Of a stretch of DNA of 64,000 nt, positions 1 to 64,000 are shown one piece after another. Made by a program: the position numbers and the translations under genes. The DNA comes from Streptomyces sp. ISL-1 (lineage in GTDB: Bacteria; Actinomycetota; Actinomycetes; Streptomycetales; Streptomycetaceae). The notes below the pieces were generated by a model that was given only the letters and a program-made list of their open reading frames with translations, was not told where the DNA came from and made no database searches. Within the stretch, counting starts at the first letter, position 1. Each line of letters opens with the position of its first letter. Location: NCBI RefSeq assembly GCF_018614585.1, contig NZ_JAGGOI010000029.1, forward strand, positions 186,001 to 250,000. Reading direction: 5' to 3'.

Positions 1-218
1 GAACTCTTGTTCCACACCTGTGGGTTGTGTAAGGGTGAGCTTCCTCACCGTCCCAACAACAGGCCGATTTTGTTCAGCCGTTCGAATTTAGTAGCGGTAT
101 CGGTATAGACCAAGCAGCACGAGCCTTTCAGCTGACAGAAATGTCAGGACCGTTAACCCGGGCCCGACCGGAACCGTGTTCAACCCCCCACCGCAATGCC
201 CTGGATGGAAAGACATCT

Positions 219-2174
219 ATGCAGAATCCCCGTACTTCGGGTCCCGTCCCTCCTCCCCGTACCGGTCTCAGCTCCGGGGACTCCGACGAAGGTCTCGCGG
301 CGGCACTACGGGCCGGCGGGGCGACGGGCGAGGCCCGCGCCGTAGCGGTGGTGCTGGCGAGGCACTGGCAACCGGTGTTCGACTATGCGTCGATCTGCGC
401 CCCTTCGGCCCGGGCGGCGTCCATGCTCGCCACCGCGGCCTCCCACAAGGTCTTGGAAAACCTGCGGCAGGCCCGGACGACCGCGGCGCTTCGTCCGCTT
501 CTCTTGATGACTGCCCGTCAAATCGGCAAGGCGTGGGCGGCGGACGAGCGCATCACCGCGCTACCCGAACTCCAGAATCCGGACACCGGACACGCCGTGC
601 CTGTCGACATGTTCACTATCCCGGAGAATCGGGGGCTGATCGCGCGGGCTTTCCAGGCAATGCCGGACGCCGCTCAATGTCTGCTGTGGCACGTCGAGGT
701 CGAGGGGGAGGGTATATCCGTACCGGCGGGTTTGCTGGCCGTCGACCCCCGTGGCGCCGCGGCCCAGCTCGAACAGGCGCGTGAAATCCTTCGGGAAGGC
801 TGCCTGCGGGCCCATCTGGAACTCGCCCCGGACATGGAATGCCGTCACTACAACCGGCTGCTGGACATATCCCTGCGCCGTGGCGGACCGCTGATCCCCG
901 ACATCCAGGCGCATCTGGCGGAGTGTCAGCACTGTCGCTACGGCGCCGAACAGCTCAACCAGGCCGACGGCCGGCTCGCGCTCCTGCTGGCCGAAGGCGT
1001 GCTCGGCCCGGCCGCCCGGCCCTACCTCGACTCGCGGCCCGCCCGCAGCAATGCCCGCCCCCGGACGGCCAGAACGGTCCCGGTGCCCAGCGCGGTCCGC
1101 GGCGCCGGCCGTCACTCGCGGGGCGGTCGTCCGCGCTCGCTGCCCCGCGTCACCTTCCAGGGCCGCCCCCTGTCGCTGTCCCACCGCGGGCGCGGAGCCG
1201 TCGTCACCGGCCTCGGGGTCGTGACCGGCCTGCTCGTCGTCGCGGCCGTCGTCACCGAGCTCTGGCCGGAAGACGACAGCCATGCGGGACCGGCCATCCC
1301 GAGCGGCTCCGTCAGCGCGGTCCCCGCCCCCGGATCCCAGCTGCCCTCCAGCCCCGCACCGCAGCCGTCGACCACCTCCGCGGCGCTTCCCACGGGCCCG
1401 CTCAGCACCAGACTGCGCAACGTCGACTCCGCCCTGTGCCTCGACATCCTCGACCGCATGGCACAACTCGGCGCCGAGGCGACGATGGCGCCCTGCTCCA
1501 GCTCCGTGACCCAGCAGTGGGTGTACGAGAACGACGGCCTGCTGCGCAGCGCCGCCGCCCCCGAACTGTGCCTCAACTCCCATGAGCTGGACGGTGTGAT
1601 GGTCCTCGCTCTGTGTGCGGACCCGGCGGCGGCCAACGCCGCGGACGTACGCTACGACCTGACGATCCAGGGCGATGTGATTCCGCGCTGGAACGACGGA
1701 CTGGCCGTCGTCCCCACCGCCGCGCAGACCGGAGCGACCGTGGTGGTCAAGGTCCGGGACGGCTCATTGGCGCAGCGCTGGGCCACAGACAACGTTGCCG
1801 TCGGCTCGCCCAGGACCCGGCAGAGCGCTGATTCGGGAAATCCGCCCGCCGAGGAGGTCAACACCTCTCCCTCGGACGGCAAACCCGCGCCGCCCGTGGG
1901 CACGGGTGCGGTGCCGGATCCCCATTCCACGGCCCGGCACGGTGAGGACCCCCGGTCCGATGTCCGCCGCGCCGGAGAGGACGGGTCCGGATCCGGCCCG
2001 GACGCCCGGCCGCCCGGACCGTCGCCCGCGGCTCCGGGGCCGCGCGACGCCGGCGGCCAAGACCTTCACGGTCCGGCCTCCTCACCTCCGCGGGAGACCG
2101 GTCACGCGGACGGGGATGACAAGCGCGTCAAGTCATCTGCGGCATCTCGCCCCGGGTCGTCTGCAGATCGATGA
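219..2174 (+). CDS. Sigma-like / zinc-finger / ricin-lectin membrane protein
   Basis: Probable membrane regulator or sensor of unknown target, about 651 aa. The N-terminal ~190 residues look like a degenerate ECF-sigma-type helical region. Near residue 231 lies HLAECQHC, the His/Cys zinc motif typical of anti-sigma factors. A basic stretch and one membrane segment follow (about residues 328-348). The outer part holds a ricin-type beta-trefoil domain (about 396-524, with repeated CLDI and QQW-like signatures) and a Pro/Ser-rich tail. The ATG at 219 has a GGAAAG 7 nt upstream; an in-frame ATG at 141 has no visible ribosome site. The 3' end overlaps the convergent VOC gene by 47 bp. Domain calls rest on motif reading. 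Confidence 0.75.
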   Translation: MQNPRTSGPVPPPRTGLSSGDSDEGLAAALRAGGATGEARAVAVVLARHWQPVFDYASICAPSARAASMLATAASHKVLENLRQARTTAALRPLLLMTARQIGKAWAADERITALPELQNPDTGHAVPVDMFTIPENRGLIARAFQAMPDAAQCLLWHVEVEGEGISVPAGLLAVDPRGAAAQLEQAREILREGCLRAHLELAPDMECRHYNRLLDISLRRGGPLIPDIQAHLAECQHCRYGAEQLNQADGRLALLLAEGVLGPAARPYLDSRPARSNARPRTARTVPVPSAVRGAGRHSRGGRPRSLPRVTFQGRPLSLSHRGRGAVVTGLGVVTGLLVVAAVVTELWPEDDSHAGPAIPSGSVSAVPAPGSQLPSSPAPQPSTTSAALPTGPLSTRLRNVDSALCLDILDRMAQLGAEATMAPCSSSVTQQWVYENDGLLRSAAAPELCLNSHELDGVMVLALCADPAAANAADVRYDLTIQGDVIPRWNDGLAVVPTAAQTGATVVVKVRDGSLAQRWATDNVAVGSPRTRQSADSGNPPAEEVNTSPSDGKPAPPVGTGAVPDPHSTARHGEDPRSDVRRAGEDGSGSGPDARPPGPSPAAPGPRDAGGQDLHGPASSPPRETGHADGDDKRVKSSAASRPGSSADR

Positions 2175-2919
2175 CGGAGAACGCCGCGCCCTGCTGGTCC
2201 GCGACCGCCGCGAAACGGCCGAACGGGCTGTCCATCGGGCCGAAGTGCACCTGCCCGCCGCGGTTGGCGACGGTGGCCACCGCGGCGTCGCAGTCCGGCA
2301 CGCCGAAGTACACATTGATGTACGGCGGGACCTCGGGCGGAAAGTCGTCGGTCATCTTCATCCGGCCCGCCACCGGGCGGCCGTTGATGTTCCACACACA
2401 GAAGTCGATCTGCTCGTCGGCCATCCGCTGCACCTCGAAGGGGAAGACGGCAGGGTAGAAGGCGTCCGCCTTCGCGGCGTCGCGGGTGGTGACTTCCGCC
2501 CATGCGAACGAGCCGGGCTCACCCGTCTTCTCGAAGCCTTCATGGCTGCCGGGCTGCCAGGCGCTGAAGTACGCGCCGCTGGGGTCCTGGGCTGTCACCA
2601 TGGCGCCGAAATCGCCGACCTCCATCGGCTCCATCGTCAGCGCGCCGCCGTTGTCACGGATCTTGGTGGTCGTCGCGGCGATGTCCGGGGTGGCGAAGTA
2701 GAGATTCCAGGCGGCCGGGGTGCCTTCCGTGCCAGGCATCTGCGGGGAGAGGGCGGCCACGGCCTTGCCGTCGGAGTACGCCTGTGTGTAATAGCCGAAC
2801 TCCTGCGAGCCTTCGCCGAACGTCCAGCCCAACAGGTCACCGTAGAAGCTCTTGGCGGCTTCCAGGTCGGGGAACATCGCGTCGGTCCAGCAGGGGGTGC
2901 CTTCGGGTTGCGCGGCCAT
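2128..2919 (-). CDS. VOC family (glyoxalase/bleomycin-resistance fold) protein
   Basis: 263-aa cytoplasmic protein made of two tandem vicinal-oxygen-chelate modules. The first begins around MFPDLEAAKSFYGDLLGWTF and the second around WAEVTTRDAAKADAFYPAVF. Duplicated VOC proteins of this kind are common in Streptomyces and are usually annotated as glyoxalase-like or hydroxylase-like; the substrate cannot be read from the sequence. The start at 2919 is chosen because GGAGG lies 10 nt upstream; the open frame runs further upstream through GC-rich repeats that are unlikely to be coding. Its 3' end overlaps the convergent ricin-domain gene. Confidence 0.85.
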   Translation of the reverse strand: MAAQPEGTPCWTDAMFPDLEAAKSFYGDLLGWTFGEGSQEFGYYTQAYSDGKAVAALSPQMPGTEGTPAAWNLYFATPDIAATTTKIRDNGGALTMEPMEVGDFGAMVTAQDPSGAYFSAWQPGSHEGFEKTGEPGSFAWAEVTTRDAAKADAFYPAVFPFEVQRMADEQIDFCVWNINGRPVAGRMKMTDDFPPEVPPYINVYFGVPDCDAAVATVANRGGQVHFGPMDSPFGRFAAVADQQGAAFSVIDLQTTRGEMPQMT

Positions 2920-3536
2920 GGGAACCAAGCCTCCGGTCGAGGAATGCCATCCCTCCCACGCTATTCGCGCGCCCGCGGTGCCGCGCGCCGAGCGGGTCGC
3001 CTCCGGCGCGGGGGTCCGCGGTGCGGGTCTTGGCCGTTCCCGGGTGCGGGGGTCCGGGGTGCGGGTCCAGAGCCGTCCTCTGTGCCCGGGGCGGTGCGGG
3101 GTCGCGGTGCGTGTCTTGGCCGTTCCTGGGTGCGGGGGTCCGGAGTGCGGGTCCCCGAGCCGTCCCCTGTGCCCGGGGGTCGCGGGATGCGGGTCTGGGG
3201 CCGCTCCGGGGCTCGTATTCTGGACTGCTTTCCTCACCGCGCTTCGCGCGAGTTGCGCCGCTTTACGTCCAGAACACGACCCCTGCGCGTCCCCCTGCCG
3301 GTGAAGGCCCTGGGGCAATCGGCGTCGCGAAGTTGCCGCTTACCGGCCCCCACTACACCCGGCATCTGCCCCCAAGTGGGGGGCCTGGGGTCTCCGCGTC
3401 GCGGAGCCGTCGCTTGCTGGGGGTGCCCTCACGCGAATGCCCAGCAGGTCTGGGGCACCGCCCCAGTTTCGGGATGGGGGTACCTCCCAGGCGGAGCTCT
3501 GGGGGACAAGCACCCGCGCCCCGGGCACCCTGCGCG
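2920..3536. repeat. 617-bp gene-free spacer with decayed tandem repeats
   Basis: No convincing gene. From 3023 a G-rich unit that begins GCGGGTCTTGGCCGTTCC recurs at 3109 and, more degenerate, at 3189, giving periods of 86 and 80 bp. Further right, arms TTCTGGAC and GTCCAGAA (about 3220-3270) flank a CGCG-rich centre. Near 3484-3510 there is a small hairpin with TCCCAG and CTGGGGGA arms, of a kind often seen between Streptomyces genes. Long open frames across this stretch come from the high GC content. Confidence 0.6.
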
Positions 3537-4154
3537 CTACGGCAACGGCAGCGCCACCTTGACCGCGTACACCGCGACCAGCCCGTACCCGATCCGGAAG
3601 GTCCACGCGCGCGCCGTGTCCGAGATTCGCGTGCCCGCCAAACCGCTGACCGCGACGAGCAGTTGCTGCCACGCCAGGGAGGCGACGAAGACCCCGCCGA
3701 CAAACACCGCGCCGGCCGTGCCTCCGCTCAGAGCCGCGCCCTGAGCCGTGGTCAGGGCGGCGAAGTACAGGGCGGTGGTGGGGTTGATGAGGGTCAGCGC
3801 GGCGAACCGGGTGAACGTCCGCACCGGGCCGGTGCCCGTGCTCTCGCTCTCCGGCGCGGGCCCCGTGTGCCGCGACGCGAACAGCCCCCGCACCGCGATC
3901 ACCGCCAGCACGGTCGCCGACACCAGCCGGACCCAGGCCTCGACGCCGGAGAGCGCGGAGGCGACGAGCGGGCCGAGCGCGGTTGCCGCGGCGGCGTACG
4001 CGAGGTCGACGACGGCGACCGCGGCCGCCGCGGCCGCCGCCCCGCGGCGGTCGCGCATGCCCTCCTGGATGAGGAGTACGCCCATCGCTCCCACGGGCAT
4101 CGCCACACCCAGGCCCGCTGCCGCGCCCGCCATCGCAGTCGTCCACATACTCAT
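3537..4154 (-). CDS. LysE family translocator
   Basis: 205-aa polytopic membrane protein of the LysE/RhtB amino-acid exporter superfamily. It shows the N-terminal small-residue-rich first helix with the family-type turn (VAMPVGAMGVLLIQEGMRDR), about six hydrophobic segments, and the NPTT motif (LTLINPTTALYFAALTT) typical of the third helix. It would export amino acids or other small metabolites; the substrate is unknown. It lies 70 bp downstream of the mreB-like gene on the same strand, so the two may share a transcript. Confidence 0.85.
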   Translation of the reverse strand: MSMWTTAMAGAAAGLGVAMPVGAMGVLLIQEGMRDRRGAAAAAAAVAVVDLAYAAAATALGPLVASALSGVEAWVRLVSATVLAVIAVRGLFASRHTGPAPESESTGTGPVRTFTRFAALTLINPTTALYFAALTTAQGAALSGGTAGAVFVGGVFVASLAWQQLLVAVSGLAGTRISDTARAWTFRIGYGLVAVYAVKVALPLP

Positions 4155-4224
4155 GGCGCACAGCGTCGGACCCGGGCCACGGTCGGCGCGACTGATTTAC
4201 GCGCCCCCGACCGCCTGAAGGCTC

Positions 4225-5268
4225 TCAGCCGGCTTCGGCCAGCGGGTCGAGGACCAGCGGCTGGATATTGCCCTCCAGCATCGCGCCGAGCCCCAGTACG
4301 GCACAGACGTCGGGCCGGTCGGCGATGTGCACCGGCATCCCGGTGGCATCGCGCAGCATCTGGTCCAGGCCCGGCAGCAGCGCGCTCCCGCCGACCATCA
4401 TGATCCCGCGGTCGGCGAGATCGGCGACCAGGTCGGGCGGGCAGTCCCGCAGCACCTTGCCGATGCCGTCCAGCACGGAGGTGAGCGGGGTGTGGATGGC
4501 GTTCCGTACGGCGGCGGTGTCGACGCGCACCGAGCGGGCGAGGCCGGTCGCCACGTCCCGGCCGTGGATCTCGGTGGACGCCGGTCCGTGAGTGTTGAGG
4601 CCGTTGCCGCTCAGCGCCAGCTGGAGGGGGCGTACGGACTGGCTGGGCAGCATCAGTTCGTGCTGGTGGCGCAGGTGCTGGATCACCGCGTGGTCGATGG
4701 CGTTGCCGCCCACCGGGATCCGCTCGGCGGTGACGATCGCGCCGAGCGAGAGCACGGCGACCTGCGTGGTCGCCGCGCCGCACACCATGATCATGGTCGC
4801 GGTGGGCTGCTCCACGGGCAGCCCGCAGCCGACGGCCGCGGCGATCAGGGTGTCGACGAGCTCGACCCGGCGGGCGCCGAGGCCGACAAGGGTCTCGATG
4901 GCGGCGCGCTCGGCGAGCGGGTCGCTGTCGTGCGGGGTGCAGGCGGCGGCGCGCAGCCGCGGCTTGCGGCGCAACTGGCGGCGGAGCTTCTCGCCGAGGA
5001 GGAGACGGAGCATCCGCTGGGCCATCTCGATGTCGACGACGGTGCCGCCGGCGATGGGACGGGCGACGCGGATGTAGTCGGGCGTACGGCCCGTCATCTT
5101 CTCGGCGAGCGCGCCGACCGCGATCAGCGCGCCGGTGCGGGTGTTCACGGCGGCGACGCTCGGCTCGTCGACGACGAGCCCGGCCCCCTTCACGAAGACC
5201 CTGGTCCTCGCGGCTCCCAGGTCGACGGCGACATGGCAACGGCGCAACTGCTCAAGACTGACGGTCAC
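4225..5268 (-). CDS. MreB/Mbl-like actin-family protein
   Basis: 347-aa protein of the MreB branch of bacterial actins. The phosphate-1 segment (VAVDLGAARTRVFVKG), an EPSVAAVN-type strand, the VVDIEMAQRMLR region and the adenosine segment (GIMMVGGSALLPGLDQML) are visible. Actins of this group polymerise under the membrane; in streptomycetes they serve spore-wall integrity rather than rod shape. GTG at 5268 is chosen because GGAGG lies 7-8 nt upstream and it gives a family-typical length. It is separate from any mre operon here, so it is probably an mreB paralogue rather than the one linked to mreC and mreD. Confidence 0.85.
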   Translation of the reverse strand: MTVSLEQLRRCHVAVDLGAARTRVFVKGAGLVVDEPSVAAVNTRTGALIAVGALAEKMTGRTPDYIRVARPIAGGTVVDIEMAQRMLRLLLGEKLRRQLRRKPRLRAAACTPHDSDPLAERAAIETLVGLGARRVELVDTLIAAAVGCGLPVEQPTATMIMVCGAATTQVAVLSLGAIVTAERIPVGGNAIDHAVIQHLRHQHELMLPSQSVRPLQLALSGNGLNTHGPASTEIHGRDVATGLARSVRVDTAAVRNAIHTPLTSVLDGIGKVLRDCPPDLVADLADRGIMMVGGSALLPGLDQMLRDATGMPVHIADRPDVCAVLGLGAMLEGNIQPLVLDPLAEAG

Positions 5269-5399
5269 GGCGGATCCTCCCGAGTGCGGTACTTGATGGC
5301 ATCGTGCGACCGCAACGGGAAGTGCGCGCGCTGGGTGAGCCGGTCGGGGGTATGGAGCTGACGATCCGCCAGATTCGTTGGGCCGATCGGGCGGCATTA

Positions 5400-5966
5400 C
5401 TACAGCAGCCTCTGCAGCAGTCCCCAGCAGAACTCCGCCACGCGCTGCTCGCCGTCGGGGAGGGTGAACCGCAGCTGCCATCGCGTCGGCGCCGAGCCCT
5501 CCATCGGTGTGGCCGGAGGAAAGGCGCGCGCCACCTCGTCCACCGTGCACGACCACGGCACCAGGTCATCGGCCGTACGCAACTCGGGTGCCGCCGCCCC
5601 CGGGGCGCGGACCAGCCATTCGTTCCACACCGCCCCGCCGTCCGCTGCCAGCACCTCGAAGCGCAGATCGGGCCAGAGCGGTACGGGCCACAGCAGCGCG
5701 TCGCACTCGAGATCGCCGATCCGCCGCCGTACGACCTGCTCCGGCTCCCCGAGCGCCGAGCGGTAGCGGGCGAGGGCGCCGCGGCTCCTCGGTGAGCGGA
5801 CCATGGCCTGCCAGCGGCGGTTGGCCTCGCGCATCTCGGCGAGGGACGCGCCCAGTTCGTGGCGGGCGTCCTCGACCGGGCCGGGCTGATGGTCAGCCAT
5901 CCGGCGTAGCAGTACCAGTTGGAAATCGCGGGGTCCGAACGGTGCGGCATGGGTCATGTCCGACAT
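5400..5966 (-). CDS. Conserved hypothetical protein
   Basis: 188-aa soluble protein with no motif I recognise. It begins MSDMTHAAPFGPRDFQLVLL and has a mid-region rich in charged helices (EMREANRRWQAMVR). Trp-rich strands follow in the C-terminal half (PVPLWPDLRFEVLAADGG, WQLRFTLPDGEQ), ending in FCWGLLQRLL. Codon use matches the chromosome, and the frame continues cleanly between the mreB-like gene and the divergent zinc-ribbon gene. A second possible start is the Met at 5957. Function is unknown. Confidence 0.65.
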   Translation of the reverse strand: MSDMTHAAPFGPRDFQLVLLRRMADHQPGPVEDARHELGASLAEMREANRRWQAMVRSPRSRGALARYRSALGEPEQVVRRRIGDLECDALLWPVPLWPDLRFEVLAADGGAVWNEWLVRAPGAAAPELRTADDLVPWSCTVDEVARAFPPATPMEGSAPTRWQLRFTLPDGEQRVAEFCWGLLQRLL

Positions 5967-6100
5967 CGTGCCCCGCTGCCGAGGGCGAACGCACCGTCAA
6001 TGACGGGAAGTCGGCTCGCAGCCGAGATGAGAGTTCCACACAGAATCCTCACAGAGTCATCCACCGCTGGTCCTTCCGCGCCGCATAGCCTGCGGGCGCC

Positions 6101-6793
6101 ATGGATTACTGCAACCAGTGCCGTCGGCACCTCAACGGCGCTCTGGCCTGTGCCGGCTGCGGTACACCCGTTGAGGAGCTCCGGTATCAGAGCCCCGTTG
6201 CGCCCGCGGTGGATCACCCCGTCCTGGAACTGGACGAGGTGTCCGAGCCCGCGGGCCATCGGCGTGCCCGCCACCAGCCCAGTCCCCGGCGCAAGGCCGC
6301 GGCCGGGCGCCGGGCCCGTAAGCGGCGTGGCCGCAAGGTGCTGCTCGGCACGTTCGGCCTGGTGCTCGCGGCGGGTGCGCTGAGCCTTGCCGAACTGGCC
6401 ATCGAGGATCAGGGCGACGACGGTGCGGCGACCGCCGTCAAGGACGATTCGAACGTCGAGACGGAGCCCGCTCCGGAGCCCACGGACGTCGATGTGACCC
6501 CCGAGGGCCCCGATCCGGTGACGGAAACGCCCGTCTCGGCATCCAGTTCCGCACGCCCGACGGCAACCGGCACCGGCGGTCCGGGCGGCGGCGCAGGGAA
6601 GCCGACCGCCACGAGCGGGGGCGGCGGCAGGCCGTCCGCCACGCCCTCCGCCGTACAGTCGTCCGCCAGTGCCCAGCCGTCGAACCCGGGGCAGCCGAGC
6701 GGGTCGGCCTCGACCCAGCCGCCGCCCCAGGGCGACCCCCCGCCGACCCCGACGCCCACCCCCTGCGAGAAGTTCCTCTGGTTCTGCGTGTAG
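6101..6793 (+). CDS. Zinc-ribbon, single-pass membrane protein with Pro/Thr tail
   Basis: 230-aa protein of unknown role. Residues 4-20 carry two CxxC pairs (CNQC, CAGC), an apparent cytoplasmic zinc ribbon. A strongly basic stretch (about 61-79) precedes one membrane helix (80-99), placing the remaining ~130 residues outside. That outer part is low-complexity Thr/Pro/Ser/Gly and ends CEKFLWFCV, with two Cys that could form a disulphide. There is no obvious Shine-Dalgarno before the ATG; a TAGCCT box about 10 nt upstream suggests a near-leaderless transcript. It converges on the MarR gene. Confidence 0.7.
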   Translation: MDYCNQCRRHLNGALACAGCGTPVEELRYQSPVAPAVDHPVLELDEVSEPAGHRRARHQPSPRRKAAAGRRARKRRGRKVLLGTFGLVLAAGALSLAELAIEDQGDDGAATAVKDDSNVETEPAPEPTDVDVTPEGPDPVTETPVSASSSARPTATGTGGPGGGAGKPTATSGGGGRPSATPSAVQSSASAQPSNPGQPSGSASTQPPPQGDPPPTPTPTPCEKFLWFCV

Positions 6794-6824
6794 GCATCGG
6801 GCGACCGAGGGCTGGGGCACGCCC

Positions 6825-7268
6825 TTACGGCACGGCCGGAGCCTCTTCGCCCAGCATCCGCTTGAGCAGGTCCCGCAGCATCGTCCGCTCCACGTCCGAC
6901 AACTCGGCCAGCGGCTCGCGCGCGAAGTCCAGCGACTCCCGCAGCCGGCGCGCGGTGTCGACCCCGTCCTTCGTCGGCGCGGCCAGCTTCACCCTGCGGT
7001 CGTTCGGGTCGGGGCGTCGCTCCACCAGTCCGCGGGTCTCCAGCCGGTCCACGATGCCGGTGATGTTCGACGGCTCGCATCTCAGCTTCTGTGCGACGTG
7101 GCGCATGGGCATCGGCTCCAGGGTCAGCAGTCCCAGCACCCGCGCCTGTGCGCCGGTGAGGGAGTGCTTGGCCGCGGCCTGCTCGTACTCCGCGTAGTAG
7201 CGCGCCACGACGGTGCCGATGAGCTCGACGACTTCGAGGGTCACGGGGTCTGTTCGCGGGGTGGTCAT
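6825..7268 (-). CDS. MarR family transcriptional regulator
   Basis: 147-aa winged-helix regulator. The recognition region (MRHVAQKLRCEPSNITGIVDRLE, then the wing RRPDPNDRR) and the helices on either side are canonical for MarR. ATG 7268 is used; longer forms would cross the divergent promoter. It is transcribed away from the oxidoreductase at 7358, and the 89-bp gap holds an inverted repeat that is a likely operator for both. It lacks the N-terminal redox Cys of OhrR, so peroxide sensing through that residue is not expected although an ohr-like gene lies nearby. Confidence 0.88.
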   Translation of the reverse strand: MTTPRTDPVTLEVVELIGTVVARYYAEYEQAAAKHSLTGAQARVLGLLTLEPMPMRHVAQKLRCEPSNITGIVDRLETRGLVERRPDPNDRRVKLAAPTKDGVDTARRLRESLDFAREPLAELSDVERTMLRDLLKRMLGEEAPAVP

Positions 7269-7289
7269 GGCAACAGAGTACCGAGTTAC

Positions 7290-7335
7290 TTGACAACATG
7301 AAATATCCAGGAGCATGGTTGTTTCACATGGTGAA
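7290..7335. promoter_or_regulatory. Divergent marR/oxidoreductase control region
   Basis: A TTGACA hexamer at 7290-7295 reads towards the oxidoreductase and could be its -35 box; the -10 is weak. Just downstream, TTCAC-ATG-GTGAA (7323-7335) is an inverted repeat with perfect 5-bp arms. It sits where a bound MarR dimer would block transcription. The oxidoreductase ribosome site (AGGAGG) follows at once. Confidence 0.5.
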
Positions 7336-7357
7336 TCTTTTCTAGGAGGTACGCAGC

Positions 7358-8377
7358 ATGTCCGCACTCCCCGCGTCCGGCCGTGAATGGCACCTGGTCG
7401 CCCGTCCGCACGGCTGGCCCAAGGTGGAGGACTTCGCTCTGCGTGAGGCCCCGGTGACCGAGCCGGGCGAGGGTCGCATCCTCGTACGCAATCTGCACTT
7501 CTCGGTCGACCCGTACATGCGCGGCCGGATGAACGACGTGAAGTCGTATGTCCCGCCGTTCCAGCTCGACCACCCCATGGACGGCGGCGCGATCGGCGAG
7601 GTCATCGCCTCGAACGCCGAGGGCTTCGCCGTGGGCGACCACGTTCTGCACGGGCTCGGCTGGCGCGAGTACGCCGAGCTGCCCGCGAAGCACGCCACCA
7701 AGGTCGACGCATCCCTCGCCCCGCTCTCCGCCTACCTCGGCGTGCTCGGCATGACGGGTCTGACCGCCTACGCCGGGCTCTTCGACGTCGCCTCCTTCAA
7801 GGAGGGCGACGCCGTATTCGTCTCCGGCGCGGCCGGCGCGGTGGGCAGCCAGGTCGGCCAGATGGCGAAGCTCAAGGGCGCCTCCCGCGTCATCGGCTCG
7901 GCGGGCTCCGACGAGAAGGTCAAGCTCCTGGTCGAGGAGTACGGCTTCGACGCGGCCTTCAACTACAAGAACGGCCCGGTCGCGCAGCAGCTGAAGGAGG
8001 CCGCCCCCGACGGCATCGACGTCTACTTCGACAACGTCGGCGGGGACCACCTGGAGGCCGCGATCTCCTCGCTCAACGTGCACGGCCGCGCGACCATCTG
8101 CGGCATGATCGCCCAGTACAACGCCACCGAGCCGACCCCAGGGCCGCGCAACCTCGCCCTGGTCATCGGCAAGCGGCTGCGCCTGCAGGGCATGCTTGTG
8201 AACGACCACACCGCGCTCCAGCCGCAGTTCGTCCAGGACGTCGCGGGCTGGATCGCCTCCGGCGAACTCAAGTACAACGAGACCGTCGTCGAGGGCATCG
8301 AGAACGGCTACGAGGCCTTCGCCGGTCTGCTGCGCGGTGAGAACACCGGCAAGATGATCGTTTCGCTCAACCAGTAG
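7358..8377 (+). CDS. NADP-dependent medium-chain oxidoreductase
   Basis: 339-aa zinc-independent MDR enzyme of the leukotriene B4 12-hydroxydehydrogenase / 2-alkenal reductase type (CurA/YncB-like). The catalytic domain begins with the family-typical HLVARPHGWPKVEDF and SVDPYMRGRMND. The NADP-binding Rossmann motif VSGAAGAVGSQVG lies near residues 156-168, followed by DVYFDNVGGDHLE. It would reduce the double bond of alpha,beta-unsaturated carbonyls with NADPH. A strong AGGAGG precedes the ATG. Divergence from marR suggests induction by an electrophile or phenolic ligand; the ohr-like gene follows after 65 bp and may be cotranscribed. Confidence 0.9.
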   Translation: MSALPASGREWHLVARPHGWPKVEDFALREAPVTEPGEGRILVRNLHFSVDPYMRGRMNDVKSYVPPFQLDHPMDGGAIGEVIASNAEGFAVGDHVLHGLGWREYAELPAKHATKVDASLAPLSAYLGVLGMTGLTAYAGLFDVASFKEGDAVFVSGAAGAVGSQVGQMAKLKGASRVIGSAGSDEKVKLLVEEYGFDAAFNYKNGPVAQQLKEAAPDGIDVYFDNVGGDHLEAAISSLNVHGRATICGMIAQYNATEPTPGPRNLALVIGKRLRLQGMLVNDHTALQPQFVQDVAGWIASGELKYNETVVEGIENGYEAFAGLLRGENTGKMIVSLNQ

Positions 8378-8442
8378 TCTCGGCCTCAGCCACCACGGTC
8401 GTGGGCGCGAGCCGCGGTGAACAAGCAGGAGGAATCCTCTTC

Positions 8443-8865
8443 ATGTCCATCCAGCAGTCCGACGTCCTCTACACCGCTGTCGCCACCGCGGAGAACGGCC
8501 GTGACGGCCGCGTCGCCACCCCGGACGGTCAGCTCGACGTGGTCGTCAACCCGCCGAAGGAGATGGGCGGTTCCGGGACGGGCACCAACCCGGAGCAGCT
8601 CTTCGCCGCCGGATACAGCGCCTGCTTCCAGAGTGCGCTGGGCGTCGTCGCACGCAAGGAGAAGGCCGACATCTCCGGCTCGACGGTCACCGCCGAGGTC
8701 GGCATAGGCAAGAACGACGAGGGCTTCGGGCTCATCGTCAAGATCTCCGCCAAGATCCCGAACGTGGACGCGGCCACCGCCAGGGACCTGCTCGAGAAGG
8801 CCCACCAGGTCTGCCCGTACTCCAAGGCGACCCGCGGCAACATCACGGTCGACCTCGCTGTCTGA
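8443..8865 (+). CDS. ohr: Ohr/OsmC family organic hydroperoxide resistance protein
   Basis: 140-aa thiol peroxidase of the Ohr subgroup, reducing organic hydroperoxides in the cytoplasm. Both redox cysteines are present: Cys61 in SACFQSALG and Cys124 in VCPYSKATRGN. The Ohr-type NPEQLFAAGYSACF signature is intact. ATG 8443 follows AGGAGGAA at good spacing. Downstream of the MarR-linked oxidoreductase it makes a small oxidative/electrophile-stress unit. A strong hairpin terminator follows. Confidence 0.92.
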   Translation: MSIQQSDVLYTAVATAENGRDGRVATPDGQLDVVVNPPKEMGGSGTGTNPEQLFAAGYSACFQSALGVVARKEKADISGSTVTAEVGIGKNDEGFGLIVKISAKIPNVDAATARDLLEKAHQVCPYSKATRGNITVDLAV

Positions 8866-8881
8866 CCGGCACGGCGCAGAT

Positions 8882-8913
8882 GAGGGCCGCACCCCCTCCG
8901 GGGTGCGGCCCTC
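8882..8913. terminator. Bidirectional hairpin between ohr and M14 gene
   Basis: Perfect 14-bp arms GAGGGCCGCACCCC and GGGGTGCGGCCCTC with a 4-nt loop, in the gap between two convergent genes. Confidence 0.75.
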
Positions 8914-8922
8914 GACGCGTAC

Positions 8923-11499
8923 TCAGCGTGTGATCAGCGCCCGGCCGACCTGAGCGAACACGCCCTTCGGGTGGTCGCGGAACAGCGGCTCGGTGCCGAA
9001 CAGCACGACCGCCGTGCCCTTCGCGCTCGTACCGCTGACGATCGACGCGCGCCCGGCGGCGTCCTTCGGGCCGCCCTTGCCGTCCTGTGCCGTACGCCAG
9101 TGGCCCGCGACCAGGGGGTTGCCCGAGCCGTACGACTGCTCCACCCGCACACCCGGGCCGAGGTCGGTGAACCACAGCGGGGAGTACACGAAGGTGTGCG
9201 CGGGCGCGCCGCCGGTGACCGGGCTGCCGGCCGCGTTGGCCACCCGGACAACGCCGTTGGCGTCGCCGTTGCCCGCCACCGGCTTGACCGCGAGCAGTCC
9301 GGCATCGGCGTTGAACGCCGCGCCGTCCGAGCCGAGGCCGACCAGACCGCCGTCGCCCTCGAGGAAGGCGCCCAGCGCGCCGCGGGCGGCCGGGGTCAGC
9401 TTCCCGTACTCCAGACCGCCCGAGACCATCAGCACATCCGCCTTCGACCAGTCGAAGCCCGAGTTGAGAGCGGCCGTCGACACCGGCTGCACCTCGAAGC
9501 CCATCTCGCGCAGCGCGAACAGCTCACCGGGGGTCACGGACGCGGCGACCCTGGTCCGGTGCAGCGCGCCCGTGCCCTTCTCCTTCGTGGCCGCGAAGGC
9601 GACCCCGAGACGGTCCGCGAGCACGCCCGCCACACCGCGGGCCGAACCCGGCACGATCGCCGAGCCGTTCGCCGCGCGCCGCACCTTGATCCCCTGCGCG
9701 AGCAGGGAGTTGAGGGCGGCGAGCTCCTTCGGGTCCTCGAGCCGCAGCCGCAGATCCCCGAACGGGGCAACGTAACCGGTGGCCGCCGCGGCGTGGACCG
9801 GGCGTCCCACCACATGCAGTTCGCCCTCGGCGGCCTTCTCGACCGTCGCGCCCCAGAGCAGCCCGAGGCTCCAGCCCGAGATGTCGTACATCGTGGACAC
9901 GTCCGCGCTGATGTCCCGGCCGTCGGCCAGGATCACATTGGCGATGCCGCGCTTGGGCTGGCGCATGTCGACGACGTACGAACCCGCCGGGTAGCTGCGG
10001 CCCGCGAGCCTGAACGGCAGCACCGCCCGCTCCACCCGTACGTCATTGGCGAGAAGATGGTCCACCAGCCGGGCCGCCGCGACCGCCGACCTCCCCCGGA
10101 CTCCGTCCGGGTGGACCCCCGGGCCGCCCCCAGCCGGAATGACGTACGCGCGCGGGAAGGTCGTGGTGTACACGTCCTCGGGCCCGATGCCCGGCACGCC
10201 CGGCACGGTCTCCTGCGACACCGGCCGCTGCGCCTCGCCCGCCGCGCCCCGCCGGAAGGTCTCGATCTGGTCGGCGATCACCGACGTGCGGTGCGTACGC
10301 GTGTAGTCGAGCGTCGCGCGCATCGCCGCGCCCGCGACGGCCGTGTTGATCGCGGCCCTGCGGCGCAGCTCGGCGACCGGCAGGGAGTCGTACTCCTCGT
10401 TGTTGACCGCCATCGGGAACTCGATGGTGTGCGAGGCGATCCCGCCCTGGAACGGCATGTACTGCGGGGTGAAGATGGGCGGCCAGTCGTCCCAGCCCTC
10501 CTTCTCGTCCCTGAAGGGGATGACGGCGGGCTGCACACCGTCCTTGGCGGGGGTGTAGCCGAGGCCGTTCACCGCCTTCTCCATGCCCAGCGCGTTGGCG
10601 TACGAGTTCTTCAGGAAGAGGTCGTACTCGTAGTTCTCGCCGTGCGGCGGAGTCGTCGGCTCGATCAGCGTGCCGTTGACGTAACCGTGCAGATCGAGCA
10701 TCAGGGCCGGCTGCTTGTCGATGGCGATCCGCCGGATGGCGCGCGCCTCGGGCTGGGATCCGGTGATGAAGTCCCGGTTGAGGTCGAAGCCGTTGGCATT
10801 GGCGCGGGTGCCGGCGATGCGGCCGTCCGGATTGGCCGTCACATTGAGGTAGACACGGTTCCTGGACAGCAGGTCGGCGGTCGTGCCGTCCTTCGCCTTC
10901 GCCAGTTCCTCGATGAGCTTCAGGGCGGCATCGGTGCCCTCCCACTCATTGCCGTGGATGTTGTTGTTGATGAACACCGGCGTCTTGTAGGCGGACTTGA
11001 CGCGCTTGTCCTTGGCGGCGGCGGCCGGGGAGTTCTCGATCAGCTCCCGCATCCGCTCCTGCTCGCGCGCCTGCCGGGAGGTCTCGGGAGCGGTGACGGT
11101 GACGAGATACAGCTCATGACCGCCGGCGGAATGCCCGGCGACCTCGACGCTGACCCGGTCGCCGAGCTTCTGCAGGGCGTTCAGGCGCGGAGCGAGCGCG
11201 TGGTACGGCGCGAGCCCCAGCTTGATCGACTTGTCGGCCGGGTTCACGGGCGGCGCGTCGAGGACGGTACGCCGCGGGTAGCCGCCGCTCTTCGCGAGCT
11301 CGGGGGCCGCGGTGCGCAGCGCATTGGCCGCGGCCGAGAGGGGAGCCTTCGCGGTTGCGGCATCGCGCCCGCCGCCTTCGCGTACGGGATGCGGCTGTGG
11401 GCCGTCGCGACCGGGGACGGCGGTCGCGGGCGCGGGCGCGAGAAGCACCGCCCCGGCGAGGGCGGCGGTGGCGATGAGAAGGGGGCGGGGCAAGCCCAT
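8923..11499 (-). CDS. Secreted M14 family zinc carboxypeptidase
   Basis: 858-aa exported metallopeptidase. Residues 1-28 are a Sec signal peptide (hydrophobic core, then APATA-VPG). The M14 zinc motif is HGNE at 182-185 (NNNIHGNEWEG), with the third ligand region in LMLDLHGYVNG. The catalytic Glu lies in HTIEFPM. The C-terminal ~430 residues form an extra region resembling a class I glutamine-amidotransferase-like sheet (DVLMVSGGLEYGKLTPAARG), common in long streptomycete M14 proteins. It would trim peptides outside the cell for nutrition. A set of 10-bp tandem repeats lies in its leader. Confidence 0.9.
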   Translation of the reverse strand: MGLPRPLLIATAALAGAVLLAPAPATAVPGRDGPQPHPVREGGGRDAATAKAPLSAAANALRTAAPELAKSGGYPRRTVLDAPPVNPADKSIKLGLAPYHALAPRLNALQKLGDRVSVEVAGHSAGGHELYLVTVTAPETSRQAREQERMRELIENSPAAAAKDKRVKSAYKTPVFINNNIHGNEWEGTDAALKLIEELAKAKDGTTADLLSRNRVYLNVTANPDGRIAGTRANANGFDLNRDFITGSQPEARAIRRIAIDKQPALMLDLHGYVNGTLIEPTTPPHGENYEYDLFLKNSYANALGMEKAVNGLGYTPAKDGVQPAVIPFRDEKEGWDDWPPIFTPQYMPFQGGIASHTIEFPMAVNNEEYDSLPVAELRRRAAINTAVAGAAMRATLDYTRTHRTSVIADQIETFRRGAAGEAQRPVSQETVPGVPGIGPEDVYTTTFPRAYVIPAGGGPGVHPDGVRGRSAVAAARLVDHLLANDVRVERAVLPFRLAGRSYPAGSYVVDMRQPKRGIANVILADGRDISADVSTMYDISGWSLGLLWGATVEKAAEGELHVVGRPVHAAAATGYVAPFGDLRLRLEDPKELAALNSLLAQGIKVRRAANGSAIVPGSARGVAGVLADRLGVAFAATKEKGTGALHRTRVAASVTPGELFALREMGFEVQPVSTAALNSGFDWSKADVLMVSGGLEYGKLTPAARGALGAFLEGDGGLVGLGSDGAAFNADAGLLAVKPVAGNGDANGVVRVANAAGSPVTGGAPAHTFVYSPLWFTDLGPGVRVEQSYGSGNPLVAGHWRTAQDGKGGPKDAAGRASIVSGTSAKGTAVVLFGTEPLFRDHPKGVFAQVGRALITR

Positions 11500-11532
11500 G
11501 CGTACGTGCCTCCGGAGTGTCGGAATCGAAGG

Positions 11533-11592
11533 GAGTGGATCGGAGTGGATCGGAGTGGATCGGAGTGGATCGGAGTAGATCGGAATCGATCA
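11533..11592. repeat. 10-bp tandem repeat in carboxypeptidase leader
   Basis: Four perfect copies of GAGTGGATCG (11533-11572), then GAGTAGATCG and the more degenerate GAATCGATCA, give about six units in strict 10-bp register. The array lies 34-93 bp upstream of the carboxypeptidase start, inside a 302-bp gene-free gap (11500-11801) shared with the divergent EI24 gene. Confidence 0.85.
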
Positions 11593-11801
11593 GCACGACG
11601 ATTAAGTCGTACGCAGGGTCTACAGGTTCAACTGCCGTACAACAAGAGCCGCTTGGGCGTACCCTCCGGGTCGGCTGTGCCTCTTGGAGCACCACGCGCC
11701 GGGCGGATCGCGGCCCACCCGTCCGGCGGATCAGCTCCCGCGGCGCCGGTCCGGCCGTGCGCGGCCCGACGCCGACTCCGGCACCCCGATAAGCTGTGTG
11801 T

Positions 11802-12590
11802 ATGCGTGATCTTGGGGTGGGCTTCGGCTATTTGGTGAAGGGCCAGCGCTGGGTCGGCGGGCACGGCAAGTGGTTCGGCTTCGGGCTGCTGCCGGGGCTG
11901 GTGACCCTGGTGCTGTACGCGGCCGCCCTGGTCGGACTCGGCTACGGCGCCGACGATTTCGCCGCCTGGGCGACGCCCTTCGCCGGGGACTGGTCCTCGC
12001 CCTGGCAGGGCCTGTTCCGCGGCTTCCTGACCGTGCTGGTCTTCTGCTTCGGGCTGTTCCTCGCGGTGATCACCTTCACCGCGGTGACGCTGCTGGTCGG
12101 CCAGCCCTTCTACGAGTCGCTGTCCGAGCAGGTCGACCGCGCCGAGGGCGGCGACGTACCCGAGTCCGGCCTGCCGCTCTGGCGGGAGCTGTGGATCTCC
12201 GCGCGCGACTCGCTGCGGGTCCTGGCGCGGGTCGTGCTCTTCGGCGTACTGCTCTTCGCCCTCGGCTTCATCCCGGTCGTCGGCCAGACCGTCGTCCCCG
12301 TCATAGGCTTCTGCGTCTCCGGCTTCTTCCTCGCGCACGAACTCACCGCGGTCGCCCTCCAGCGGCGCGGGGTCGAGTTCAAGGACCGCCTCAGGCTGCT
12401 GCGGGGCCGTCGCCTGCTGACCCTGGGCTTCGGCGTGCCGCTGACGCTGGCGTTCCTCGTCCCGTTCCTGGCCGTGTTCCTGATGCCGGGGGCGGTGGCC
12501 GGGGCGACGCTGATGGCGCGGGACCTGGTGACGCCGGATCCGGCCCCGGAGCCGGTGAGTCCGGCCCGGCACACCCTGGACAAGGACTAG
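11802..12590 (+). CDS. EI24 domain (CysZ-like) membrane protein
   Basis: 262-aa polytopic membrane protein. It begins LGVGFGYLVKGQRWV, the usual start of actinobacterial EI24/CysZ-like proteins. Long helices follow around residues 27-48, 70-102, 145-182 and 205-240, with an amphipathic charged loop ESLSEQVDRAEGG. CysZ relatives mediate sulphate uptake, but most actinobacterial EI24 proteins have no tested function. ATG 11802 is preferred over the GTG two codons upstream; no clear ribosome site is visible for either. Confidence 0.82.
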   Translation: MRDLGVGFGYLVKGQRWVGGHGKWFGFGLLPGLVTLVLYAAALVGLGYGADDFAAWATPFAGDWSSPWQGLFRGFLTVLVFCFGLFLAVITFTAVTLLVGQPFYESLSEQVDRAEGGDVPESGLPLWRELWISARDSLRVLARVVLFGVLLFALGFIPVVGQTVVPVIGFCVSGFFLAHELTAVALQRRGVEFKDRLRLLRGRRLLTLGFGVPLTLAFLVPFLAVFLMPGAVAGATLMARDLVTPDPAPEPVSPARHTLDKD

Positions 12591-12604
12591 GACCAGGGCA
12601 GGGA

Positions 12605-13330
12605 CTAGGAGCGGAAGGGAAGCTCCGCCACTGCGAGGCCAGGGGCGGCCTCGCCCGCGTCTACGATCACCGAACCGTCCGGGCCCCAGACGGCGCTGCC
12701 GCCGCGGCAGTCGCCGGCGCCGCTGAACCCCACGGCGTTGCCGAGAACCACGTACAGGCCGTTGTCCCTGGCCCGGACCGGGTAGACCGCCTCGAAGGAG
12801 TCGTTCTCAACATCGAGCGCCGAACTGGCCACATACACCTGGCAGTTGTCGTCCTTCGCGCGCTCGGCGAGCTCCGGGAAGCGGTTGTCGTAGCAGATCG
12901 CCAGGGCGAAGCGGACGCCGCCGAGGGTGAACCGGCCCTCGGCCGTCCCCGCCGCGAAGACGTCGAGTTCAGGGCCGTGCAGATGCCGCTTTTCGTAGCG
13001 GGTGAGCAGCTCGCCGCGCGAGTCGATGACGAGCGAGGTGATGGCGGGCCGCTCGCTGTCGGTGCGGGCGGCGGCGCAGTTCACCACGGCGGCTGTGCGG
13101 TGGGCGCGGCAGGCCTCGCGTATGGGGTCGAGCCGCGGATCGTCCGGCGCGACCCACAGCGCCGGATCCTTGGCGATGAGCTCCAGCTCGTACCCCGTCA
13201 CGGCCAGCTCGGAGAACACGACCAGATCCGCGCCCCGGCCGGACGCCGCGTCAAGGAGGCCGTGCATGGCGTGGACATTGGCGCCGACATCGCCCGGTAC
13301 GGACGCGAACTGCGCTGCTGCGATCCTCAT
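12605..13330 (-). CDS. Carbon-nitrogen hydrolase (nitrilase superfamily)
   Basis: 241-aa cytoplasmic amidase-type enzyme. The catalytic triad is visible: Glu in VVFSELAVTGY, Lys in YEKRHLHG and Cys in ICYDNRFPE. Its length and single-domain form fit the small omega-amidase/aliphatic-amidase-like branch; the actual amide or nitrile substrate is unknown. It ends 14 bp from the convergent EI24 gene and is divergent from a LysE exporter across an 83-bp gap containing a 12-bp palindrome. Confidence 0.9.
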   Translation of the reverse strand: MRIAAAQFASVPGDVGANVHAMHGLLDAASGRGADLVVFSELAVTGYELELIAKDPALWVAPDDPRLDPIREACRAHRTAAVVNCAAARTDSERPAITSLVIDSRGELLTRYEKRHLHGPELDVFAAGTAEGRFTLGGVRFALAICYDNRFPELAERAKDDNCQVYVASSALDVENDSFEAVYPVRARDNGLYVVLGNAVGFSGAGDCRGGSAVWGPDGSVIVDAGEAAPGLAVAELPFRS

Positions 13331-13370
13331 GCGTCCTATCTTCGCCGTCTCACCATCCGGGAGGAAGCCC

Positions 13371-13382
13371 GCAATCGATTGC
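13371..13382. promoter_or_regulatory. 12-bp palindrome in divergent promoter region
   Basis: GCAATCGATTGC is a perfect palindrome between the nitrilase-like and LysE genes, a possible operator. It is short enough that chance cannot be excluded. Confidence 0.3.
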
Positions 13383-13413
13383 CCGCGGGGGCGGCGCTGG
13401 CGAGCATCGGCGC

Positions 13414-14022
13414 ATGACCGAAGTGATCGCAGTCGCTGTCATTACCGTCCTCGCCGTCATCAGCCCGGGGGCCGACTTCGCGATGGTCGTGCGCAACAGC
13501 TATCTGTACGGTCGTACGACGGGGCTGCTCGGGGCGGTGGGTGTGGCCGCGGGCGTCCTGGTCCATGTCACATACACGATGCTCGGCGTCGGCCTGCTGA
13601 TCGCGTCGTCGACGGCGCTCTTCACGGCGATCAAACTGGTCGGCGCCGCCTACCTGGTCTACATCGGCGTACGCACCTTCAGGGCGCGCGCCGACCTGGC
13701 GGTGGACCTGGAGTCGAAGCCGGGCCTGACGCGTCTGGGCGCGCTGCGCACCGGCTTCCTCACGAACGCGCTCAACCCGAAGACGACGCTCTTCGTAGTC
13801 TCCACCTTCACCCAGGTGGTGGGCCCGGACACCCACCTGTGGCAACAGGCGGGCTACGGCCTCTTCATGTCCTTCGCGCACCTGGCGTGGTTCGGCGTGG
13901 CGGCGCTGTTCTTCTCCGACTCCCGCCTGCGCACGGCGATGCTGCGCCGGCAGAACACCCTGAACCGCGCGATCGGCTCGGTCCTGGTGGGCCTGGGAGT
14001 CACTCTGGGCTTCGCCCGCTGA
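13414..14022 (+). CDS. LysE family amino-acid exporter
   Basis: 202-aa membrane protein with the classic LysE/RhtB features: an N-terminal helix ending ISPGADFAMVVRNS, the basic loop after the third helix, and the FLTNALNPKTTLFVVST motif. It probably exports amino acids such as threonine, homoserine or lysine. It is a different subgroup from the LysE protein at 3537-4154 (PGAD and NPKT here, PVGA and NPTT there). The start ATG is the first available after the palindrome at 13371. Confidence 0.9.
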   Translation: MTEVIAVAVITVLAVISPGADFAMVVRNSYLYGRTTGLLGAVGVAAGVLVHVTYTMLGVGLLIASSTALFTAIKLVGAAYLVYIGVRTFRARADLAVDLESKPGLTRLGALRTGFLTNALNPKTTLFVVSTFTQVVGPDTHLWQQAGYGLFMSFAHLAWFGVAALFFSDSRLRTAMLRRQNTLNRAIGSVLVGLGVTLGFAR

Positions 14023-14058
14023 GTCTGCCGTGCCGGCCGGCAGGGAGCCGTTGACCTG

Positions 14059-14229
14059 ATGCTGTCCGGAGGGAAGGCGTTCGCGGAAGCGTCAGGCTTC
14101 CTGGACGCGTTCTACGGGTGTTTGTCCGCTGGGCGTGACGAACTGTTCGAGCTCACCGACGCGCTGTTGTGTGCGGACGGGCCGGTGTCGCCGGTGGATC
14201 TGACATCGCAACCGTCCGGGCGGATCTGA
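14059..14229 (+). pseudogene. N-terminal remnant of an IS701-like transposase
   Basis: A 56-codon frame reads FLDAFYGCLSAGRDELFELT followed by DALLCADGPV, which closely resembles the N-terminus of IS701-family DDE transposases. It then stops after RI. About 90% of the expected enzyme is missing, so this is a remnant. It lies immediately upstream of the Bell-like/NACHT operon and is the only mobile-element trace in this part of the window. The family assignment is from memory of the N-terminal signature. Confidence 0.6.
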
Positions 14230-14256
14230 CCTGGGATCAATTTCATGGCCGAACCG

Positions 14257-14285
14257 CTGACCGAAGGTGCTCACGTGGCTAGCAT
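14257..14285 (+). promoter_or_regulatory. Candidate promoter of Bell-like/NACHT operon
   Basis: CTGACC (14257-14262), a 17-bp spacer and TAGCAT (14280-14285) fit a housekeeping Streptomyces promoter. Transcription would start near 14292, which agrees with translation from GTG 14323 and rules out the upstream ATGs at 14245 and 14284. Confidence 0.45.
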
Positions 14286-14322
14286 GAAACCTGGATTCGC
14301 TTGCGCGACGGGGGGAGCGCCT

Positions 14323-14754
14323 GTGCTCGAGATCGATACGCTGCTCGACCAGATCGTGCCGGCAGCCGAAGCGGCGGTCGTCGCCTACGGCGTGAGTGTG
14401 CTGACCAGGGCCCAGGACGAGACGGCAGGAGCGACCGTACGGCTGGGGCAACGGCTGCTCGCCAGGATCCTGAACCGCGGCGCCGACGCCGACGCCGACC
14501 CCGTTCGAGTCACCGTCACCAGCCTGGCGGACGCGGGCGCGGACCGCGACATGCTCGCCTTGCGGCGCGCCGAGTTGAGGATCGCGCTGCGGGAGGTGCT
14601 CAGGGACTCCCCAGGCCTGGCCGATGAGCTCTCGGCGATGCTGCCGGAGCGTCCCGCCGTCCAGGCCGATGCCGAGCGCAGCGTCGCCCTCGCCGGAAAC
14701 AACTCCGGGATCATTTCCACCGGCGACGGTGCGAAGAACACCCTGCACCAGTGA
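14323..14754 (+). CDS. Small helical (Bell-like) protein with C-terminal amyloid-type motif
   Basis: 143-aa protein. It opens with a hydrophobic amphipathic helix (LLDQIVPAAEAAVVAYGVSV), continues as an all-helical domain to about residue 115, and ends in an isolated motif RSVALAGNNSGIISTGDGAK. That motif recurs at the start of the next gene product. A small helical domain with a C-terminal motif repeated at the N-terminus of an adjacent NLR is the signature of Bell-domain/BASS pairs, where the helical domain is thought to be a membrane-active death effector. GTG 14323 is chosen because GGGGGAG precedes it. Its stop overlaps the NACHT start (GTGA), so translation is coupled. The function is inferred. 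Confidence 0.7.
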   Translation: MLEIDTLLDQIVPAAEAAVVAYGVSVLTRAQDETAGATVRLGQRLLARILNRGADADADPVRVTVTSLADAGADRDMLALRRAELRIALREVLRDSPGLADELSAMLPERPAVQADAERSVALAGNNSGIISTGDGAKNTLHQ

Positions 14755-16919
14755 GCGGCAGGCCCGGTCTGCAGAAGCCGGACCCCGCCGAGCACAAGCC
14801 TGACCGGTCGGGCGGCGACCGGTCGGTGCACGTGGACGGTGACAACCACGGCATCGTGAGCACCGGAGACAACGCGAACAATGTGCTCGTCCTTCCCGCA
14901 GCGCGCCCCGCCGAGAACTCGCTGGCCGGGAAGGCCAATGCGCTCGCGGACAGGGTCAGTGACTTCCTGACGCGTGAGGAGGAGCAGCAGCGATTATGGG
15001 ATCCGGCCCTGCTGCCGGTGCGCTGTCGACCGGCACCTGAGACGTTGACCGGCCGCCGGAACAGCATTCTCGACGTCCCGGCCAAGGCGGCGGCCGCTCT
15101 GCCGCTGGACCTGACCGGTCGGCTGGAGAAGATCGCTGCTGTCTACGAGGGGACTAAGCGCGGCAGACTGATGGTGCTGGGCCGGGCGGGCTCGGGGAAG
15201 ACCATCCTGATCCGGCGTTTCGCAAAGGCCTGGCTGGATGCTCGCAGTCCAACCGGCGAAGCGCCGGTACCGGTACCGGTGATCTTCAGTCTGGGATCGT
15301 GGAATCCCACCACCACTCCACTGCGGGACTGGCTGATCGACCGGCTGGAGCGGGACCACCCCTTTCTGGCCGGGGCCGGCCCCGACGGATCGACGTGGGC
15401 CGCCGCGCTGGTCGGTGCCGATCGCGTGCTGGCGATCCTGGACGGGTTCGACGAGATCGCCGACGGCCTGCACGAGGCCGCGCTGCTGGACCTCAGGGCC
15501 ACCACCGTGCCGCTGCTGATGACGAGTCGCCGCGCCGAACTCGAAGCCGCGGTGGGGAAAGCCGCGCTCTTCGCCGCTATCGAACTGACCGATCTCACCC
15601 TCGACGACTCCTTCAACTACCTGCTGCACCCCACCGATACGGCCGCCTCCGACACGACCCCCTGCGACGGCACGGACACCACCACCCCCACCGGGTGGGA
15701 GTACGTCCTGAACAAGTTGCGCTGTCACCCCGACAAACCGGCGTGCGCCAATCTCGCCGCTGTGCTGACCACCCCTCTGATGGTCACACTCGCCCACGCT
15801 GTCTACAAATCCGGCCGCGATCCGGTGAAGCTGCTGGAAATGGAGGAGTTCAGCACCCGAGGAGCCCTTGAAGACCATCTCCTGGACAATTTCATCCCCA
15901 CCGCCTACGCGCGCTTTCTCAGCAACCGCCCCGCCGCGAAACGCCGGCCCTGGCGCGCCGAACGCGCCCGTCACTGGCTCGGCTACCTCGCCACACACCT
16001 GAAACAACTCGACACACACGACATCGAATGGTGGCGACTGGGAACCGCCATGAGCCTCTCTTCGCGCATGCTCGTCTCAGGGGCCACGAGCGGGCTCGCG
16101 TCAGGGATCATGCTCGGACTCGTCTACGGGCTCACGAGCGAGCCCGGAGAGGCATCTCTCAACGTTCTTATGAACGTGCTGGGGATCGGGCTGACCTTCG
16201 GGCTCCTGCACGGATTCGGGTCAAAACTCAAGACCGGCGGCGCATTCGAACCGTCACGCATGCACATACGGATCCGCGGCGGGTCGAAGAGAGTGAAGGA
16301 GAGTTTCCTCCCCAGAATGCGGGGCGGCCTCGAGGGCGGGCTGGTCTTCGGGGTCGTGTTCGGGCTCGGAATAGCGGTCTATGCGGGTCTCCTGGCTTAT
16401 CCCTGGACCGTGATCGCCTTGGCGTTCGGCAACTGGCTCGTGGCCGGGCTCGCGCTCGGACTGGCGGTCGGGCTCATACTCGCGCTCATGGCCGGGCTCG
16501 AGGCTCTCATCGAGCCGAAATCCTCGGTCAGCCCGTCGGACCTGTTGAACACGAACCGCAGGACCGTGCTCGCCCAAGTGCTCGCGGTCGGGCTAGCGAT
16601 CGGGCTCGGGTTCGGGATCGTCGTCGCGCTCCTGAACGGGTTCGCACCCGGGGTCAGGAGCGGGCTCGCGGCCGGGCTCGTGGTCGGGCTCGGGGTCGGC
16701 ACGTTGACCGCCTGGGGCCGGTGGGTGGTCCTGGTCCGCGTCTGGCTACCCCTGACAGGGCGGCTCCCGTGGGCGGTGAACGCCTTCCTGGACGACGCCT
16801 ACCAACGAGGTGTGCTGCGCCAGGTCGGCGCGGTCTACCAGTTCCGCCACGCGCGGCTCCGGGATCGCCTGGCCGAGGTCTACGAGCAACACGAACAGTC
16901 GACGGCAGGTGGTCGCTAA
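14751..16919 (+). CDS. NACHT NTPase with N-terminal amyloid-type motif and Gly-rich membrane domain
   Basis: 722-aa STAND/NLR-type ATPase. Residues 24-46 (RSVHVDGDNHGIVSTGD...) repeat the C-terminal motif of the preceding protein. The P-loop GRAGSGKT is at 144-151, Walker B VLAILDGFDEIAD at 227-239, and a sensor-like PLLMTSRR follows. A winged-helix-like linker extends to about 430. The C-terminal ~290 residues hold 6-8 membrane segments built from GLxxGLxxG repeats, ending in GAVYQFRHARLRDRLAEVYE. There are no LRR, WD or TPR sensor repeats, so the membrane domain may sense the signal. Start GTG 14751 overlaps the upstream stop, and its TAA overlaps the next ATG. Confidence 0.85.
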   Translation: MSGRPGLQKPDPAEHKPDRSGGDRSVHVDGDNHGIVSTGDNANNVLVLPAARPAENSLAGKANALADRVSDFLTREEEQQRLWDPALLPVRCRPAPETLTGRRNSILDVPAKAAAALPLDLTGRLEKIAAVYEGTKRGRLMVLGRAGSGKTILIRRFAKAWLDARSPTGEAPVPVPVIFSLGSWNPTTTPLRDWLIDRLERDHPFLAGAGPDGSTWAAALVGADRVLAILDGFDEIADGLHEAALLDLRATTVPLLMTSRRAELEAAVGKAALFAAIELTDLTLDDSFNYLLHPTDTAASDTTPCDGTDTTTPTGWEYVLNKLRCHPDKPACANLAAVLTTPLMVTLAHAVYKSGRDPVKLLEMEEFSTRGALEDHLLDNFIPTAYARFLSNRPAAKRRPWRAERARHWLGYLATHLKQLDTHDIEWWRLGTAMSLSSRMLVSGATSGLASGIMLGLVYGLTSEPGEASLNVLMNVLGIGLTFGLLHGFGSKLKTGGAFEPSRMHIRIRGGSKRVKESFLPRMRGGLEGGLVFGVVFGLGIAVYAGLLAYPWTVIALAFGNWLVAGLALGLAVGLILALMAGLEALIEPKSSVSPSDLLNTNRRTVLAQVLAVGLAIGLGFGIVVALLNGFAPGVRSGLAAGLVVGLGVGTLTAWGRWVVLVRVWLPLTGRLPWAVNAFLDDAYQRGVLRQVGAVYQFRHARLRDRLAEVYEQHEQSTAGGR

Positions 16920-17968
16920 TGGGTGTCAGGCACCGCACGGCACGCAGCACAAGGACGTACGGGGCCAAAGTCGCCCTTGGAATCGCGGTGACCGTGACAG
17001 CCGCGGTCGCAATCGTGGGGGCGTCAGGCTCCCAAACCGCTTCCGGTGAACCGGTTTCGCTCACGCTGCAGTACACCTGCGCATTTTCGGGCCTCGGCAA
17101 CCAGCCCGTGACGATGGAGCTCGAATCGGATATCCCGAATTCGATCAAAGTCGGCAAGGCCAGCCCGAAATCCGCCTTGGACGGAGTGGCGACGGTGAGT
17201 GCGAGCTTCACGCAGATGGCCGCCCTGGCCGGCGCGAAGACCATTGAGGGCTCGTTGGACGGGAACGCCACCGTGACCGCACCGCAGGGCAGCATGCCCC
17301 TGACCGTGCCCATGACGATCCCCAGGACCACCATCCCGGCGTCCGGTTCGTTCGACGTCACCGCCAAGGGCACCGCGCCCTCCCTCTCCTTCAGCCGACC
17401 GGGCAACGCGAAGGTCACCGTCGGCGACCTCACTCTGCACCTCACCCCGAAGGACGCAAACGGCAACACGACCGCCGTGGGCACGATCAACGCGCCCTGC
17501 GCACTGGACTCCGGGCAGAACACGGTCCTGCAGTCGCTCGTCATCACGGAGCCGGTGAAGGCAACGGCGACGACGACCGGCGAGGCCTCCTCGGGGACGA
17601 CCGGCGGGAGCGGTTCCGGAGCGAGTGGCGGGACCGGTTCCGGAACCGGCGGCGGGACGACCACGGGCACGCGGCCCGGAGCAGGGTCCGGCCGTTCGAC
17701 GTCGGGCACGTCAACTACGCCGAGTGCGTCAGCACACAGCTCGACCGGGTCCGCACCCCGCCCCCCGACCGCTTCGCAAGGAGCCCCGTCCGTCGATACG
17801 GCACAGGACGATGCGACCAGCGCCGCCGACGACAACACGGCCAATGACCTGGACCCCAAGAATCCGATCGTGCTGACGATGGGCGTCCTCGTCGCGGGCG
17901 GCGCCGCCGCCGTTGTCGGTTTCGGCTCACGGCTGAGGAAGCGCCACTCCGGCGGCGCAGACGACTGA
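16919..17968 (+). CDS. Secreted DUF6801-like protein with C-terminal membrane anchor
   Basis: 349-aa exported protein. A signal peptide (about residues 1-43, ending SGSQTASG) is followed by a beta-rich domain: SLTLQYTCAFSGLGNQPVTM, IPRTTIPASGSFDVTAKGTA, VTVGDLTLHLTPKDANGN. This is the pattern of the DUF6801 family. A ~110-residue Gly/Ser/Thr-rich stalk leads to one membrane helix (about 320-340) and the basic tail RLRKRH. There is no LPxTG motif. Its ATG shares a base with the TAA of the NACHT gene (TAATG), making it the third coupled gene of the operon. Its role there is unknown; a surface sensor or partner is possible. Confidence 0.75.
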   Translation: MGVRHRTARSTRTYGAKVALGIAVTVTAAVAIVGASGSQTASGEPVSLTLQYTCAFSGLGNQPVTMELESDIPNSIKVGKASPKSALDGVATVSASFTQMAALAGAKTIEGSLDGNATVTAPQGSMPLTVPMTIPRTTIPASGSFDVTAKGTAPSLSFSRPGNAKVTVGDLTLHLTPKDANGNTTAVGTINAPCALDSGQNTVLQSLVITEPVKATATTTGEASSGTTGGSGSGASGGTGSGTGGGTTTGTRPGAGSGRSTSGTSTTPSASAHSSTGSAPRPPTASQGAPSVDTAQDDATSAADDNTANDLDPKNPIVLTMGVLVAGGAAAVVGFGSRLRKRHSGGADD

Positions 17969-17977
17969 GCTTGATCT

Positions 17978-18586
17978 TTAACTTGCGTCCGTCCGTTGCG
18001 GGTGCTCAGCTGCCTCGTTCACGGCGAACTCCTCACGCGTGCCCACGAATGCGGGGCGGCTGGGCGGAAGACGAAGGGCTGCGTCGAGCTGGTAGTAGAG
18101 CGCGTCCAGCCGACTACGACCAGGACTGCGAACCGGCATCCGCCGCACAAGCTCGCGAACTGCCGGCGAGGCGTGCTCGATCGCCCATCGGATCTCCTCG
18201 TCACCGACCCTGGCGTCATCGCCTGCCGCGAGCTCACGAGCGCGGGCCTCGTAAACCGCAGGCCCAAGGGCGTGCTTCGACTGGTGAGGAGTGGCCAATG
18301 GGTGGATGTAAGGGGTCGCCGCTGCGTAGCACGCGGCGCGGGCGGCGGCTGTGGCAGCCGGGTCGCCAACTTCGCGTGCGGCTGCGTGAGCCGCCCAGGC
18401 AAGAGAGCGCAGTCGCCCTGTCCGCTTCCCCTCGCGCACGAAGGCCCGGATGCCCTCGATCGCCTCGCGAGGACGGGTGTCGCAGGGAGCCTTCGCCTCG
18501 AACAGCGGGAGCACCCGCTCGACGCAATCGGCAGCCCAGAGGCCGAGAAGTCGGCGGTCTTCTTCGCTTATGGTCACCTTGTCCAC
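17978..18586 (-). CDS. Imm-5-like putative immunity protein
   Basis: About 202-aa all-helical cytoplasmic protein. The sequences RLLGLWAADCVERVLPLFEA, then SLAWAAHAAAREVGDPAATA and YIHPLATPHQSKHALGPAVY, match proteins annotated as putative immunity protein (Imm-5-like helical repeats). Such genes often occur without a recognisable toxin. It converges on the NACHT operon with a 9-bp gap. The start is uncertain: GTG 18586 and GTG 18592 are both possible and neither has a good ribosome site. The gap to the next gene (18587-18772) holds G-rich inverted repeats only. Confidence 0.65.
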   Translation of the reverse strand: MDKVTISEEDRRLLGLWAADCVERVLPLFEAKAPCDTRPREAIEGIRAFVREGKRTGRLRSLAWAAHAAAREVGDPAATAAARAACYAAATPYIHPLATPHQSKHALGPAVYEARARELAAGDDARVGDEEIRWAIEHASPAVRELVRRMPVRSPGRSRLDALYYQLDAALRLPPSRPAFVGTREEFAVNEAAEHPQRTDAS

Positions 18587-18772
18587 CCGCACATCATGCC
18601 GGTTCGGGTGCTCCTGTCGCTGCCAGCCACACCTCTGACGGTGCCGGCCCGCCCCAGTGCGGACTCGCTGCGGGGGCGCCCCCAACATCCCCGAGGGGGT
18701 GCGGGAGGACGCCCCCACATCAAGGGCGGGCGGGTGGGGACGAGCCTCCGCCGCAGGCGGACCCCCGTTCCC

Positions 18773-20020
18773 TCAGCCCGACGTCTCCGCCGCCAAGCGG
18801 ATGATCGCCCGCACCTGCCCGATGATGTCCACCCGGTTCCGCACGAACTCCGGGTCAGTTATCTCCGTCGTGTTCCCCGCCCCGAACTCCAGCACCGGCG
18901 TATGCACATGGCCCCCGGGAATCTCCAGCCCCAACCGGTCCCGCAGCAGCGTCGCCCGGTACGCGATCTCGTTCGAGAGGTAGTTGCCCCCGCCGCCCGC
19001 GCGCGCCGTCGAGCCGGGCGTCGGGCCCCCGGGGCTTACCACCGGCGTCGTACCGCCCGGCGGGATCTCCGTCACCGACGTGTTGTCGTACACCGGGAAG
19101 CGCCCCGTCTGTGCCGCCACGATCGCCTTGTACGGAAGCGACGTCGTCGTCCACTGCGGCTGTGACGCCGGATCGGCCACCGGCACCGTCTCCGTACGCG
19201 AGACGTTCTCGTTGTCCCCGAACCCGCCCCGCCACGCGCCGTTGAAGCGCTCGATGTCGATACGGCCCACCCGTCCCTGGCTCACCGTCGTGAACAGGTC
19301 GGCCTTCGGCAGCTGCGTACGCAACGTCCGCTCGACCGTGCCGTCCGCGAAGTCCTGCCAGCGGACGGGGAAGACGGCGGTCTCGATCCGGGCGGGACCG
19401 TCCGCCGTGCGTATCCAGGTGCCGTCCAGCGCCAGAGCCGCCGCCCCGGACGGATTGCTTATGCGGATGTCGCGGTCCAGCGTGAAGGGGTCGAAGCCCG
19501 TCATCACGATCCGCTTGAAACCCTTCCCCGCCGGGAGGTTCATCGAGTCCTGGCCGCGCGAGGAGCGCTCGAGGCGGTCGACGAGCCGCGCCCGTTCCGC
19601 GTCCGTGAGACCGAACTCCGGCTGCCACTGCCGCAGTTCGCGGGTCATCCCGAGCCGCGCCCAGTACAGCGGCCGGTCGTCGTCCCTGCTCAGATCGCCC
19701 CGCGCAGGACCGCGGCCCTGCGCCCGGTCCACCGCCCCGTCCCACAGCCGCGCGCCCTGTCGTGCGACGGCCCGCTCGGCCTGCCGGAAGGACCGAGTCC
19801 CCTCCAGCGCCTGCGCGAACTGCGGTGCCACCGTGTCGAACCCGCCGCGCCGCAGGATCTCCTGCGGCACGGCCTTGTCGAGCCGCTGCTCCTCGACAGT
19901 GAACGGCGAGGCAGGCGCCGGCGCAGGCGCCGTGTCGGCCGCGGCGAGCGGCGAGCCGGTGAGGGCGAGTGCGAGGAGGGCGACGCCAACTATGTCCAGG
20001 CGTACGCGTATTCGGGACAC
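18773..20020 (-). CDS. Secreted pyroglutamyl-peptidase-like protein lacking the catalytic Cys
   Basis: 415-aa exported protein of the peptidase C15 (pyrrolidone carboxyl peptidase) fold. A signal peptide spans residues 1-28. The C15 start is at 171 (IVMTGFDPFT...ISNPSGAAA). The Glu-containing strand IERFN places Glu257 at the usual acid position, and the GHVHTP segment carries the usual His (373). The nucleophile segment, normally YxCN, reads NYLSN with Ser349, and I find no Cys in the whole protein. Either it is a serine-type variant or a binding protein. The ~160-residue N-terminal extension and secretion are unusual for C15. It is well conserved elsewhere, so not an obvious pseudogene. Confidence 0.75.
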   Translation of the reverse strand: MSRIRVRLDIVGVALLALALTGSPLAAADTAPAPAPASPFTVEEQRLDKAVPQEILRRGGFDTVAPQFAQALEGTRSFRQAERAVARQGARLWDGAVDRAQGRGPARGDLSRDDDRPLYWARLGMTRELRQWQPEFGLTDAERARLVDRLERSSRGQDSMNLPAGKGFKRIVMTGFDPFTLDRDIRISNPSGAAALALDGTWIRTADGPARIETAVFPVRWQDFADGTVERTLRTQLPKADLFTTVSQGRVGRIDIERFNGAWRGGFGDNENVSRTETVPVADPASQPQWTTTSLPYKAIVAAQTGRFPVYDNTSVTEIPPGGTTPVVSPGGPTPGSTARAGGGGNYLSNEIAYRATLLRDRLGLEIPGGHVHTPVLEFGAGNTTEITDPEFVRNRVDIIGQVRAIIRLAAETSG

Positions 20021-20225
20021 GAGAATCCTTCCGTCGGGTGGCGGAAGTATCGCGTTCAGGTTGCTCGCCTGGCTACGGCGTCACTCCCGCCGCCCCGGCC
20101 CCGGGAGCCGCACGCGCGTCACGGAGGAACCAGCGGCAGGACCGCACAGGCCGCCCAAGGCCGCGCCCGGAGAGGTATGGCGGACGAAGCGGCCCCAGGT
20201 CGCGGAGTCCGGGTCCAAGCCCGGT

Positions 20226-21143
20226 TCACGGCCGCGGCGCGCTCGCCGCCGTGACGTTGCGGTACGCGATCTCCGCGAGCCGCCCCTGACCGTCCTTGCT
20301 CGGGTGGAACCAGTCCCATCGGCTCAACTGCTTGCCGTTGAACCGGTAGTCGAAGACCGCCCCGCCGTCGTACCGGCAGCGCGGATCCTTCCCGCAGATG
20401 TCCTTGAGCACCTCGTTGTACGCCACGATCCGCTCATGCACGCGGTCCCGCCGCTGCTGCGCCTTCACGCTCACGTCCTCCGCGTCGCCCAGCATGGAGG
20501 CGCAGATGCCCAGCTTCCAGATCTGCCGGCCCAGCGGATCGCCGCGCCCGGTCGACCAGAGCCGCCTGAGATCCGGCACGCTCGACACGTACACCTGAGT
20601 CTTCGGCGCACTGCGCCGCAGCTGCCGCAGCGCCGCCCCGAAGGAACTCCGGAACCCCTCGACCGGAGTCATCCGCTCCGCCGTGTCCGCGCAGGCGTCG
20701 TTCGCGCCGACCATCACCGTCACCAGCTCGGGCTTCTTGGCCGCCGCCTGCGTCATCTGCTCGGCCAGGTCCTCGACATCGGCCCCGGAGCGGGCGAAGT
20801 TCCAACTGCGCTCCGAAACCGCGGGCTGCCCGATCAGCCGCAGCGCCAGGCTGCGCACGGTGGCGTCCGTACCGGTCGCCCAGGACACCTCGGGGCAGTC
20901 GGAGAGCACCACGCAGGCGTCGAAGCCACGGGTGATGGAGTCGCCGACGGCGGCGATGGAATCGGGGCTGCGGTTCCAGAGGGGGGTGGGGCTCGGGGAG
21001 GGCCGCCGCTTGGCGGGGGAGCCATTGCCTCGCGCATCCGACGCGGAGTCACATCCGGTCAGTGCACCGGCCGCGAGGAGGGCGGCTGCCGTCAGCGCTG
21101 CCGCCGCGCCGCGCGAACGGCGCCTCCGGCTCGTCTCCCGCAT
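20226..21143 (-). CDS. SGNH/GDSL hydrolase lipoprotein
   Basis: 305-aa lipid-anchored esterase. The N-terminus is a lipoprotein signal with lipobox ALTGC (Cys about residue 31) and a Pro/Ser-rich spacer. SGNH blocks are all present: GDSITRG (catalytic Ser), FARSGAD (Gly), VGANDAC (Asn) and DWFHPS (Asp/His). Several Cys may form extracellular disulphides. It would cleave ester bonds of lipids or acetylated polysaccharides at the cell surface. It follows the C15-like gene on the same strand after 205 bp, so they could be cotranscribed. Confidence 0.88.
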   Translation of the reverse strand: MRETSRRRRSRGAAAALTAAALLAAGALTGCDSASDARGNGSPAKRRPSPSPTPLWNRSPDSIAAVGDSITRGFDACVVLSDCPEVSWATGTDATVRSLALRLIGQPAVSERSWNFARSGADVEDLAEQMTQAAAKKPELVTVMVGANDACADTAERMTPVEGFRSSFGAALRQLRRSAPKTQVYVSSVPDLRRLWSTGRGDPLGRQIWKLGICASMLGDAEDVSVKAQQRRDRVHERIVAYNEVLKDICGKDPRCRYDGGAVFDYRFNGKQLSRWDWFHPSKDGQGRLAEIAYRNVTAASAPRP

Positions 21144-21404
21144 GCCCGGATCCCCTCCGTATCGCCGGTTCGTGACGTCCTGCCGAGTGAAAGCTTGGTG
21201 CGTACGGGCTCCCGGACCGACGGTACGTCACCTCTCGGCCACCTACTCACGGTAGCTTTTCCCCGTCGACCCAGAGGCATCGCGCCCATCGGCTCCGGTA
21301 AATTACATCACGTCACATACTGTCCCATTTGTGGAGTTTGACTCCCGATGCTGTTTACTGAGGCCGCTGGGAAAGCCGATCCTCGTCCCACACTGGAGGT
21401 CCCG

Positions 21405-21899
21405 GTGACGACACGTGGCGTTCTGTACGTTCACTCCGCGCCGCGCGCGCTGTGCCCGCACGTCGAATGGGCGGTGGCGGGCGTTCTTGGTGTGCGGGTC
21501 CAGCTCGACTGGATCCGCCAGCCCGCGTCCCCCGGCACCTGGAGAGCCGAGTTCTCCTGGCAGGGCGAGGCGGGCACGGCCTCCAAACTTGCCTCGGCGC
21601 TGCGCGGCTGGCGTCTGCTGCGCTTCGAGGTGACCGCCGAGCCCTGTCCCATGGCGGAGGGCGAGCGCTACAGCGCCACCCCCGGCCTCGGCATCTACCA
21701 CGCCGTCACCGGGATCCACGGCGACATCCTGATCCCGGAGGACCGGCTGCGCGCCGCGCTGGCGCGCTCGGCGCAGGGTGAGACGGAACTCGAGGCCGAG
21801 ATCGCGAAGCTGCTGGGCAAGCCGTGGGACGACGAACTGGAGCCGTTCCGGTACGCGGGGGAGGGCGCCCCGGTCCGCTGGCTCCACCAGGTCGTCTGA
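21405..21899 (+). CDS. DUF3145 domain protein
   Basis: 164-aa soluble protein spanning the whole DUF3145 family: TTRGVLYVHSAPRALCPHVE, DWIRQPASPGTWRAEFSW, the conserved YSATPGLGIYHAVTGIHGDI and the C-terminal PWDDELEPFRYAGEGAPVRW. The function of this actinobacterial family is unknown. GTG 21405 is chosen because GGAGG lies 6 nt upstream and it gives the family length. It sits tail-to-tail with the fatty-acid operon, a neighbourhood seen in other streptomycetes. Confidence 0.9.
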   Translation: MTTRGVLYVHSAPRALCPHVEWAVAGVLGVRVQLDWIRQPASPGTWRAEFSWQGEAGTASKLASALRGWRLLRFEVTAEPCPMAEGERYSATPGLGIYHAVTGIHGDILIPEDRLRAALARSAQGETELEAEIAKLLGKPWDDELEPFRYAGEGAPVRWLHQVV

Positions 21900-21904
21900 C
21901 GGGC

Positions 21905-21968
21905 GTACGCGAAAGGACATACGCGAAAAGGACGTATGCGAAAGGACACACGCGAAGGACACACGAAA
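21905..21968. repeat. ~14-bp imperfect tandem repeat in 3' region
   Basis: About four and a half copies of a unit like ACGCGAAAGGACAT lie between the DUF3145 stop and the terminator. The last unit forms the left arm of the terminator palindrome. Confidence 0.7.
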
Positions 21969-22003
21969 GGGCCCCCACCGCGCGGTGGGGGCCCTTTCGT
22001 GTG
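21960..22003. terminator. 44-bp perfect palindrome terminating DUF3145 and fabF
   Basis: The left half begins CACACGAAAGGGCCCCCACC and the right half is its exact reverse complement. In RNA this is a very stable hairpin with a run of U at CCCTTTCG on either strand, so it should end both convergent transcripts. Confidence 0.88.
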
Positions 22004-22027
22004 AATCCGGGAAACTCTGCCGCGGGC

Positions 22028-23290
22028 TCAGACGGTCCGGAACGCCAGGACCACGTTGTGGCCGCCGAAGCCGAACGAGTTGTTGATCGCCGCGATCGTG
22101 CCCTGCGGGAGCTCGCGCGGCTCGCCGCGCACGACGTCCGCGTCGACCTCCTCGTCGAGGTCGTCGACGTTGATGGTCGGCGGCGCTGTGCGGTGGTACA
22201 GCGCGAGCACGGTCGCGACCGTCTCGATGCCGCCCGCGCCGCCCAGCAGGTGGCCCGTCATCGACTTCGTGGCGGAGACGGCGACATGGTCGAGATCGTC
22301 GCCCAGGACCTTGCGCAGGGCCTTGATCTCGGCGATGTCGCCCTGCGGAGTCGACGTGGCGTGCGCGTTGAGGTGCACGACCTCGGACGGCTTGAGGTCC
22401 GTCGCGTCCAGCAGGTTCTGCATCGCGGTGGCGATGCCGCGGCCGGTCGGCTCGGGCTGCGCGATGTGGTGGCTGTCCGCGGACAGGCCCTGGCCCAGCA
22501 CCTCGCAGTAGACCTTGGCGCCGCGCCGCGCGGCGTTCTCGGCGGACTCGAGGACGACGACGCCCGCGCCCTCACCGAGCACGAAGCCGTCACGGGCCTT
22601 GTCGTACGGGCGGGAAGCCTTCGCGGGTTCGTCGTTGTTCTTGGACATCGCCATCATGTTGGCGAATGCCGCGACGGGCAGCGGGTGGATAGCCGCCTCG
22701 GTGCCGCCCGCGACGACCACATCGGCACGGCCGGTGCGGATCATCTCGACGGCGTAGCCGATGGCCTCGGCGCCGGACGCGCAGGCGGAGACCGGAGTGT
22801 GCACGCCCGCCCGGGCGTTCACCTCGAGGCCGACGTTCGCGGACGGGCCGTTCGGCATCAGCATCGGAACGGTGTGCGGAGAGACGCGGCGTGCGCCCTT
22901 CTCCTTGAGCACGTCGTACTGATCGAGCAGCGTCGTCACGCCACCGATGCCGGAGGCGATGACCGCGCCCAGACGCTCGGGCAGGATCTTCTCGTCCTCG
23001 CCCGCGGGGGCGGTGTAGCCGGCGTCGGCCCAGGCCTCGCGCGCGGCGATCAGCGCGAACTGCGCCGAACGGTCCAGCTTGCGGGCCAGCGGGCGCGGCA
23101 GGACCTCGCTCGGGTCGACCGCCGCGGGCGCGGCGATCCGGACCGGGAGGTCGGCGAAGCGCTCTCCGTCGAGGGGCTTCACCCCGGAGCGCCCGGCGAG
23201 CAGACCCTCCCAGGTCGATGCGCTGTCGCCACCCAACGGTGTGGTTGCGCCGATACCGGTGACGACCACGGTGCGATTGGTCGAGCTCAC
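22028..23290 (-). CDS. fabF: Beta-ketoacyl-ACP synthase II
   Basis: 420-aa condensing enzyme of fatty-acid elongation, adding malonyl-ACP to the growing acyl chain. The start VVVTGIGATTPLGGD, the nucleophile Cys170 in SACASGAEAIG, and the two His in LNAHATSTPQGD and MTGHLLGGAGG are all present. It is the last gene of the fasR-fabD-fabH-acpP-fabF cluster, corresponding to SCO2390 in S. coelicolor. It is separated from acpP by 77 bp and followed by a strong terminator. Confidence 0.96.
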   Translation of the reverse strand: MSSTNRTVVVTGIGATTPLGGDSASTWEGLLAGRSGVKPLDGERFADLPVRIAAPAAVDPSEVLPRPLARKLDRSAQFALIAAREAWADAGYTAPAGEDEKILPERLGAVIASGIGGVTTLLDQYDVLKEKGARRVSPHTVPMLMPNGPSANVGLEVNARAGVHTPVSACASGAEAIGYAVEMIRTGRADVVVAGGTEAAIHPLPVAAFANMMAMSKNNDEPAKASRPYDKARDGFVLGEGAGVVVLESAENAARRGAKVYCEVLGQGLSADSHHIAQPEPTGRGIATAMQNLLDATDLKPSEVVHLNAHATSTPQGDIAEIKALRKVLGDDLDHVAVSATKSMTGHLLGGAGGIETVATVLALYHRTAPPTINVDDLDEEVDADVVRGEPRELPQGTIAAINNSFGFGGHNVVLAFRTV

Positions 23291-23367
23291 AGGAATTCTT
23301 TCTCCACGTGTAGGGGGTGCTGAATTGTCACGGCGCCACCGTCAGGTGGCGACAAACGCGTTCAGGC

Positions 23368-23616
23368 TCAGGCCTGGTGCTTGGCGATGTAGTCCGCGGC
23401 GTCGCCGACGGTCTTGAGGTTCTTGACGTCGTCGTCCGGGATCTTGACGTCGAAGCGCTCTTCGGCGGCGACGACGACCTCGACCATGGACAGGGAGTCG
23501 ACGTCAAGGTCGTCGGTGAAGGACTTGTCCAGCTGGACGTCCTCGACCGGGATGCCGGCGATCTCGTTGACGATCTCCGCGAGACCGGTGACGATCTCTT
23601 CCTGCGTGGCGGCCAT
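23368..23616 (-). CDS. acpP: Acyl carrier protein
   Basis: 82-aa acidic carrier protein of type II fatty-acid synthesis. The phosphopantetheine attachment site is Ser41 in DVDSLSMVE. Helix I (EEIVTGLAEIVNEIAGI) and helix III (KIPDDDVKNLKTVGDAADYI) are typical. It lies between fabH (54-bp gap) and fabF (77-bp gap) and is the carrier used by both enzymes and by FabD. Confidence 0.97.
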   Translation of the reverse strand: MAATQEEIVTGLAEIVNEIAGIPVEDVQLDKSFTDDLDVDSLSMVEVVVAAEERFDVKIPDDDVKNLKTVGDAADYIAKHQA

Positions 23617-23670
23617 GTGGCGCTCCTTCGGTTTGTATCAGAGGGTGTGGCGTCCGGAAGATCCGGTTGC

Positions 23671-24672
23671 TTAGGGGAGGGTAACGACCGTCGCGGCGTA
23701 GACGAGACCCGCCCCGAAGCCGATGACGAGCGCGGTGTCACCGCTCTTCGCCTGTCCGGTCGCCAGGAGCCGCTCCATGGCGAGCGGGATCGAGGCGGCC
23801 GAAGTGTTGCCGGTGGTCTCCACGTCGCGGGCGACCACGACGTGCTCCGGCAGCTTCAGAGTCTTCACCATCGAATCGATGATCCGCATATTGGCCTGGT
23901 GCGGAATGAAGACGTCCAGGTCGTCCGCGCTGATTCCGGCCGCGTCCAGCGCCTGCTGGGCGACCTTCGCCATCTCGAACACGGCCCAGCGGAAGACCGC
24001 CTGGCCCTCCTGCGTGATCGCCGGAAACTTCTCGACAGTGCCATTGCGGTAGTCGTCCCACGGCACGGTCTGCTTGATGGTGTCGGACTTGTCGCCCTCG
24101 GAACCCCATACGGTCGGGCCGATCTGCGGCTCCTTGGCGGGGCCCACGACGACCGCGCCCGCGCCGTCGCCGAACAGGAAGGCCGTCGCGCGGTCCTCAA
24201 GGTCGGTCAGATCGCTCAGCCGCTCGACCCCGATGACGAGTACGTACTCGGCGGAGCCCTCGACGACCATGCCCTTGGCGAGCGTCAGACCGTAGCCGAA
24301 GCCCGCGCAGCCCGCGGAGATGTCGAACGCGGCAGGCTTGATCGCGCCGATCTTGTCCGCGATCTCGGTGGCGACGGCCGGAGTCTGCTTGAAGTGCGAG
24401 ACGGTCGAGACGATCACGCCGCCGATCTGCTGCGGGGAGATCCCGGAGTCGGCGATCGCCTTGCCGGCCGCCTCGACGGACATCGCGCACACGGTCTCCT
24501 CGGGGGAGGCCCAGTGGCGCGTCGCGATGCCCGAGCGGGAGCGGATCCACTCGTCGGAGGAGTCGATCGTCTCGAGGATCACCTCGTTGGGCACAACCCG
24601 GACGGGGCGGTAGCCGCCGACACCCATGATGCGTGCGTACGGGGCGCCCTGGCTGGGCTTGATCTTCGACAT
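23671..24672 (-). CDS. fabH: Beta-ketoacyl-ACP synthase III
   Basis: 333-aa initiating condensing enzyme, joining a short acyl-CoA (in streptomycetes often branched) to malonyl-ACP. Active-site residues are visible: Cys122 in DISAGCAGFGYG, His in FIPHQANMRI and Asn in TTGNTSAASIP. The GDGAGAVVVG strand is intact. Its substrate choice sets the iso/anteiso fatty-acid pattern. It begins 16 bp after fabD, so the two are very likely cotranscribed. Confidence 0.96.
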   Translation of the reverse strand: MSKIKPSQGAPYARIMGVGGYRPVRVVPNEVILETIDSSDEWIRSRSGIATRHWASPEETVCAMSVEAAGKAIADSGISPQQIGGVIVSTVSHFKQTPAVATEIADKIGAIKPAAFDISAGCAGFGYGLTLAKGMVVEGSAEYVLVIGVERLSDLTDLEDRATAFLFGDGAGAVVVGPAKEPQIGPTVWGSEGDKSDTIKQTVPWDDYRNGTVEKFPAITQEGQAVFRWAVFEMAKVAQQALDAAGISADDLDVFIPHQANMRIIDSMVKTLKLPEHVVVARDVETTGNTSAASIPLAMERLLATGQAKSGDTALVIGFGAGLVYAATVVTLP

Positions 24673-24688
24673 GCTCTACGGCTCCTTG

Positions 24689-25606
24689 TCAGGAAGAGTG
24701 CTCGGCGACGAGCGTGCGGGCCGCGTCGAGGTCGTCGGGGGTCTTGAGCGCGAGCGTCTGCACGCCCGGCAGGGCGCGCTTGGCGAGGCCGGTGAGCGTG
24801 CCGCCGGGGCAGACCTCGATCAGAGCGGTGACGCCCTGCTCCTTGAAGGTCTCCATGCACAGGTCCCAGCGGACCGGGTTGGCGACCTGGCCGACCAGCC
24901 GGGCGATGACCTCGTTGCCGGTGGAGACGACGCGGCCGTCCTTGTTCGAGATGTACGGCACGACCGGGTCGGAGACCGTGAGGTCCGCGGCGGTTTCCTG
25001 GAGAGTCGCCACCGCGGGCGCCATGTGGTGCGTGTGGAACGCGCCGGCCACCTTCAGAGCGATCACGCGCGCCTTCTCCGGCTTGTTCTCGGCCAGCGCG
25101 GCGAGTTGCTCGGCGGTGCCGGCGGCGACGATCTGACCGGCGCCGTTCACATTCGCCGGGGTCAGACCGAGCTTTTCGAGATGGGCGACGACCTGCTCGG
25201 GGTCGCCGCCGAGGACGGCCGACATACCGGTCTCGGTGACCGAGGCGGCCTCGGCCATCGCCAGTCCGCGCGTACGTACGAAATCGAGCGCGGCTTCGTC
25301 GTCGAAAACACCTGCGAACACGGCCGCGGTGATCTCACCGACGCTGTGGCCCGCGACGGCGCCGGGCCGCACGGCACCCAGCGCGTCGGCCGACAGCAGG
25401 CCGGCGGCAACCAGCAGCGGCTGTGCAACGGCGGTGTCGCGGATCTCGTCCGCGTCGGCCTTCGTGCCGTAGTGGGCAAGGTCGAGCCCGATCGCGTCGG
25501 ACCAGGCCGCGATGCGGTCGGCGGCGCCGGGGAGGTCGAGCCAGGGAGTCAGGAAGCCGGGCGTCTGAGCGCCTTGGCCGGGAGCGACGAGTACGAGCAC
25601 CCTCAC
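24689..25606 (-). CDS. fabD: Malonyl-CoA:ACP transacylase
   Basis: 305-aa acyltransferase that loads malonate from CoA onto ACP. PGQGAQTPGFL near the start, the nucleophile Ser88 in GHSVGE, and the His of GAFHTHHM are present. In streptomycetes this enzyme also supplies type II polyketide synthases. It is the first biosynthetic gene of the cluster, 83 bp downstream of the fasR stop. The inverted repeat at 25669-25685 in that gap is a likely FasR site. Confidence 0.96.
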   Translation of the reverse strand: MRVLVLVAPGQGAQTPGFLTPWLDLPGAADRIAAWSDAIGLDLAHYGTKADADEIRDTAVAQPLLVAAGLLSADALGAVRPGAVAGHSVGEITAAVFAGVFDDEAALDFVRTRGLAMAEAASVTETGMSAVLGGDPEQVVAHLEKLGLTPANVNGAGQIVAAGTAEQLAALAENKPEKARVIALKVAGAFHTHHMAPAVATLQETAADLTVSDPVVPYISNKDGRVVSTGNEVIARLVGQVANPVRWDLCMETFKEQGVTALIEVCPGGTLTGLAKRALPGVQTLALKTPDDLDAARTLVAEHSS

Positions 25607-25668
25607 ACTCTCTCTTGAGGACGGCTCGAACCGCCCGTGAGGACAGGGACCAAGAACCGTCAGGGGAA

Positions 25669-25685
25669 TTGTTGGTGTTCAACAA
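25669..25685. promoter_or_regulatory. Probable FasR operator upstream of fabD
   Basis: TTGTTG-GTGTT-CAACAA is an inverted repeat with perfect 6-bp arms in the fasR-fabD gap, reading the same way on the fabD strand (TTGTTG-AACAC-CAACAA). FasR is known to bind and activate this promoter in S. coelicolor; that this exact repeat is the site is inference. Confidence 0.6.
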
Positions 25686-25689
25686 AAGC

Positions 25690-26874
25690 CTAGGACTGCG
25701 TGTCCCCGTCGGCCAGACGCCCCAGGATCAGCGCGATTCGCAAAGTGAACGCCGAGCGTACATCGGAGGGTGACCAACCGGTGACGTCGGTCACACGTCG
25801 AAGCCGGTAGCGCACGGTGTTGGGGTGGACGAAAAGCATCCGGGCGGCGCCTTCGAGGCTGCTCGCCTGCTCCAGATAGACGCTCAGTGTTTCCAGCAGC
25901 GCCGACCCCGCTTCTTCCAGCGGTCTGTAGATCTCCTCCACCAATTGCTCACGCGCCGCAGGGTCCGACGCGATCGCGCGCTCCGGCAGCAGATCGTCCG
26001 CGAGGACCGGGCGTGGTGCGTCCTGCCAGGCCGAGCCCGCCTTGAGCCCGGCGGCCGCGGCCTGCGCCGACCTGGTCGCGGCGAGCAGGTCGGGGACGAC
26101 GGGGCCCGCGACCACGGGTCCGGCCGCGTATGGCCCGATCAGCGCCTTGGCGACCTGTAGCGGGTTGTCGCTGCCGCCCGCGACGACGACGAGCCGGTCG
26201 CCGAGAACTCCGGTGAGGACCTGGAGCTTGGCGTGCCGGGCGGCCCGGCGGATCGCCTCGACGGTCAGCTCGCTGTCCCCGTCGGGCGCGGTGCCGAGGA
26301 TGACGCAGACATGCTCCGGCGAATTCCAGCCGAGCGCGGCGGCGCGGGAGACCGCGCCCTCGTCGGCCTCGCCGGACAGTACGGCGTTCACGACGAGGGA
26401 TTCCAGGCGGGCGTCCCAGGCGCCGCGTGCCTCGGCGGCCTGGGCGTACACCTGGGCGGTCGCGAAGGCGATCTCGCGTGCGTAGACGAGCAGCGCCTCG
26501 CGCAGCACGGACTCGTCGCCGGGGGCGGCGACTTCCTCGATCGCCGATTCCATGACCTCGATGGTGGTACGCACCATCTCGACGGTCTGGCGCAGGGTGA
26601 TCGCCCGGGTCAGCTCGCGCGGAGCCGTACCGAAGACATCGGTCGAGATCGCCTGCGGGGTCTCCGGATGCCGGAACCACTCGGTGAACGCGGCGATGCC
26701 GGCCTGGGCGACCAGGCCGATCCACGACCGGTTCTCCGGGGGCATCGCCCGGTACCAGGGCAGCGTCTCGTCCATGCGCGCGATGGCGTTCGCGGCGAGC
26801 CGGCCGGAGGACTGCTCCAGACGGCGCAGGGTCGCGGGATGCGGGTGGGGGACGTTCGCTGCAGGTTCGGGCAC
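25690..26874 (-). CDS. fasR: FasR-type activator of fatty-acid synthesis (PucR/CdaR family)
   Basis: 394-aa regulator with a long N-terminal helical domain and a GGDEF-like middle. The C-terminal PucR helix-turn-helix reads LEGAARMLFVHPNTVRYRLR and is followed by VTDVTGWSPSDVRSAFTLRIAL. Its place directly upstream of fabDH-acpP-fabF identifies it as the FasR orthologue (SCO2386), which is needed for normal fab transcription and membrane lipid supply. GTG 26874 is taken as the start, beginning VPEPAANVPHPHPATLRRLE; longer forms run into a divergent promoter region. Confidence 0.9.
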   Translation of the reverse strand: MPEPAANVPHPHPATLRRLEQSSGRLAANAIARMDETLPWYRAMPPENRSWIGLVAQAGIAAFTEWFRHPETPQAISTDVFGTAPRELTRAITLRQTVEMVRTTIEVMESAIEEVAAPGDESVLREALLVYAREIAFATAQVYAQAAEARGAWDARLESLVVNAVLSGEADEGAVSRAAALGWNSPEHVCVILGTAPDGDSELTVEAIRRAARHAKLQVLTGVLGDRLVVVAGGSDNPLQVAKALIGPYAAGPVVAGPVVPDLLAATRSAQAAAAGLKAGSAWQDAPRPVLADDLLPERAIASDPAAREQLVEEIYRPLEEAGSALLETLSVYLEQASSLEGAARMLFVHPNTVRYRLRRVTDVTGWSPSDVRSAFTLRIALILGRLADGDTQS

Positions 26875-27066
26875 GGGACAAGACTGCCTTATCGGGACGG
26901 GCTCACGGTGTGGCGGGTCCTTCCTTCTTCGTGCCGCCCCCGCATCTCCGTCGTTCCGCCCCCGCATCGCCCGGCGCCCGGGGCGCCTCGCGAGCTTCGG
27001 GCGCCCGCGTCGGACTCCGTCGGCGCGGGCGCCCGGCAGGCGCCCGCGCAGGTCTACCGTGGACCC

Positions 27067-27738
27067 GTGATTGACGTACGGCGCTCCGCCGACCGCTTCC
27101 GCGGCGGCGACCCCGCCTCGGGCATCGAGTCCCTGCACGCCTTCTCCTTCGGGCGTCATTACGACCCCGACAACCTCCGCTTCGGCGCGATCCTCGCCTG
27201 CAACGAGGAACGTCTCGAGCCCGGCGCGGGTTTCGACGAGCACCCGCACAGCCACACCGAGATCGTCACCTGGGTCGTCGAGGGCGAGCTCACCCACCGC
27301 GACTCGGCGGGCCACGCGACAGTGGTCGGGCCCGGTGACGTCCAGCGGCTCAGCTCGGCGGGCGGGGTGCGGCACGTGGAGCGCAACGACGGGGACGCGC
27401 CGCTGGTCTTCGTGCAGATGTGGCTCGAACCGCTGTCACCGGGCGGCGACCCTTCGTACGAGATCGTGCGCGGCATCGCGGACTCGACGCCGTACGCGCT
27501 GCCCGAGGCGGGCGCGATGCTCCACGTCCGCCGCCTCACCCCGGGCGAACGCACGGCGGTCCCGGACGCTGCGGCTGTGTACGTCCATGTGGTGAGGGGC
27601 GAAGTGCGGCTGGGGGACGCGGAGTTGGGGCCGGGTGATTCGGTACGGATCGTGGACGCGGAGGGCTTGGAGCTGGCGGCGGGAGCGGGTCCGGCCGAGG
27701 CGCTCATGTGGGAGCAGTCCAACCCGCCCGGCGTTTGA
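27067..27738 (+). CDS. Pirin family protein
   Basis: 223-aa bicupin. The N-terminal cupin shows the pirin metal motif HPHSHTEIVTWVVEGELTHR and DVQRLSSAGGVRHVE; the C-terminal half (AAVYVHVVRGEVRLGD) is the second, metal-free cupin. Bacterial pirins have quercetinase activity or modulate pyruvate dehydrogenase and other partners; which applies here is unknown. GTG 27067 is the start. It is divergent from fasR across 192 bp. Confidence 0.88.
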   Translation: MIDVRRSADRFRGGDPASGIESLHAFSFGRHYDPDNLRFGAILACNEERLEPGAGFDEHPHSHTEIVTWVVEGELTHRDSAGHATVVGPGDVQRLSSAGGVRHVERNDGDAPLVFVQMWLEPLSPGGDPSYEIVRGIADSTPYALPEAGAMLHVRRLTPGERTAVPDAAAVYVHVVRGEVRLGDAELGPGDSVRIVDAEGLELAAGAGPAEALMWEQSNPPGV

Positions 27739-27793
27739 GGACGGGGGGCTGTTGAGGCAGGGGCGCAGGGGGCTAGCCCTGGGGGCGCCCGCC

Positions 27794-28606
27794 TCAGCGC
27801 AGTTCGGCGAGCACCGCATCGGTGAACGGCGGCCACGCCTCGATGGCCCACTGACCGAAGGCCCGGTCCGTGAGCGCCACGCACGCCGACCCCGCCGAAG
27901 GGTCGATCCACAGGAACGTGCCCGACTGGCCGAAGTGCCCGAAGGTGCGCGGCGAGGACGAACTACCCGTCCAGTGAGGGGACTTGGCGTCCCGGATCTC
28001 GAAGCCGAGTCCCCAGTCGTTGGGCTTCTGGTGCCCGTAGCCGGGGAGGATCCCGGACAGCCCCGGGTGCACGACCGTCATCGCCTCGAGCACCGTGCGG
28101 GCGTCGAGCAGACGCGGGGCCTGCACCTCCGCCGCGAAGCGGACCAGGTCGTCGACCGTCGAGACGCCGTCCTTCGCCGGCGAGCCGTCCAGGGTGGTCG
28201 CCGCCATGCCCAGCGGCTCGAGCACCGCCTGGTGCAGATACTCCGCGAACGGGATCTCCGTTGCCTTGGCGATGTGGTCGGCGAGCACCTCGAAGCCCGC
28301 GTTGGAGTACAGCCGGCGGGTGCCGGGCGGGGCCGTCACGCGGTGCTCGTCGAAGGCCAGGCCCGAGGTGTGGGCGAGCAGATGACGGACCGTCGAGCCC
28401 CCGGGGCCCGCCGGCTCGTCGAGTTCGACCGCCCCCTCCTCGTACGCCACGAGCGCCGCGTACGCCGTGAGCGGCTTGGTGACGGAGGCGAGCGGGAAGC
28501 GGTGCGAGGTGGGGCCGTACGAACCTGCGACCGTGCCGTCCGCTCGTACGACGGCGGCCGCCGCGGTCGTTGTCGGCCAGTTCTCGATCATCGCCAGGCT
28601 CTGCAT
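27794..28606 (-). CDS. Serine hydrolase, class C beta-lactamase fold
   Basis: 270-aa esterase/peptidase-like protein with no signal peptide, so probably cytoplasmic. Motifs: SVTK (catalytic Ser and Lys of SxxK), YSN (in RRLYSNAGFEVLA) and HFGQSG in place of KTG. These identify the EstB/AmpC-like hydrolase family, which mostly act on esters or peptides rather than antibiotics. It ends 55 bp from the convergent pirin gene and lies just beyond the frameshifted acetyltransferase on the same strand. Confidence 0.85.
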   Translation of the reverse strand: MQSLAMIENWPTTTAAAAVVRADGTVAGSYGPTSHRFPLASVTKPLTAYAALVAYEEGAVELDEPAGPGGSTVRHLLAHTSGLAFDEHRVTAPPGTRRLYSNAGFEVLADHIAKATEIPFAEYLHQAVLEPLGMAATTLDGSPAKDGVSTVDDLVRFAAEVQAPRLLDARTVLEAMTVVHPGLSGILPGYGHQKPNDWGLGFEIRDAKSPHWTGSSSSPRTFGHFGQSGTFLWIDPSAGSACVALTDRAFGQWAIEAWPPFTDAVLAELR

Positions 28607-28616
28607 GTGTACGAGC

Positions 28617-29074
28617 CTAAAGGGTCAGTCTCATCGCGGGATCGGGGGTGCGGACGAAGCCGAGCGAGGTGTACAGCGGCTCGCGGACGAGGCGCGCAGG
28701 TCGATCTTGGGGACGCCGCGCTCGCGGAACCAGGCCAGCAGCGCCTCCATGCAGGCGCGGGAACAGCCGCGGCGCCGCATGTCCGGGTCGGTGGCCACGC
28801 TGAACACATAGCCGGAGGTGCCGCGCGGGTTGCCGGGGCCGCCGAGCCGGTATTCGATCGTGCCGACCGCGCAGGCCGCGAGACCCCCGGGGCGCTCGAC
28901 GACGAACGCGGTCAGGTCGCCGGCCGGGTCTGCGAGCTTCTTGCGCAGCGTGTCGACGGCGGCGGGCTGCCAGCTGACGTCGGGATTCGGCCCGAGATGC
29001 GAGTCGTGCATGACCTTGCGGAGGCGGACCAGCTCTTCGGCGTCCTGTGGAGTGGCGCGGCGGGCGAGGCTCAT
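28617..29074 (-). pseudogene. GNAT acetyltransferase with a 3' frameshift
   Basis: The first frame gives a normal GNAT domain from MSLARRATPQDAEELVRLR through the acetyl-CoA loop (ATDPDMRRRGCSRACMEALL) to VPKIDLRAS. Then it continues as unrelated residues (SRCTPRS...). The expected last strand, EPLYTSLGFVRTPDPAMRLTL, is intact in another frame and ends at 28617. The shift lies at about 28681-28695 and is a change such as -4 or -1/+2 bases. It is either a recent inactivation or a sequencing error. Function would be small-molecule or protein N-acetylation. Confidence 0.75.
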
Positions 29075-29123
29075 GCCACCGCAGGCTATTGGGGGGCGTA
29101 CGAAAACTGCCATCGGTTTCTGC

Positions 29124-29154
29124 TTGCTTGGAGTGCACTCCAAGGTTCTAGCGT
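29124..29154 (+). promoter_or_regulatory. MerR-type promoter with 19-bp spacer
   Basis: TTGCTT (29124-29129) and TAGCGT (29149-29154) are separated by exactly 19 bp, the overlong spacer of MerR-activated promoters. The spacer contains the perfect 18-bp palindrome CTTGGAGTGCACTCCAAG (29127-29144). Transcription should begin at or next to the ATG at 29162, giving a leaderless mRNA. Confidence 0.8.
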
Positions 29155-29161
29155 TGAGGGC

Positions 29162-29617
29162 ATGACGCTGATCGAGACCAAGGCGGACCGGACGGACATC
29201 TGCGCCACTGTGCCCCGCGCGCATCCCCGCCCCGAGGGGCAGGACCGCTACACGATCAGCGAGGTCGTCGCCTTCACCGGCCTCACCGCGCACACCCTGC
29301 GCTGGTACGAGCGGATCGGGCTGATGCCGCACGTCGACCGGTCGCACACCGGACAGCGGCGCTTCACCAACCGCGACCTGGACTGGCTCGCATTCGTCGG
29401 CAAGCTGCGGCTGACCGGGATGCCGGTCGCGGACATGGTCCGCTACGCCGAGCTGGTGCGGGAGGGCGAGCACACCTTCGAGGCACGGCAGGAGCTGCTG
29501 GAGCAGACGCGGCGCGACGTTCGGTCGCGAATCGCGGAGCTCCAGGACACGCTCGCCGTGCTGGACCACAAGATCGGCTTTTACGCGGACGCCCGGCGGG
29601 CGTCGGAGAGGCTCTGA
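29162..29617 (+). CDS. MerR family regulator
   Basis: 151-aa regulator. The winged helix-turn-helix (YTISEVVAFTGLTAHTLRWY, then ERIGLMPHVDR) begins near residue 30 and is followed by the RRFTNRDLDWLAFVGKLRLTGM second motif and a dimerisation coiled coil. It has no metal-binding Cys cluster, fitting the aldehyde/redox branch of MerR proteins. A classic MerR operator lies in its own promoter. No ribosome site precedes the ATG, in keeping with a leaderless message. It controls itself and the aldo/keto reductase 6 bp downstream. Confidence 0.93.
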   Translation: MTLIETKADRTDICATVPRAHPRPEGQDRYTISEVVAFTGLTAHTLRWYERIGLMPHVDRSHTGQRRFTNRDLDWLAFVGKLRLTGMPVADMVRYAELVREGEHTFEARQELLEQTRRDVRSRIAELQDTLAVLDHKIGFYADARRASERL

Positions 29618-29623
29618 AACCTG

Positions 29624-30637
29624 ATGAGCAACAGCAAGATCGCACAAGTACGGCTCGGGAGCGGCGGACCGCTGGTCGGCGTGCAGGGCCTTGGCTGCAT
29701 GGGCATGAGCGAGTTCTACGGAGAGACCGACCCGGCGGCCGCCCGGGACACCCTGGAGGCGGCGCTGGAGGCGGGCGTCACGCTGTTCGACACCGCGGAC
29801 GTGTACGGACGCGGGGCGAACGAGGAGTTCCTCGCGCCCTTCGTCGGGGCGCACCGCGACGAGATCACGCTGGCCACGAAGTTCGCCATAGAGCGGACCG
29901 ACGACCCGCACTACCGGGGCATCCGCAACGACGGCGCGTACATCCGGCAGGCCGTCGAGGACAGCCTGCGGCGGCTGAAGACCGACGTCATCGACCTCTA
30001 CTACATGCACCGCCGCGACCCGGCCGTGCCGTTCGCCGAATCCGTCGGCGCGATGGCCGAACTGGTCGAGCAGGGCAAGGTCAGGCACCTCGGGCTGAGC
30101 GAGGTCACCGGCGCGGAACTGCGCGAGGCGCACGCCGTGCACCCGATCACCGCGCTGCAGTCGGAGTGGTCGCTGTTCAGCCGGGACGTGGAACGCAGCG
30201 CGGTGGGCGCGGCGGCGGAACTCGGCGTCGCCTTCGTGCCGTACTCGCCGCTCGGCCGGGGCTTTTTGACCGGCGCCTTCACGGACGCCGGCAAGGACCT
30301 GTCGGACGACGACTTCCGCCAGTACCAGCCGCGCTTCACCGGCGACAACGCCAGGACCAACGCGGCGCTGCTGGAACCGGTCCACAAGATCGCGGCGGCA
30401 CACGGGGCGACACCCGCGCAGGTCGCCCTCGCCTGGGTGCAGCAGCGGGCCGATGTGCACTCGCTCCCCGTGGTCCCGATCCCCGGCACCCGCAAGACCA
30501 GCCGGCTGGTCGAGAACATCGGCGCGACCCGGCTGACGCTGACCGCCGACGAGCTGGCGGTGCTGGAGCCGATCGCCGGGCAGGTGGCGGGGGACAGGTA
30601 CCCGGACATGTCGTCGACCTCGGCGGCCCGCGAGTAG
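29624..30637 (+). CDS. Aldo/keto reductase
   Basis: 337-aa NADPH-dependent oxidoreductase of the AKR13-like group. The beginning VQGLGCMGMSEFYG and the tetrad are visible: Asp and Tyr in FDTADVYGRGANEE, Lys in LATKF, and His in YYMHRRDP. The C-terminal IPGTRKTSRLVENIGA binds the cofactor phosphate. It would reduce aldehydes or ketones. It lies 6 bp after merR and is surely cotranscribed, making a substrate-induced detoxification pair. A long hairpin follows. Confidence 0.94.
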   Translation: MSNSKIAQVRLGSGGPLVGVQGLGCMGMSEFYGETDPAAARDTLEAALEAGVTLFDTADVYGRGANEEFLAPFVGAHRDEITLATKFAIERTDDPHYRGIRNDGAYIRQAVEDSLRRLKTDVIDLYYMHRRDPAVPFAESVGAMAELVEQGKVRHLGLSEVTGAELREAHAVHPITALQSEWSLFSRDVERSAVGAAAELGVAFVPYSPLGRGFLTGAFTDAGKDLSDDDFRQYQPRFTGDNARTNAALLEPVHKIAAAHGATPAQVALAWVQQRADVHSLPVVPIPGTRKTSRLVENIGATRLTLTADELAVLEPIAGQVAGDRYPDMSSTSAARE

Positions 30638-30681
30638 CCGTAGGCCTGGACGCGGGCCCGAGGGCGAAGACGGCGGTGACA

Positions 30682-30729
30682 CCGGGGAGGGACCGGCCAA
30701 GGGGGCAACGCCCCGCCGGTCCTCCCCGG
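30682..30729. terminator. Two-tier hairpin between aldo/keto reductase and DUF4429 gene
   Basis: Outer arms (CCGGGGAGGGACCGGC with GCCGGTCCTCCCCGG, one bulged G) enclose an inner GGGGC-AAC-GCCCC stem. It serves convergent genes. Confidence 0.7.
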
Positions 30730-30736
30730 ACGCCCC

Positions 30737-31606
30737 TCACAGCTCCGCGAGCAGCTCCGCCTTCTTCGTGCTGTACTCCTGGTCCGTGACCAGGCCCGCC
30801 TGGTGCAGCTCCCCGAGGTGGCGTATCCGCTCGGCGATGTCGGCCGGGTCGCGCCGCCCCGCCCGCAGCGCCGGTACAGGGACCGAGTCGGCGTTCTGTA
30901 CGGATTCGAGCACCGCGGCCGCGAACGGCAGCGACTCGTGCACCGGCCCGTACCTCAGCCCGAACAGCACCGCGGCCGGGTCCCGGTCCACCTGCGCGGG
31001 CCTCGCCCCCTCGTCGCCGGGTTCGTCGCCGCGCCGCAGCAGCCGCAGATACCCGTCGAACGCCTCCGGCGAGCGCCACTCGACCCCGCTCAGCTCCCCG
31101 ACCGGGAAACTCTGGTCGCCCGCCCTCCACTTGGCGGACGACGCGCCCGTCCAGGACCAGCGGAAGGCGACGTTCGAGCCGTCGAAAGAGGCCTTTCCGT
31201 CGTATGCCTTGAAGCCCAGCGGGGCCTCGGGCGCGGCGACGGCGTACCGCTCGGCGGGCTTGTCCGCGTCCGCGGGTAGCAGCCCCCGCAGTTCGTCGGC
31301 GTAGTACTCGGCGAGCGTCTCCCGCTCGGCCGGCAGCACAAGGCGGTACGGGTCGCAGCCCTCCTTCAACTGCCCGGCCGCGGCCTCCATCAGCGGATCC
31401 GCGCCAGGTCTTGGCACGGCGTGCAGCACCACCGTGCCGCGTTTGCCCGGGGAGAGTGTCACCGACCCCAACGCCTCGTGGGGGATACGGCGTTCGCGAA
31501 GCGTCTGGAACAGCTTCGGCGTGCGAAGTCCCCGTTCGAAGCGGATGAGCACGGAGTCGGTCTCGAACTCCCAGGTGGCTTGAATTCCGGCAAGCACATC
31601 ACCCAT
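30737..31606 (-). CDS. DUF4429 protein with C-terminal SHOCT motif
   Basis: 289-aa protein. Two DUF4429-type PH-like beta modules are visible: GIQATWEFETDSVLIRFERG to the first third, and KAYDGKASFDGSNVAFRW in the middle. The end is a SHOCT helix pair (IRHLGELHQAGLVTDQEYST, then KKAELLAEL), an oligomerisation or membrane-association motif. Function is unknown. ATG 31606 is preferred; another in-frame ATG lies 9 nt upstream. Confidence 0.87.
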   Translation of the reverse strand: MGDVLAGIQATWEFETDSVLIRFERGLRTPKLFQTLRERRIPHEALGSVTLSPGKRGTVVLHAVPRPGADPLMEAAAGQLKEGCDPYRLVLPAERETLAEYYADELRGLLPADADKPAERYAVAAPEAPLGFKAYDGKASFDGSNVAFRWSWTGASSAKWRAGDQSFPVGELSGVEWRSPEAFDGYLRLLRRGDEPGDEGARPAQVDRDPAAVLFGLRYGPVHESLPFAAAVLESVQNADSVPVPALRAGRRDPADIAERIRHLGELHQAGLVTDQEYSTKKAELLAEL

Positions 31607-31681
31607 ACGCCTCATCGTAGGCGGCGTGCGCCCGCGCGTCTCCCATCGGTGCGCGGCCCGTTCCACGACGCTCTACGCGCG

Positions 31682-32893
31682 TCAGGCCACCTCGTCGCCG
31701 TAAATATCACTGCGGCATGTGTCGTCTTCGCTCGCGCAGCTCACGCTGCTGTACGAACCGACGCCTATTTCCGCGAAGTTGGTGACGCTCTCCGTACCGG
31801 GCTCGAAATAGCCTGCGTGGCCGATCGCTCCGGCCGCGGACAGCACCCGGGCGCCGAACGCCGGTGTCACCGGGTCCTCGCCGTGCCCGAGGCCGCCGAC
31901 TTCGAGATGGGGTACGCCCTGGATCCAGTCGTCGCTGTCCCGCATCGCCCAGACCCGGGCGTGCGAGTGCAGTCCGGCGACGTTCTGGGCGCGCATGCCG
32001 GGGCTGCCGGCCACCGCTATGTCGTCCACCCGGTCGGGCAGTTGGCGGGCCGCGACGCCGCAGACGACGGAGCCGTAGCTGTGGCAGAACAGCGCGACCC
32101 TGGAGTCGCCGGGCAGCGCGTTCGCAAGCGCGGTCAGCCGGATCGCGCCGCTCGCGGCGAGGCGGCCGATGGCCGAGTCCATGCCGACGCCGACGGGTGC
32201 GGTGTAGTCGGCCCAGGCGATGACGGCGGTACGCGTACCAGGTGATGCGGCCCGCTGGGCGGCGTACAGCGACTGCGCCATGCCGACCGGCGCGGCGTAC
32301 TTGCGGGTCGTCTTCTGGAAGGTGAGCAGATTGGTGTCGACGCCGGGGACGATCACCGAGACGCGCTGGGCGTGGTCGAGGTCGCCGAACACCTCGGCGA
32401 CCTTGCCGGACCCGGAGGGGTCGAAGGCGAGGATCTGCCGGTCGGTGCTCATCAGCGCCTTGAAGCGCTGCATACGACGGACGGCGTCGCGGTGGCCGTC
32501 CGCGGTGAGATTGGGGTCGTTCACGCGCTTGTGCTCGAGCGCGTGCGAGTGCGCGAGAGCGGTGCGGTTGGCGCGGTAGCGCAGGGTGACCGGGGCGCCG
32601 TTGAGATTGCCGACGACGAGCGGGTACCGGTCGGCGAGTCGGGCCCGCTGGGCGCTGCCGAGCGAGCCGAAGAAGGCGGCCAGCCGATGAGGCGCCGAAT
32701 CGGCCTCGGGCAGCGCCCGCGCTCCGATCCGGCCCTTGGTCCAGCCGGTGAGTTCGGCCTGGAGAGCGTTACCGGGACCGCTCTGATGTCGTACGGCGGT
32801 CCAGCCGGTGGTCGCCAGCATGATGAACACGACCGCGAGGGCGAGGAGGGCGCGCCAAGCGGTCAAGGTGGGGGAGGAGTCGAAGGAAGTCAC
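31682..32893 (-). CDS. Alpha/beta hydrolase with N-terminal membrane segment (DUF1023-like)
   Basis: 403-aa protein. An N-terminal hydrophobic segment (WRALLALAVVFIMLATTGWTAV, about residues 11-32) anchors or exports it. The hydrolase domain follows with nucleophile elbow FCHSYGSVVCG, the His region (FGARVLSAAGAIGHAGYFEP) and the Asp region between. The strand motif VIVPGVDTN is typical of the DUF1023/TAP-like lipase group. The substrate is unknown. GTG 32893 (VTSFDSSPTLTAW) is the likely start, though a GTG at 32950 is also in frame. Confidence 0.82.
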   Translation of the reverse strand: MTSFDSSPTLTAWRALLALAVVFIMLATTGWTAVRHQSGPGNALQAELTGWTKGRIGARALPEADSAPHRLAAFFGSLGSAQRARLADRYPLVVGNLNGAPVTLRYRANRTALAHSHALEHKRVNDPNLTADGHRDAVRRMQRFKALMSTDRQILAFDPSGSGKVAEVFGDLDHAQRVSVIVPGVDTNLLTFQKTTRKYAAPVGMAQSLYAAQRAASPGTRTAVIAWADYTAPVGVGMDSAIGRLAASGAIRLTALANALPGDSRVALFCHSYGSVVCGVAARQLPDRVDDIAVAGSPGMRAQNVAGLHSHARVWAMRDSDDWIQGVPHLEVGGLGHGEDPVTPAFGARVLSAAGAIGHAGYFEPGTESVTNFAEIGVGSYSSVSCASEDDTCRSDIYGDEVA

Positions 32894-33563
32894 TGCGGGA
32901 CACCCTAGGAGACGTGTGAGGGCGCTCGCGAAGACCGTGAGAGAGATCACGTGTTCCTGGGTGGAATGGGGGTAAGGCCGTCACATTCCGTGCTCGTTGG
33001 GGGTACGCTCCGCCGCGGCGCGGCGATGCGGCCCGAGACGGCTCGGCCGCACCTGGGTGCGGCCGGGGTGCGGCCGCGAGCGGGCTGCCCGGACCCGCGT
33101 CCGGGTTGCGTTCCGCGTCCGCAGGCCGGCCCGGCTTGCGACCGGCCAGAGCCCCGGCGGGAGCTGTCGCGGCCCACGTCCGCCGTCGGGACCTGCGACC
33201 GGACCCGGAACCGCCGTCCGGACCGCCGTCCGGGCCTTCGTCCGCCGCCCGGGCGGTCTGCGACCGGACCCGGTCCGCGGCGGGAGCCGCCGGCACCCGG
33301 GACCACAGCCCGGGTCTGTCGCAGGGCGGGCCGACGGGCGCGCCCCCCGGGACCCCGGCGGCGACCAGGCAGGCCAGGTGTTCATTGCCCTGCTGACTGC
33401 CCTGCTGACCAAGCGGGGCACGAACGCCGATCCGGGTGCGGGCGCGGTCCGTATCCGACGCCCGCGTCCGAAGCCCGTATCCGACGCCCACGCCTGACGC
33501 TCGCGTCCGATGCTCAGATCTGACGTCCCACTGATGTCGGACTGACGTCAACTTCGTGCGTAG

Positions 33564-33597
33564 GACAGCCCCGCCGGGTTCGTCCGGAGGGGCTGTC
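33564..33597. terminator. Hairpin upstream of I36 inhibitor gene
   Basis: 9-bp perfect arms GACAGCCCC/GGGGCTGTC, one mismatch, then a 4-bp CCGG inner stem and loop. There is no U tract, and it lies 110 bp before the start codon, so it may be an attenuator or end an unknown transcript. Confidence 0.4.
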
Positions 33598-33662
33598 ACC
33601 TATCCGGGTGATGTATGCCGCGCCCCCTTCCCCGCCCCGCCCGCCGCAGGTCAGGGTGCGGT

Positions 33663-33684
33663 CAAGTGATCAGCAAGTGATCAG
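33663..33684. promoter_or_regulatory. 11-bp perfect direct repeat before I36 inhibitor gene
   Basis: CAAGTGATCAG occurs twice head-to-tail with no spacer; each copy contains the palindrome TGATCA. One helical turn apart and 23 nt before the ATG, it may be a regulator site. Confidence 0.45.
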
Positions 33685-33706
33685 TACGACACGGGGGTTG
33701 ACCGAT

Positions 33707-34078
33707 ATGCGCAAGATCGTCATGGCCGGAGTCACGGCCGGAGTCCTGGCCGCGGCAGTACTGGCGCCGCAGACGGCGACCGCCTCGCAGCCCCGCCTCG
33801 GGGAGTGCGCGGCGGGCGAGTTCTGTCTCTGGGAGAAGGGGAACTTCAAGGGCGTCCGCCAGGCCCATGAACTGTCCGGCACGGACATCGACAGCTGCGT
33901 GCCGCTGCCGCCGGGCACCACCGCACAGGCGCTCGCCAACCGGACCGGGCGGCCCGTCACCACGTACCAGTCGGCGGAGTGCGAGGAGACGGGTGAGTTC
34001 GAGACCTACCCGGGCGGAGGCACCTGGGTGCCCCAATCCCCGTACGGGGTAAGGGCGTTCAAGATCGCGGAGAGCTGA
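33707..34078 (+). CDS. Secreted peptidase inhibitor family I36 protein
   Basis: 123-aa small exported protein. Signal peptide residues 1-26 (VTAGVLAAAVLAPQTATA-SQ). The mature part has the I36 pattern: ECAAGEFCLWEKGNFKGVRQ, DSCVPLPPGTTAQALANRTG and the C-terminal YGVRAFKIAES, with four Cys that likely form two disulphides. The family prototype (SMI of Streptomyces nigrescens) inhibits metalloproteinases; for most homologues this is untested. GGGGG lies about 10 nt upstream of the ATG. It overlaps the convergent channel gene by 20 bp. Confidence 0.85.
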   Translation: MRKIVMAGVTAGVLAAAVLAPQTATASQPRLGECAAGEFCLWEKGNFKGVRQAHELSGTDIDSCVPLPPGTTAQALANRTGRPVTTYQSAECEETGEFETYPGGGTWVPQSPYGVRAFKIAES

Positions 34079-34886
34079 GGGGGGAGCCAGGGGAGGGCTG
34101 GCCGACGGGCTGCTCGGGCACCGGGCCCTGCGCCGCCGCCACGGGAGCGGAGACTCCGGCCACCGCTCCCGTGAGCCGCCCGACCTCCGCCCGCAGGGCC
34201 CGGACCTCCTGCGTGAGGGCTTCGAGGAGCGCCGTCTGCCGGCGCTCCTCGGCGTCGTCACGCTCGAAGCGGGAGATGAACCACGCCGCGATATTGGCGG
34301 TGACGACACCGAGCAGCGCGATCCCCGAGAGCATCAGCCCGACCGCGAGCACCCGCCCGAGTCCCGTCGTCGGCGCGTGATCGCCGTATCCGACCGTCGT
34401 CATCGTCGTGAACGACCACCACACCGCGTCACCCAGCGTCTTGATGTTCCCGCCGGGCGCGTCCCGCTCCACATGCAGCACGGCCAGCGAGCCGAACATC
34501 ATCAGCCCCACCACCGCGCCCCCGACATACGTCGTCAGCGTGACCTGCGGCGCCATCCTGGCCCGCCGGCCCACCAGCAGCAGCGTGGAGACGACCCGCA
34601 GCAGCCGCAGCGGCTGCACCAGCGGCAGCAGGACCGCGAGAAGGTCCAGCGGATGGCTGCGTACGAACAGCCGCTTGCCCGGCGCCAGCGCCAGCCGTAC
34701 GAGGTAGTCGAGGGCGAACGCGCCCCACACCGTCCATTCGGTGACCGTGCACAGGGTGTGGACCCAGGGGTCCGCGTCCGGCGCGACGATGGGCACGGCG
34801 TACCCGACGGCGAACGCCACGGCAAGCACCAGCAGGGGGTTTTGCATGCGCTGTTCCCACCGGACCTGCGCTGTTCGCTGCTTCAT
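34059..34886 (-). CDS. Voltage-gated-like potassium channel
   Basis: About 275-aa membrane channel with a six-helix layout. An S1-S4-like region includes the arginine-containing helix LRLLRVVSTLLLVGRRARM. The pore follows with selectivity filter TTVGYGD (in SFTTMTTVGYGDHAPTTG). A cytoplasmic coiled coil (RRQTALLEALTQEVRALRAE) and a Pro-rich tail end the protein. It should conduct K+ across the plasma membrane. ATGs at 34886 and 34895 are both possible. The 3' end overlaps the I36 inhibitor gene. Confidence 0.88.
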   Translation of the reverse strand: MKQRTAQVRWEQRMQNPLLVLAVAFAVGYAVPIVAPDADPWVHTLCTVTEWTVWGAFALDYLVRLALAPGKRLFVRSHPLDLLAVLLPLVQPLRLLRVVSTLLLVGRRARMAPQVTLTTYVGGAVVGLMMFGSLAVLHVERDAPGGNIKTLGDAVWWSFTTMTTVGYGDHAPTTGLGRVLAVGLMLSGIALLGVVTANIAAWFISRFERDDAEERRQTALLEALTQEVRALRAEVGRLTGAVAGVSAPVAAAQGPVPEQPVGQPSPGSPLSSPRS

Positions 34887-34907
34887 GCAACGCATCGTAA
34901 AGAAGCC

Positions 34908-34947
34908 GAAGGGCGGCGGGGACCAGTCCGGGTCCCCGCCGCCCTTC
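34908..34947. terminator. Terminator downstream of aceE
   Basis: Perfect 17-bp arms GAAGGGCGGCGGGGACC / GGTCCCCGCCGCCCTTC with a 6-nt loop, just past the aceE stop and before the channel start. Confidence 0.85.
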
Positions 34948-34962
34948 ACATTGCTGCGAAAC

Positions 34963-37695
34963 CTACGCGTCGCCGCCGGCCGGGCCCGGGTCGGCCGAGG
35001 CCACGTCCAGCAGCTGGTAGCGGTCCACCGCCTGCTTCAGCACCGAGCGGTCGACCTTGCCCTCCCGCGCCAGCTCCGTGAGGACAGCCAGCACGATCGA
35101 CTGCGCGTCGATGTGGAAGTAGCGACGGGCGGCGCCCCGAGTGTCGGCGAAGCCGAAGCCGTCCGCGCCCAGCGAGGTGTACGTGCCCGGCACCCAACGC
35201 GAGATCTGGTCCGGAACCGACCGCATCCAGTCGGAGACGGCCACGAACGGCCCCTCGGAGCCGGACAGCTTCTGCGTCACATACGGCACGCCCTGCTCCT
35301 CCTCCGGGTGGAGCAGGTTGTACCGGTCGACGTCGACGGCCTCGCGCCGCAGCTCGTTCCAGGACGTCGCCGACCACACATCGGCGCGCACATTCCACTC
35401 CTCGGCGAGGATCCTCTGCGCCTCGACCGCCCAAGGCACGGCGACACCGGACGCCATGATCTGCGCGGGGATGGCGCCGGCCTCGCCCGCCTTGAAGCGG
35501 TAGATGCCCTTGAGGATGCCCTCGGCGTCCACATTCTCCGGCTCGGCCGGGTGCCGGATCGGCTCGTTGTAGACGGTGAGGTAGTAGAAGATGTCCTCGG
35601 CATCCGGGCCGTACATCCTGCGCAGACCGTCCTGGACGATGTGCGCGATCTCGAAGCCGAAGGCCGGGTCGTACGCGACACAGCCCGGGTTCGTCGAGGC
35701 GAGCAGCTGCGAGTGGCCGTCCGCGTGCTGCAGCCCCTCACCGGTCAGGGTCGTGCGTCCCGCGGTCGCACCCAGCACAAAACCGCGTGAAAGCTGGTCG
35801 GCCATCTGCCAGAACTGGTCACCGGTGCGCTGGAAACCGAACATCGAGTAGAAGACGTAGACCGGGATCAGCGGCTCGCCGTGCGTGGCGTACGCGGAAC
35901 CGGCCGCGATCAGCGATGCCGTGCAGCCCGCCTCGGAGATGCCGTCGTGCAGCATCTGCCCGGTCGGCGACTCCTTGTACGCGAGCAGCAGTTCGCGGTC
36001 CACCGATTCGTACTGCTGGCCCAGCGGGTTGTAGATCTTGGCGGTCGGGAAGAACGAGTCCATTCCGAAAGTGCGGTACTCGTCCGGCGCGATCAGCACG
36101 AAGCGCCTGCCGATCTCCTTGTCCCGCATCAGGTCCTTGAGCAGCCGTACGAACGCCATGGTGGTGGCGATCGCCTGCTGCCCGGAACCCTTCTTGACCG
36201 GGGCGTACGTCTTGTCCTCCGGCAGGACCAGCGGCTTGGCCCGCACGACACGGGTCGGGACATACCCGCCCAGCGCCTTGCGCCGGTCGTGCATGTACTG
36301 GATCTCCTCCGAGTCGCGGCCCGGGTGGTAGTACGGCGGCGCGCCTTCCTCGAGCTGCTTGTCGCTGATCGGGATGTGCAGCCGGTTGCGGAAGCGCTTG
36401 AGGTCGTCGACCGTCAGCTTCTTCATCTGGTGGGTCGCGTTGCGGCCCTCGAAGTTCGGGCCGAGCGTCCAGCCCTTGACGGTCTGGGCGAGGATCACGG
36501 TCGGCTGGCCCTTGTGGGCCTTGGCCGCCGAGTACGCCGCGTAGACCTTCTTGTGGTCGTGGCCGCCGCGGCCCAGGTGCAGGATCTGGTCGTCGGACAT
36601 GTTCTCGACCATGGCGCGCAGCCGGTGGTCGTCGCCGAAGAAGTGCTCGCGGATGTACGCGCCGGTCTCGGTGGCGTACGTCTGGAACTGACCGTCGGGC
36701 GTGGTGTTCAGCTTGTTGACCAGCACGCCGTCGCGGTCCTGCGCGAGCAGCGGGTCCCAGGTGCGGTCCCAGACCAGCTTGATGACGTTCCAGCCGGCGC
36801 CCCGGAACTGCGACTCCAGCTCCTGGATGATCTTGCCGTTGCCGCGCACCGGGCCGTCGAGCCGCTGCAGATTGCAGTTGACCACGAAGGTCAGGTTGTC
36901 CAGACCCTCCCGGGCGGCGATGGACAGCTGGCCGAGCGACTCGGGCTCGTCCATCTCGCCGTCGCCGAGGAACGCCCAGACATGCGACTTGGAGGTGTCG
37001 GCGATGCCGCGCGCCTCCATGTAGCGGTTCATCCGGGCCTGGAAGATCGCGCCGAGCGGGCCAAGGCCCATGGATACGGTCGGGAACTCCCAGAAGTCCG
37101 GCATCAGCCGTGGGTGCGGGTAGCTCGACAGACCGTCGGGAGCCTTGGACTTCTCCTGGCGGAAGGCGTCGAGCCGGGACTCACTGAGGCGGTCGAGCAT
37201 GAAGGCGCGTGCGTAGATGCCGGGGGAGGCGTGCCCCTGGAAGAAGATCTGGTCGCCGCCGTCGCCGTCGTCCTTGCCTCGGAAGAAGTGGTTGAAGCCC
37301 ACGTCGTACAGGGAGGCGGAAGAAGCGAATGTCGCGATGTGGCCGCCGACGCCGATACCCGGGCGCTGCGCGCGGGAGACCATCACCGCGGCGTTCCAGC
37401 GGGTCGCGTTGAGGATCTTGCGCTCGATCTCCTCGTTGCCGGGGAAGAACGGCTCGTCCTTGGTGGCGATGGTGTTGACGTAGTCCGTGCTGCGCATCTC
37501 GGGCACGGCCACGCGCTTCTCGCGGGCCCGCTCGATCAGTCGGAGCATCAGGTAGCGGGCGCGCTCCCGGCCCCGCTCGTCGACGGCGGCGTCGAGGGAG
37601 TCCAGCCACTCCTGGGTCTCTTCAGGATCGAAGTCCGGGACCTGGCTGGGAAGGCCGCCAATGATGATCGGGTTGCGATCGGATCCGGAAGCCAC
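34963..37695 (-). CDS. aceE: Pyruvate dehydrogenase E1 component, homodimeric type
   Basis: 910-aa thiamine-diphosphate enzyme that decarboxylates pyruvate and transfers the acetyl group to the E2 lipoyl domain. The ThDP/Mg motif begins [20 protein letters not shown] and ends NCNLQ. The start [20 protein letters not shown] and the middle [20 protein letters not shown] are typical of AceE. It matches SCO2371. E2 and E3 are not in the window. A 456-bp gene-free region (37696-38151) lies upstream and holds its promoter; I see only a short GGGGTAACCCC palindrome (37808-37818) there. Confidence 0.97.
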
Positions 37696-38151
37696 GCTAT
37701 TCCTCGCTGTTCGGTGGTTCTGCGTCTACGGGACGCAGGGGATGTCTGCTCGGTGTCGCACCGCCTCCCATCGTGTACCGCGGGGAGGCAAACGTCATCT
37801 CTACCGAGGGGTAACCCCAGCTCTGGGCGACATCGGGCCCGAACCTCTGTTCCGGGTCGGGGCAAATCGCAACCTTACGCCCAACCCGTGAATGCGTTTC
37901 GTTTCGCTGTTCGGTTCCGATTGGCTCATCGAAGGGGCAGAATGCGCAAAGACGGCCGAATGGTGTCCCATGAATCAGCAGAGGGCGTCGAGCGTGCCTG
38001 GAGTTGCGTCGAGACGGCCGTAAACGTCACCGTTTCGGCGGTCTGGACGGCCGGGTACTTGCGCGATCCGTCCCGCCCGTGTGGACTACGGCCAATGCCA
38101 CGCGTACGCGCGAGGTTGCAGGATTTTCCGAAAACGATCAGGAGGCAAGCC
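37696..38151. other. Divergent spacer between aceE and DUF3052 gene
   Basis: No gene is supported. It contains an 11-bp GGGGTAACCCC palindrome at 37808-37818 and the AGGAGG ribosome site of the DUF3052 gene at its right end. An open frame that reads into DUF3052 from the left has no start signal of its own and no family similarity. Confidence 0.5.
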
Positions 38152-38589
38152 GTGAGCGCGACCGCGGACCACGCGGAGGAGCGGACCAACCCAGCCGCAA
38201 GGCTGGGGTTCGAGCCCGGACAGGTGGTCCAGGAGATCGGCTACGACGACGACGTCGAGCAGGAGCTCCGTGAGGGCATCGAGGCCGTGACGGGCCAGGA
38301 AATCGTCGACGAGGACTACGACGACGTCGCAGACGTCGTATTGCTGTGGTTCCGGGACGAGGACGGCGACCTTACGGACGCACTGGTTGACGCCATCGGT
38401 CTGATCGAGGAGGGCGGAGCCGTCTGGCTGTTGACGCCCAAGACCGGCCGTGACGGGTACGTCGAACCCAGCGACGTCAACGAGGCCGCACAGACCGCGG
38501 GACTCTCCCAGACCAAGAGCATCAACGCCGGTAAGGACTGGACCGGCAGCAGGCTGGTGACTCCCAAGGCGGCGAAGTCGAAGCGCTGA
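38152..38589 (+). CDS. DUF3052 family protein
   Basis: 145-aa acidic soluble protein covering the full DUF3052 family: NPAARLGFEPGQVVQEIGYD, the acidic DDVADVVLLWFRDEDGDLTD, and a C-terminal half with VWLLTPKTGRDGYVEPSDVN and QTKSINAGKDW. Streptomycete members are small developmental or stress proteins of unclear biochemical role. GTG 38152 has AGGAGG at ideal spacing, so the long upstream open frame is not part of the gene. A perfect hairpin follows. Confidence 0.92.
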   Translation: MSATADHAEERTNPAARLGFEPGQVVQEIGYDDDVEQELREGIEAVTGQEIVDEDYDDVADVVLLWFRDEDGDLTDALVDAIGLIEEGGAVWLLTPKTGRDGYVEPSDVNEAAQTAGLSQTKSINAGKDWTGSRLVTPKAAKSKR

Positions 38590-38608
38590 ACCGCAGCAGC
38601 AGGCCCCG

Positions 38609-38638
38609 GGCCCCCGCCGACCTAGGTCGGCGGGGGCC
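38609..38638 (+). terminator. Terminator after DUF3052 gene
   Basis: 30-bp perfect palindrome with arms GGCCCCCGCCGACC and GGTCGGCGGGGGCC around TA, followed by TTCT. Confidence 0.85.
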
Positions 38639-38697
38639 TTCTGCGTAGGGTGGGAGACCACTGGATCAGGACTGTCCGCGTCGAAGGGATGCACGTC

Positions 38698-39156
38698 ATG
38701 GCGATCGAGGTCGGCACCAAGGCCCCGGATTTCGAGTTGAAGGACAACCACGGCCGCACCGTGAGCCTCGCCGAGTTCCGCGGCGAGAAGAATGTGGTGC
38801 TCCTCTTCTACCCCTTCGCCTTCACCGGCGTGTGCACGGGCGAGCTGTGCGCGCTCCGTGACGAGCTGCCGGCGTTCGTCAATGACGACACCCAGCTGCT
38901 CGCCGTCTCCAACGACTCCATCCACACGCTGCGCGTCTTCGCCGAGCAGGAGGGCCTGGAGTACCCGCTGCTCTCGGACTTCTGGCCGCACGGCGAGACC
39001 TCGCGCGCGTACGGCGTGTTCGACGAGGAGAAGGGGTGCGCGGTGCGCGGAACCTTCATCATCGACAAGGAGGGCGTGGTCCGCTGGACGGTCGTCAACG
39101 GCTTGCCGGACGCCCGTGACCTCAACGACTACGTCAAGGCGCTGGACACCCTCTGA
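38698..39156 (+). CDS. AhpE-like peroxiredoxin
   Basis: 152-aa thiol peroxidase that reduces hydroperoxides or peroxynitrite. The peroxidatic Cys46 sits in FYPFAFTGVCTGELCALRDE, with a second Cys51 five residues on, and the supporting Arg is in the AVRGTFIIDKEG region. The segment CTGELCALRDELPAF is the AhpE/BCP-like form. ATG 38698 (MAIEVGTKAPDFELKDNHG) fits homologues; an ATG three codons earlier is possible. Confidence 0.92.
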   Translation: MAIEVGTKAPDFELKDNHGRTVSLAEFRGEKNVVLLFYPFAFTGVCTGELCALRDELPAFVNDDTQLLAVSNDSIHTLRVFAEQEGLEYPLLSDFWPHGETSRAYGVFDEEKGCAVRGTFIIDKEGVVRWTVVNGLPDARDLNDYVKALDTL

Positions 39157-39277
39157 TTCTTCGGGCTATCCCTGCGCTAAAGGCTGTTTGAGCGGGAACC
39201 GGTCACTAGGATCCACTCGTTGATCCGACACCAACGCACGACGGGGGCGCTGCCCCTGACGACACCTGGAGGGACTC

Positions 39278-39853
39278 GTGGGAGTCAGCCTCAGCAAGGG
39301 CGGCAACGTCTCGCTGACCAAGGCCGCGCCCAACCTGACCGCGGTCACCGTGGGCCTGGGCTGGGACGCACGCAGCACCACCGGCACCGACTTCGACCTC
39401 GACGCCAGCGCCCTGCTGACCAACGCCGAGGGCAAGGTCGCCACCGACGGCAATTTTGTCTTCTTCAACAACCTCAAGAGCGCCGACGGCTCCGTCGAGC
39501 ACACCGGTGACAACATCACGGGTGAGGGCGAGGGTGACGACGAGCAGATCAAGGTCAATCTCGCCTCGGTTCCGGCCGACGTCGAGAAGATCGTCTTCCC
39601 CGTCTCGATCTACGAGGCCGAGAGCCGTCAGCAGTCGTTCGGCCAGGTTCGCAACGCGTTCATCCGCGTCGTCAACCAGGCCGGCGGCGCTGAGCTCGCG
39701 CGCTACGACCTGAGCGAGGACGCCTCGACCGAGACCGCGATGGTCTTCGGCGAGCTCTACCGCAACGGCGCGGAGTGGAAGTTCCGTGCCATCGGCCAGG
39801 GTTATGCCTCGGGCCTGCGCGGCATCGCGCAGGACTTCGGCGTAAACGTCTGA
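39278..39853 (+). CDS. terD: TerD family protein (copy 1)
   Basis: 191-aa calcium-binding TerD-domain protein. Family signatures: [60 protein letters not shown] (with acidic GEGEGDDE that binds Ca2+), and [20 protein letters not shown]. In S. coelicolor TerD proteins influence differentiation and metal/oxidative stress. GTG start with GGAGGG just upstream. It is followed by a close paralogue, and the two form the head of the ter region. Confidence 0.95.
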
Positions 39854-39956
39854 GCCAGCAGCACCAGCAGCATCTCCGCTTCCGGCGCCGCACATTTTCC
39901 GTGCGGCGCCGGAGGTGCCTGTACAACCGTCACCGTCATCCGGGGAGGACCAAAAC

Positions 39957-40532
39957 ATGGGCGTCACGCTCGCCAAGGGAGGCAATGTCTCCCTCTCCAA
40001 GGCCGCACCGAACCTCATACAGGTGTTGGTCGGGCTCGGTTGGGACGCGCGCTCCACCACCGGAGCACCCTTCGACCTCGACGCCAGCGCGCTGCTGTGC
40101 GAGTCGGGCCGGGTGCTCGGCGACGAGTACTTCGTCTTCTACAACAACCTCAAGAGCCCCGAAGGCTCCGTCGAGCACACCGGTGACAACCTCACGGGTG
40201 AGGGCGAGGGCGACGACGAGTCGCTGCTGGTGGACCTCTCCAAGGTGCCCGCCAATGTCGACAAGATCATCTTCCCGGTCTCCATTCATGAGGCGGACAA
40301 CCGAGGCCAGGCATTCGGCCAGGTCAGCAATGCCTTCATCCGGGTGGTGAACCAGGCGGACGGCCAGGAGCTCGCGCGCTACGACCTGAGCGAGGACGCT
40401 TCGACCGAGACCGCGATGATCTTCGGCGAGCTCTACCGCTATGGCGGCGAATGGAAGTTCCGGGCCGTGGGGCAGGGGTACGCGTCGGGGCTGCGAGGCA
40501 TCGCTCTAGACTTCGGGGTCAATGTTTCGTAA
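39957..40532 (+). CDS. terD: TerD family protein (copy 2)
   Basis: 191-aa paralogue of the preceding protein, nearly colinear without gaps. The calcium-binding segment ([20 protein letters not shown]) and the C-terminal [20 protein letters not shown] are conserved. Unlike copy 1 it carries a Cys ([14 protein letters not shown]). The pair looks like a tandem duplication. ATG follows GGGGAGG. The DUF475 membrane protein gene comes 75 bp later on the same strand and may be cotranscribed. Confidence 0.95.
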
Positions 40533-40607
40533 AGCCGCGCACGGCGCGAGGGGAGACCCACCCCCAGACTCCGTCCGGGGACACCCCCATAACACGATTG
40601 GGTACCA

Positions 40608-41741
40608 GTGGTTCTGAAAACCTTCGGCTGGTCGTTCGCGGTCACCGCGCTCGGTCTGGTCGCAGCGATCTTGTTCGGCGGGTGGACGGCGTTCGGCATC
40701 GTCGCGATCCTGTCCGTTCTAGAGATCTCGCTGTCTTTCGACAACGCGGTGGTCAACGCCGGAATCCTGAAGAAGATGAGTGCCTTCTGGCAGAGGATCT
40801 TCCTTACGGTCGGCGTGCTCATTGCCGTGTTCGGCATGCGACTGATCTTCCCCGTCGTGATCGTCGCCATCAGTGCCAAGATCGGCCCGATCGAGGCGGT
40901 CGACCTGGCGTTCAACGACGCCGAGCGCTACGAGCAGCTGGTCACTGACGCGCACCCGTCGATCGCCGCGTTCGGTGGCATGTTCCTGCTGATGATCTTC
41001 CTCGACTTCATTTTCGAGGACCGCGACATCAAGTGGCTCGGCTGGCTGGAGCGGCCGCTGGCCAAGCTCGGCAAGATCGACATGCTGTCGGTCTGCATCG
41101 CGCTGATCGTGCTCCTCGTCGCCGCCATTACCTTCGCGCCCGATGCGCACCAGCACGCCGGGCACGCCGACAAGTCGGCGACGGTGCTGCTATCCGGCGT
41201 CGCGGGTCTGATCACGTATCTGGTCGTCGGTGGTCTCTCCGGCTTCTTCGAGAACAGGATCGAGGAAGAGGAGGAGCGCGAGCACGAGGCCGAGGAAGAG
41301 GCCAGGAAGAGCGGCAAGAAGGTTTCCGCGACCCAGCTGGTCGGCAAGGCCGCGTTCTTCATGTTCCTGTACCTCGAGGTCCTGGACGCGTCGTTCTCCT
41401 TCGACGGTGTCATCGGCGCCTTCGCCATCACCAACGACATCGTGCTGATGGCGCTCGGCCTCGGCATCGGCGCCATGTACGTGCGGTCGCTCACGGTCTA
41501 CCTGGTCCGCCAGGGCACCCTGGACGACTACGTCTACCTGGAGCACGGTGCGCACTACGCGATCGGCGCGCTCGCGGTGATCCTCCTGGTCACCATCGAG
41601 TACCAGATCAGCGAGATCATCACCGGTCTGGTGGGCGTGGTGCTGATCGCCGCGTCGTTCTGGTCGTCGGTGCGGCGCAACAGGGCGCTCGCGGCGGCCG
41701 AGGCGCAGCCGGGCGCACCACAGGACTCCGCGAAGGTGTGA
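40608..41741 (+). CDS. DUF475 / TerC-like integral membrane protein
   Basis: 377-aa polytopic membrane protein. Duplicated TerC-type acidic motifs lie in membrane helices: VLEISLSFDNAVVNAGILKK and EVLDASFSFDGVIGAFAITN. A charged cytoplasmic loop (RIEEEEEREHEAEEEARKSG) separates the halves. TerC relatives move Mn2+ or other divalent metals and are thought to act with TerD-type proteins at the membrane. GTG start; the gene lies directly after the two terD genes. A strong terminator follows. Confidence 0.9.
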   Translation: MVLKTFGWSFAVTALGLVAAILFGGWTAFGIVAILSVLEISLSFDNAVVNAGILKKMSAFWQRIFLTVGVLIAVFGMRLIFPVVIVAISAKIGPIEAVDLAFNDAERYEQLVTDAHPSIAAFGGMFLLMIFLDFIFEDRDIKWLGWLERPLAKLGKIDMLSVCIALIVLLVAAITFAPDAHQHAGHADKSATVLLSGVAGLITYLVVGGLSGFFENRIEEEEEREHEAEEEARKSGKKVSATQLVGKAAFFMFLYLEVLDASFSFDGVIGAFAITNDIVLMALGLGIGAMYVRSLTVYLVRQGTLDDYVYLEHGAHYAIGALAVILLVTIEYQISEIITGLVGVVLIAASFWSSVRRNRALAAAEAQPGAPQDSAKV

Positions 41742-41768
41742 CCCTGCGGGGATTGAGGAACGCTCTGA

Positions 41769-41807
41769 GCGGGGCGGCTCCGAGGCACGGCCTCGGAGCC
41801 GCCCCGC
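41769..41807 (+). terminator. Terminator after DUF475 gene
   Basis: 18-bp perfect arms GCGGGGCGGCTCCGAGGC / GCCTCGGAGCCGCCCCGC with a 3-nt loop. Confidence 0.88.
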
Positions 41808-41850
41808 GGGGGTTCACAGCGGGGTTCACCGACGCAACTGGGGGTGGGGC

Positions 41851-42588
41851 ATGGCTTTCTGGGACAGCCTGTGGCGGGGCAGGGCCGCGCAGTTCGACTC
41901 GGGCAGTGCAGCGTCGAACTCCATCGAGCTGACCAAACGGCACCCGACGGTCTCGCTCACCAAGCAGGGCGCGGCCACCGGCAATCTGCGCGTCAACCTC
42001 TCCTGGCGGATGCGCACGTCCGACATCGAGGGCAGGTCCAAACAGAGCGGCAGGCTGCTGCGGCACCCCTTCAAGCTCTTCCAGCCCGATGTGGTGCAGG
42101 CACACACCCAGGGTGTGGTCAATGTGGACCTCGACCTCGGCTGTCTGTACGAGCTCGTGGACGGCACCAAGGGCGTGGTGCAGCCGCTGGGCAGCTTCTT
42201 CGGCAGTATCAACGAGGCGCCGTACGTGAAGCTCAGCGGCGACGACCGGTTCGGCTCCCCCTCCGGCGAGACGATCTACGTCAATCTCGACCACCGTGAG
42301 TCGATCAAACGGCTGCTGTTCTTCGCCTACATCTACGACCAGACGCCGGCCTTCGACCGTACGCACGCGCATGTGACGCTCTACCCCAGCAACGGCCCGA
42401 GGGTCGAGATAGAACTCGACGAACGCGCGCCGCAGGCCCGCTCCTGTGCCGTGTTCTCCATGGAGAACGTGAAGGGCGAACTGGTCGTGCGCCGTGAGGT
42501 GAAGTTCGTGTACGGCTTCCAGGCGGAGCTGGACCGGCTGTACGGGTGGGGCCTGCAGTGGGGACGCGGGTACAAGAACCGGGTCTGA
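41851..42588 (+). CDS. TerA-like tellurium resistance protein
   Basis: 245-aa cytoplasmic protein of the TerD superfamily, TerA-like branch. Signatures: SIELTKRHPTVSLTKQG, VNVDLDLGCLYELVDGTKGV, SGETIYVNLDHRESIKRLLF and the C-terminal VVRREVKFVYGFQAELDRLY. It has the same beta-sandwich logic as TerD but with a different N-terminal extension. It is the last plus-strand gene of the first ter block and ends 7 bp from a convergent TerD gene. Confidence 0.87.
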   Translation: MAFWDSLWRGRAAQFDSGSAASNSIELTKRHPTVSLTKQGAATGNLRVNLSWRMRTSDIEGRSKQSGRLLRHPFKLFQPDVVQAHTQGVVNVDLDLGCLYELVDGTKGVVQPLGSFFGSINEAPYVKLSGDDRFGSPSGETIYVNLDHRESIKRLLFFAYIYDQTPAFDRTHAHVTLYPSNGPRVEIELDERAPQARSCAVFSMENVKGELVVRREVKFVYGFQAELDRLYGWGLQWGRGYKNRV

Positions 42589-42595
42589 CCCGCGC

Positions 42596-43420
42596 TTACG
42601 GCCGTATGAACTGGGGGCCCATCGGGGGCAGCCGGAAGTTCGGGTCGGGCGCGTAGGCGGCCGCGGCGGCGGGCTGCGGGTAGCCGTAGGCCGACGGCGC
42701 GGCGGCCTGGGTCGCCGCGGGCTGCGGGTATCCATAGGCGGGCTGAGGGTATCCGTACCCCGGCTGCGCGCTGTCCGGTGTGCCCTGGGCCGGGGACGCG
42801 GTCTGCTGGGGCGCGGGCTGGGGGTATCCGTAGCCCGGCTGCGGCTCGGGCTGGGCCGACGGTTCCGCCGCCGCCTCCGCCTCGTCCACCGAGATGCCGA
42901 ACTCCGTGGCCAGACCCACCAGACCGGTCGGGTAGCCCTGCCCCACCGCGCGGAACTTCCAGCCCTCCCCGCGCCGGTACAGCTCGCCGCAGATGATCGC
43001 CGTCTCCTCGCCCGTCTCCGGCTTCACATGGAAGACGGTCAGCGGCTCGCCGTCGGTCAGGGCCGCGTCGTAGAGCAGTATCCGCAGATCCCGTACATGC
43101 TGGAAGGTGTCGCCGTCCGAGGACGCGGCGAGCACCACCTGATCGACCGACGCGTCGAGTGAGGAGAGATCCGCCTCGACCGTGTCCGTCAGATGCTCGG
43201 CGACACGCTTCTTGGGGAGCCGGCGCACCAGGCCCGACGGATGGCGCGGCTGGTTGTAGAAGACGAAGTCCTCGTCCGAGCGCACACGGCCGTCGGGGCC
43301 GAGCAGCAGGGCGGAGGCGTCCACATCGGGGACCCCTGCGCCCGGGGTCCAGCGCAGCACGGCCCGTACCGCCGTGACATCGAGAGGGACGTTCGAGCCC
43401 TTCAGCATCGCGTGCGTCAT
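42596..43420 (-). CDS. TerD family protein with Gly/Tyr/Pro-repeat tail (copy 3)
   Basis: 274-aa protein. Residues 1-180 form a divergent TerD domain (LRWTPGAGVPDVDASALLLG, DEDFVFYNQPRHPSGLV, GEETAIICGELYRRGEGWKF). The C-terminal ~95 residues are low-complexity with four GYGYPQP/AYGYPQP repeats, a likely disordered or adhesive tail. It is divergent from the HpcH/HpaI-lyase gene. Start 43420 (MTHAMLKG) is used; the in-frame ATG at 43429 is also acceptable. Confidence 0.9.
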   Translation of the reverse strand: MTHAMLKGSNVPLDVTAVRAVLRWTPGAGVPDVDASALLLGPDGRVRSDEDFVFYNQPRHPSGLVRRLPKKRVAEHLTDTVEADLSSLDASVDQVVLAASSDGDTFQHVRDLRILLYDAALTDGEPLTVFHVKPETGEETAIICGELYRRGEGWKFRAVGQGYPTGLVGLATEFGISVDEAEAAAEPSAQPEPQPGYGYPQPAPQQTASPAQGTPDSAQPGYGYPQPAYGYPQPAATQAAAPSAYGYPQPAAAAAYAPDPNFRLPPMGPQFIRP

Positions 43421-43536
43421 GTCCGTCATCCTGCCTTCCCGGTGGCCGCATGGACAACGCGGGGGCCCTTGTTCTCCGGCCGGGACATGGGCATGGTGCA
43501 AGCGGGTTACCTGGAATTCATGGGCTTGGGGAACTC

Positions 43537-43563
43537 TTGACACAGAGTCGTACGTACTATTAC
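43537..43563 (+). promoter_or_regulatory. Possible promoter of the ter biosynthetic genes
   Basis: A consensus TTGACA at 43537-43542 is followed by CAGAGTCGTACGTAC and TATTAC (43558-43563). The 15-bp spacer is short, so the -10 assignment is tentative. Confidence 0.35.
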
Positions 43564-43606
43564 CGGCCACCTCAGTCGGGCCGCCAAGACAGTACGGGGG
43601 AAACAA

Positions 43607-44770
43607 ATGCGTCACTTCGGGCATCTCTCGCCTACTGTCCGTGAGAATCTGTTCCATCGGGAGCCGTGCGAATTCACCGCCGCGTCTCCTGTCCGCACGC
43701 TCGCCACCGCGCTCGGAGCCACCCTCTACAGCCCGGCCACCCGGCCGAAGCTCGCCGACGACGTGCTCAAGCAGGTGGGCCGCGGGGTCGTCTCCATGGT
43801 CCTCTGCCTGGAGGATTCCATCGACGACGCGGATGTGGCCGCGGCCGAGGAGAACCTGGTCCGGCAGTTCGCCGAACTCGACGCGCGGGGCGCGGAGCTG
43901 CCGCTGCTCTTCATCCGGGTCCGCGAGGCCGGGCAGATTCAGGACCTGGTGGAGCGGCTGGGCCCCTCGGTTCGCCGACTGTCCGGATTCGTACTGCCGA
44001 AGTTCACGGAGGAGCGGGGCGTTCCGTTTCTGGAGGCGCTCACCTCCGCGGAATCTGCGAGCGGTCGGCGGCTCTTCGCGATGCCCGTGCTGGAATCGCC
44101 GGAGCTCCTCCACCTAGAGACGAGGACGGATACGCTCACAGGGATCGCCCGCACGCTGAACAAATACCGCGAGCGGGTACTTGCGCTGCGACTGGGAGTC
44201 ACGGACTTCTGCTCGGCGTACGGGCTGCGCCGGTCGCCCGACATGACCGCCTACGACGTCCAGATCGTCGCCGCGGTCATCGCGGACGTGGTGAACGTCC
44301 TGGGACGGGCGGACGGCACCGGATACACGGTGACCGGCCCTGTGTGGGAGTACTTCCGGCTCCAGGAGCGCATGTTCAAGCCCCAGCTGCGCCGAAGCCC
44401 CTTCATGGAGAGCCGTGCGGAGGAACTGCGCACCGCGCTCATCGAGCACGACCTGGACGGCCTGCTCCGCGAGATCGGGCTCGACCGGGCGAACGGGCTG
44501 CAGGGCAAGACCTGCATTCACCCCTCGCATGTGCTTCCCGTGCACGCGCTGTCCGTCGTCAGTCACGAAGAGTTCTGCGACGCGCAGGACATCCTGCAGC
44601 CGGAGCGGGGCGGCGGAGGCGTGATGCGTTCCGCGTACACGAACAAGATGAACGAAGTGAAGCCGCACCGGGCCTGGGCCGAGCGCACACTGCTGCGTGC
44701 CGAGGTCTTCGGGGTGGCCAACGAGGAGGTCGGCTTCGTGGAGCTGCTCACGGCCGGAATCTCCGGCTGA
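43607..44770 (+). CDS. HpcH/HpaI aldolase/citrate-lyase family protein of the ter module
   Basis: 387-aa TIM-barrel C-C lyase. GATLYSPATRPKLADDVL, the metal-ligand segment MVLCLEDSIDDADVAAAEEN, AMPVLESPELLHLETR, LRLGVTDFCSAYGLRRSPD and GLQGKTCIHPSH are the ordered motifs. In ter loci this subtype is predicted to make part of a nucleoside-like compound together with phosphoribosyltransferases and a HAD phosphatase. The stop codon touches the next ATG, so it is the first gene of a three-gene operon. Confidence 0.9.
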   Translation: MRHFGHLSPTVRENLFHREPCEFTAASPVRTLATALGATLYSPATRPKLADDVLKQVGRGVVSMVLCLEDSIDDADVAAAEENLVRQFAELDARGAELPLLFIRVREAGQIQDLVERLGPSVRRLSGFVLPKFTEERGVPFLEALTSAESASGRRLFAMPVLESPELLHLETRTDTLTGIARTLNKYRERVLALRLGVTDFCSAYGLRRSPDMTAYDVQIVAAVIADVVNVLGRADGTGYTVTGPVWEYFRLQERMFKPQLRRSPFMESRAEELRTALIEHDLDGLLREIGLDRANGLQGKTCIHPSHVLPVHALSVVSHEEFCDAQDILQPERGGGGVMRSAYTNKMNEVKPHRAWAERTLLRAEVFGVANEEVGFVELLTAGISG

Positions 44771-47521
44771 ATGACGAGGAGAGAGACAGACACCGTGGTG
44801 TGGTCGGGAACGTGGGTCGCTGAGCGGCTCGGCGTCGAACTCGTCGGAGACGCGACGCTGAGCGGCATGCTGGGGCTGGCCCTGCGCCGCAATCCCAAGC
44901 GCGCGCATCTGCTCGTGTCGAACGTGCTGGGCAAGCATGTGCCGCAGTCACCGGCGGTGGTGTATGGCGCGGGGTACGGACTCGGTGAGCGGGTGCGGGA
45001 GTTGCTCGGCCCCGAGGACGCGTCGCGCGCGGTGGTCCTGGGCTACGCGGAGACGGCGACGGGCCTTGGCCACTCGGTGGCGGACGGGGTGGGCCTCGCG
45101 CCGTATCTGCACTCCACGCGCCGCCCGGTCGAGGGCGTGGAACGGGCGGGCGGCTTCGAGGAGTCCCACTCGCACGCGACGTCACACCTGCTGCTGCCCG
45201 AGGACTCGCGGCTGCTGGCGGGGGACGGCCCGCTGGTGCTGGTGGACGACGAGTTCTCGACGGGCAACACCGTGCTCAACACGATCCGCGACCTGCATCA
45301 GCGCTACCCGCGCGACCGGTACGTGATCGTGGCACTGGTCGACATGCGCTCGGACGACGACCGCGACCGCCTGTCGGTCTTCGCGCGGGAACTCGGCGCG
45401 CGGGTGGACCTGGTGGCACTGGCGTCGGGGACGGTACGGCTCCCGGAGGGCGTGCTGGAGAAGGGCCAGGCGCTGGTGGCCGAGCATGAGGCGGCCGGCG
45501 GGGCGGCGGGTTCGCCCCCGGGCGCGGCGGGCTCGGCTTCGGGCTCAGGCTCGACTTCGGCTTCGGGCGCGGTGGGCTCGGCTTCGGGCTCGGGCTCGGC
45601 TTCGGGCGCGGTGGGCTCGGCTTTGGGCTCGGGCTCGGCTTCGGGCGCGGTGGGCTCGGCTTTGGGCTCGGCCCCGACTGCGCAGCCGCCGACGGGCAGT
45701 ACGGCTGCGGGTGTGGGCTCGCTCCCCGGCGCGGGTGCGTCGGGTGCCGGGGACCCGGGCTCGCTTCCCGGCGCGGAGGTGCCGGCGGGCGACGCGGGCC
45801 TGGCCGGCAAGGCCGCGGCGCAAGCCACCCCCCGCCGCGCCGTGCGCGTCGAGCTCGGGTGGCCCCGTGGGGTGCCCGACGGGGGGCGGCATGGGTTTAC
45901 GCCCCGGCACCGGGAACAGTTGGAGGGCGCCCTGCCGGGCATGGCCGCGCGCATCGACGCCGCGCTCGGCGAGACCGCCACGGGCCGCTCGCGTCGCGTC
46001 CTCGTACTCGGCTTCGAGGAGCTGATGTACGCGCCTCTCCGGCTCGGGACCGCTCTTGAGCAGGTCATCGACGCCGGCGTGCGGTACTCCACCACCACCC
46101 GCTCGCCCGTCCTGGCCGTCGACGACCCCGGCTACGCCATTCGCAGCCGACTCGTCTTCCCCGCCCACGACAATCCCGCCGACGGCCCCGGCGAGCGGTA
46201 CGCCTACAACGTGGCGGGCGCCGGCTTCGACGCCGTCGTAGCCGTCGTCGACTCGGCAGCCGACACCCCCCAACTGCACGCCCCCGACGGCCTGTTGGCC
46301 CAGCTCGCCGCGCACACCCCGCACGTCTTGCTGGCGGTCGTCCCCAGCTACGTACCCCAATACGTACCCGAAAGAGCTGCCATGCTGCCCGAGCCCCTCC
46401 GCGGCCCCGAGTTCTCCTCCTACGCGGCGGACGACGTCGGCTGGCTGCTCCAGGATCTGTCCGAGACCGAGCTGGAGGCCCCCACGGAGGAGCGCGAGGA
46501 GGCCATCCAGGGCGGCGCGCACTACGCCGAGTCGCTGCCCGTCGAGTACCAGCCCAGCGCCCAGTACCAGCAGCTGTTCAAGGCCGCGCTGGAGACCTCC
46601 GCGGTCCGGATAGCCCGGGCCGTCGGCACCGTAACGGAGACGGTCCTCGCCGAACGGTCCCCACGGCCCGTACTCGTTTCGCTGGCCCGCGCCGGCACCC
46701 CCGTCGGCGTGCTGATGCGCCGCTGGGCCCAGCATCGGCACGGCCTGGACCTGCCGCACTACGCCGTGTCCATCGTCCGCGGCCGCGGCATCGACACCAA
46801 CGCCCTGCGCTGGCTCCAACAGCACCACGACCCGGCCGACGTCGTGTTCGTCGACGGCTGGACCGGCAAGGGCGCGATCACCCGTGAACTGGCCGACGCG
46901 CTCGCCGAGTTCGAGGGCTTCAACCCCGAGATCGCCGTTCTCGCCGACCCCGGCGGCTGCGTCCGCACCTACGGCACCCGAGAGGACTTCCTCATCCCCT
47001 CCGCCTGCCTCAACTCCACGGTCTCCGGCCTGATATCGCGTACGGTGCTCCGCGCCGACCTGGTCGGGCCGAACGACTTCCACGGCGCGAAGTTCTACCG
47101 CGAGCTTGCCGGCAGCGACGTCTCGGAACACTTCCTGGACACCGTCGCCGCCCGCTTCGACGAGGTCGCGACCGCCGTCGACGCCGACGTCAAGGAGCTC
47201 CTGTCGGCGGACCGCGTGCCCACCTGGGAAGGCTGGGCCGCCGTCGAGCGGATCAGCGAGGAGTACGGCATCCACGATGTGAACCTGGTCAAGCCGGGCG
47301 TCGGCGAGACGACGCGCGTACTGCTGCGTCGCGTGCCCTGGAAGATCCTCGCCAAGCGCGGCGCGGGCGCCGACCTCGACCATGTACGGCTGCTGGCCGA
47401 GCAGCGCGGCGTACCGGTCGAGGAGGTCGACGAACTTCCCTACACCTGCGTCGGGTTGATCCACCCCCAGTACACCCGCGGCGCGACCGGCGCGGACGGC
47501 AAGGCGGTGTCGGCCCTGTGA
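44771..47521 (+). CDS. Fused phosphoribosyltransferase-TRSP-StiP protein
   Basis: 916-aa fusion. Residues 1-235 are a PRTase domain with the PRPP loop VLVDDEFSTGNTVLNTI (156-172). Residues 240-353 are a Gly/Ala/Ser linker with a 13-residue repeat. The TRSP domain (named for its TTRSP motif, 442-446) spans about 355-545. The StiP/PRTase-like domain spans about 548-905 (SYAADDVGWLLQDLS, EEAIQGGAHYAESLPVEYQP, IVRGRGIDTNALRWL, VFVDGWTGKGAITREL). Both PRTase parts are predicted to act in making the ter-associated nucleoside-like metabolite. They are often separate genes. Its stop overlaps the HAD start (GTGA). Confidence 0.88.
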   Translation: MTRRETDTVVWSGTWVAERLGVELVGDATLSGMLGLALRRNPKRAHLLVSNVLGKHVPQSPAVVYGAGYGLGERVRELLGPEDASRAVVLGYAETATGLGHSVADGVGLAPYLHSTRRPVEGVERAGGFEESHSHATSHLLLPEDSRLLAGDGPLVLVDDEFSTGNTVLNTIRDLHQRYPRDRYVIVALVDMRSDDDRDRLSVFARELGARVDLVALASGTVRLPEGVLEKGQALVAEHEAAGGAAGSPPGAAGSASGSGSTSASGAVGSASGSGSASGAVGSALGSGSASGAVGSALGSAPTAQPPTGSTAAGVGSLPGAGASGAGDPGSLPGAEVPAGDAGLAGKAAAQATPRRAVRVELGWPRGVPDGGRHGFTPRHREQLEGALPGMAARIDAALGETATGRSRRVLVLGFEELMYAPLRLGTALEQVIDAGVRYSTTTRSPVLAVDDPGYAIRSRLVFPAHDNPADGPGERYAYNVAGAGFDAVVAVVDSAADTPQLHAPDGLLAQLAAHTPHVLLAVVPSYVPQYVPERAAMLPEPLRGPEFSSYAADDVGWLLQDLSETELEAPTEEREEAIQGGAHYAESLPVEYQPSAQYQQLFKAALETSAVRIARAVGTVTETVLAERSPRPVLVSLARAGTPVGVLMRRWAQHRHGLDLPHYAVSIVRGRGIDTNALRWLQQHHDPADVVFVDGWTGKGAITRELADALAEFEGFNPEIAVLADPGGCVRTYGTREDFLIPSACLNSTVSGLISRTVLRADLVGPNDFHGAKFYRELAGSDVSEHFLDTVAARFDEVATAVDADVKELLSADRVPTWEGWAAVERISEEYGIHDVNLVKPGVGETTRVLLRRVPWKILAKRGAGADLDHVRLLAEQRGVPVEEVDELPYTCVGLIHPQYTRGATGADGKAVSAL
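45542..45664 (+). repeat. 39-bp tandem repeats encoding the PRTase linker
   Basis: Two perfect-length units encode GSGSASGAVGSAL (residues 273-285 and 286-298) after a related partial unit. The DNA is almost pure alternation of GGCTCG and TCGGGC words. Confidence 0.8.
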
Positions 47522-48435
47522 GCACCGCAGCGCAGAGGCAAACGCAGACGCGTACGGGTGGGCAGTCGCTTACGGATGCGCAGACGCGGACGCTTACCGG
47601 TGCGCAGGCGCGTACTCGGACGAAGACGCTTGTCGCCAGCGACCTCGACCGCACCCTCATCTACTCCGCCCCCGCCCTCCAGCTCCCCATGCCGGACGCG
47701 GACGCACCCCGCCTGCTCTGCGTCGAGGTGTACGAACGCAAGCCGCTGTCGTATCTCACGGAGACCGCGGCCGGGCTGCTGACCCAGCTCGCCGCCGACA
47801 CCGTCTTCGTGCCGAGCACCACCCGCACTCGCGAGCAGTACCACCGCATCCATCTCCCGGGCCCCGCCCCCGAGTTCGCGATCTGCGCCAACGGCGGACA
47901 CCTCCTCGTCGACGGCGTGTCCGACCCCGGATGGCAGCGGCAGGTCGCCGCCCGCCTCGCTGACGAGTGCGCCTCGCTCGCCGAGGTACGCGACCACCTG
48001 CTCGCGGCCGCCGACCCCGCCTGGCTGCTCAAGGAGCGGATCGCCGAAGGGCTCTTCGCCTACCTCGTCGTCGAGCGCGGCCTGCTGCCCGAGGGCTGGG
48101 TCAAGGAACTCGCCGAATGGGCGGGGGGCCGCGGCTGGACCGTTTCGCTCCAGGGGCGCAAGATCTACGCCGTGCCCCAGCCGCTCACGAAGAGCGCGGC
48201 GGTCCGCGAAATCGCCCGCCGCACGGATGCCGAGCAGATCCTCGCGGCCGGGGACTCCCTCCTCGACGCCGATCTGCTGTTCGCCGCGGACCGCGCCTGG
48301 CGGCCGGGCCACGGAGAGCTCGCCGACAGCGGCTGGATCGCCCCGAACGTCGAGGTGCTGGATGAGACCGGTGTCGTCGCGGGCGAGGAGATCCTGCGCC
48401 GGTTCAGCCTTGCCGCGGCCCCGCCTCCGGCCTGA
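47518..48435 (+). CDS. HAD family hydrolase of the ter module
   Basis: 305-aa phosphatase. After a Thr/Arg/Gln-rich N-terminal stretch (residues 1-36, three near-repeats of LT.AQTRT) the HAD motif I reads LVASDLDRTLIYS. Motif II VPSTTRT, the C2 cap and motif IV (LAAGDSLLDADLLFAAD) follow. It should dephosphorylate the product of the preceding PRTases. GTG overlaps the upstream stop by four bases. It is the final gene of the module; the ATP-grasp partner common in such loci is not visible in this window. Confidence 0.9.
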   Translation: MSTAAQRQTQTRTGGQSLTDAQTRTLTGAQARTRTKTLVASDLDRTLIYSAPALQLPMPDADAPRLLCVEVYERKPLSYLTETAAGLLTQLAADTVFVPSTTRTREQYHRIHLPGPAPEFAICANGGHLLVDGVSDPGWQRQVAARLADECASLAEVRDHLLAAADPAWLLKERIAEGLFAYLVVERGLLPEGWVKELAEWAGGRGWTVSLQGRKIYAVPQPLTKSAAVREIARRTDAEQILAAGDSLLDADLLFAADRAWRPGHGELADSGWIAPNVEVLDETGVVAGEEILRRFSLAAAPPPA

Positions 48436-48468
48436 CCGGACGGCGGCGGGGCGGCCGGGGTGAGGGCC

Positions 48469-48678
48469 TCAGCCGCAGCAGCCGCCTCCGCAGCAGCCCC
48501 CGCCTCCGCCGCTGGGCGCGGGCGCGGACTTCGTACCGCCGACGGCGACGGCCGAGAGCAGCTTGACGGTGTCCTCGTGGCCGGCCGGGCAGCTCGCCGG
48601 GTCGGAGGACTGGGCCATCGGCCGGTTCACTTCAAAGGAGTCGCCGCAGCTGCGGCAGCGGTATTCGTAACGAGGCAT
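48469..48678 (-). CDS. FmdB family zinc-ribbon protein
   Basis: 69-aa protein. FmdB start MPRYEYRCRSCGDSFEVNRP with CxxC, a second pair spread as SCPAGH, then a Gly/Cys-rich tail GGGGGCCGGGCCG that could bind more metal. FmdB proteins were named for formamidase operons but act as small putative regulatory zinc ribbons. It converges on the HAD gene. The 165 bp upstream contain ~30-bp degenerate repeats (TGTTCGCGCC...GGGTCGCG). Confidence 0.85.
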   Translation of the reverse strand: MPRYEYRCRSCGDSFEVNRPMAQSSDPASCPAGHEDTVKLLSAVAVGGTKSAPAPSGGGGGCCGGGCCG

Positions 48679-48843
48679 GGCGTCAGGTTATCGGCAAGCG
48701 CGCCGGCCGCCGGGTGGCGCTCGACAGGTGGCGCATCACGGGTGCCGGTCACAGGCGCTCGCGCTGCTGCGGGTGTTCGCGCCACGGGTCGCGATTACGG
48801 CTGTTCGCGCCTCGGGTCGCGCATCAAGGGCGGGCGCTCGACG

Positions 48844-49503
48844 CTACGGGTGTTCGCGCATCGCGACGTCGAGCAGTTCGAGCGTGGCCATGTATGCGCC
48901 GTCCACGTCCCGCTCCCGTACTCGCTCCACGACCACCGCGTGCACGCCGACCGGATCCTCCGGCGTACCCGCCAGGTGCACCCGCCGGTCGCGCTCGATG
49001 AGCACCGGGATGATCACCCGGCGCATCTGCGCGAAGAACCGGTTGCGCGAGGCGGCCAGCAGGGCGGTGTGGAACGACGCGTCCGAGCGCACGCCGAGCA
49101 CTGGATCGTCCCCGGCCGCCCTCATCGCGTCCACCGCCGCGTCGAGTGCCGCGAGGTCCTGCTCGCTGCGGTGTTCGGCGGCGAGTGAGGCGGCGGCCGG
49201 TTCGATGGAACGGCGCAGCTCCAGCATGTCGGCGAAGAAGTCGGTCGGCGCACCGGCGGCAAGCGTCCAGCGCAGTACGTCGGCGTCCAGGAGGTTCCAG
49301 TCGTCCCGGGGCCGTACGAACGCGCCGCGCCGCCGGCGGGCGCCGACCAGGCCCTTCGTCGTCAACACCTTGATCGCTTCGCGCAGCCCGCTGTGGCTGA
49401 CGTCCAGCTCGGCCGTCAGCTCCGGCAGATCGAGAGCGTCGCCCTCGGCGCAGGTGCCGTCGAAGATCCGGCGGGCAAGACCCTCCACGGCGGCGCCGTG
49501 CAC
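48844..49503 (-). CDS. FadR-type (FCD) GntR family regulator
   Basis: 219-aa regulator. The winged helix (LTAELDVSHSGLREAIKVLT, then RRRRGAFVRPRDDW) is followed by the all-helical FCD ligand domain with metal-binding-type residues (DASFHTALLAASRN). It probably senses a sugar acid or carboxylate. GTG 49503 is the only possible start, because homologues usually carry about 10 more N-terminal residues (ending YAGRGVHG). Those residues are encoded here but with no upstream start codon before a TGA. It lies 47 bp after the DUF4383 gene. Confidence 0.85.
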   Translation of the reverse strand: MHGAAVEGLARRIFDGTCAEGDALDLPELTAELDVSHSGLREAIKVLTTKGLVGARRRRGAFVRPRDDWNLLDADVLRWTLAAGAPTDFFADMLELRRSIEPAAASLAAEHRSEQDLAALDAAVDAMRAAGDDPVLGVRSDASFHTALLAASRNRFFAQMRRVIIPVLIERDRRVHLAGTPEDPVGVHAVVVERVRERDVDGAYMATLELLDVAMREHP

Positions 49504-49550
49504 CCCGCGGCCCGCGTATCCGGCGTATACGGCGCTGCTCGTGTCGGCCT

Positions 49551-50117
49551 CTACTCGCCTGTTCCCTTTCGTAGCACCTCACCCCGTTCGCGCCGCTGGG
49601 CGCGCTGCTCCTGGTCCGCCTCGTCGGGGTGGCGGGCCCTCCAGTAAGGGTTGTCGTGCGGCAGCGTCGCGCTGACCCGCCCGTACATGCCGAAGAACAT
49701 CAGCATCACGCCCGCCACAAAGCTGAACAGCACGTTCTGGATGTGGAAGGCGAGGAAGTTGAAGTCGGTCTCCAGCAGGCCGAGATTGAGGAAGCCGCTG
49801 AGGATGAAGGCGACGCCGAGGACCATGTTCAGGGTCGAGGCGAAGTTGCCGCCGATGATCATCCCGACGAAGAGCAGCAGCCCGACGCAGATGGAGAGGA
49901 CGCTCAGCGAGCCGTTGGTGTTGAGCCCCGCGACGGTGTCACCGCTGATGTCGAAGAAGCCGACCTTGTTGACCAGACCCAGAATGCCGAAAGCGAGCAG
50001 CACGAGACCCATGAGACCTGCGCCCACGCGGTAGATCTGGCTGAGGCGATGGTCGACGGGGAGATGTTCGTCGAGCCTGATGCGGCGGGTTTCGTGGCGC
50101 GGTGCGTGTGTTGCCAT
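49551..50117 (-). CDS. DUF4383 membrane protein
   Basis: 188-aa protein with four membrane helices (about residues 32-52, 72-92, 100-120 and 128-150) and the DUF4383 signatures RVGAGLMGLVLLAFGILGLV and GLNTNGSLSVLSICVGLLLF. The N- and C-termini are charged and cytoplasmic. Function is unknown; members are common in actinobacteria. ATG 50117 has GGGAG 8 nt upstream. Confidence 0.9.
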   Translation of the reverse strand: MATHAPRHETRRIRLDEHLPVDHRLSQIYRVGAGLMGLVLLAFGILGLVNKVGFFDISGDTVAGLNTNGSLSVLSICVGLLLFVGMIIGGNFASTLNMVLGVAFILSGFLNLGLLETDFNFLAFHIQNVLFSFVAGVMLMFFGMYGRVSATLPHDNPYWRARHPDEADQEQRAQRRERGEVLRKGTGE

Positions 50118-50624
50118 GTCTGGGCTCCCTTTGTGCGTACTCGTACCCCAAGGATCCGCCCGGGGGCGCGGCCGGACAACCAGGGAGACGTCCAGGGTGC
50201 TGGGGGCGGGGGGGCCCACGCCCGTCCGGGGGCCGCGGCTCATGGGCCGCATCCCGGGTGCCCGGCGGCGCGGGGGCTCAGGCCCGTCCGGGGCGGGGGC
50301 TGGCCCTCGGCGGCGCGGGGTTCCAGGCTCGTCCGGGGGCGGGGCTGGCTGGCCCGGGCTGCTCGGCGGCGCGGGGTCTCAGGCCCGTCTGGGGGCGGGG
50401 CTGGCTGGCCCGGGCTGCTCGGCGGCGCGGTCATGCCGTCCGGGGGCGGGCTCGGGGGAGCCGTGTTCCGGGCCTCAGGGGGAGCCGGGCCGGGGGAGCC
50501 GCTGGGGGGCAGCGCCCCGGAATCTCCGGCGGCGGAGGTCCGGACCGACCGGGCTGGATCCCCGGTGGCGGAGGTCCGGCCCGTCCGGGGGCACCGCCCA
50601 TGCCGGGCGGGCCCGGGGGCGGTG
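50118..50624. repeat. 507-bp gene-free region with 56-bp tandem repeats
   Basis: No gene supported. A G-rich unit starting GGGGCTGGCTGGCCCGGGCT occurs at 50341 and again at 50397 (56-bp period), with a degenerate copy near 50294. All lie between the coiled-coil gene stop and the DUF4383 start. The open frames are compositional. Confidence 0.65.
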
Positions 50625-51992
50625 TCAGGCGCCGCCCGTGCCGCGGTCCTCGCGGATCTGCTCGACCACGCGCGCCGCCGCGCGCCGTACCGCCTCGGTC
50701 TCCATCAGAAAGTGCCAGTAGTCGGGGTGCAGGCCCTCCAGCCCGACACTTGCCCGCTCCAGTCGGGCCACCGCGTCGTCCAGCGGCCTGGCATGACGCG
50801 GATCCGGGGTGTTGCGCCCGGCCATGGCGAGGCGCTGCGCGTCGCGGATGGCGAACCGGGTCCGGTCGATCTCCTGCTGCGGATCCTTCGCCACGGCATT
50901 GAGCTGCCGCAGCCGGTCGCCGGCCGCGGAGACCGCCTCATCGGTGGCGTTCAGCAGCGCCCGTACCGTACTGAGCAGGGCCGTCGCGTCCGCCCACCGC
51001 TGCTCGTCGCGCGCCTTGGCCGCCTCCCGGAGCTTCTCCTCGGCCTGGCGGACGCTGATCGCCGCCTGCTCGGGGACGGGCTGCAGATCCTGCCAGCAGG
51101 CGGCGGAGAAACGCCGCCGCAGCTCGCTCAGGACTGGCTCGACGGATCCGGCGCGGTTGGTGAGGGCCTCCGCGCGTGTACGGAGGGACACCAGGCGTTT
51201 GTCCGTCTCGGCGGCGCGCTCGGGCAGCCGCTCGGCCTCGGCGCGTACGGCTTCGGCGTCGCGCAGCACGCGGTCGGCGCGCTGGAGGGTCTCGGCCACG
51301 CCGTGCCGCCCGGCGCCCTGATTGAGCATGGTCAGCTCGGGGGCGAGGGCGGCGAGGCGAGCCGCGAGATCGTCCGCGCGCAAGCCGGAGCCTCGCGCCG
51401 AATCGAGGGCGTTGCTCGCGGCAAGGAGCGCCTGTCTCGCCCGCTCCACGGCGGGGGCGAGCCGGGCGAGCTGCGTCTCGGCCTTGTCGAGCAGCGGCCC
51501 GAGCCCCTGCGCAAACCGGTCGAGGTCCGCCTTGACCCGTACGAGCTCGTCCTTGGCGCTGGTGAGTTCACCGCGTGCATGCGCGGCAACGGAGGCTTCG
51601 AGGCCGTCCCGGTCGAGGTCGTGGGCGTCGACGGCGGTGATGTACCGACGGCTCACCTCGTCGATCCGCTGCCCCAGCGCGGCGAAGTCGTCCACGGCGC
51701 GGTGCGCCCCCGGCGAACTGTCCACCGCGGAGATCGTCTCGATCGAGATCCGCAGATCGCGCTGGGCGGTGTCCAGCTCGAGGAAGGCCGCGGCGGCGGC
51801 GTCCTTCGCGGCCTGCGCATCGGCCCGCTGACTCTCCCCGCGCCCGCCGAACCAGCGCCGAGTCCCCCCGCCGGCGAACGCGCCCGGCAGCGCAGCGACG
51901 ATCAACGGCACAGGCAGCAGCATCAGCGCGAGGACATCCCGGACGGCACTCGCCTGCCCTCTTGCATGAGGCCGCGCGTGTCTCGCCGTCAC
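50625..51992 (-). CDS. Membrane-anchored coiled-coil protein
   Basis: 455-aa protein not assigned to a family. One N-terminal membrane helix (VLALMLLPVPLIVAALPGAF, about residues 20-40) is followed by ~390 residues of Ala/Glu/Leu/Arg-rich heptads (DELVRVKADLDRFAQGLGPL, RTRAEALTNRAGSVEPVLSE, and others) interrupted near the middle. The C-terminus ends EDRGTGGA. It resembles streptomycete TPM/coiled-coil scaffold proteins. GTG 51992 is the start. The upstream lipoprotein gene on the same strand is 71 bp away. Confidence 0.75.
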   Translation of the reverse strand: MTARHARPHARGQASAVRDVLALMLLPVPLIVAALPGAFAGGGTRRWFGGRGESQRADAQAAKDAAAAAFLELDTAQRDLRISIETISAVDSSPGAHRAVDDFAALGQRIDEVSRRYITAVDAHDLDRDGLEASVAAHARGELTSAKDELVRVKADLDRFAQGLGPLLDKAETQLARLAPAVERARQALLAASNALDSARGSGLRADDLAARLAALAPELTMLNQGAGRHGVAETLQRADRVLRDAEAVRAEAERLPERAAETDKRLVSLRTRAEALTNRAGSVEPVLSELRRRFSAACWQDLQPVPEQAAISVRQAEEKLREAAKARDEQRWADATALLSTVRALLNATDEAVSAAGDRLRQLNAVAKDPQQEIDRTRFAIRDAQRLAMAGRNTPDPRHARPLDDAVARLERASVGLEGLHPDYWHFLMETEAVRRAAARVVEQIREDRGTGGA

Positions 51993-52063
51993 ATCCCTCT
52001 CCCGTGCCGTGTCGCCCTGCCCGGTTCATTCTCCCACCAGGTAATGACGAACACACGGGCCTG

Positions 52064-52849
52064 TTAGTTCGCGCTTCGTACCGTGACTTTGCCGTTGTCG
52101 CTGCGGGCCCTGACGACGTGAGAGCTGCTGTCGTCGGTCGGCACGTCGATGTCCACACCGCCGTTGTCGCTCTTGGCAGTCACGGCGTACGGAGCCCCCG
52201 CGCCCGGCAGCTCGATGGTGATCCCGCCGTTGTCACTGACGGTCTCCACCCGATCGGGCACGGCGACGAGCCCGAGCCGCACAGACCCGTTGTCCGACCG
52301 GACGCTCACGGTCTTGGCGCTGACGCGCTCAGTGACGACGGCCCCGTTGTCGCTGACGAGCCGGAGCGGCCCGCTGGAGTCCCGCACGGTCACGGCGCCG
52401 TTGTCGGACCGGATCTTCAGCGCGGTGTCGAACCCAGTGGCGGTGACGCTCCCGTTGTCGTCCTCCACGGTCACGGCGACCCCACGCGGCACCTTGACGG
52501 TGTGCCGCGCCTCGCAGTCGCTGGCAACGGCATCACACTTCACCCGCAGGGTCAGCGTCCCGTCCTTCATCTTCCAGGATGCCTCGGGCCCGTTCCCCAT
52601 GAATACCCACCCGTCGACCTGCCGGGTCACCTGCACTTCTTTGACGTCGGCGGTCACGAGCTCGATGACGGAGTCGTCGGAGTCGATGGTGAGCGACTTT
52701 CCGGCGAGGGGGAACGACTTGCTCTCGACGGGGGCTTCCCCGGCATCAGCACTGCCGCACCCGGCAAGCGCGCCGGCGAGGAGGGCGACGCCGGCGGCGG
52801 CGACGAGCGCACGGGCGCGGGTGGCGTGGTGGGTACGGAATGCGGCCAC
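52064..52849 (-). CDS. DUF4097-like beta-helix lipoprotein
   Basis: 261-aa cell-surface lipoprotein. The signal ends in lipobox ALAGC. The mature part is built of short repeated strands with SDNG turns (KIRSDNGAVTV, LVSDNGAVVTE, SVRSDNGSVRLG, TVSDNGGITIE, AKSDNGGVDID, RSDNGKVTVRS), the DUF4097/DUF4098 pattern forming a right-handed beta solenoid. Function is unknown, possibly envelope-related. GTG 52849 with GGGGGA 8 nt upstream. Confidence 0.88.
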   Translation of the reverse strand: MAAFRTHHATRARALVAAAGVALLAGALAGCGSADAGEAPVESKSFPLAGKSLTIDSDDSVIELVTADVKEVQVTRQVDGWVFMGNGPEASWKMKDGTLTLRVKCDAVASDCEARHTVKVPRGVAVTVEDDNGSVTATGFDTALKIRSDNGAVTVRDSSGPLRLVSDNGAVVTERVSAKTVSVRSDNGSVRLGLVAVPDRVETVSDNGGITIELPGAGAPYAVTAKSDNGGVDIDVPTDDSSSHVVRARSDNGKVTVRSAN

Positions 52850-53058
52850 AGTGATCGTCCCCCAGGTAGTAAGGCAGAGCAGTTCCGCTTTCTGCCGATG
52901 TGCCCCCAAGGTAGGAGCCCGCAGGTCGGGGAACGATCCGGGCGACCACCGTCTCGGGGGTGGGGGTAGCCCCCGTACCAGGGGAGGGTGAGGGAGAGGC
53001 GGCGGTAACGGGTTTGCAGGGCGGCCCCCTGCGCCATGTACCCTGTTGCTTCATCCAC

Positions 53059-53133
53059 GGGTGCGTAGCTCAGTGGTAGAGCGCTGCTCTTACAAAGCAG
53101 ATGTCGGCGGTTCGAAACCGTCCGCGCCCACCA
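53059..53133 (+). tRNA. tRNA-Val (anticodon TAC)
   Basis: 75-nt cloverleaf. The acceptor stem is GGGTGCG/CGCGCCC (one G-T pair), the D-arm TAGCTCAGTGGTAGAGC, the anticodon arm CTGCTCTTACAAAGCAG with TAC, the T-arm CGGCGGTTCGAAACCGTCCG, then discriminator A and encoded CCA. It is the insertion site of the integrated element to its right; the tRNA is intact, as expected when the element carries the replacement 3' end. Confidence 0.95.
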
Positions 53134-53157
53134 ACGCTTGACCAGGCAAAATAATTC

Positions 53158-53195
53158 GAACAGCCCCTCGGAATGATCTTCCGAGGGGCTGTTTT
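53158..53195. terminator. Terminator between tRNA-Val and integrase
   Basis: 15-bp stem (AACAGCCCCTCGGAA / TTCCGAGGGGCTGTT) with a 5-nt loop and a TTTT run. Left of it, the tRNA 3' end and following ~25 bp should contain the left attachment site, which cannot be delimited without the right end. Confidence 0.8.
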
Positions 53196-53228
53196 CATGT
53201 GTGCTGGGAACGTCCTGGGAACATGGCG

Positions 53229-54791
53229 TCAGGCAGCCGCCTCATCGGGAACATCGGTCTCCCCACTCGGCTGCTGGGCCGTGCTCTTGCGCGGCACCAG
53301 TTGCACCGGGGCCTCAGCCTGCGCCTTCTCGAACTGCGGGAGTACGGAGGTGTAGGTATCCGCGGTGAGCTGGTACGACGAGTGCCCGAGCATCGCCTGG
53401 ATCGCTTTCATGTGGACGCCGGCTGCCAGCGACAGCGTGGCAGCGCAGTGGCGCAGGTCGTGCAGCCGGATCGGGGGAAGGCCGTGCTTGCTCAGGAGGC
53501 GGTCGAAGACCTGACGCAGGTACTCGGGGTGGTAGGCCCGACCGTCCTCCCAGGTGAAGACCCGGCCAGTGTCATGCCAGATCTTCGGCTGCTCGCCGTT
53601 CCTGCGCTTAGCCTGCTGATGTTCCTCCCATTCCTTGCGCTCCTCCTGCTGGCGATCCTTCCAGAGTCGGAGCAGCTCGAGCGTCTGGGAGTCCAGCGAG
53701 ACGGTGCGGGCGCCGCTGTCGCTCTTGGGTGTGTCCTCCCATACCTCGTAGGACAGCGCGACCAGTTGCTCGCTGATGTGCACTACGCCTGCATCGAGGT
53801 TGGCTTCGCTCCAGGGCAGGCCGCATGCCTCGCCGCGGCGTACTCCCCGGAAGACCATGAGGTGGAACATGAGGTAGAGGCGGTGCTCGGCTACGGCGTC
53901 GAGGAACTGCCCGGTCTGTTCGGGCGTCCAGACCATGACCTTGCCGGGCTTCTTACCGGTCTTCCGCCACGCTTCGACACGTTCGGGCGTCCAGACGTGC
54001 GGCTTGGGCTTGCGGTAGCTCGGCAGGACAACGTCCTTGGTCCAGTTCTGCGAGATCAAGCGGGCTTTCACTGCGTCGTCGAGAGCGGCACTGAGCGTGT
54101 TGTTCATCCGCAGCTGTGTGCCTGCTCCGGTGATGTGGCGGGGCTTCTTCCTGGCTTCGCGTAGTGCTTCCTTGGCCTTGTTCCAAGCCTGTCGCAGCTC
54201 CCGGCGCTGCGGCTTGGCCGCTTGGCGCCACTTCTCGTGGGTGGTCCGCTCGGCAGCCAGTGCCGCCCTCGCTGCGTCGATGTTCTTCGCGTGCTGTTCG
54301 TTGCGTGCCCAGATGGCTTCGAACATTTCCTGTATCTGGCGGGTGCGAAGGTCGCGGAGCTTGATGTGGCCGATTGCGGGGATGAAGACGCGCTCGATGT
54401 AGTCCTCGTAGCCGAGGCGGGTGGACCGTTTCAGGTCTACTCGGGTGGCGATCCAGCGGCGCAGGTAGTCGGCCACGGTCTCGTCAGAGAGGACATCGAT
54501 GCCGTCTTGTGCGGCTTCCCAGACCTCTTTCGCTGCGTCGGCGGCTTGCTTTTGCGTGCGGTAGCCGCCCTTCTTGGCTCGCCTGCGCTTGCCGCCAGGG
54601 CCGGTTGGGAGTTCGAAGCTGTAGTACCAGGAGCCGTGGTCGCGCTTCTTGAGGAGAGTGCAGGCGGTCTCCAGGTAGCCGATCTTTGGTGTGCCGTCGG
54701 CGTTGAGGACCGGTTGTCCCTTCTTCGGGCCGCTCTTGTAGGTCAGTGGCCCCTTGCAGGTGCATCGCTTGTAGGTCTTGTCCTCGAACAC
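53229..54791 (-). CDS. int: Tyrosine recombinase (phage integrase)
   Basis: 520-aa site-specific recombinase. The N-terminal arm-binding region contains KTYKRCTCKG and a KKGGYRTQKQAADAAKEVW Arm-DNA-type segment. A core-binding SAM-like domain (TVADYLRRWIATRVDLKRST) is interrupted by a charged coiled coil. The catalytic domain carries RGVRRGEACGL, LHDLRHCAATL, LGHSS and the tyrosine in ADTYTSVLP. It points towards the tRNA gene 95 bp away, which it should use as attB. GTG 54791 with GAAGGGG about 8 nt upstream. Confidence 0.95.
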   Translation of the reverse strand: MFEDKTYKRCTCKGPLTYKSGPKKGQPVLNADGTPKIGYLETACTLLKKRDHGSWYYSFELPTGPGGKRRRAKKGGYRTQKQAADAAKEVWEAAQDGIDVLSDETVADYLRRWIATRVDLKRSTRLGYEDYIERVFIPAIGHIKLRDLRTRQIQEMFEAIWARNEQHAKNIDAARAALAAERTTHEKWRQAAKPQRRELRQAWNKAKEALREARKKPRHITGAGTQLRMNNTLSAALDDAVKARLISQNWTKDVVLPSYRKPKPHVWTPERVEAWRKTGKKPGKVMVWTPEQTGQFLDAVAEHRLYLMFHLMVFRGVRRGEACGLPWSEANLDAGVVHISEQLVALSYEVWEDTPKSDSGARTVSLDSQTLELLRLWKDRQQEERKEWEEHQQAKRRNGEQPKIWHDTGRVFTWEDGRAYHPEYLRQVFDRLLSKHGLPPIRLHDLRHCAATLSLAAGVHMKAIQAMLGHSSYQLTADTYTSVLPQFEKAQAEAPVQLVPRKSTAQQPSGETDVPDEAAA

Positions 54792-54916
54792 CCGATATAC
54801 CCCTTCGACGACTATGCGTTGCTGGCTTGCGTGATCGTTATCAATCTTGCTTGGGCTGTCGGACAGTGCCGTATGCTGCGTGGTCAGTTGGCGCGGGGGA
54901 GAAGCGGCAACTGGAG

Positions 54917-55177
54917 ATGACAGAGCAGGGTCCTGAGGAGAACGCTGCGGCGCAGCCCGGCGCTATGGGGCTTGAGGAGCTTCAGGCGCTGCCGGCGACG
55001 GTGAATGTGGTAACGGCTGCGCGGGCTTTGGGGATTGGGCCGAGCAAGGCGTATGCGCTGATCAGGAGTGGTGAGTTCCCGGTCAAGACGCTGCCGCTGG
55101 GTAACACGGTGCGTGTGCCGACGGCGGCGTTGTGGAAGGCGCTGGGTGTTGAGGCGCTGACGGCTGCGCGGGGGTGA
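54917..55177 (+). CDS. Excisionase-like helix-turn-helix protein
   Basis: 86-aa protein. Residues 29-78 form a MerR-like winged helix-turn-helix (NVVTAARALGIGPSKAYALI, then RVPTAALWKAL) found in recombination directionality factors and phage Xis-like proteins. It is divergent from int over 125 bp, the usual int/xis arrangement. In that gap CTGTCGGACAG is a short inverted repeat. The ribosome site is weak, so ATG 54917 is tentative (an in-frame Met at codon 17 also exists). Confidence 0.75.
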   Translation: MTEQGPEENAAAQPGAMGLEELQALPATVNVVTAARALGIGPSKAYALIRSGEFPVKTLPLGNTVRVPTAALWKALGVEALTAARG

Positions 55178-55299
55178 ACGCCTAGCGGGTGGCATATGCC
55201 CGCCTCATGGTGTGAGGCAACCTTTGCAGCAATGTGACCTACCTTGGTTACAGTTATATGTGTCACTGGGGGTCGGTCCAACGCGAGGGGAGCTGCCAG

Positions 55300-56259
55300 G
55301 TGCCACGGCTGTACGGGTTCGAGGACATGGCGTACCGGCGGCTGCGCGAGCCGGAGGCGGCTGCTCTCCGACAGGCGGCTAGCCGCCGCTTGGAGGAGCA
55401 GTCGTATCCGGCGATCACGGACTGGATGAACGCCGAGGGGCATCGGACGACGCGCGGTGGTGTGTGGCGGCCGGCCGCCTTGGCGAACGTGCTGGACCAC
55501 CCGGCGATTGCTGGCCTTACTGAGGACGAGAACGGTGAGCTGGTGAGCAGCGGTGGCCCGCAGATCATCACGCCCGAGGAGTTCCTGGCCATCCGCGCGC
55601 TCCGCCCGTCCAACGATCCCGCCAATGACCGGGCGGAGCAGCGTGAGTACCTCCTGACGGGCGGCGCGAGTGTGTGCGGCCTGTGCACGAAGTGGCTCGA
55701 CGCGTCGCCCTCGGGAAGTGGGAGCCGGGGCTACCGGTGCACCCCGAGCACGCGGCAGCATCCTGGCGGCTGCGGCAAGGTGCGGATCAATGCTGACCTG
55801 CTGGAAACGTACGTGGCGGAGCACGTTCTGGCGGAGCTGGCCAAGCCTGAGGTGCATGCCCTTCTGGAAGCGGCGCGGGATCAGGTGCTCGTTGAGGTTG
55901 AGCAGTTGCGCAAGGACATCCAAGCGGCCCGTGCGCAGCAGAAGGAGCTCGGGGAGGACTATGCCCGGCGGGAGATTTCGAAGGAGTCTTTCAAGACGGC
56001 CGACCGAGAGTTGTCGAAGAGTATCCGGGATGCCGAGGTGCGGGTACGGATCCTGGAGCAGGTCAAGAACGCGCCGTTGGGCGGCGTGCCCGACTTGGTG
56101 CGGTGGTGGAAGCATGCGCCGCTGCGTTCCAAGAAGGGGCTGGTGATGCTGATGCTGGAGCAGGTGGTGGTGTATCCGGCTGCGTCCCGTGGGTCGCGCA
56201 CGGTGGACAGCGATCGCGTGGCGTTGCACTGGCGTAGCTGGACCCAGGTCCCGGCGTAG
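55300..56259 (+). CDS. Serine-recombinase-like protein without catalytic domain
   Basis: 319-aa protein equivalent to the C-terminal two thirds of a large serine recombinase. It starts with the recombinase domain (RRLREPEAAALRQAASRRLE, then AALANVLDHPAIAGL). A zinc ribbon follows (CGLCTKWL...YRCTPSTRQHPGGCGKVRIN), then a long coiled coil (VEVEQLRKDIQAARAQQKEL) and a C-terminal strand region. The N-terminal resolvase domain with the catalytic Ser is absent, so it cannot recombine DNA by itself. GTG 55300 has GGGGAG 7 nt upstream. It may bind att-like DNA or be a decayed second integrase. Confidence 0.72.
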   Translation: MPRLYGFEDMAYRRLREPEAAALRQAASRRLEEQSYPAITDWMNAEGHRTTRGGVWRPAALANVLDHPAIAGLTEDENGELVSSGGPQIITPEEFLAIRALRPSNDPANDRAEQREYLLTGGASVCGLCTKWLDASPSGSGSRGYRCTPSTRQHPGGCGKVRINADLLETYVAEHVLAELAKPEVHALLEAARDQVLVEVEQLRKDIQAARAQQKELGEDYARREISKESFKTADRELSKSIRDAEVRVRILEQVKNAPLGGVPDLVRWWKHAPLRSKKGLVMLMLEQVVVYPAASRGSRTVDSDRVALHWRSWTQVPA

Positions 56260-56296
56260 CTGCCGCAGGTCTATTAGGTCCAGTTCGTACAGGTGG

Positions 56297-56322
56297 GCCC
56301 GGGTTCCACAGTGAACCCGGGC
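56297..56322. terminator. Hairpin between convergent recombinase-like and PucR-like genes
   Basis: 10-bp perfect arms GCCCGGGTTC / GAACCCGGGC, loop CACAGT. Confidence 0.7.
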
Positions 56323-56352
56323 TCGCGCCCGTCTAGTCCTTTGGGTAGTCCT

Positions 56353-57981
56353 CTATCCAGCCGGCGGGAGGTGTGTCTCCGCGCTCGGATCCAGGAAGCG
56401 ATCGAAGAAGCCTTGGTGAGAGATGCCGCACGCGCGTGGGGGCGTCGGGATGTCACCGGCAATGAACAGGGCGATGACCAGGTCATGGCCTCCCGAAGCG
56501 CCCGCCAGGAGGGTTCGCTGTAGCAGCCGTTCCGCGCTTCGCAAGTGTCCACGGACGGTCTGTGGGTGTATGCCGAGCTCCGTTGCTGCGCAGTCGGCGC
56601 TGGCATTGTGGGCGAACCACACGCGGAGAGTTCGCCTCAGGTTCCGGTCATCCTGGTTCAGCGGAGCGAGCGTCATCTCAGCCCACGCTTTGGTCGAGGG
56701 CGTGGACAGCAACTCTTGGAGGCCTGCCTCGGCTTGGTCCGAGTTCTTGCGGCGACCAACTGGAGCTGCCGCGTCGATCTGGAGCGCCAGGTCGAGTACG
56801 GCGCAGGCCTGCACGTCGCTGAGGTCGAGTTGAAGCAGTTCAGCGGCCTTCTTGAAGCGGCTGGCGACGGTGTTGCGGTGCACATCGAGGACCTTGGCCA
56901 CTTTGGTCGTGGGAAACGCCAGGGCGAGGCGGACGGTGGTGAAGAGGTCGTCTCGTTCTGCCCGAGAGGCGTTGATGAGCGGCTGCAGGAATGCCTCTGC
57001 CCAGTGGTACGCCTCTTCCTGATCGATTACGGCCGTGAGCTGTGCGTGGCTGTTGTACTGCCACGCTCGCTCCGGTAGGTGCTGAGCGACGCTCAGAGCG
57101 CGGGCCGCGTCCCGATATGCGTCGGCCGTATGCGCGAGAGCTGCGGCCTCACTGATCCCGAGATAATGGCCGTACAGGGCCGCTGTGACCCTGCGCAGTG
57201 TGGCGTCGACCGACTCGCTGCCTTGTGCCGACGGGGGTTCGTTGTCTGCGGGCGCGACAACGATGAGATGGTTGTCGTAAGCCGGGCATGGGACCAGCAG
57301 AGCCCCGTCGATGAGTGCCGGTTCCGGAGTGGGCATTGTCACCCCCGGCGGCGATGGATTCCTGATCTCTTGCTGGATGATCTCTGCCGTGTAATGGCGG
57401 TCTCCTGTGGAGCAGTCCACGATGTAGACGCGGACGGTGTCGGCCAGCGCGCCGGATGCGAGGCTGGCGGCCGCACGGCGAGCAAACGTCGCCTGGCCGC
57501 TCATCAGCAGTTGCAAGATCGCCACATGCACTTCTGCGGCGGCTTCGTGTACCTGGTGCCAGGCATGCTCGAGACTGAGGGCTGGCAGGAGGAGCGCCAG
57601 GACATCGGCAACGCGGGAAACCGCCTCGGCTGCTTCTGGCGGATATGGCTTGGTCCGGGCCGCCGCCAGGACGGCATGGGGGGCCTCGGGTCCGATGGCG
57701 AACAGCCGGGCCTTCAACGCCCTCTCGTCCAGTACCGCCGACTTCAGCTCCCCGGCAGCCACACGCGAGATCTCATCCGCTGCTGGGGCAAGGACCTCGT
57801 GGGCAGCCTTTGATGAGGCGGCGAGAGGAAAGCCGTCGGAATTGGTGAGCATCACGTGGCCATCGACAACCTCCGCCAGCCATCCGACCAGGCGGCGCAG
57901 ATTGGGAGCTATGGCTTGGCGCCGGATCTGCTGAAGGAGCCTGCGCTCCAGCCGTTCCTGTCGCCTTTCATGGCCGACCAT
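56353..57981 (-). CDS. PucR-like helix-turn-helix regulator of the element
   Basis: 542-aa regulator. The N-terminal half is a sensor-like domain (VVDGHVMLTNSDGFPLAASS, HAWHQVHEAAAEVHVAILQL). Two PucR-type helix-turn-helix segments follow: TKVAKVLDVHRNTVASRFKK and CAATELGIHPQTVRGHLRSA. Regulators of this kind occur in streptomycete integrative elements and control element functions. ATG 57981 or GTG 57987 (GGGGG 8 nt upstream of the latter) is the start. Confidence 0.78.
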   Translation of the reverse strand: MVGHERRQERLERRLLQQIRRQAIAPNLRRLVGWLAEVVDGHVMLTNSDGFPLAASSKAAHEVLAPAADEISRVAAGELKSAVLDERALKARLFAIGPEAPHAVLAAARTKPYPPEAAEAVSRVADVLALLLPALSLEHAWHQVHEAAAEVHVAILQLLMSGQATFARRAAASLASGALADTVRVYIVDCSTGDRHYTAEIIQQEIRNPSPPGVTMPTPEPALIDGALLVPCPAYDNHLIVVAPADNEPPSAQGSESVDATLRRVTAALYGHYLGISEAAALAHTADAYRDAARALSVAQHLPERAWQYNSHAQLTAVIDQEEAYHWAEAFLQPLINASRAERDDLFTTVRLALAFPTTKVAKVLDVHRNTVASRFKKAAELLQLDLSDVQACAVLDLALQIDAAAPVGRRKNSDQAEAGLQELLSTPSTKAWAEMTLAPLNQDDRNLRRTLRVWFAHNASADCAATELGIHPQTVRGHLRSAERLLQRTLLAGASGGHDLVIALFIAGDIPTPPRACGISHQGFFDRFLDPSAETHLPPAG

Positions 57982-58514
57982 GCACACCGCGGGCACCCCC
58001 AGACGCCGCTTGGACCGAGCAGCAGTGCGGCGGGGCCCACGTGGGGTAAGCGCCGTGCACCCGCGCGGGCGGCGCCAGTGGGGTGGCGCCAGCGGCAGAT
58101 TGAACGTCAACTTTGCGCCATCATCAAAATATTTGCCCGAGTACATGTCAACGTCACCAAAACCACGGGGCTTTGAGGGCGTGACGAACGCGTCAGAGGG
58201 TAGGTGGGCCGGTTTACCTGCATAGATACATCAAGCCACTTGACGTTCGGAGAGCCGACGCATGGCGGGGAGCCTCCACGTTCGACCGACAACGGTCGTC
58301 TTTGCTGGTGTGCGCCGCGATAAGGAGTGGTCCATGCACTGTGCACCGGGAGTCAGCACCATGGCTGGTTTCTGGCTAGCGTCGCCTACGCCGTCGAAGC
58401 GCGGATTCCGCTTACCGCGCAGGTCAGCTTGCGCACGCACGCGCAGACCACCCCGACGACGCGATGACCGGCTGACGTGGAGCGCGGACGCCGGTCTCTT
58501 ACGGGAGGAATGGC
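57982..58514. other. Gene-free divergent region in the element
   Basis: 533 bp without a supported gene. It contains the candidate minus-strand promoter at 58123-58151, a slightly AT-richer stretch at 58115-58170, and the GGGAGGAA ribosome site of the 63-aa gene at its right end. Confidence 0.5.
58123..58151 (-). promoter_or_regulatory. Candidate promoter of PucR-like gene
   Basis: On the minus strand TTGACA (58151-58146), a 17-bp spacer and TTTGAT (58128-58123). The -35 is perfect; the -10 is one base off TANNNT. It gives a leader of about 135 nt. Confidence 0.45.
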
Positions 58515-58706
58515 ATGGCCGAGCTCGATCTGGAACGCGTCGCCGCACTGTCGAAGGAGCCCTCGCGCGTACTCAATCCCGACATGGCGCCGGCGGATGC
58601 GGCGAGAGCTGCGCGCATGGCCGTGGACCTGCTCGCCGTGATGCCGGACTCGGAGAAGCCCGTGCGGAGGCTGGCAGGTGAGGACGATGGCGCTTCCTCC
58701 CCATAG
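58515..58706 (+). CDS. Small hypothetical protein of the element
   Basis: 63-aa protein, MAELDLERVAALSKEPSRVL, with an Ala-rich helix (DMAPADAARAARMAVDLLAV). No known family. The main support is a strong ribosome site (GGGAGGAA, 5 nt before the ATG). Codon third positions are GC-rich like a real gene. Confidence 0.5.
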   Translation: MAELDLERVAALSKEPSRVLNPDMAPADAARAARMAVDLLAVMPDSEKPVRRLAGEDDGASSP

Positions 58707-58895
58707 ATAGATGACATTGTTGAAGGCGTGATGTACGTTCGTGACGCCGGCCGGGGACATCTGTCGCAGCGTCCCAACCGGCAGCGCCGTGCTGTACGGC
58801 GGCGCCCTTCCCTGCTCCTCGCGGGTGGCCGACCCCCCGCGCCCCGCCCGCGAGGAGCTGGCCGCAATCGGTGCGGTCGTTGGGGTGCGTGATGG

Positions 58896-58939
58896 GAGTC
58901 GAGCCCGTCGCGGTCGTGAGACCGCGGCGGGCTCGACTC
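58896..58939. other. Long near-perfect hairpin
   Basis: 20-bp arms GAGTCGAGCCCGTCGCGGTC / GACCGCGGCGGGCTCGACTC with loop GTGA and a single G-T pair. No U tract follows, so it may be a structured RNA or a protein site rather than a terminator. Confidence 0.6.
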
Positions 58940-59023
58940 GTATCCGGGTGCCGTGCGGCTCCCGGCGCCCTTGCATCCGCCTTCCCCTCCCGGCGGCCGG
59001 ACGAGTCGCCGGAGAAGTCCGGT

Positions 59024-59043
59024 GAATTCCAAATTTGGAATTC
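59024..59043. promoter_or_regulatory. 20-bp perfect AT-rich palindrome
   Basis: GAATTCCAAATTTGGAATTC, 119 bp before the parB-like start, followed by another GAATTCC at 59056. A candidate operator or centromere-like site for the adjacent ParB. Confidence 0.65.
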
Positions 59044-59055
59044 GGAAATTAAAAG

Positions 59056-59098
59056 GAATTCCCACTTGCTTTAGAGGTGTATGCGATTAAGATATAAG
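59056..59098 (+). promoter_or_regulatory. AT-rich promoter element, copy 1 (parB-like gene)
   Basis: Ordered blocks GAATTCC (59056), TAGAGGTGTA (59072) and TAAGATATAAG (59088). Within it TTGCTT (59066-59071), a 16-bp spacer and TAAGAT form a good promoter. The same blocks recur before the gene at 60455. Confidence 0.65.
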
Positions 59099-59162
59099 TG
59101 TAAGAACAAAGGGAAAACCACACAGGACGGTTTTCCTCGGAATTAAGGAAGGCGCGGGAGAA

Positions 59163-60284
59163 ATGTTCACGAACCTCAAGATTGAAGAGATCGCCCCCAA
59201 CCCCGACCAGCCCCGTAAGTTCTTCGACGAGGAGGCGCACGAGGAGCTGAAGGGCAGCATCACGGAGAACGGCCTCCTTCAGCCGGTCGTTGTTCGCCCG
59301 GTCGAGGGTGCCAAGGTCCCGTACATGCTGATCGCGGGCGAGCGCCGGTGGAGGGCTTGCAAGGCGGCCGGCCTGGAGGTCGTCCCGGCCAAGGTCATCG
59401 AGGGTGCCAGCGAGGAGCAGGCGTACGTCCTCAGCATCGCTGAGAACGTAAACCGTGCGGACATGACGATCATGGAGGAGGCCGGTGCGTACGCCGACCT
59501 CAAGGCCGCCGGATGGACCCCGGCGAAGATCGCCAAGCAGTTCGGCAAGACGGAGACGCACATCACGTGGCGGCTGGGTCTGCTGACCCTCCGCCCGGAA
59601 GTGGCGGAGATGGTCGACAAGGGGCAGATCAAGAACAACCTGGCCTGGCACATCGCCCAGCTCAGCCCGGCGAACCAGATGGTGGCGGCCATGCGGTACG
59701 TGCGCGGCGACTTCGACAGCGAGGCCGAGGCGCAGCACTTCGCCAACGGCCTCAAGATGATGGAGCAGCAGACCTCCCTTACCAACGAGAAGGCACCGAC
59801 GGCCGAGGAGGAGGACAAGCGCAAGAAGGCCAAGGCCAAGGCGAAGGATGGGCTCGGCAGGGCCGAGGAGGTCCTGATCCCGCTGCTGGAGGAGCTGGCG
59901 GAGAAGAAGCCCGAAGACCTGGCCGTCATCCTGGGCGACGACCTCGCCCGCCACCTGCGGGTCGTCGGCCGCCTCCACGCCAAGGTTCAGATGGTTCGGA
60001 ACCTGCTGAGCAAGGCCCAGGGCATCCAGCGGGCCATGGAGCAGGAGTTCAACAAGGCGGCCGTCGAGGTCCAGCAGGAGGCGGCGGCGAAGAAGGGCGA
60101 AGAGGCGGCGAAGTCCGAGGCGGCCGAGGCTGAGGAGCCCGAGGCCAAGGCGGCGGCTAAGCCGCAGCCCACGGAGAAGAAGGCAGCTGCGAAGCCCGCG
60201 GCCCCGAAGCCCGCGGCGGCCACCACCTCCAAGGCCCCGGCGCGGCGGACGCCCGCCAAGAAGGCCGAAGCTGCGGCGAAGTAG
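59163..60284 (+). CDS. ParB/RepB/Spo0J family protein with H1-like tail
   Basis: 373-aa DNA-binding protein. The ParB N-terminal domain shows IAPNPDQPRKFFDEEAHEEL, LLQPVVVRPV, the CTP/Arg patch AGERRWRACKAAGLEVVPAK and SIAENVNRADMTIMEEAGAY. A helix-turn-helix (TPAKIAKQFGKTETHITWRL) follows near residue 120. The last ~70 residues are Ala/Lys/Pro repeats (KKAAAKPAAPKPAAATTSKA) like histone H1. No parA gene is adjacent. It may regulate or package element DNA rather than partition it. Ribosome site GGGAG before the ATG. Confidence 0.9.
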   Translation: MFTNLKIEEIAPNPDQPRKFFDEEAHEELKGSITENGLLQPVVVRPVEGAKVPYMLIAGERRWRACKAAGLEVVPAKVIEGASEEQAYVLSIAENVNRADMTIMEEAGAYADLKAAGWTPAKIAKQFGKTETHITWRLGLLTLRPEVAEMVDKGQIKNNLAWHIAQLSPANQMVAAMRYVRGDFDSEAEAQHFANGLKMMEQQTSLTNEKAPTAEEEDKRKKAKAKAKDGLGRAEEVLIPLLEELAEKKPEDLAVILGDDLARHLRVVGRLHAKVQMVRNLLSKAQGIQRAMEQEFNKAAVEVQQEAAAKKGEEAAKSEAAEAEEPEAKAAAKPQPTEKKAAAKPAAPKPAAATTSKAPARRTPAKKAEAAAK

Positions 60285-60287
60285 AGC

Positions 60288-60317
60288 AGAGGGGGCGCGG
60301 CGGTGGCCGCGCCCTCT
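60288..60317 (+). terminator. Terminator after parB-like gene
   Basis: Stem AGAGGGGGCGCGGC / GCCGCGCCCTCT with one bulge, then TCTT. Confidence 0.7.
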
Positions 60318-60388
60318 CTTCCCTCCAGGGCGAAGCGTGGGCGCGGCCGGGCTTCCGGCGGCGCCCGCTTTATTTCCAATTTGCCTCC

Positions 60389-60430
60389 GAATTCCATGTT
60401 AATAGAGCAGTAATTGTCATAAGATATAAG
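60389..60430 (+). promoter_or_regulatory. AT-rich promoter element, copy 2
   Basis: GAATTCC (60389), TAGAGCAGTA (60403) and TAAGATATAAG (60420) repeat copy 1 in order and spacing (31 versus 32 bp overall). TAAGAT is the likely -10. The start codon follows only 24 nt later with GGAAAGGAA between. Confidence 0.65.
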
Positions 60431-60454
60431 CAAGAGTAACGGAAAGGAATTACG

Positions 60455-60677
60455 GTGGCGATTGAATTTCAGGGCAAGGTCTGGACCCTCGCATCGGATG
60501 ACGGCTACGCCAACCCCCGGGGGCCCGGTCGCCCAGCTCACCGTGGAGGCGGTCAGCGAGGCCAAAAAGGCCCACGAGGAGCGGCGGCACCTGGACTGCG
60601 TGAACTGGACCCACGCCGCGAACTGGATGCTGGAAGGGTTCTGGATAACGGATTCCAGCGAGGCGTCCGGCCAATGA
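60455..60677 (+). CDS. Small element protein with apparent frameshift
   Basis: GTG 60455 has an excellent ribosome site (GGAAAGGAA) and reads MAIEFQGKVWTLASDDGYAN. After a CCCCCGGGGG run at 60514-60523 this frame becomes unlike protein. The +1 frame continues plausibly as GGPVAQLTVEAVSEAKKAHE to WITDSSEASGQ and stops at 60677. Removing one C restores a single ~73-aa protein. It is a sequencing error, a mutation or, less likely, programmed shifting. No family recognised. Confidence 0.55.
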
Positions 60678-60682
60678 GCGCC

Positions 60683-60712
60683 GGTGGGGGCGCGGCGCTG
60701 CGCGCCCCCACC
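60683..60712 (+). terminator. Terminator after small element gene
   Basis: 12-bp perfect arms GGTGGGGGCGCG / CGCGCCCCCACC, 6-nt loop. Confidence 0.75.
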
Positions 60713-60898
60713 ACTTCCGGAGCAGTGCCCGCTCCGGTGGGCGTCGAGCCGTGCGCGCACGGCGGCGCGCTCTCCCTGCGCGCACGGTGCCGCTCAGGTC
60801 CTTGCTGGCCCGAGCGGGGCGGCATCATCGGTCACCCGGGCCCGCCGGCGGCAGCGTCGACGGGCCCGGCGTCTGAGCACCACGAAAGGAATGGCCAA

Positions 60899-61312
60899 GT
60901 GCTCACCCTGTTCACCAACCGCTACCAGGCGTACCGGCCCCCGCAAGGGGTGCCGGTTCGTATCACCCTGGGTGGCGTCCGCTTCAAGCTCCCCTACTCC
61001 CTCACCCACTCGGTGCGGGAGCTCGCGCCGCGTCGGGACTACCTCTCCTTGCCTGAGCCCGAGTTCACCACGGCGTACCGGGCCGACCTCGACCAGCTCG
61101 GGCCCGAGCGGATCGCGGCGCGGCTTCACCAGATTGCAGGGGTCGAGGGCGATCACCGCCTGGTGCTGCTCTGCTTCGAGGACCTGGCCAAGCCGGGCCT
61201 GTGGTGTCACCGCAGGGTGTTCGCCTCCTGGTGGAAGGAACGCACTGGGGATGAAGTGCGGGAACTGTCCCCCATGGAGGACGACCACTATCAGCAGGGA
61301 ACCTTGATATGA
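60899..61312 (+). CDS. DUF488-like protein
   Basis: 137-aa soluble protein. It starts MLTLFTNRYQAYRPPQGVPV and shows the C-terminal DUF488-type segment LVLLCFEDLAKPGLWCHRRV followed by FASWWKERTGDEVREL, in which a Cys and a Cys-His pair are conserved. DUF488 proteins have no established activity; phages and integrative elements often encode one. GTG 60899 follows GAAAGGAA at 8 nt. Confidence 0.72.
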   Translation: MLTLFTNRYQAYRPPQGVPVRITLGGVRFKLPYSLTHSVRELAPRRDYLSLPEPEFTTAYRADLDQLGPERIAARLHQIAGVEGDHRLVLLCFEDLAKPGLWCHRRVFASWWKERTGDEVRELSPMEDDHYQQGTLI

Positions 61313-61351
61313 GCGTCGGAACCACTACCTAAAGATAGGTGACATGATTCC

Positions 61352-61377
61352 AAGGAGCTGTGCGCTCCTTGTTTAAG
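61352..61377 (+). terminator. Terminator after DUF488-like gene
   Basis: 7-bp arms AAGGAGC / GCTCCTT followed by GTTT. Confidence 0.55.
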
Positions 61378-61386
61378 GTTCCAGCG

Positions 61387-61423
61387 CAGCGCCCGGCCCG
61401 GCACCCGCCGAGGCCGGGCGCTG
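61387..61423 (+). promoter_or_regulatory. Leader hairpin before the methyltransferase-like gene
   Basis: 12-bp perfect arms CAGCGCCCGGCC / GGCCGGGCGCTG with a 13-nt loop, ending 10 nt before the GGGAGG ribosome site. It could affect translation. Confidence 0.5.
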
Positions 61424-61442
61424 TCGTTCGTCGGGAGGCGAG

Positions 61443-62777
61443 ATGTTCCAGGGCACCATTCCGGGCCCGATGCGCTCGATCGTGCGCGAGACGGCCAACC
61501 AGTGGCCGCGCGGCCCGGTGTATGTGCCGTGCTGCGGCAACTTCACCATCGAGCGGTCGTTGGCCGGTATGGGCTTCGCCCTGCACTCCTCCGACGTGTC
61601 CATCTACTCGAGCGCGGTCGGCCGATGGCTCACCCGGCAGCCGGTCGGCATCCGGCTCCGCGAGGAGAGCCGAGACGAACTCGGCTGGCTCGCGGACTCT
61701 TTGGACGACGGTGTCGGCACGGTCGCGGCGTTGATGCTGGGCACACGGTTCCTGGCCAGCGTCGGCCGAGACGGGCTGTGGCACGAGCGGGTGGTGCGCT
61801 CCTACCGGGAGCAGTGGAAGGCCAAGCACGCGGAGACGGCCAAGCGGCTGTCCGGCTCGGACATCGAACTGGCCTCCTACGAGGTGGAGGACGTGCGCTC
61901 CTGGCTCCAGAAGGTTCCCCGCGACGCTCCGGTGTGCTCCTTCCCTCCCTTCTACGGCGGCGGCTACGAGAAGCTGTACGAGCCGTTGGAAGCCCACTTC
62001 ACCTGGGATGCGCCCCAGTACGAGCCGTTGTCGGACGCGGACGTGGTCGACGTGCTCGGCGCGATCACGGACCGGCCGTACTGGCTGACCGCCTCCAACC
62101 ACAACGTGCCCGAGCTGCACTCGTATCTGCGCGGCGTGATCAAGGCGACGCCGCGCGCCGCTCCCTTCTACGTGTACGCCAGCGAGGCTCCGACGCGGAT
62201 CGTTGCCCCGCGTCAGGCGATTGAGCCGGTGAAGGCTCCCCGCCTGCGTGAGGGAGATGAACTGGTGGGCCCGCTCACGTTGTCGCTGTTGAAGCCGGGC
62301 CAGTTCAACGCGCTGCGCTCCCGGTACCTCAACCCGAAGATCGCGCCGGGCGCGGCGAACCTGGCCGTCGCGGTCCGGGACGGGGGTGGGCGGCTGCTCG
62401 GTGTGTTTGCCATGGCTCCGAGCACGTTCACGCCGGACGAGGCGTACGTGCTCTCGGACTTCGCGGTCGCGCCGACCGACTATCCGCGGTTGTCGAAGCT
62501 GATCGTGCTGGCGGCCACCAGCGCCGAGGCGCAGTTGCTGTGTCAGCGGGCGTTCTCGCGGCGCATCCGGCGGGTGGCGACGACCGCGTTCAGCAACAAC
62601 CCGGTGTCGATGAAGTACCGCGGGCTGCTGCGGCTGACCAAGCGCAGCCCGTCGAACGAGGACGGCTGGAAGTTCCAGCTCCAGTACCAGGGGGTCATGG
62701 GCCAGCACACGCTGGCCGAGGCCCTTCAGATGTGGGCGAAGCGGTGGGGCGCCCCGACGACGAAGACGGGAGTCTGA
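61443..62777 (+). CDS. Methyltransferase-like / GNAT-like putative DNA-modifying protein
   Basis: 444-aa protein in two parts. Residues 1-260 resemble a DNA adenine methyltransferase: SAM loop VYVPCCGNFTIERSLAGMGF, acidic strand LHSSDVSIYSSAVGRWL, and catalytic-type SFPPFYGGGYEKLYEPLE (FPPF in place of DPPF/Y). Residues 270-444 look like a GNAT/Mom-type domain (SDFAVAPTDYPRLSKLIVLA, RRVATTAFSNNPVSMKYRGL). Phages carry such proteins to modify their DNA against restriction. The role is inferred. It sits 2 bp before a ParB-domain gene and two genes before a terminase-like gene. ATG follows GGGAGG. Confidence 0.7.
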   Translation: MFQGTIPGPMRSIVRETANQWPRGPVYVPCCGNFTIERSLAGMGFALHSSDVSIYSSAVGRWLTRQPVGIRLREESRDELGWLADSLDDGVGTVAALMLGTRFLASVGRDGLWHERVVRSYREQWKAKHAETAKRLSGSDIELASYEVEDVRSWLQKVPRDAPVCSFPPFYGGGYEKLYEPLEAHFTWDAPQYEPLSDADVVDVLGAITDRPYWLTASNHNVPELHSYLRGVIKATPRAAPFYVYASEAPTRIVAPRQAIEPVKAPRLREGDELVGPLTLSLLKPGQFNALRSRYLNPKIAPGAANLAVAVRDGGGRLLGVFAMAPSTFTPDEAYVLSDFAVAPTDYPRLSKLIVLAATSAEAQLLCQRAFSRRIRRVATTAFSNNPVSMKYRGLLRLTKRSPSNEDGWKFQLQYQGVMGQHTLAEALQMWAKRWGAPTTKTGV

Positions 62778-62779
62778 CC

Positions 62780-63682
62780 ATGGAGGAGACCAATCGGCTT
62801 GCCCCGCCGCAGATGGTGCAGGGTGATCCGCGCACGCTGACGCTGCTGGACGTGAACGCGCGGTTCCTGCCGCACGAGCAGTTCCGGCAGCTCGTGGCGA
62901 ACATCGAGCGTGACGGGCATCTGACCTCGACGCCGCTGGTGTGGAACGACGCGGAGTCCGGGCGTCTGGTCGTGCTGTCGGGTAACCATCGCACGCTCGC
63001 GGCGATCGAGGGCGGCCTGCCGACGATCTGGTGGATGCAGATAGACGAGCCGCTTCCCCGCCAGCGGCAGATCGCGCTCCAGCTCTCGCACAACGCGATT
63101 GCGGGTCAGGACGATCCGGCGATCCTCAAGGAGCTGTACGACGAGCTGGAGAACGTGGAGTGGCGGCAGTACACGGGCCTGGACGACAAGACCCTGGATC
63201 TGCTGGAGAAGGTGGACGTCGCCTCCCTGGGTGAGGCGAACCTCGACTTCGCCAGTGTGCAGTTCATGTTCCTGCCCGATGAGCTGGAGCGGGCGGAGGC
63301 CGCGTTCGACGCTGCCCGGTCGGCGGCGACGGCGGACCAGCGGTGGGTGGCGGGGCTGGAGCAGTACGAGCCGGTGCTTGATGCGCTGGAGACGTCGCGG
63401 GCCGCGTACAAGATCGGCAACTCGGCCACCGCCCTCGGCGTGATCCTCGCAGTGTTCGAGCGGCACCTTGGTGAGCTGGCCGAGGGCTGGTTCGACGCCG
63501 CCTCGGGCGAGCCGAACCGCGCTGGAACGGCTCCGCTGGAGACGGTGTTCGGCGTGCGGGAGATCCCAGTGGAGACGGCGGCCACCGTACGGACTGCGAT
63601 CGACCGTTTGGTGAAGGACGGCAGCGTGCCGGAGGCCGAGCCGTGGCGTGCCCTGGAAATCCTTGCTGCTCAGGGGCACTAG
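62780..63682 (+). CDS. ParB N-terminal-domain phage protein
   Basis: 300-aa protein. Residues 15-115 form a ParB-like nuclease/CTPase domain (LLDVNARFLPHEQFRQLVAN, LVVLSGNHRTLAAIEGGLPT, ALQLSHNAIAGQDDPAILKE). The ParB Arg patch is replaced by GNHRTLAA. The C-terminal half is helical with no known match. In actinophages such proteins lie next to DNA-modification and terminase genes. It follows the preceding stop by 2 bp, so it is cotranslated. Confidence 0.82.
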   Translation: MEETNRLAPPQMVQGDPRTLTLLDVNARFLPHEQFRQLVANIERDGHLTSTPLVWNDAESGRLVVLSGNHRTLAAIEGGLPTIWWMQIDEPLPRQRQIALQLSHNAIAGQDDPAILKELYDELENVEWRQYTGLDDKTLDLLEKVDVASLGEANLDFASVQFMFLPDELERAEAAFDAARSAATADQRWVAGLEQYEPVLDALETSRAAYKIGNSATALGVILAVFERHLGELAEGWFDAASGEPNRAGTAPLETVFGVREIPVETAATVRTAIDRLVKDGSVPEAEPWRALEILAAQGH

Positions 63683-63708
63683 TAGGGCCGTTGGCCAGGA
63701 GGTGAGCG

Positions 63709-64000
63709 GTGGCTGAGGGCCCCGTTGAGCCCTGGGAGCGGCAGAGCGGTGAGTCCCCCCAGGCGTTCGAGGCGTTCGCCGCATACCGCGATCTCGGCCC
63801 CGCACGGAGTCTGACGAAAGCGGCACGCGAGTTGGATAAGTCCCGGACCCTGCTGGGTCGCTGGTCGAAGCAGTACGCGTGGGTGATGCGGGCGAGTGCG
63901 TACGACCGCGATCAGGACCGGCTGTTCCTGGCGGAACAGCAGCAGGCACGCCGCGATATCGCCCGTCGCCACGCCAAGTTGGCGCAGGCGTTTATGGGTA
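63709..64000 (+). CDS. Terminase small-subunit-like protein (partial)
   Basis: First ~97 residues of a gene cut by the window edge. The sequence PWERQSGESPQAFEAFAAYR, then SLTKAARELDKSRTLLGRWS and a charged helix (YDRDQDRLFLAEQQQARRDI), is the DNA-binding head common to small terminase or packaging-associated proteins of actinophages. GTG 63709 has a near-perfect AGGAGGTGA. A large terminase gene would be expected just beyond the edge and would confirm that the element is a prophage. Confidence 0.72.
   Translation, partial: MAEGPVEPWERQSGESPQAFEAFAAYRDLGPARSLTKAARELDKSRTLLGRWSKQYAWVMRASAYDRDQDRLFLAEQQQARRDIARRHAKLAQAFMG

Follow-up and report, generated by a model that had tools for sequence, protein, structure and literature searches.

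The 11-nucleotide sequence TAAGATATAAG probably forms the core of several promoters belonging to one family of temperate Streptomyces prophages and served by a common trans-acting factor of the phage. The window (the whole stretch of 64,000 nucleotides analysed here, G000:C23:186001-250000) contains two copies, one upstream of a parB-like gene (site 1) and one upstream of the small gene that follows it (site 2). The initial annotation had proposed a shared control element for these two genes, read by a common regulator or an alternative sigma factor. That the two genes share such an element is supported by comparison with related prophages, in which the same 11-mer is also found before three more classes of genes. 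The two copies, which could have been a coincidence, would then belong to a well-defined group of promoters specific to these prophages and spread over many Streptomyces species. The features under discussion are collected in Table 1.

Table 1. Features of the window and positions of the second repeat (motif 2) in the prophage of genome G006
Feature	Position	Strand	Remark
Tyrosine integrase of the prophage	53229..54791	-	next to tRNA-Val (53059-53133)
Motif 2 copy GGTAGGTCACATT	55231..55243	-	2 mismatches; between HTH_17 gene and recombinase-like gene
Motif 2 copy GATAGATGACATT	58706..58718	+	1 mismatch; at end of small ORF 58515-58706
20 bp perfect palindrome GAATTCCAAATTTGGAATTC	59024..59043	.	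upstream of site 1
Site 1, proposed -35 TTGCTT	59066..59071	+	from sequence; 16 bp before TAAGAT
Site 1, core TAAGATATAAG	59088..59098	+	proposed -10 TAAGAT (59088-59093) plus ATAAG; upstream of parB
Inverted repeat GGAAAACC..GGTTTTCC	59112..59136	+	proposed parB leader; listed from the opposite strand in the terminator scan
parB-like gene	59163..60284	+	first gene behind site 1; ParB_N and HTH_ParB domains
GC-rich inverted repeats between parB and site 2	60285..60369	+	recognized by eye; possible terminator region
Site 2, core TAAGATATAAG	60420..60430	+	weak -35-like GTTAAT (60398-60403)
Small gene behind site 2	60455..60677	+	two pieces in different frames, 60455-60523 and 60522-60674
Motif 2 copy GATAGGTGACATG	61334..61346	+	1 mismatch; between DUF488-like and DAM-like genes
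Motif 2 in G006	10311, 12547, 56445, 60469, 64901	+	concatenated L056-L058 and L235 (G006 620001-700000)
Motif 2 in G006	7516	-	same concatenate

The prophage adjoins a tRNA-Val gene. Its genes follow in the order integrase (minus strand), HTH_17 gene, recombinase-like gene, PucR-type HTH gene (minus strand), parB, small gene, DUF488-like gene (an assignment resting on a weak match), DAM-like/GNAT gene, ParB-like gene, terS and terL. The sequence of the parB product is akin to Spo0J/ParB structures and, more weakly, to KorB. A terminator scan of 58900-60800 returned two candidates, one of them within the GC-rich repeats behind parB, against 2.2 expected, which is not above chance.

According to the initial annotation, the shared element consists of three blocks, with GAATTCC at 59056 and 60389, TAGAGnnGTA at 59072 and 60403, and the 11-mer at 59088 and 60420. 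All of these strings are present in the window as described and their overall spacing is indeed 32 and 31 bp, the distance from the second to the third block being 16 at site 1 and 17 at site 2. As a conserved unit, the three-block element does not hold in relatives, where only the 11-mer is general. Among 26 distinct parB-type sites the exact 11-mer occurs in 25, GAATTCC in six and TAGAGnnGTA in four near the corresponding place; for eight second-site sequences these numbers are seven, two and one. GAATTCC and TAGAGnnGTA are thus not supported as parts of the element. The shorter string GAATTC is found somewhere between -60 and -15 in 25 of the 26 parB-type sites, although its place varies. 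In the window itself GAATTCC has nine matches (3.7 expected) and TAGAGnnGTA three (0.12 expected), one of which is at 43071. When 295 genomes were searched with the combined pattern TAGAGNNGTAN{7,9}TAAGATATAAG, site 2 of the window alone was matched, the gap of site 1 (6) lying outside the range. The first search of viral contigs with the full three-block pattern gave no match within a gap range that likewise excluded the spacing of site 1, and a further search with this restriction matched site 2 only.

The 11-mer is rare and nearly confined to this prophage family. At up to two mismatches it occurs at two places in the window and at none in the following 48 kb. Two such matches are not rare in themselves (4 of 100 shuffles); two exact copies are, with an expectation of 1.6e-5 per 64 kb and 0.002 per 7.6 Mb under a third-order Markov model trained on positions 1-53000 of the window. 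The 7.6 Mb genome to which the window belongs has three exact copies, all in pieces of the parB prophage, the third (C12:45742) being located in its right half, which is displaced. A copy with one mismatch, TAAGATATAAC, is found at L222:17498. In 246 Streptomyces genomes there are 15 exact 11-mers, of which 13 fall in the four genomes that carry the parB prophage (three in G000, four in G006, two in G030 and four in G117) and two in the other 242, while the reversed motif, used as a control, has four copies. Carriers are defined here by a parB at least 91% identical and make up 4 of 295 sampled genomes, including that of the window. Further copies in related elements, the lack of which would have counted against the element according to the initial annotation, are numerous.

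Homologues of the parB gene with 77-91% identity are present in 18 Streptomyces or Streptantibioticus records, with the distant MAG matches L053-L055 left out. Close parB homologues have the 11-mer within 300 bp upstream in all 21 loci examined, of which 20 are distinct; one copy reads TAGGATATAAG. The consensus upstream of parB is ACTTGctTTnGcGGTaTnnGCnATTAAGATATAAGtGTAAG. In many parB-type sites a dyad, TGGCGGTATTCGCCA, is present between the -35 and -10 regions and might serve as an additional operator; the window has a degenerate version of it (TAGAGGTGTATGCGA). A total of 26 distant homologues were also taken (L009-L034, 34-43% identity), with the upstream stretch seen for 11. One of these 11 (L020) carries TCAGATATAAG. 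Six (L022, L024, L026, L030, L033 and L034) have another AT-rich promoter-like string, GCATATAGAATA (or T as the last base), followed by the Shine-Dalgarno-like CTCTTGGAG. In viral contigs the parB-type site is found on one contig (L077). One scan gave 33 matches, from which the 13 with a GC content of at least 55% were read (11 of parB type plus L092 and L096) and the 20 with lower GC content were left out. In the scan for the second-site type, L088 alone had a GC content of at least 55% among the loci listed.

Equivalents of site 2 comprise seven other distinct sequences, each preceding a small gene. Among the 21 parB loci, six carry site 2 (the window, L041, L044, L045, L046 and L049), and in all of them the small gene lies between parB and the DUF488-like gene. 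L052 has the small gene with the variant TAAGATTATAA in place of the site, and the other loci have neither the small gene nor a site 2 within two mismatches of the 11-mer. The usual second-site small-gene family is present in ten loci, two of which (L052 and L077) are without site 2 within one mismatch. The small gene of the window is unrelated to this family and has no relative among the loci compared. Its frame break lies near a C/G run and may reflect a sequencing slip or a broken gene. An exchangeable gene with its own promoter is termed a moron, and site 2 with its exchangeable small gene resembles one.

The prophage of G006 carries four copies of the 11-mer, all of them intergenic and oriented with the next gene. 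One precedes parB. The R1 copy stands before a gene for a 67-amino-acid protein, with recT and a PD-(D/E)XK nuclease gene further downstream; the R2 copy stands before a gene for a 92-amino-acid protein, with genes for a C5 methylase and a WhiB-like protein further downstream; and the E copy precedes the gene for a 30-amino-acid Cys/Gly-rich peptide. When relatives of the 92-amino-acid gene were found by protein similarity, the site was present in nine of nine loci, always exact. For recT relatives, also found by protein, the R1 site is present with at most one mismatch in 14 of 16 loci, with the variants TAAGATATATG, TAAGATATAGG and TAAAATATAAG; the two loci without sites are 34% identical and have 51% GC. 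Thirteen of the 14 R1-bearing loci also have the R2 site, and the remaining one, L253, stops short of where it would be expected. The two protein-based samples share most of their contigs. That recT, the methylase and the WhiB-like regulator stand behind or near sites suggests that the genes linked to the 11-mer form an early regulon. A single further site precedes an 84-amino-acid ORF on the viral contig L096 (class F).

Some other genes were seen in these regions. The Cys/Gly-rich peptide of about 30 residues, GGFCGGCGHAGCGGRR, directly follows the E-class site at L235:6724, L064:302 and L092:3131 (minus strand), the last being recognized by eye. The right-end gene stretch encodes a WhiB-like regulator (L235:3642-4052, PHROG match) and an HU-like protein (L235:4906-5394, recognized by eye). 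Between the structural and right-end regions of the G006 prophage (L057:4069-10234) there are PbeA- and PbeC-type defence genes and a type II methyltransferase gene.

Sites were collected at no more than one mismatch to the 11-mer. They form five classes, parB type (S1, 26), second-site type (S2, 8), R1 (14), R2 (15) and E (4), with 67 distinct sequences in total; the single case F makes 68, and L223 and L020, regarded as chance or other matches, were excluded. As a consequence of this collection rule, the identity of the 11-mer within classes is partly built in, while the protein-based counts are unaffected. In the five classes the mean column identity is 0.95-1.00 for the 11-mer compared with 0.73-0.86 for the 18 bp spacer. 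For R1 the contrast is small (0.948 for the 11-mer, 0.938 for the -35 region and 0.924 far upstream) and the 11-mer is exact in just 6 of 14 sites, and for R2 the -35 region (0.967) nearly equals the 11-mer (0.988).

The -10 form TAnnnT is present in 68 of 68 sites, again partly built in by the collection rule, and T at -21 has a class-balanced frequency of 1.00. TTG at -22, which corresponds to a 16 bp spacer to TAAGAT, occurs in 46 of 68 sites: in all of S1 (26/26), R2 (15/15), E (4/4) and F (1/1), and in none of S2 (0/8) and R1 (0/14). In R2 the -35 hexamer is TTGACG. Together, TAnnnT and TTG fit a sigma70-type promoter without a special sigma factor, whereas the conserved ATAAG after the -10 seems to exceed what a plain sigma70 promoter requires. 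A generic sigma70 scan (9 of 12 positions) had no match at either site of the window. A stable hairpin after the 11-mer is clear only in R2 (median z -3.1, 14 of 15 below -1), the stems of which were set out of register by the MAFFT alignment; the medians of the other classes range from -1.1 to +0.5, and the signal of the parB class is weak (-0.7). Being clear only in R2, a general leader hairpin was dropped as a part of the element.

In the model that we favour, the promoter set would serve parB, the small gene that in some prophages separates parB from the next gene, and the stretches of early/replication genes at the right end. The -10 hexamer would be TAAGAT, with a TTG-containing or weaker -35 located 16 bp upstream, and ATAAG would lie just before the transcript start. 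We infer that ATAAG is conserved because something in addition to the sigma factor recognizes it; a single phage trans-acting factor shared by all of the promoters would be the simplest case. Such a factor appears likelier than host sigma alone because the -35 and the spacer vary between classes while ATAAG largely stays. No candidate for it was identified. Part of the likeness between classes could stem from promoter duplication.

A second repeat, motif 2, bears on how the 11-mer is to be read. In a k-mer scan of the G006 prophage, AGATAGGTGACATT came up with five copies; as a positive control, the scan of phiC31 (AJ006589) yields the palindromic repeat TACTCACGTGAGTA in 15 copies. With mismatches allowed, motif 2 becomes GATAGGT(G/C)ACATTnTTgaa (also written GATAGGTGACATT and GATAGGTGACATTnTTgaa) and is asymmetric. 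In G006 the five plus-strand copies are oriented with the next gene and one copy is reversed. They are located in gaps between genes, except for one that lies 32 nt inside a called ORF of uncertain start. A copy follows the first small gene of R1 and of R2, 326 and 352 bp beyond the respective 11-mer. In 18 parB loci, at up to two mismatches, motif 2 is found upstream of parB in 17 (L050: 3 kb upstream) and behind the DUF488-like gene in 15, and 17 of the loci have a reversed copy close to where the recombinase-like gene starts. Exact copies number ten in the four prophage genomes and zero in 16 other genomes of the genus, nine of which have copies with one mismatch. The orientation with transcription and the placement in gaps are suggestive of stoperators. 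L5-type repressors are described as binding asymmetric sites with an orientation that follows transcription (PMC9283540), and these sites stand at promoters and in gene gaps (PMC9283540, PMC10276819).

The 11-mer itself might be an asymmetric operator for an immunity repressor that overlaps the promoters, as for the L5-type repressors of mycobacteriophages. It is asymmetric, has a single orientation relative to the next gene and is present in several copies per prophage; for L5-type repressors, asymmetric sites oriented with transcription are reported (PMC9283540). All four copies in G006, however, directly precede a gene and none lies in another kind of gap, and GATAGGTGACATT fits the stoperator pattern better. 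The candidate repressor is the XRE-like protein encoded opposite parB. Its gene was found in 29 of 34 stretches, several of which duplicate the same genome, and is split between two frames in L050. It was not found in the stretches of the window, L035, L046, L093 (where the DNA upstream of the site extends for only 0.3 kb) and the low-GC contig L070, which is unrelated. The window, L035 and L046 nevertheless keep an intact 11-mer. In a profile search of the PDB the XRE-like protein matches EspR (E 0.024) and the immunity repressor 8bny (E 0.53) weakly, and its AlphaFold2 model is poor (mean pLDDT 54.6). We consider an operator function of the 11-mer possible but unlikely. In the window (56353-58146) and in L035 a PucR-type HTH gene occupies the place where most relatives have the XRE-like gene and a hydrophobic partner protein.

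Both repeats might instead act in series. An extended -10 with the sequence TAAGATATAAG would drive several operons led by small genes, and GATAGGTGACATTnTTgaa downstream would block elongation and so silence the remainder of each operon in lysogens. Lysogens would then express the first small genes and keep the replication genes silent. We put this scheme forward tentatively and regard it as rather doubtful.

It is improbable that TAAGATATAAG is read by an RNA polymerase of phage-encoded or phage-modified specificity, through a sigma factor or a WhiB-like partner. Conservation of the bases that follow the -10 extends to all classes, unlike the -35, which varies between them, and G006 has a WhiB-like gene in its right-end stretch; on the other hand, no sigma-like match was found among the G006 prophage proteins scanned, which are part of the full set, and the TTG/TAnnnT arrangement resembles that of ordinary sigma70 promoters. 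To a similarly low degree we credit the idea that these are ordinary host sigma-HrdB promoters, alike only through duplication of one promoter by the phage. The S1 and E sites are similar across the whole stretch from -35 to -10, but in R1, R2 and S2 the similarity hardly extends past the 11-mer and a few preceding bases, and in S1, S2 and R2 the 11-mer is near-invariant while the flanks diverge.

Across 53 to 112 kb, the two AT-rich stretches that contain the 11-mer sites are the only ones to reach 60% A+T over 60 bp, and the element has no other AT-rich island within the window or the next 48 kb. Lsr2 is described as binding AT-rich DNA and silencing foreign genes in actinobacteria. Landing sites for host Lsr2-type silencers, kept for their composition and not as promoters, are nonetheless a very unlikely explanation, as selection for composition would not by itself preserve an 11-nucleotide sequence and a constant -35 offset across many loci; silencing by Lsr2 could act on top of the promoters. 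Least credible is that the 11-mer is the binding site of the prophage ParB, acting as a global autoregulator in the manner of KorB: site 1 is followed first by parB, whose product is weakly KorB-like in sequence, but ParB and KorB operator sites are palindromic and the 11-mer is not.

Compared with known systems, the promoter family that we propose recalls phiC31, also a temperate Streptomyces phage, in having one short repeat at many control points. The 15-copy phiC31 repeat TACTCACGTGAGTA, which we take to be the CIS repressor site, is palindromic, whereas TAAGATATAAG is not its own reverse complement and is absent from phiC31 within two mismatches (AJ006589, a record in which early promoters are not annotated). 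The cluster A mycobacteriophages of L5 type offer a parallel for motif 2, which is likewise asymmetric, transcription-oriented and placed in gene gaps. The 11-mer is asymmetric and oriented in the same way (4/4 in G006) but is seen only directly before genes, and the match of the XRE-like candidate to 8bny is too weak to establish homology with an L5-type repressor. A repressor-stoperator system has also been described for Streptomyces phage R4. The TAnnnT -10, together with the TTGACG -35 and 16 bp spacer of R2, is reminiscent of Streptomyces HrdB (sigma70) promoters; relative to the HrdB consensus, the 11-mer sites differ in the conserved ATAAG after the -10 and in their class-dependent -35 regions.

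No match of at least 60% identity to ParB, TerL or RecT was found among 50,697 phage records. In the portions of the literature that were searchable, TAAGATATAAG occurs in work on Bacillus degQ and no other occurrence was found; for GATAGGTGACA none of the matches listed concerns phages by its title. Phage-specific promoter families and stoperators are known kinds of elements, but as far as searched the 11-mer set is undescribed, as would be a pairing of the 11-mer with motif 2 as a control system in Streptomyces phages. To our knowledge, early-gene control in temperate Streptomyces phages is understood in detail for only a few phages. Should motif 2 be a stoperator, the pair would provide a compact on/off logic and a means of finding related prophages from sequence only.

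The prophage of the window looks damaged, being split over two contigs and having its small gene in two frames. Its left half is on C23 and its right half on C12 of the same genome. The left part on C23 contains about 20 kb of mostly other DNA, which points to either a rearrangement or the assembly. In G117, two left ends of parB-type prophages (G117:C1:5589280 and 5687663) lie about 98 kb apart in one genome.
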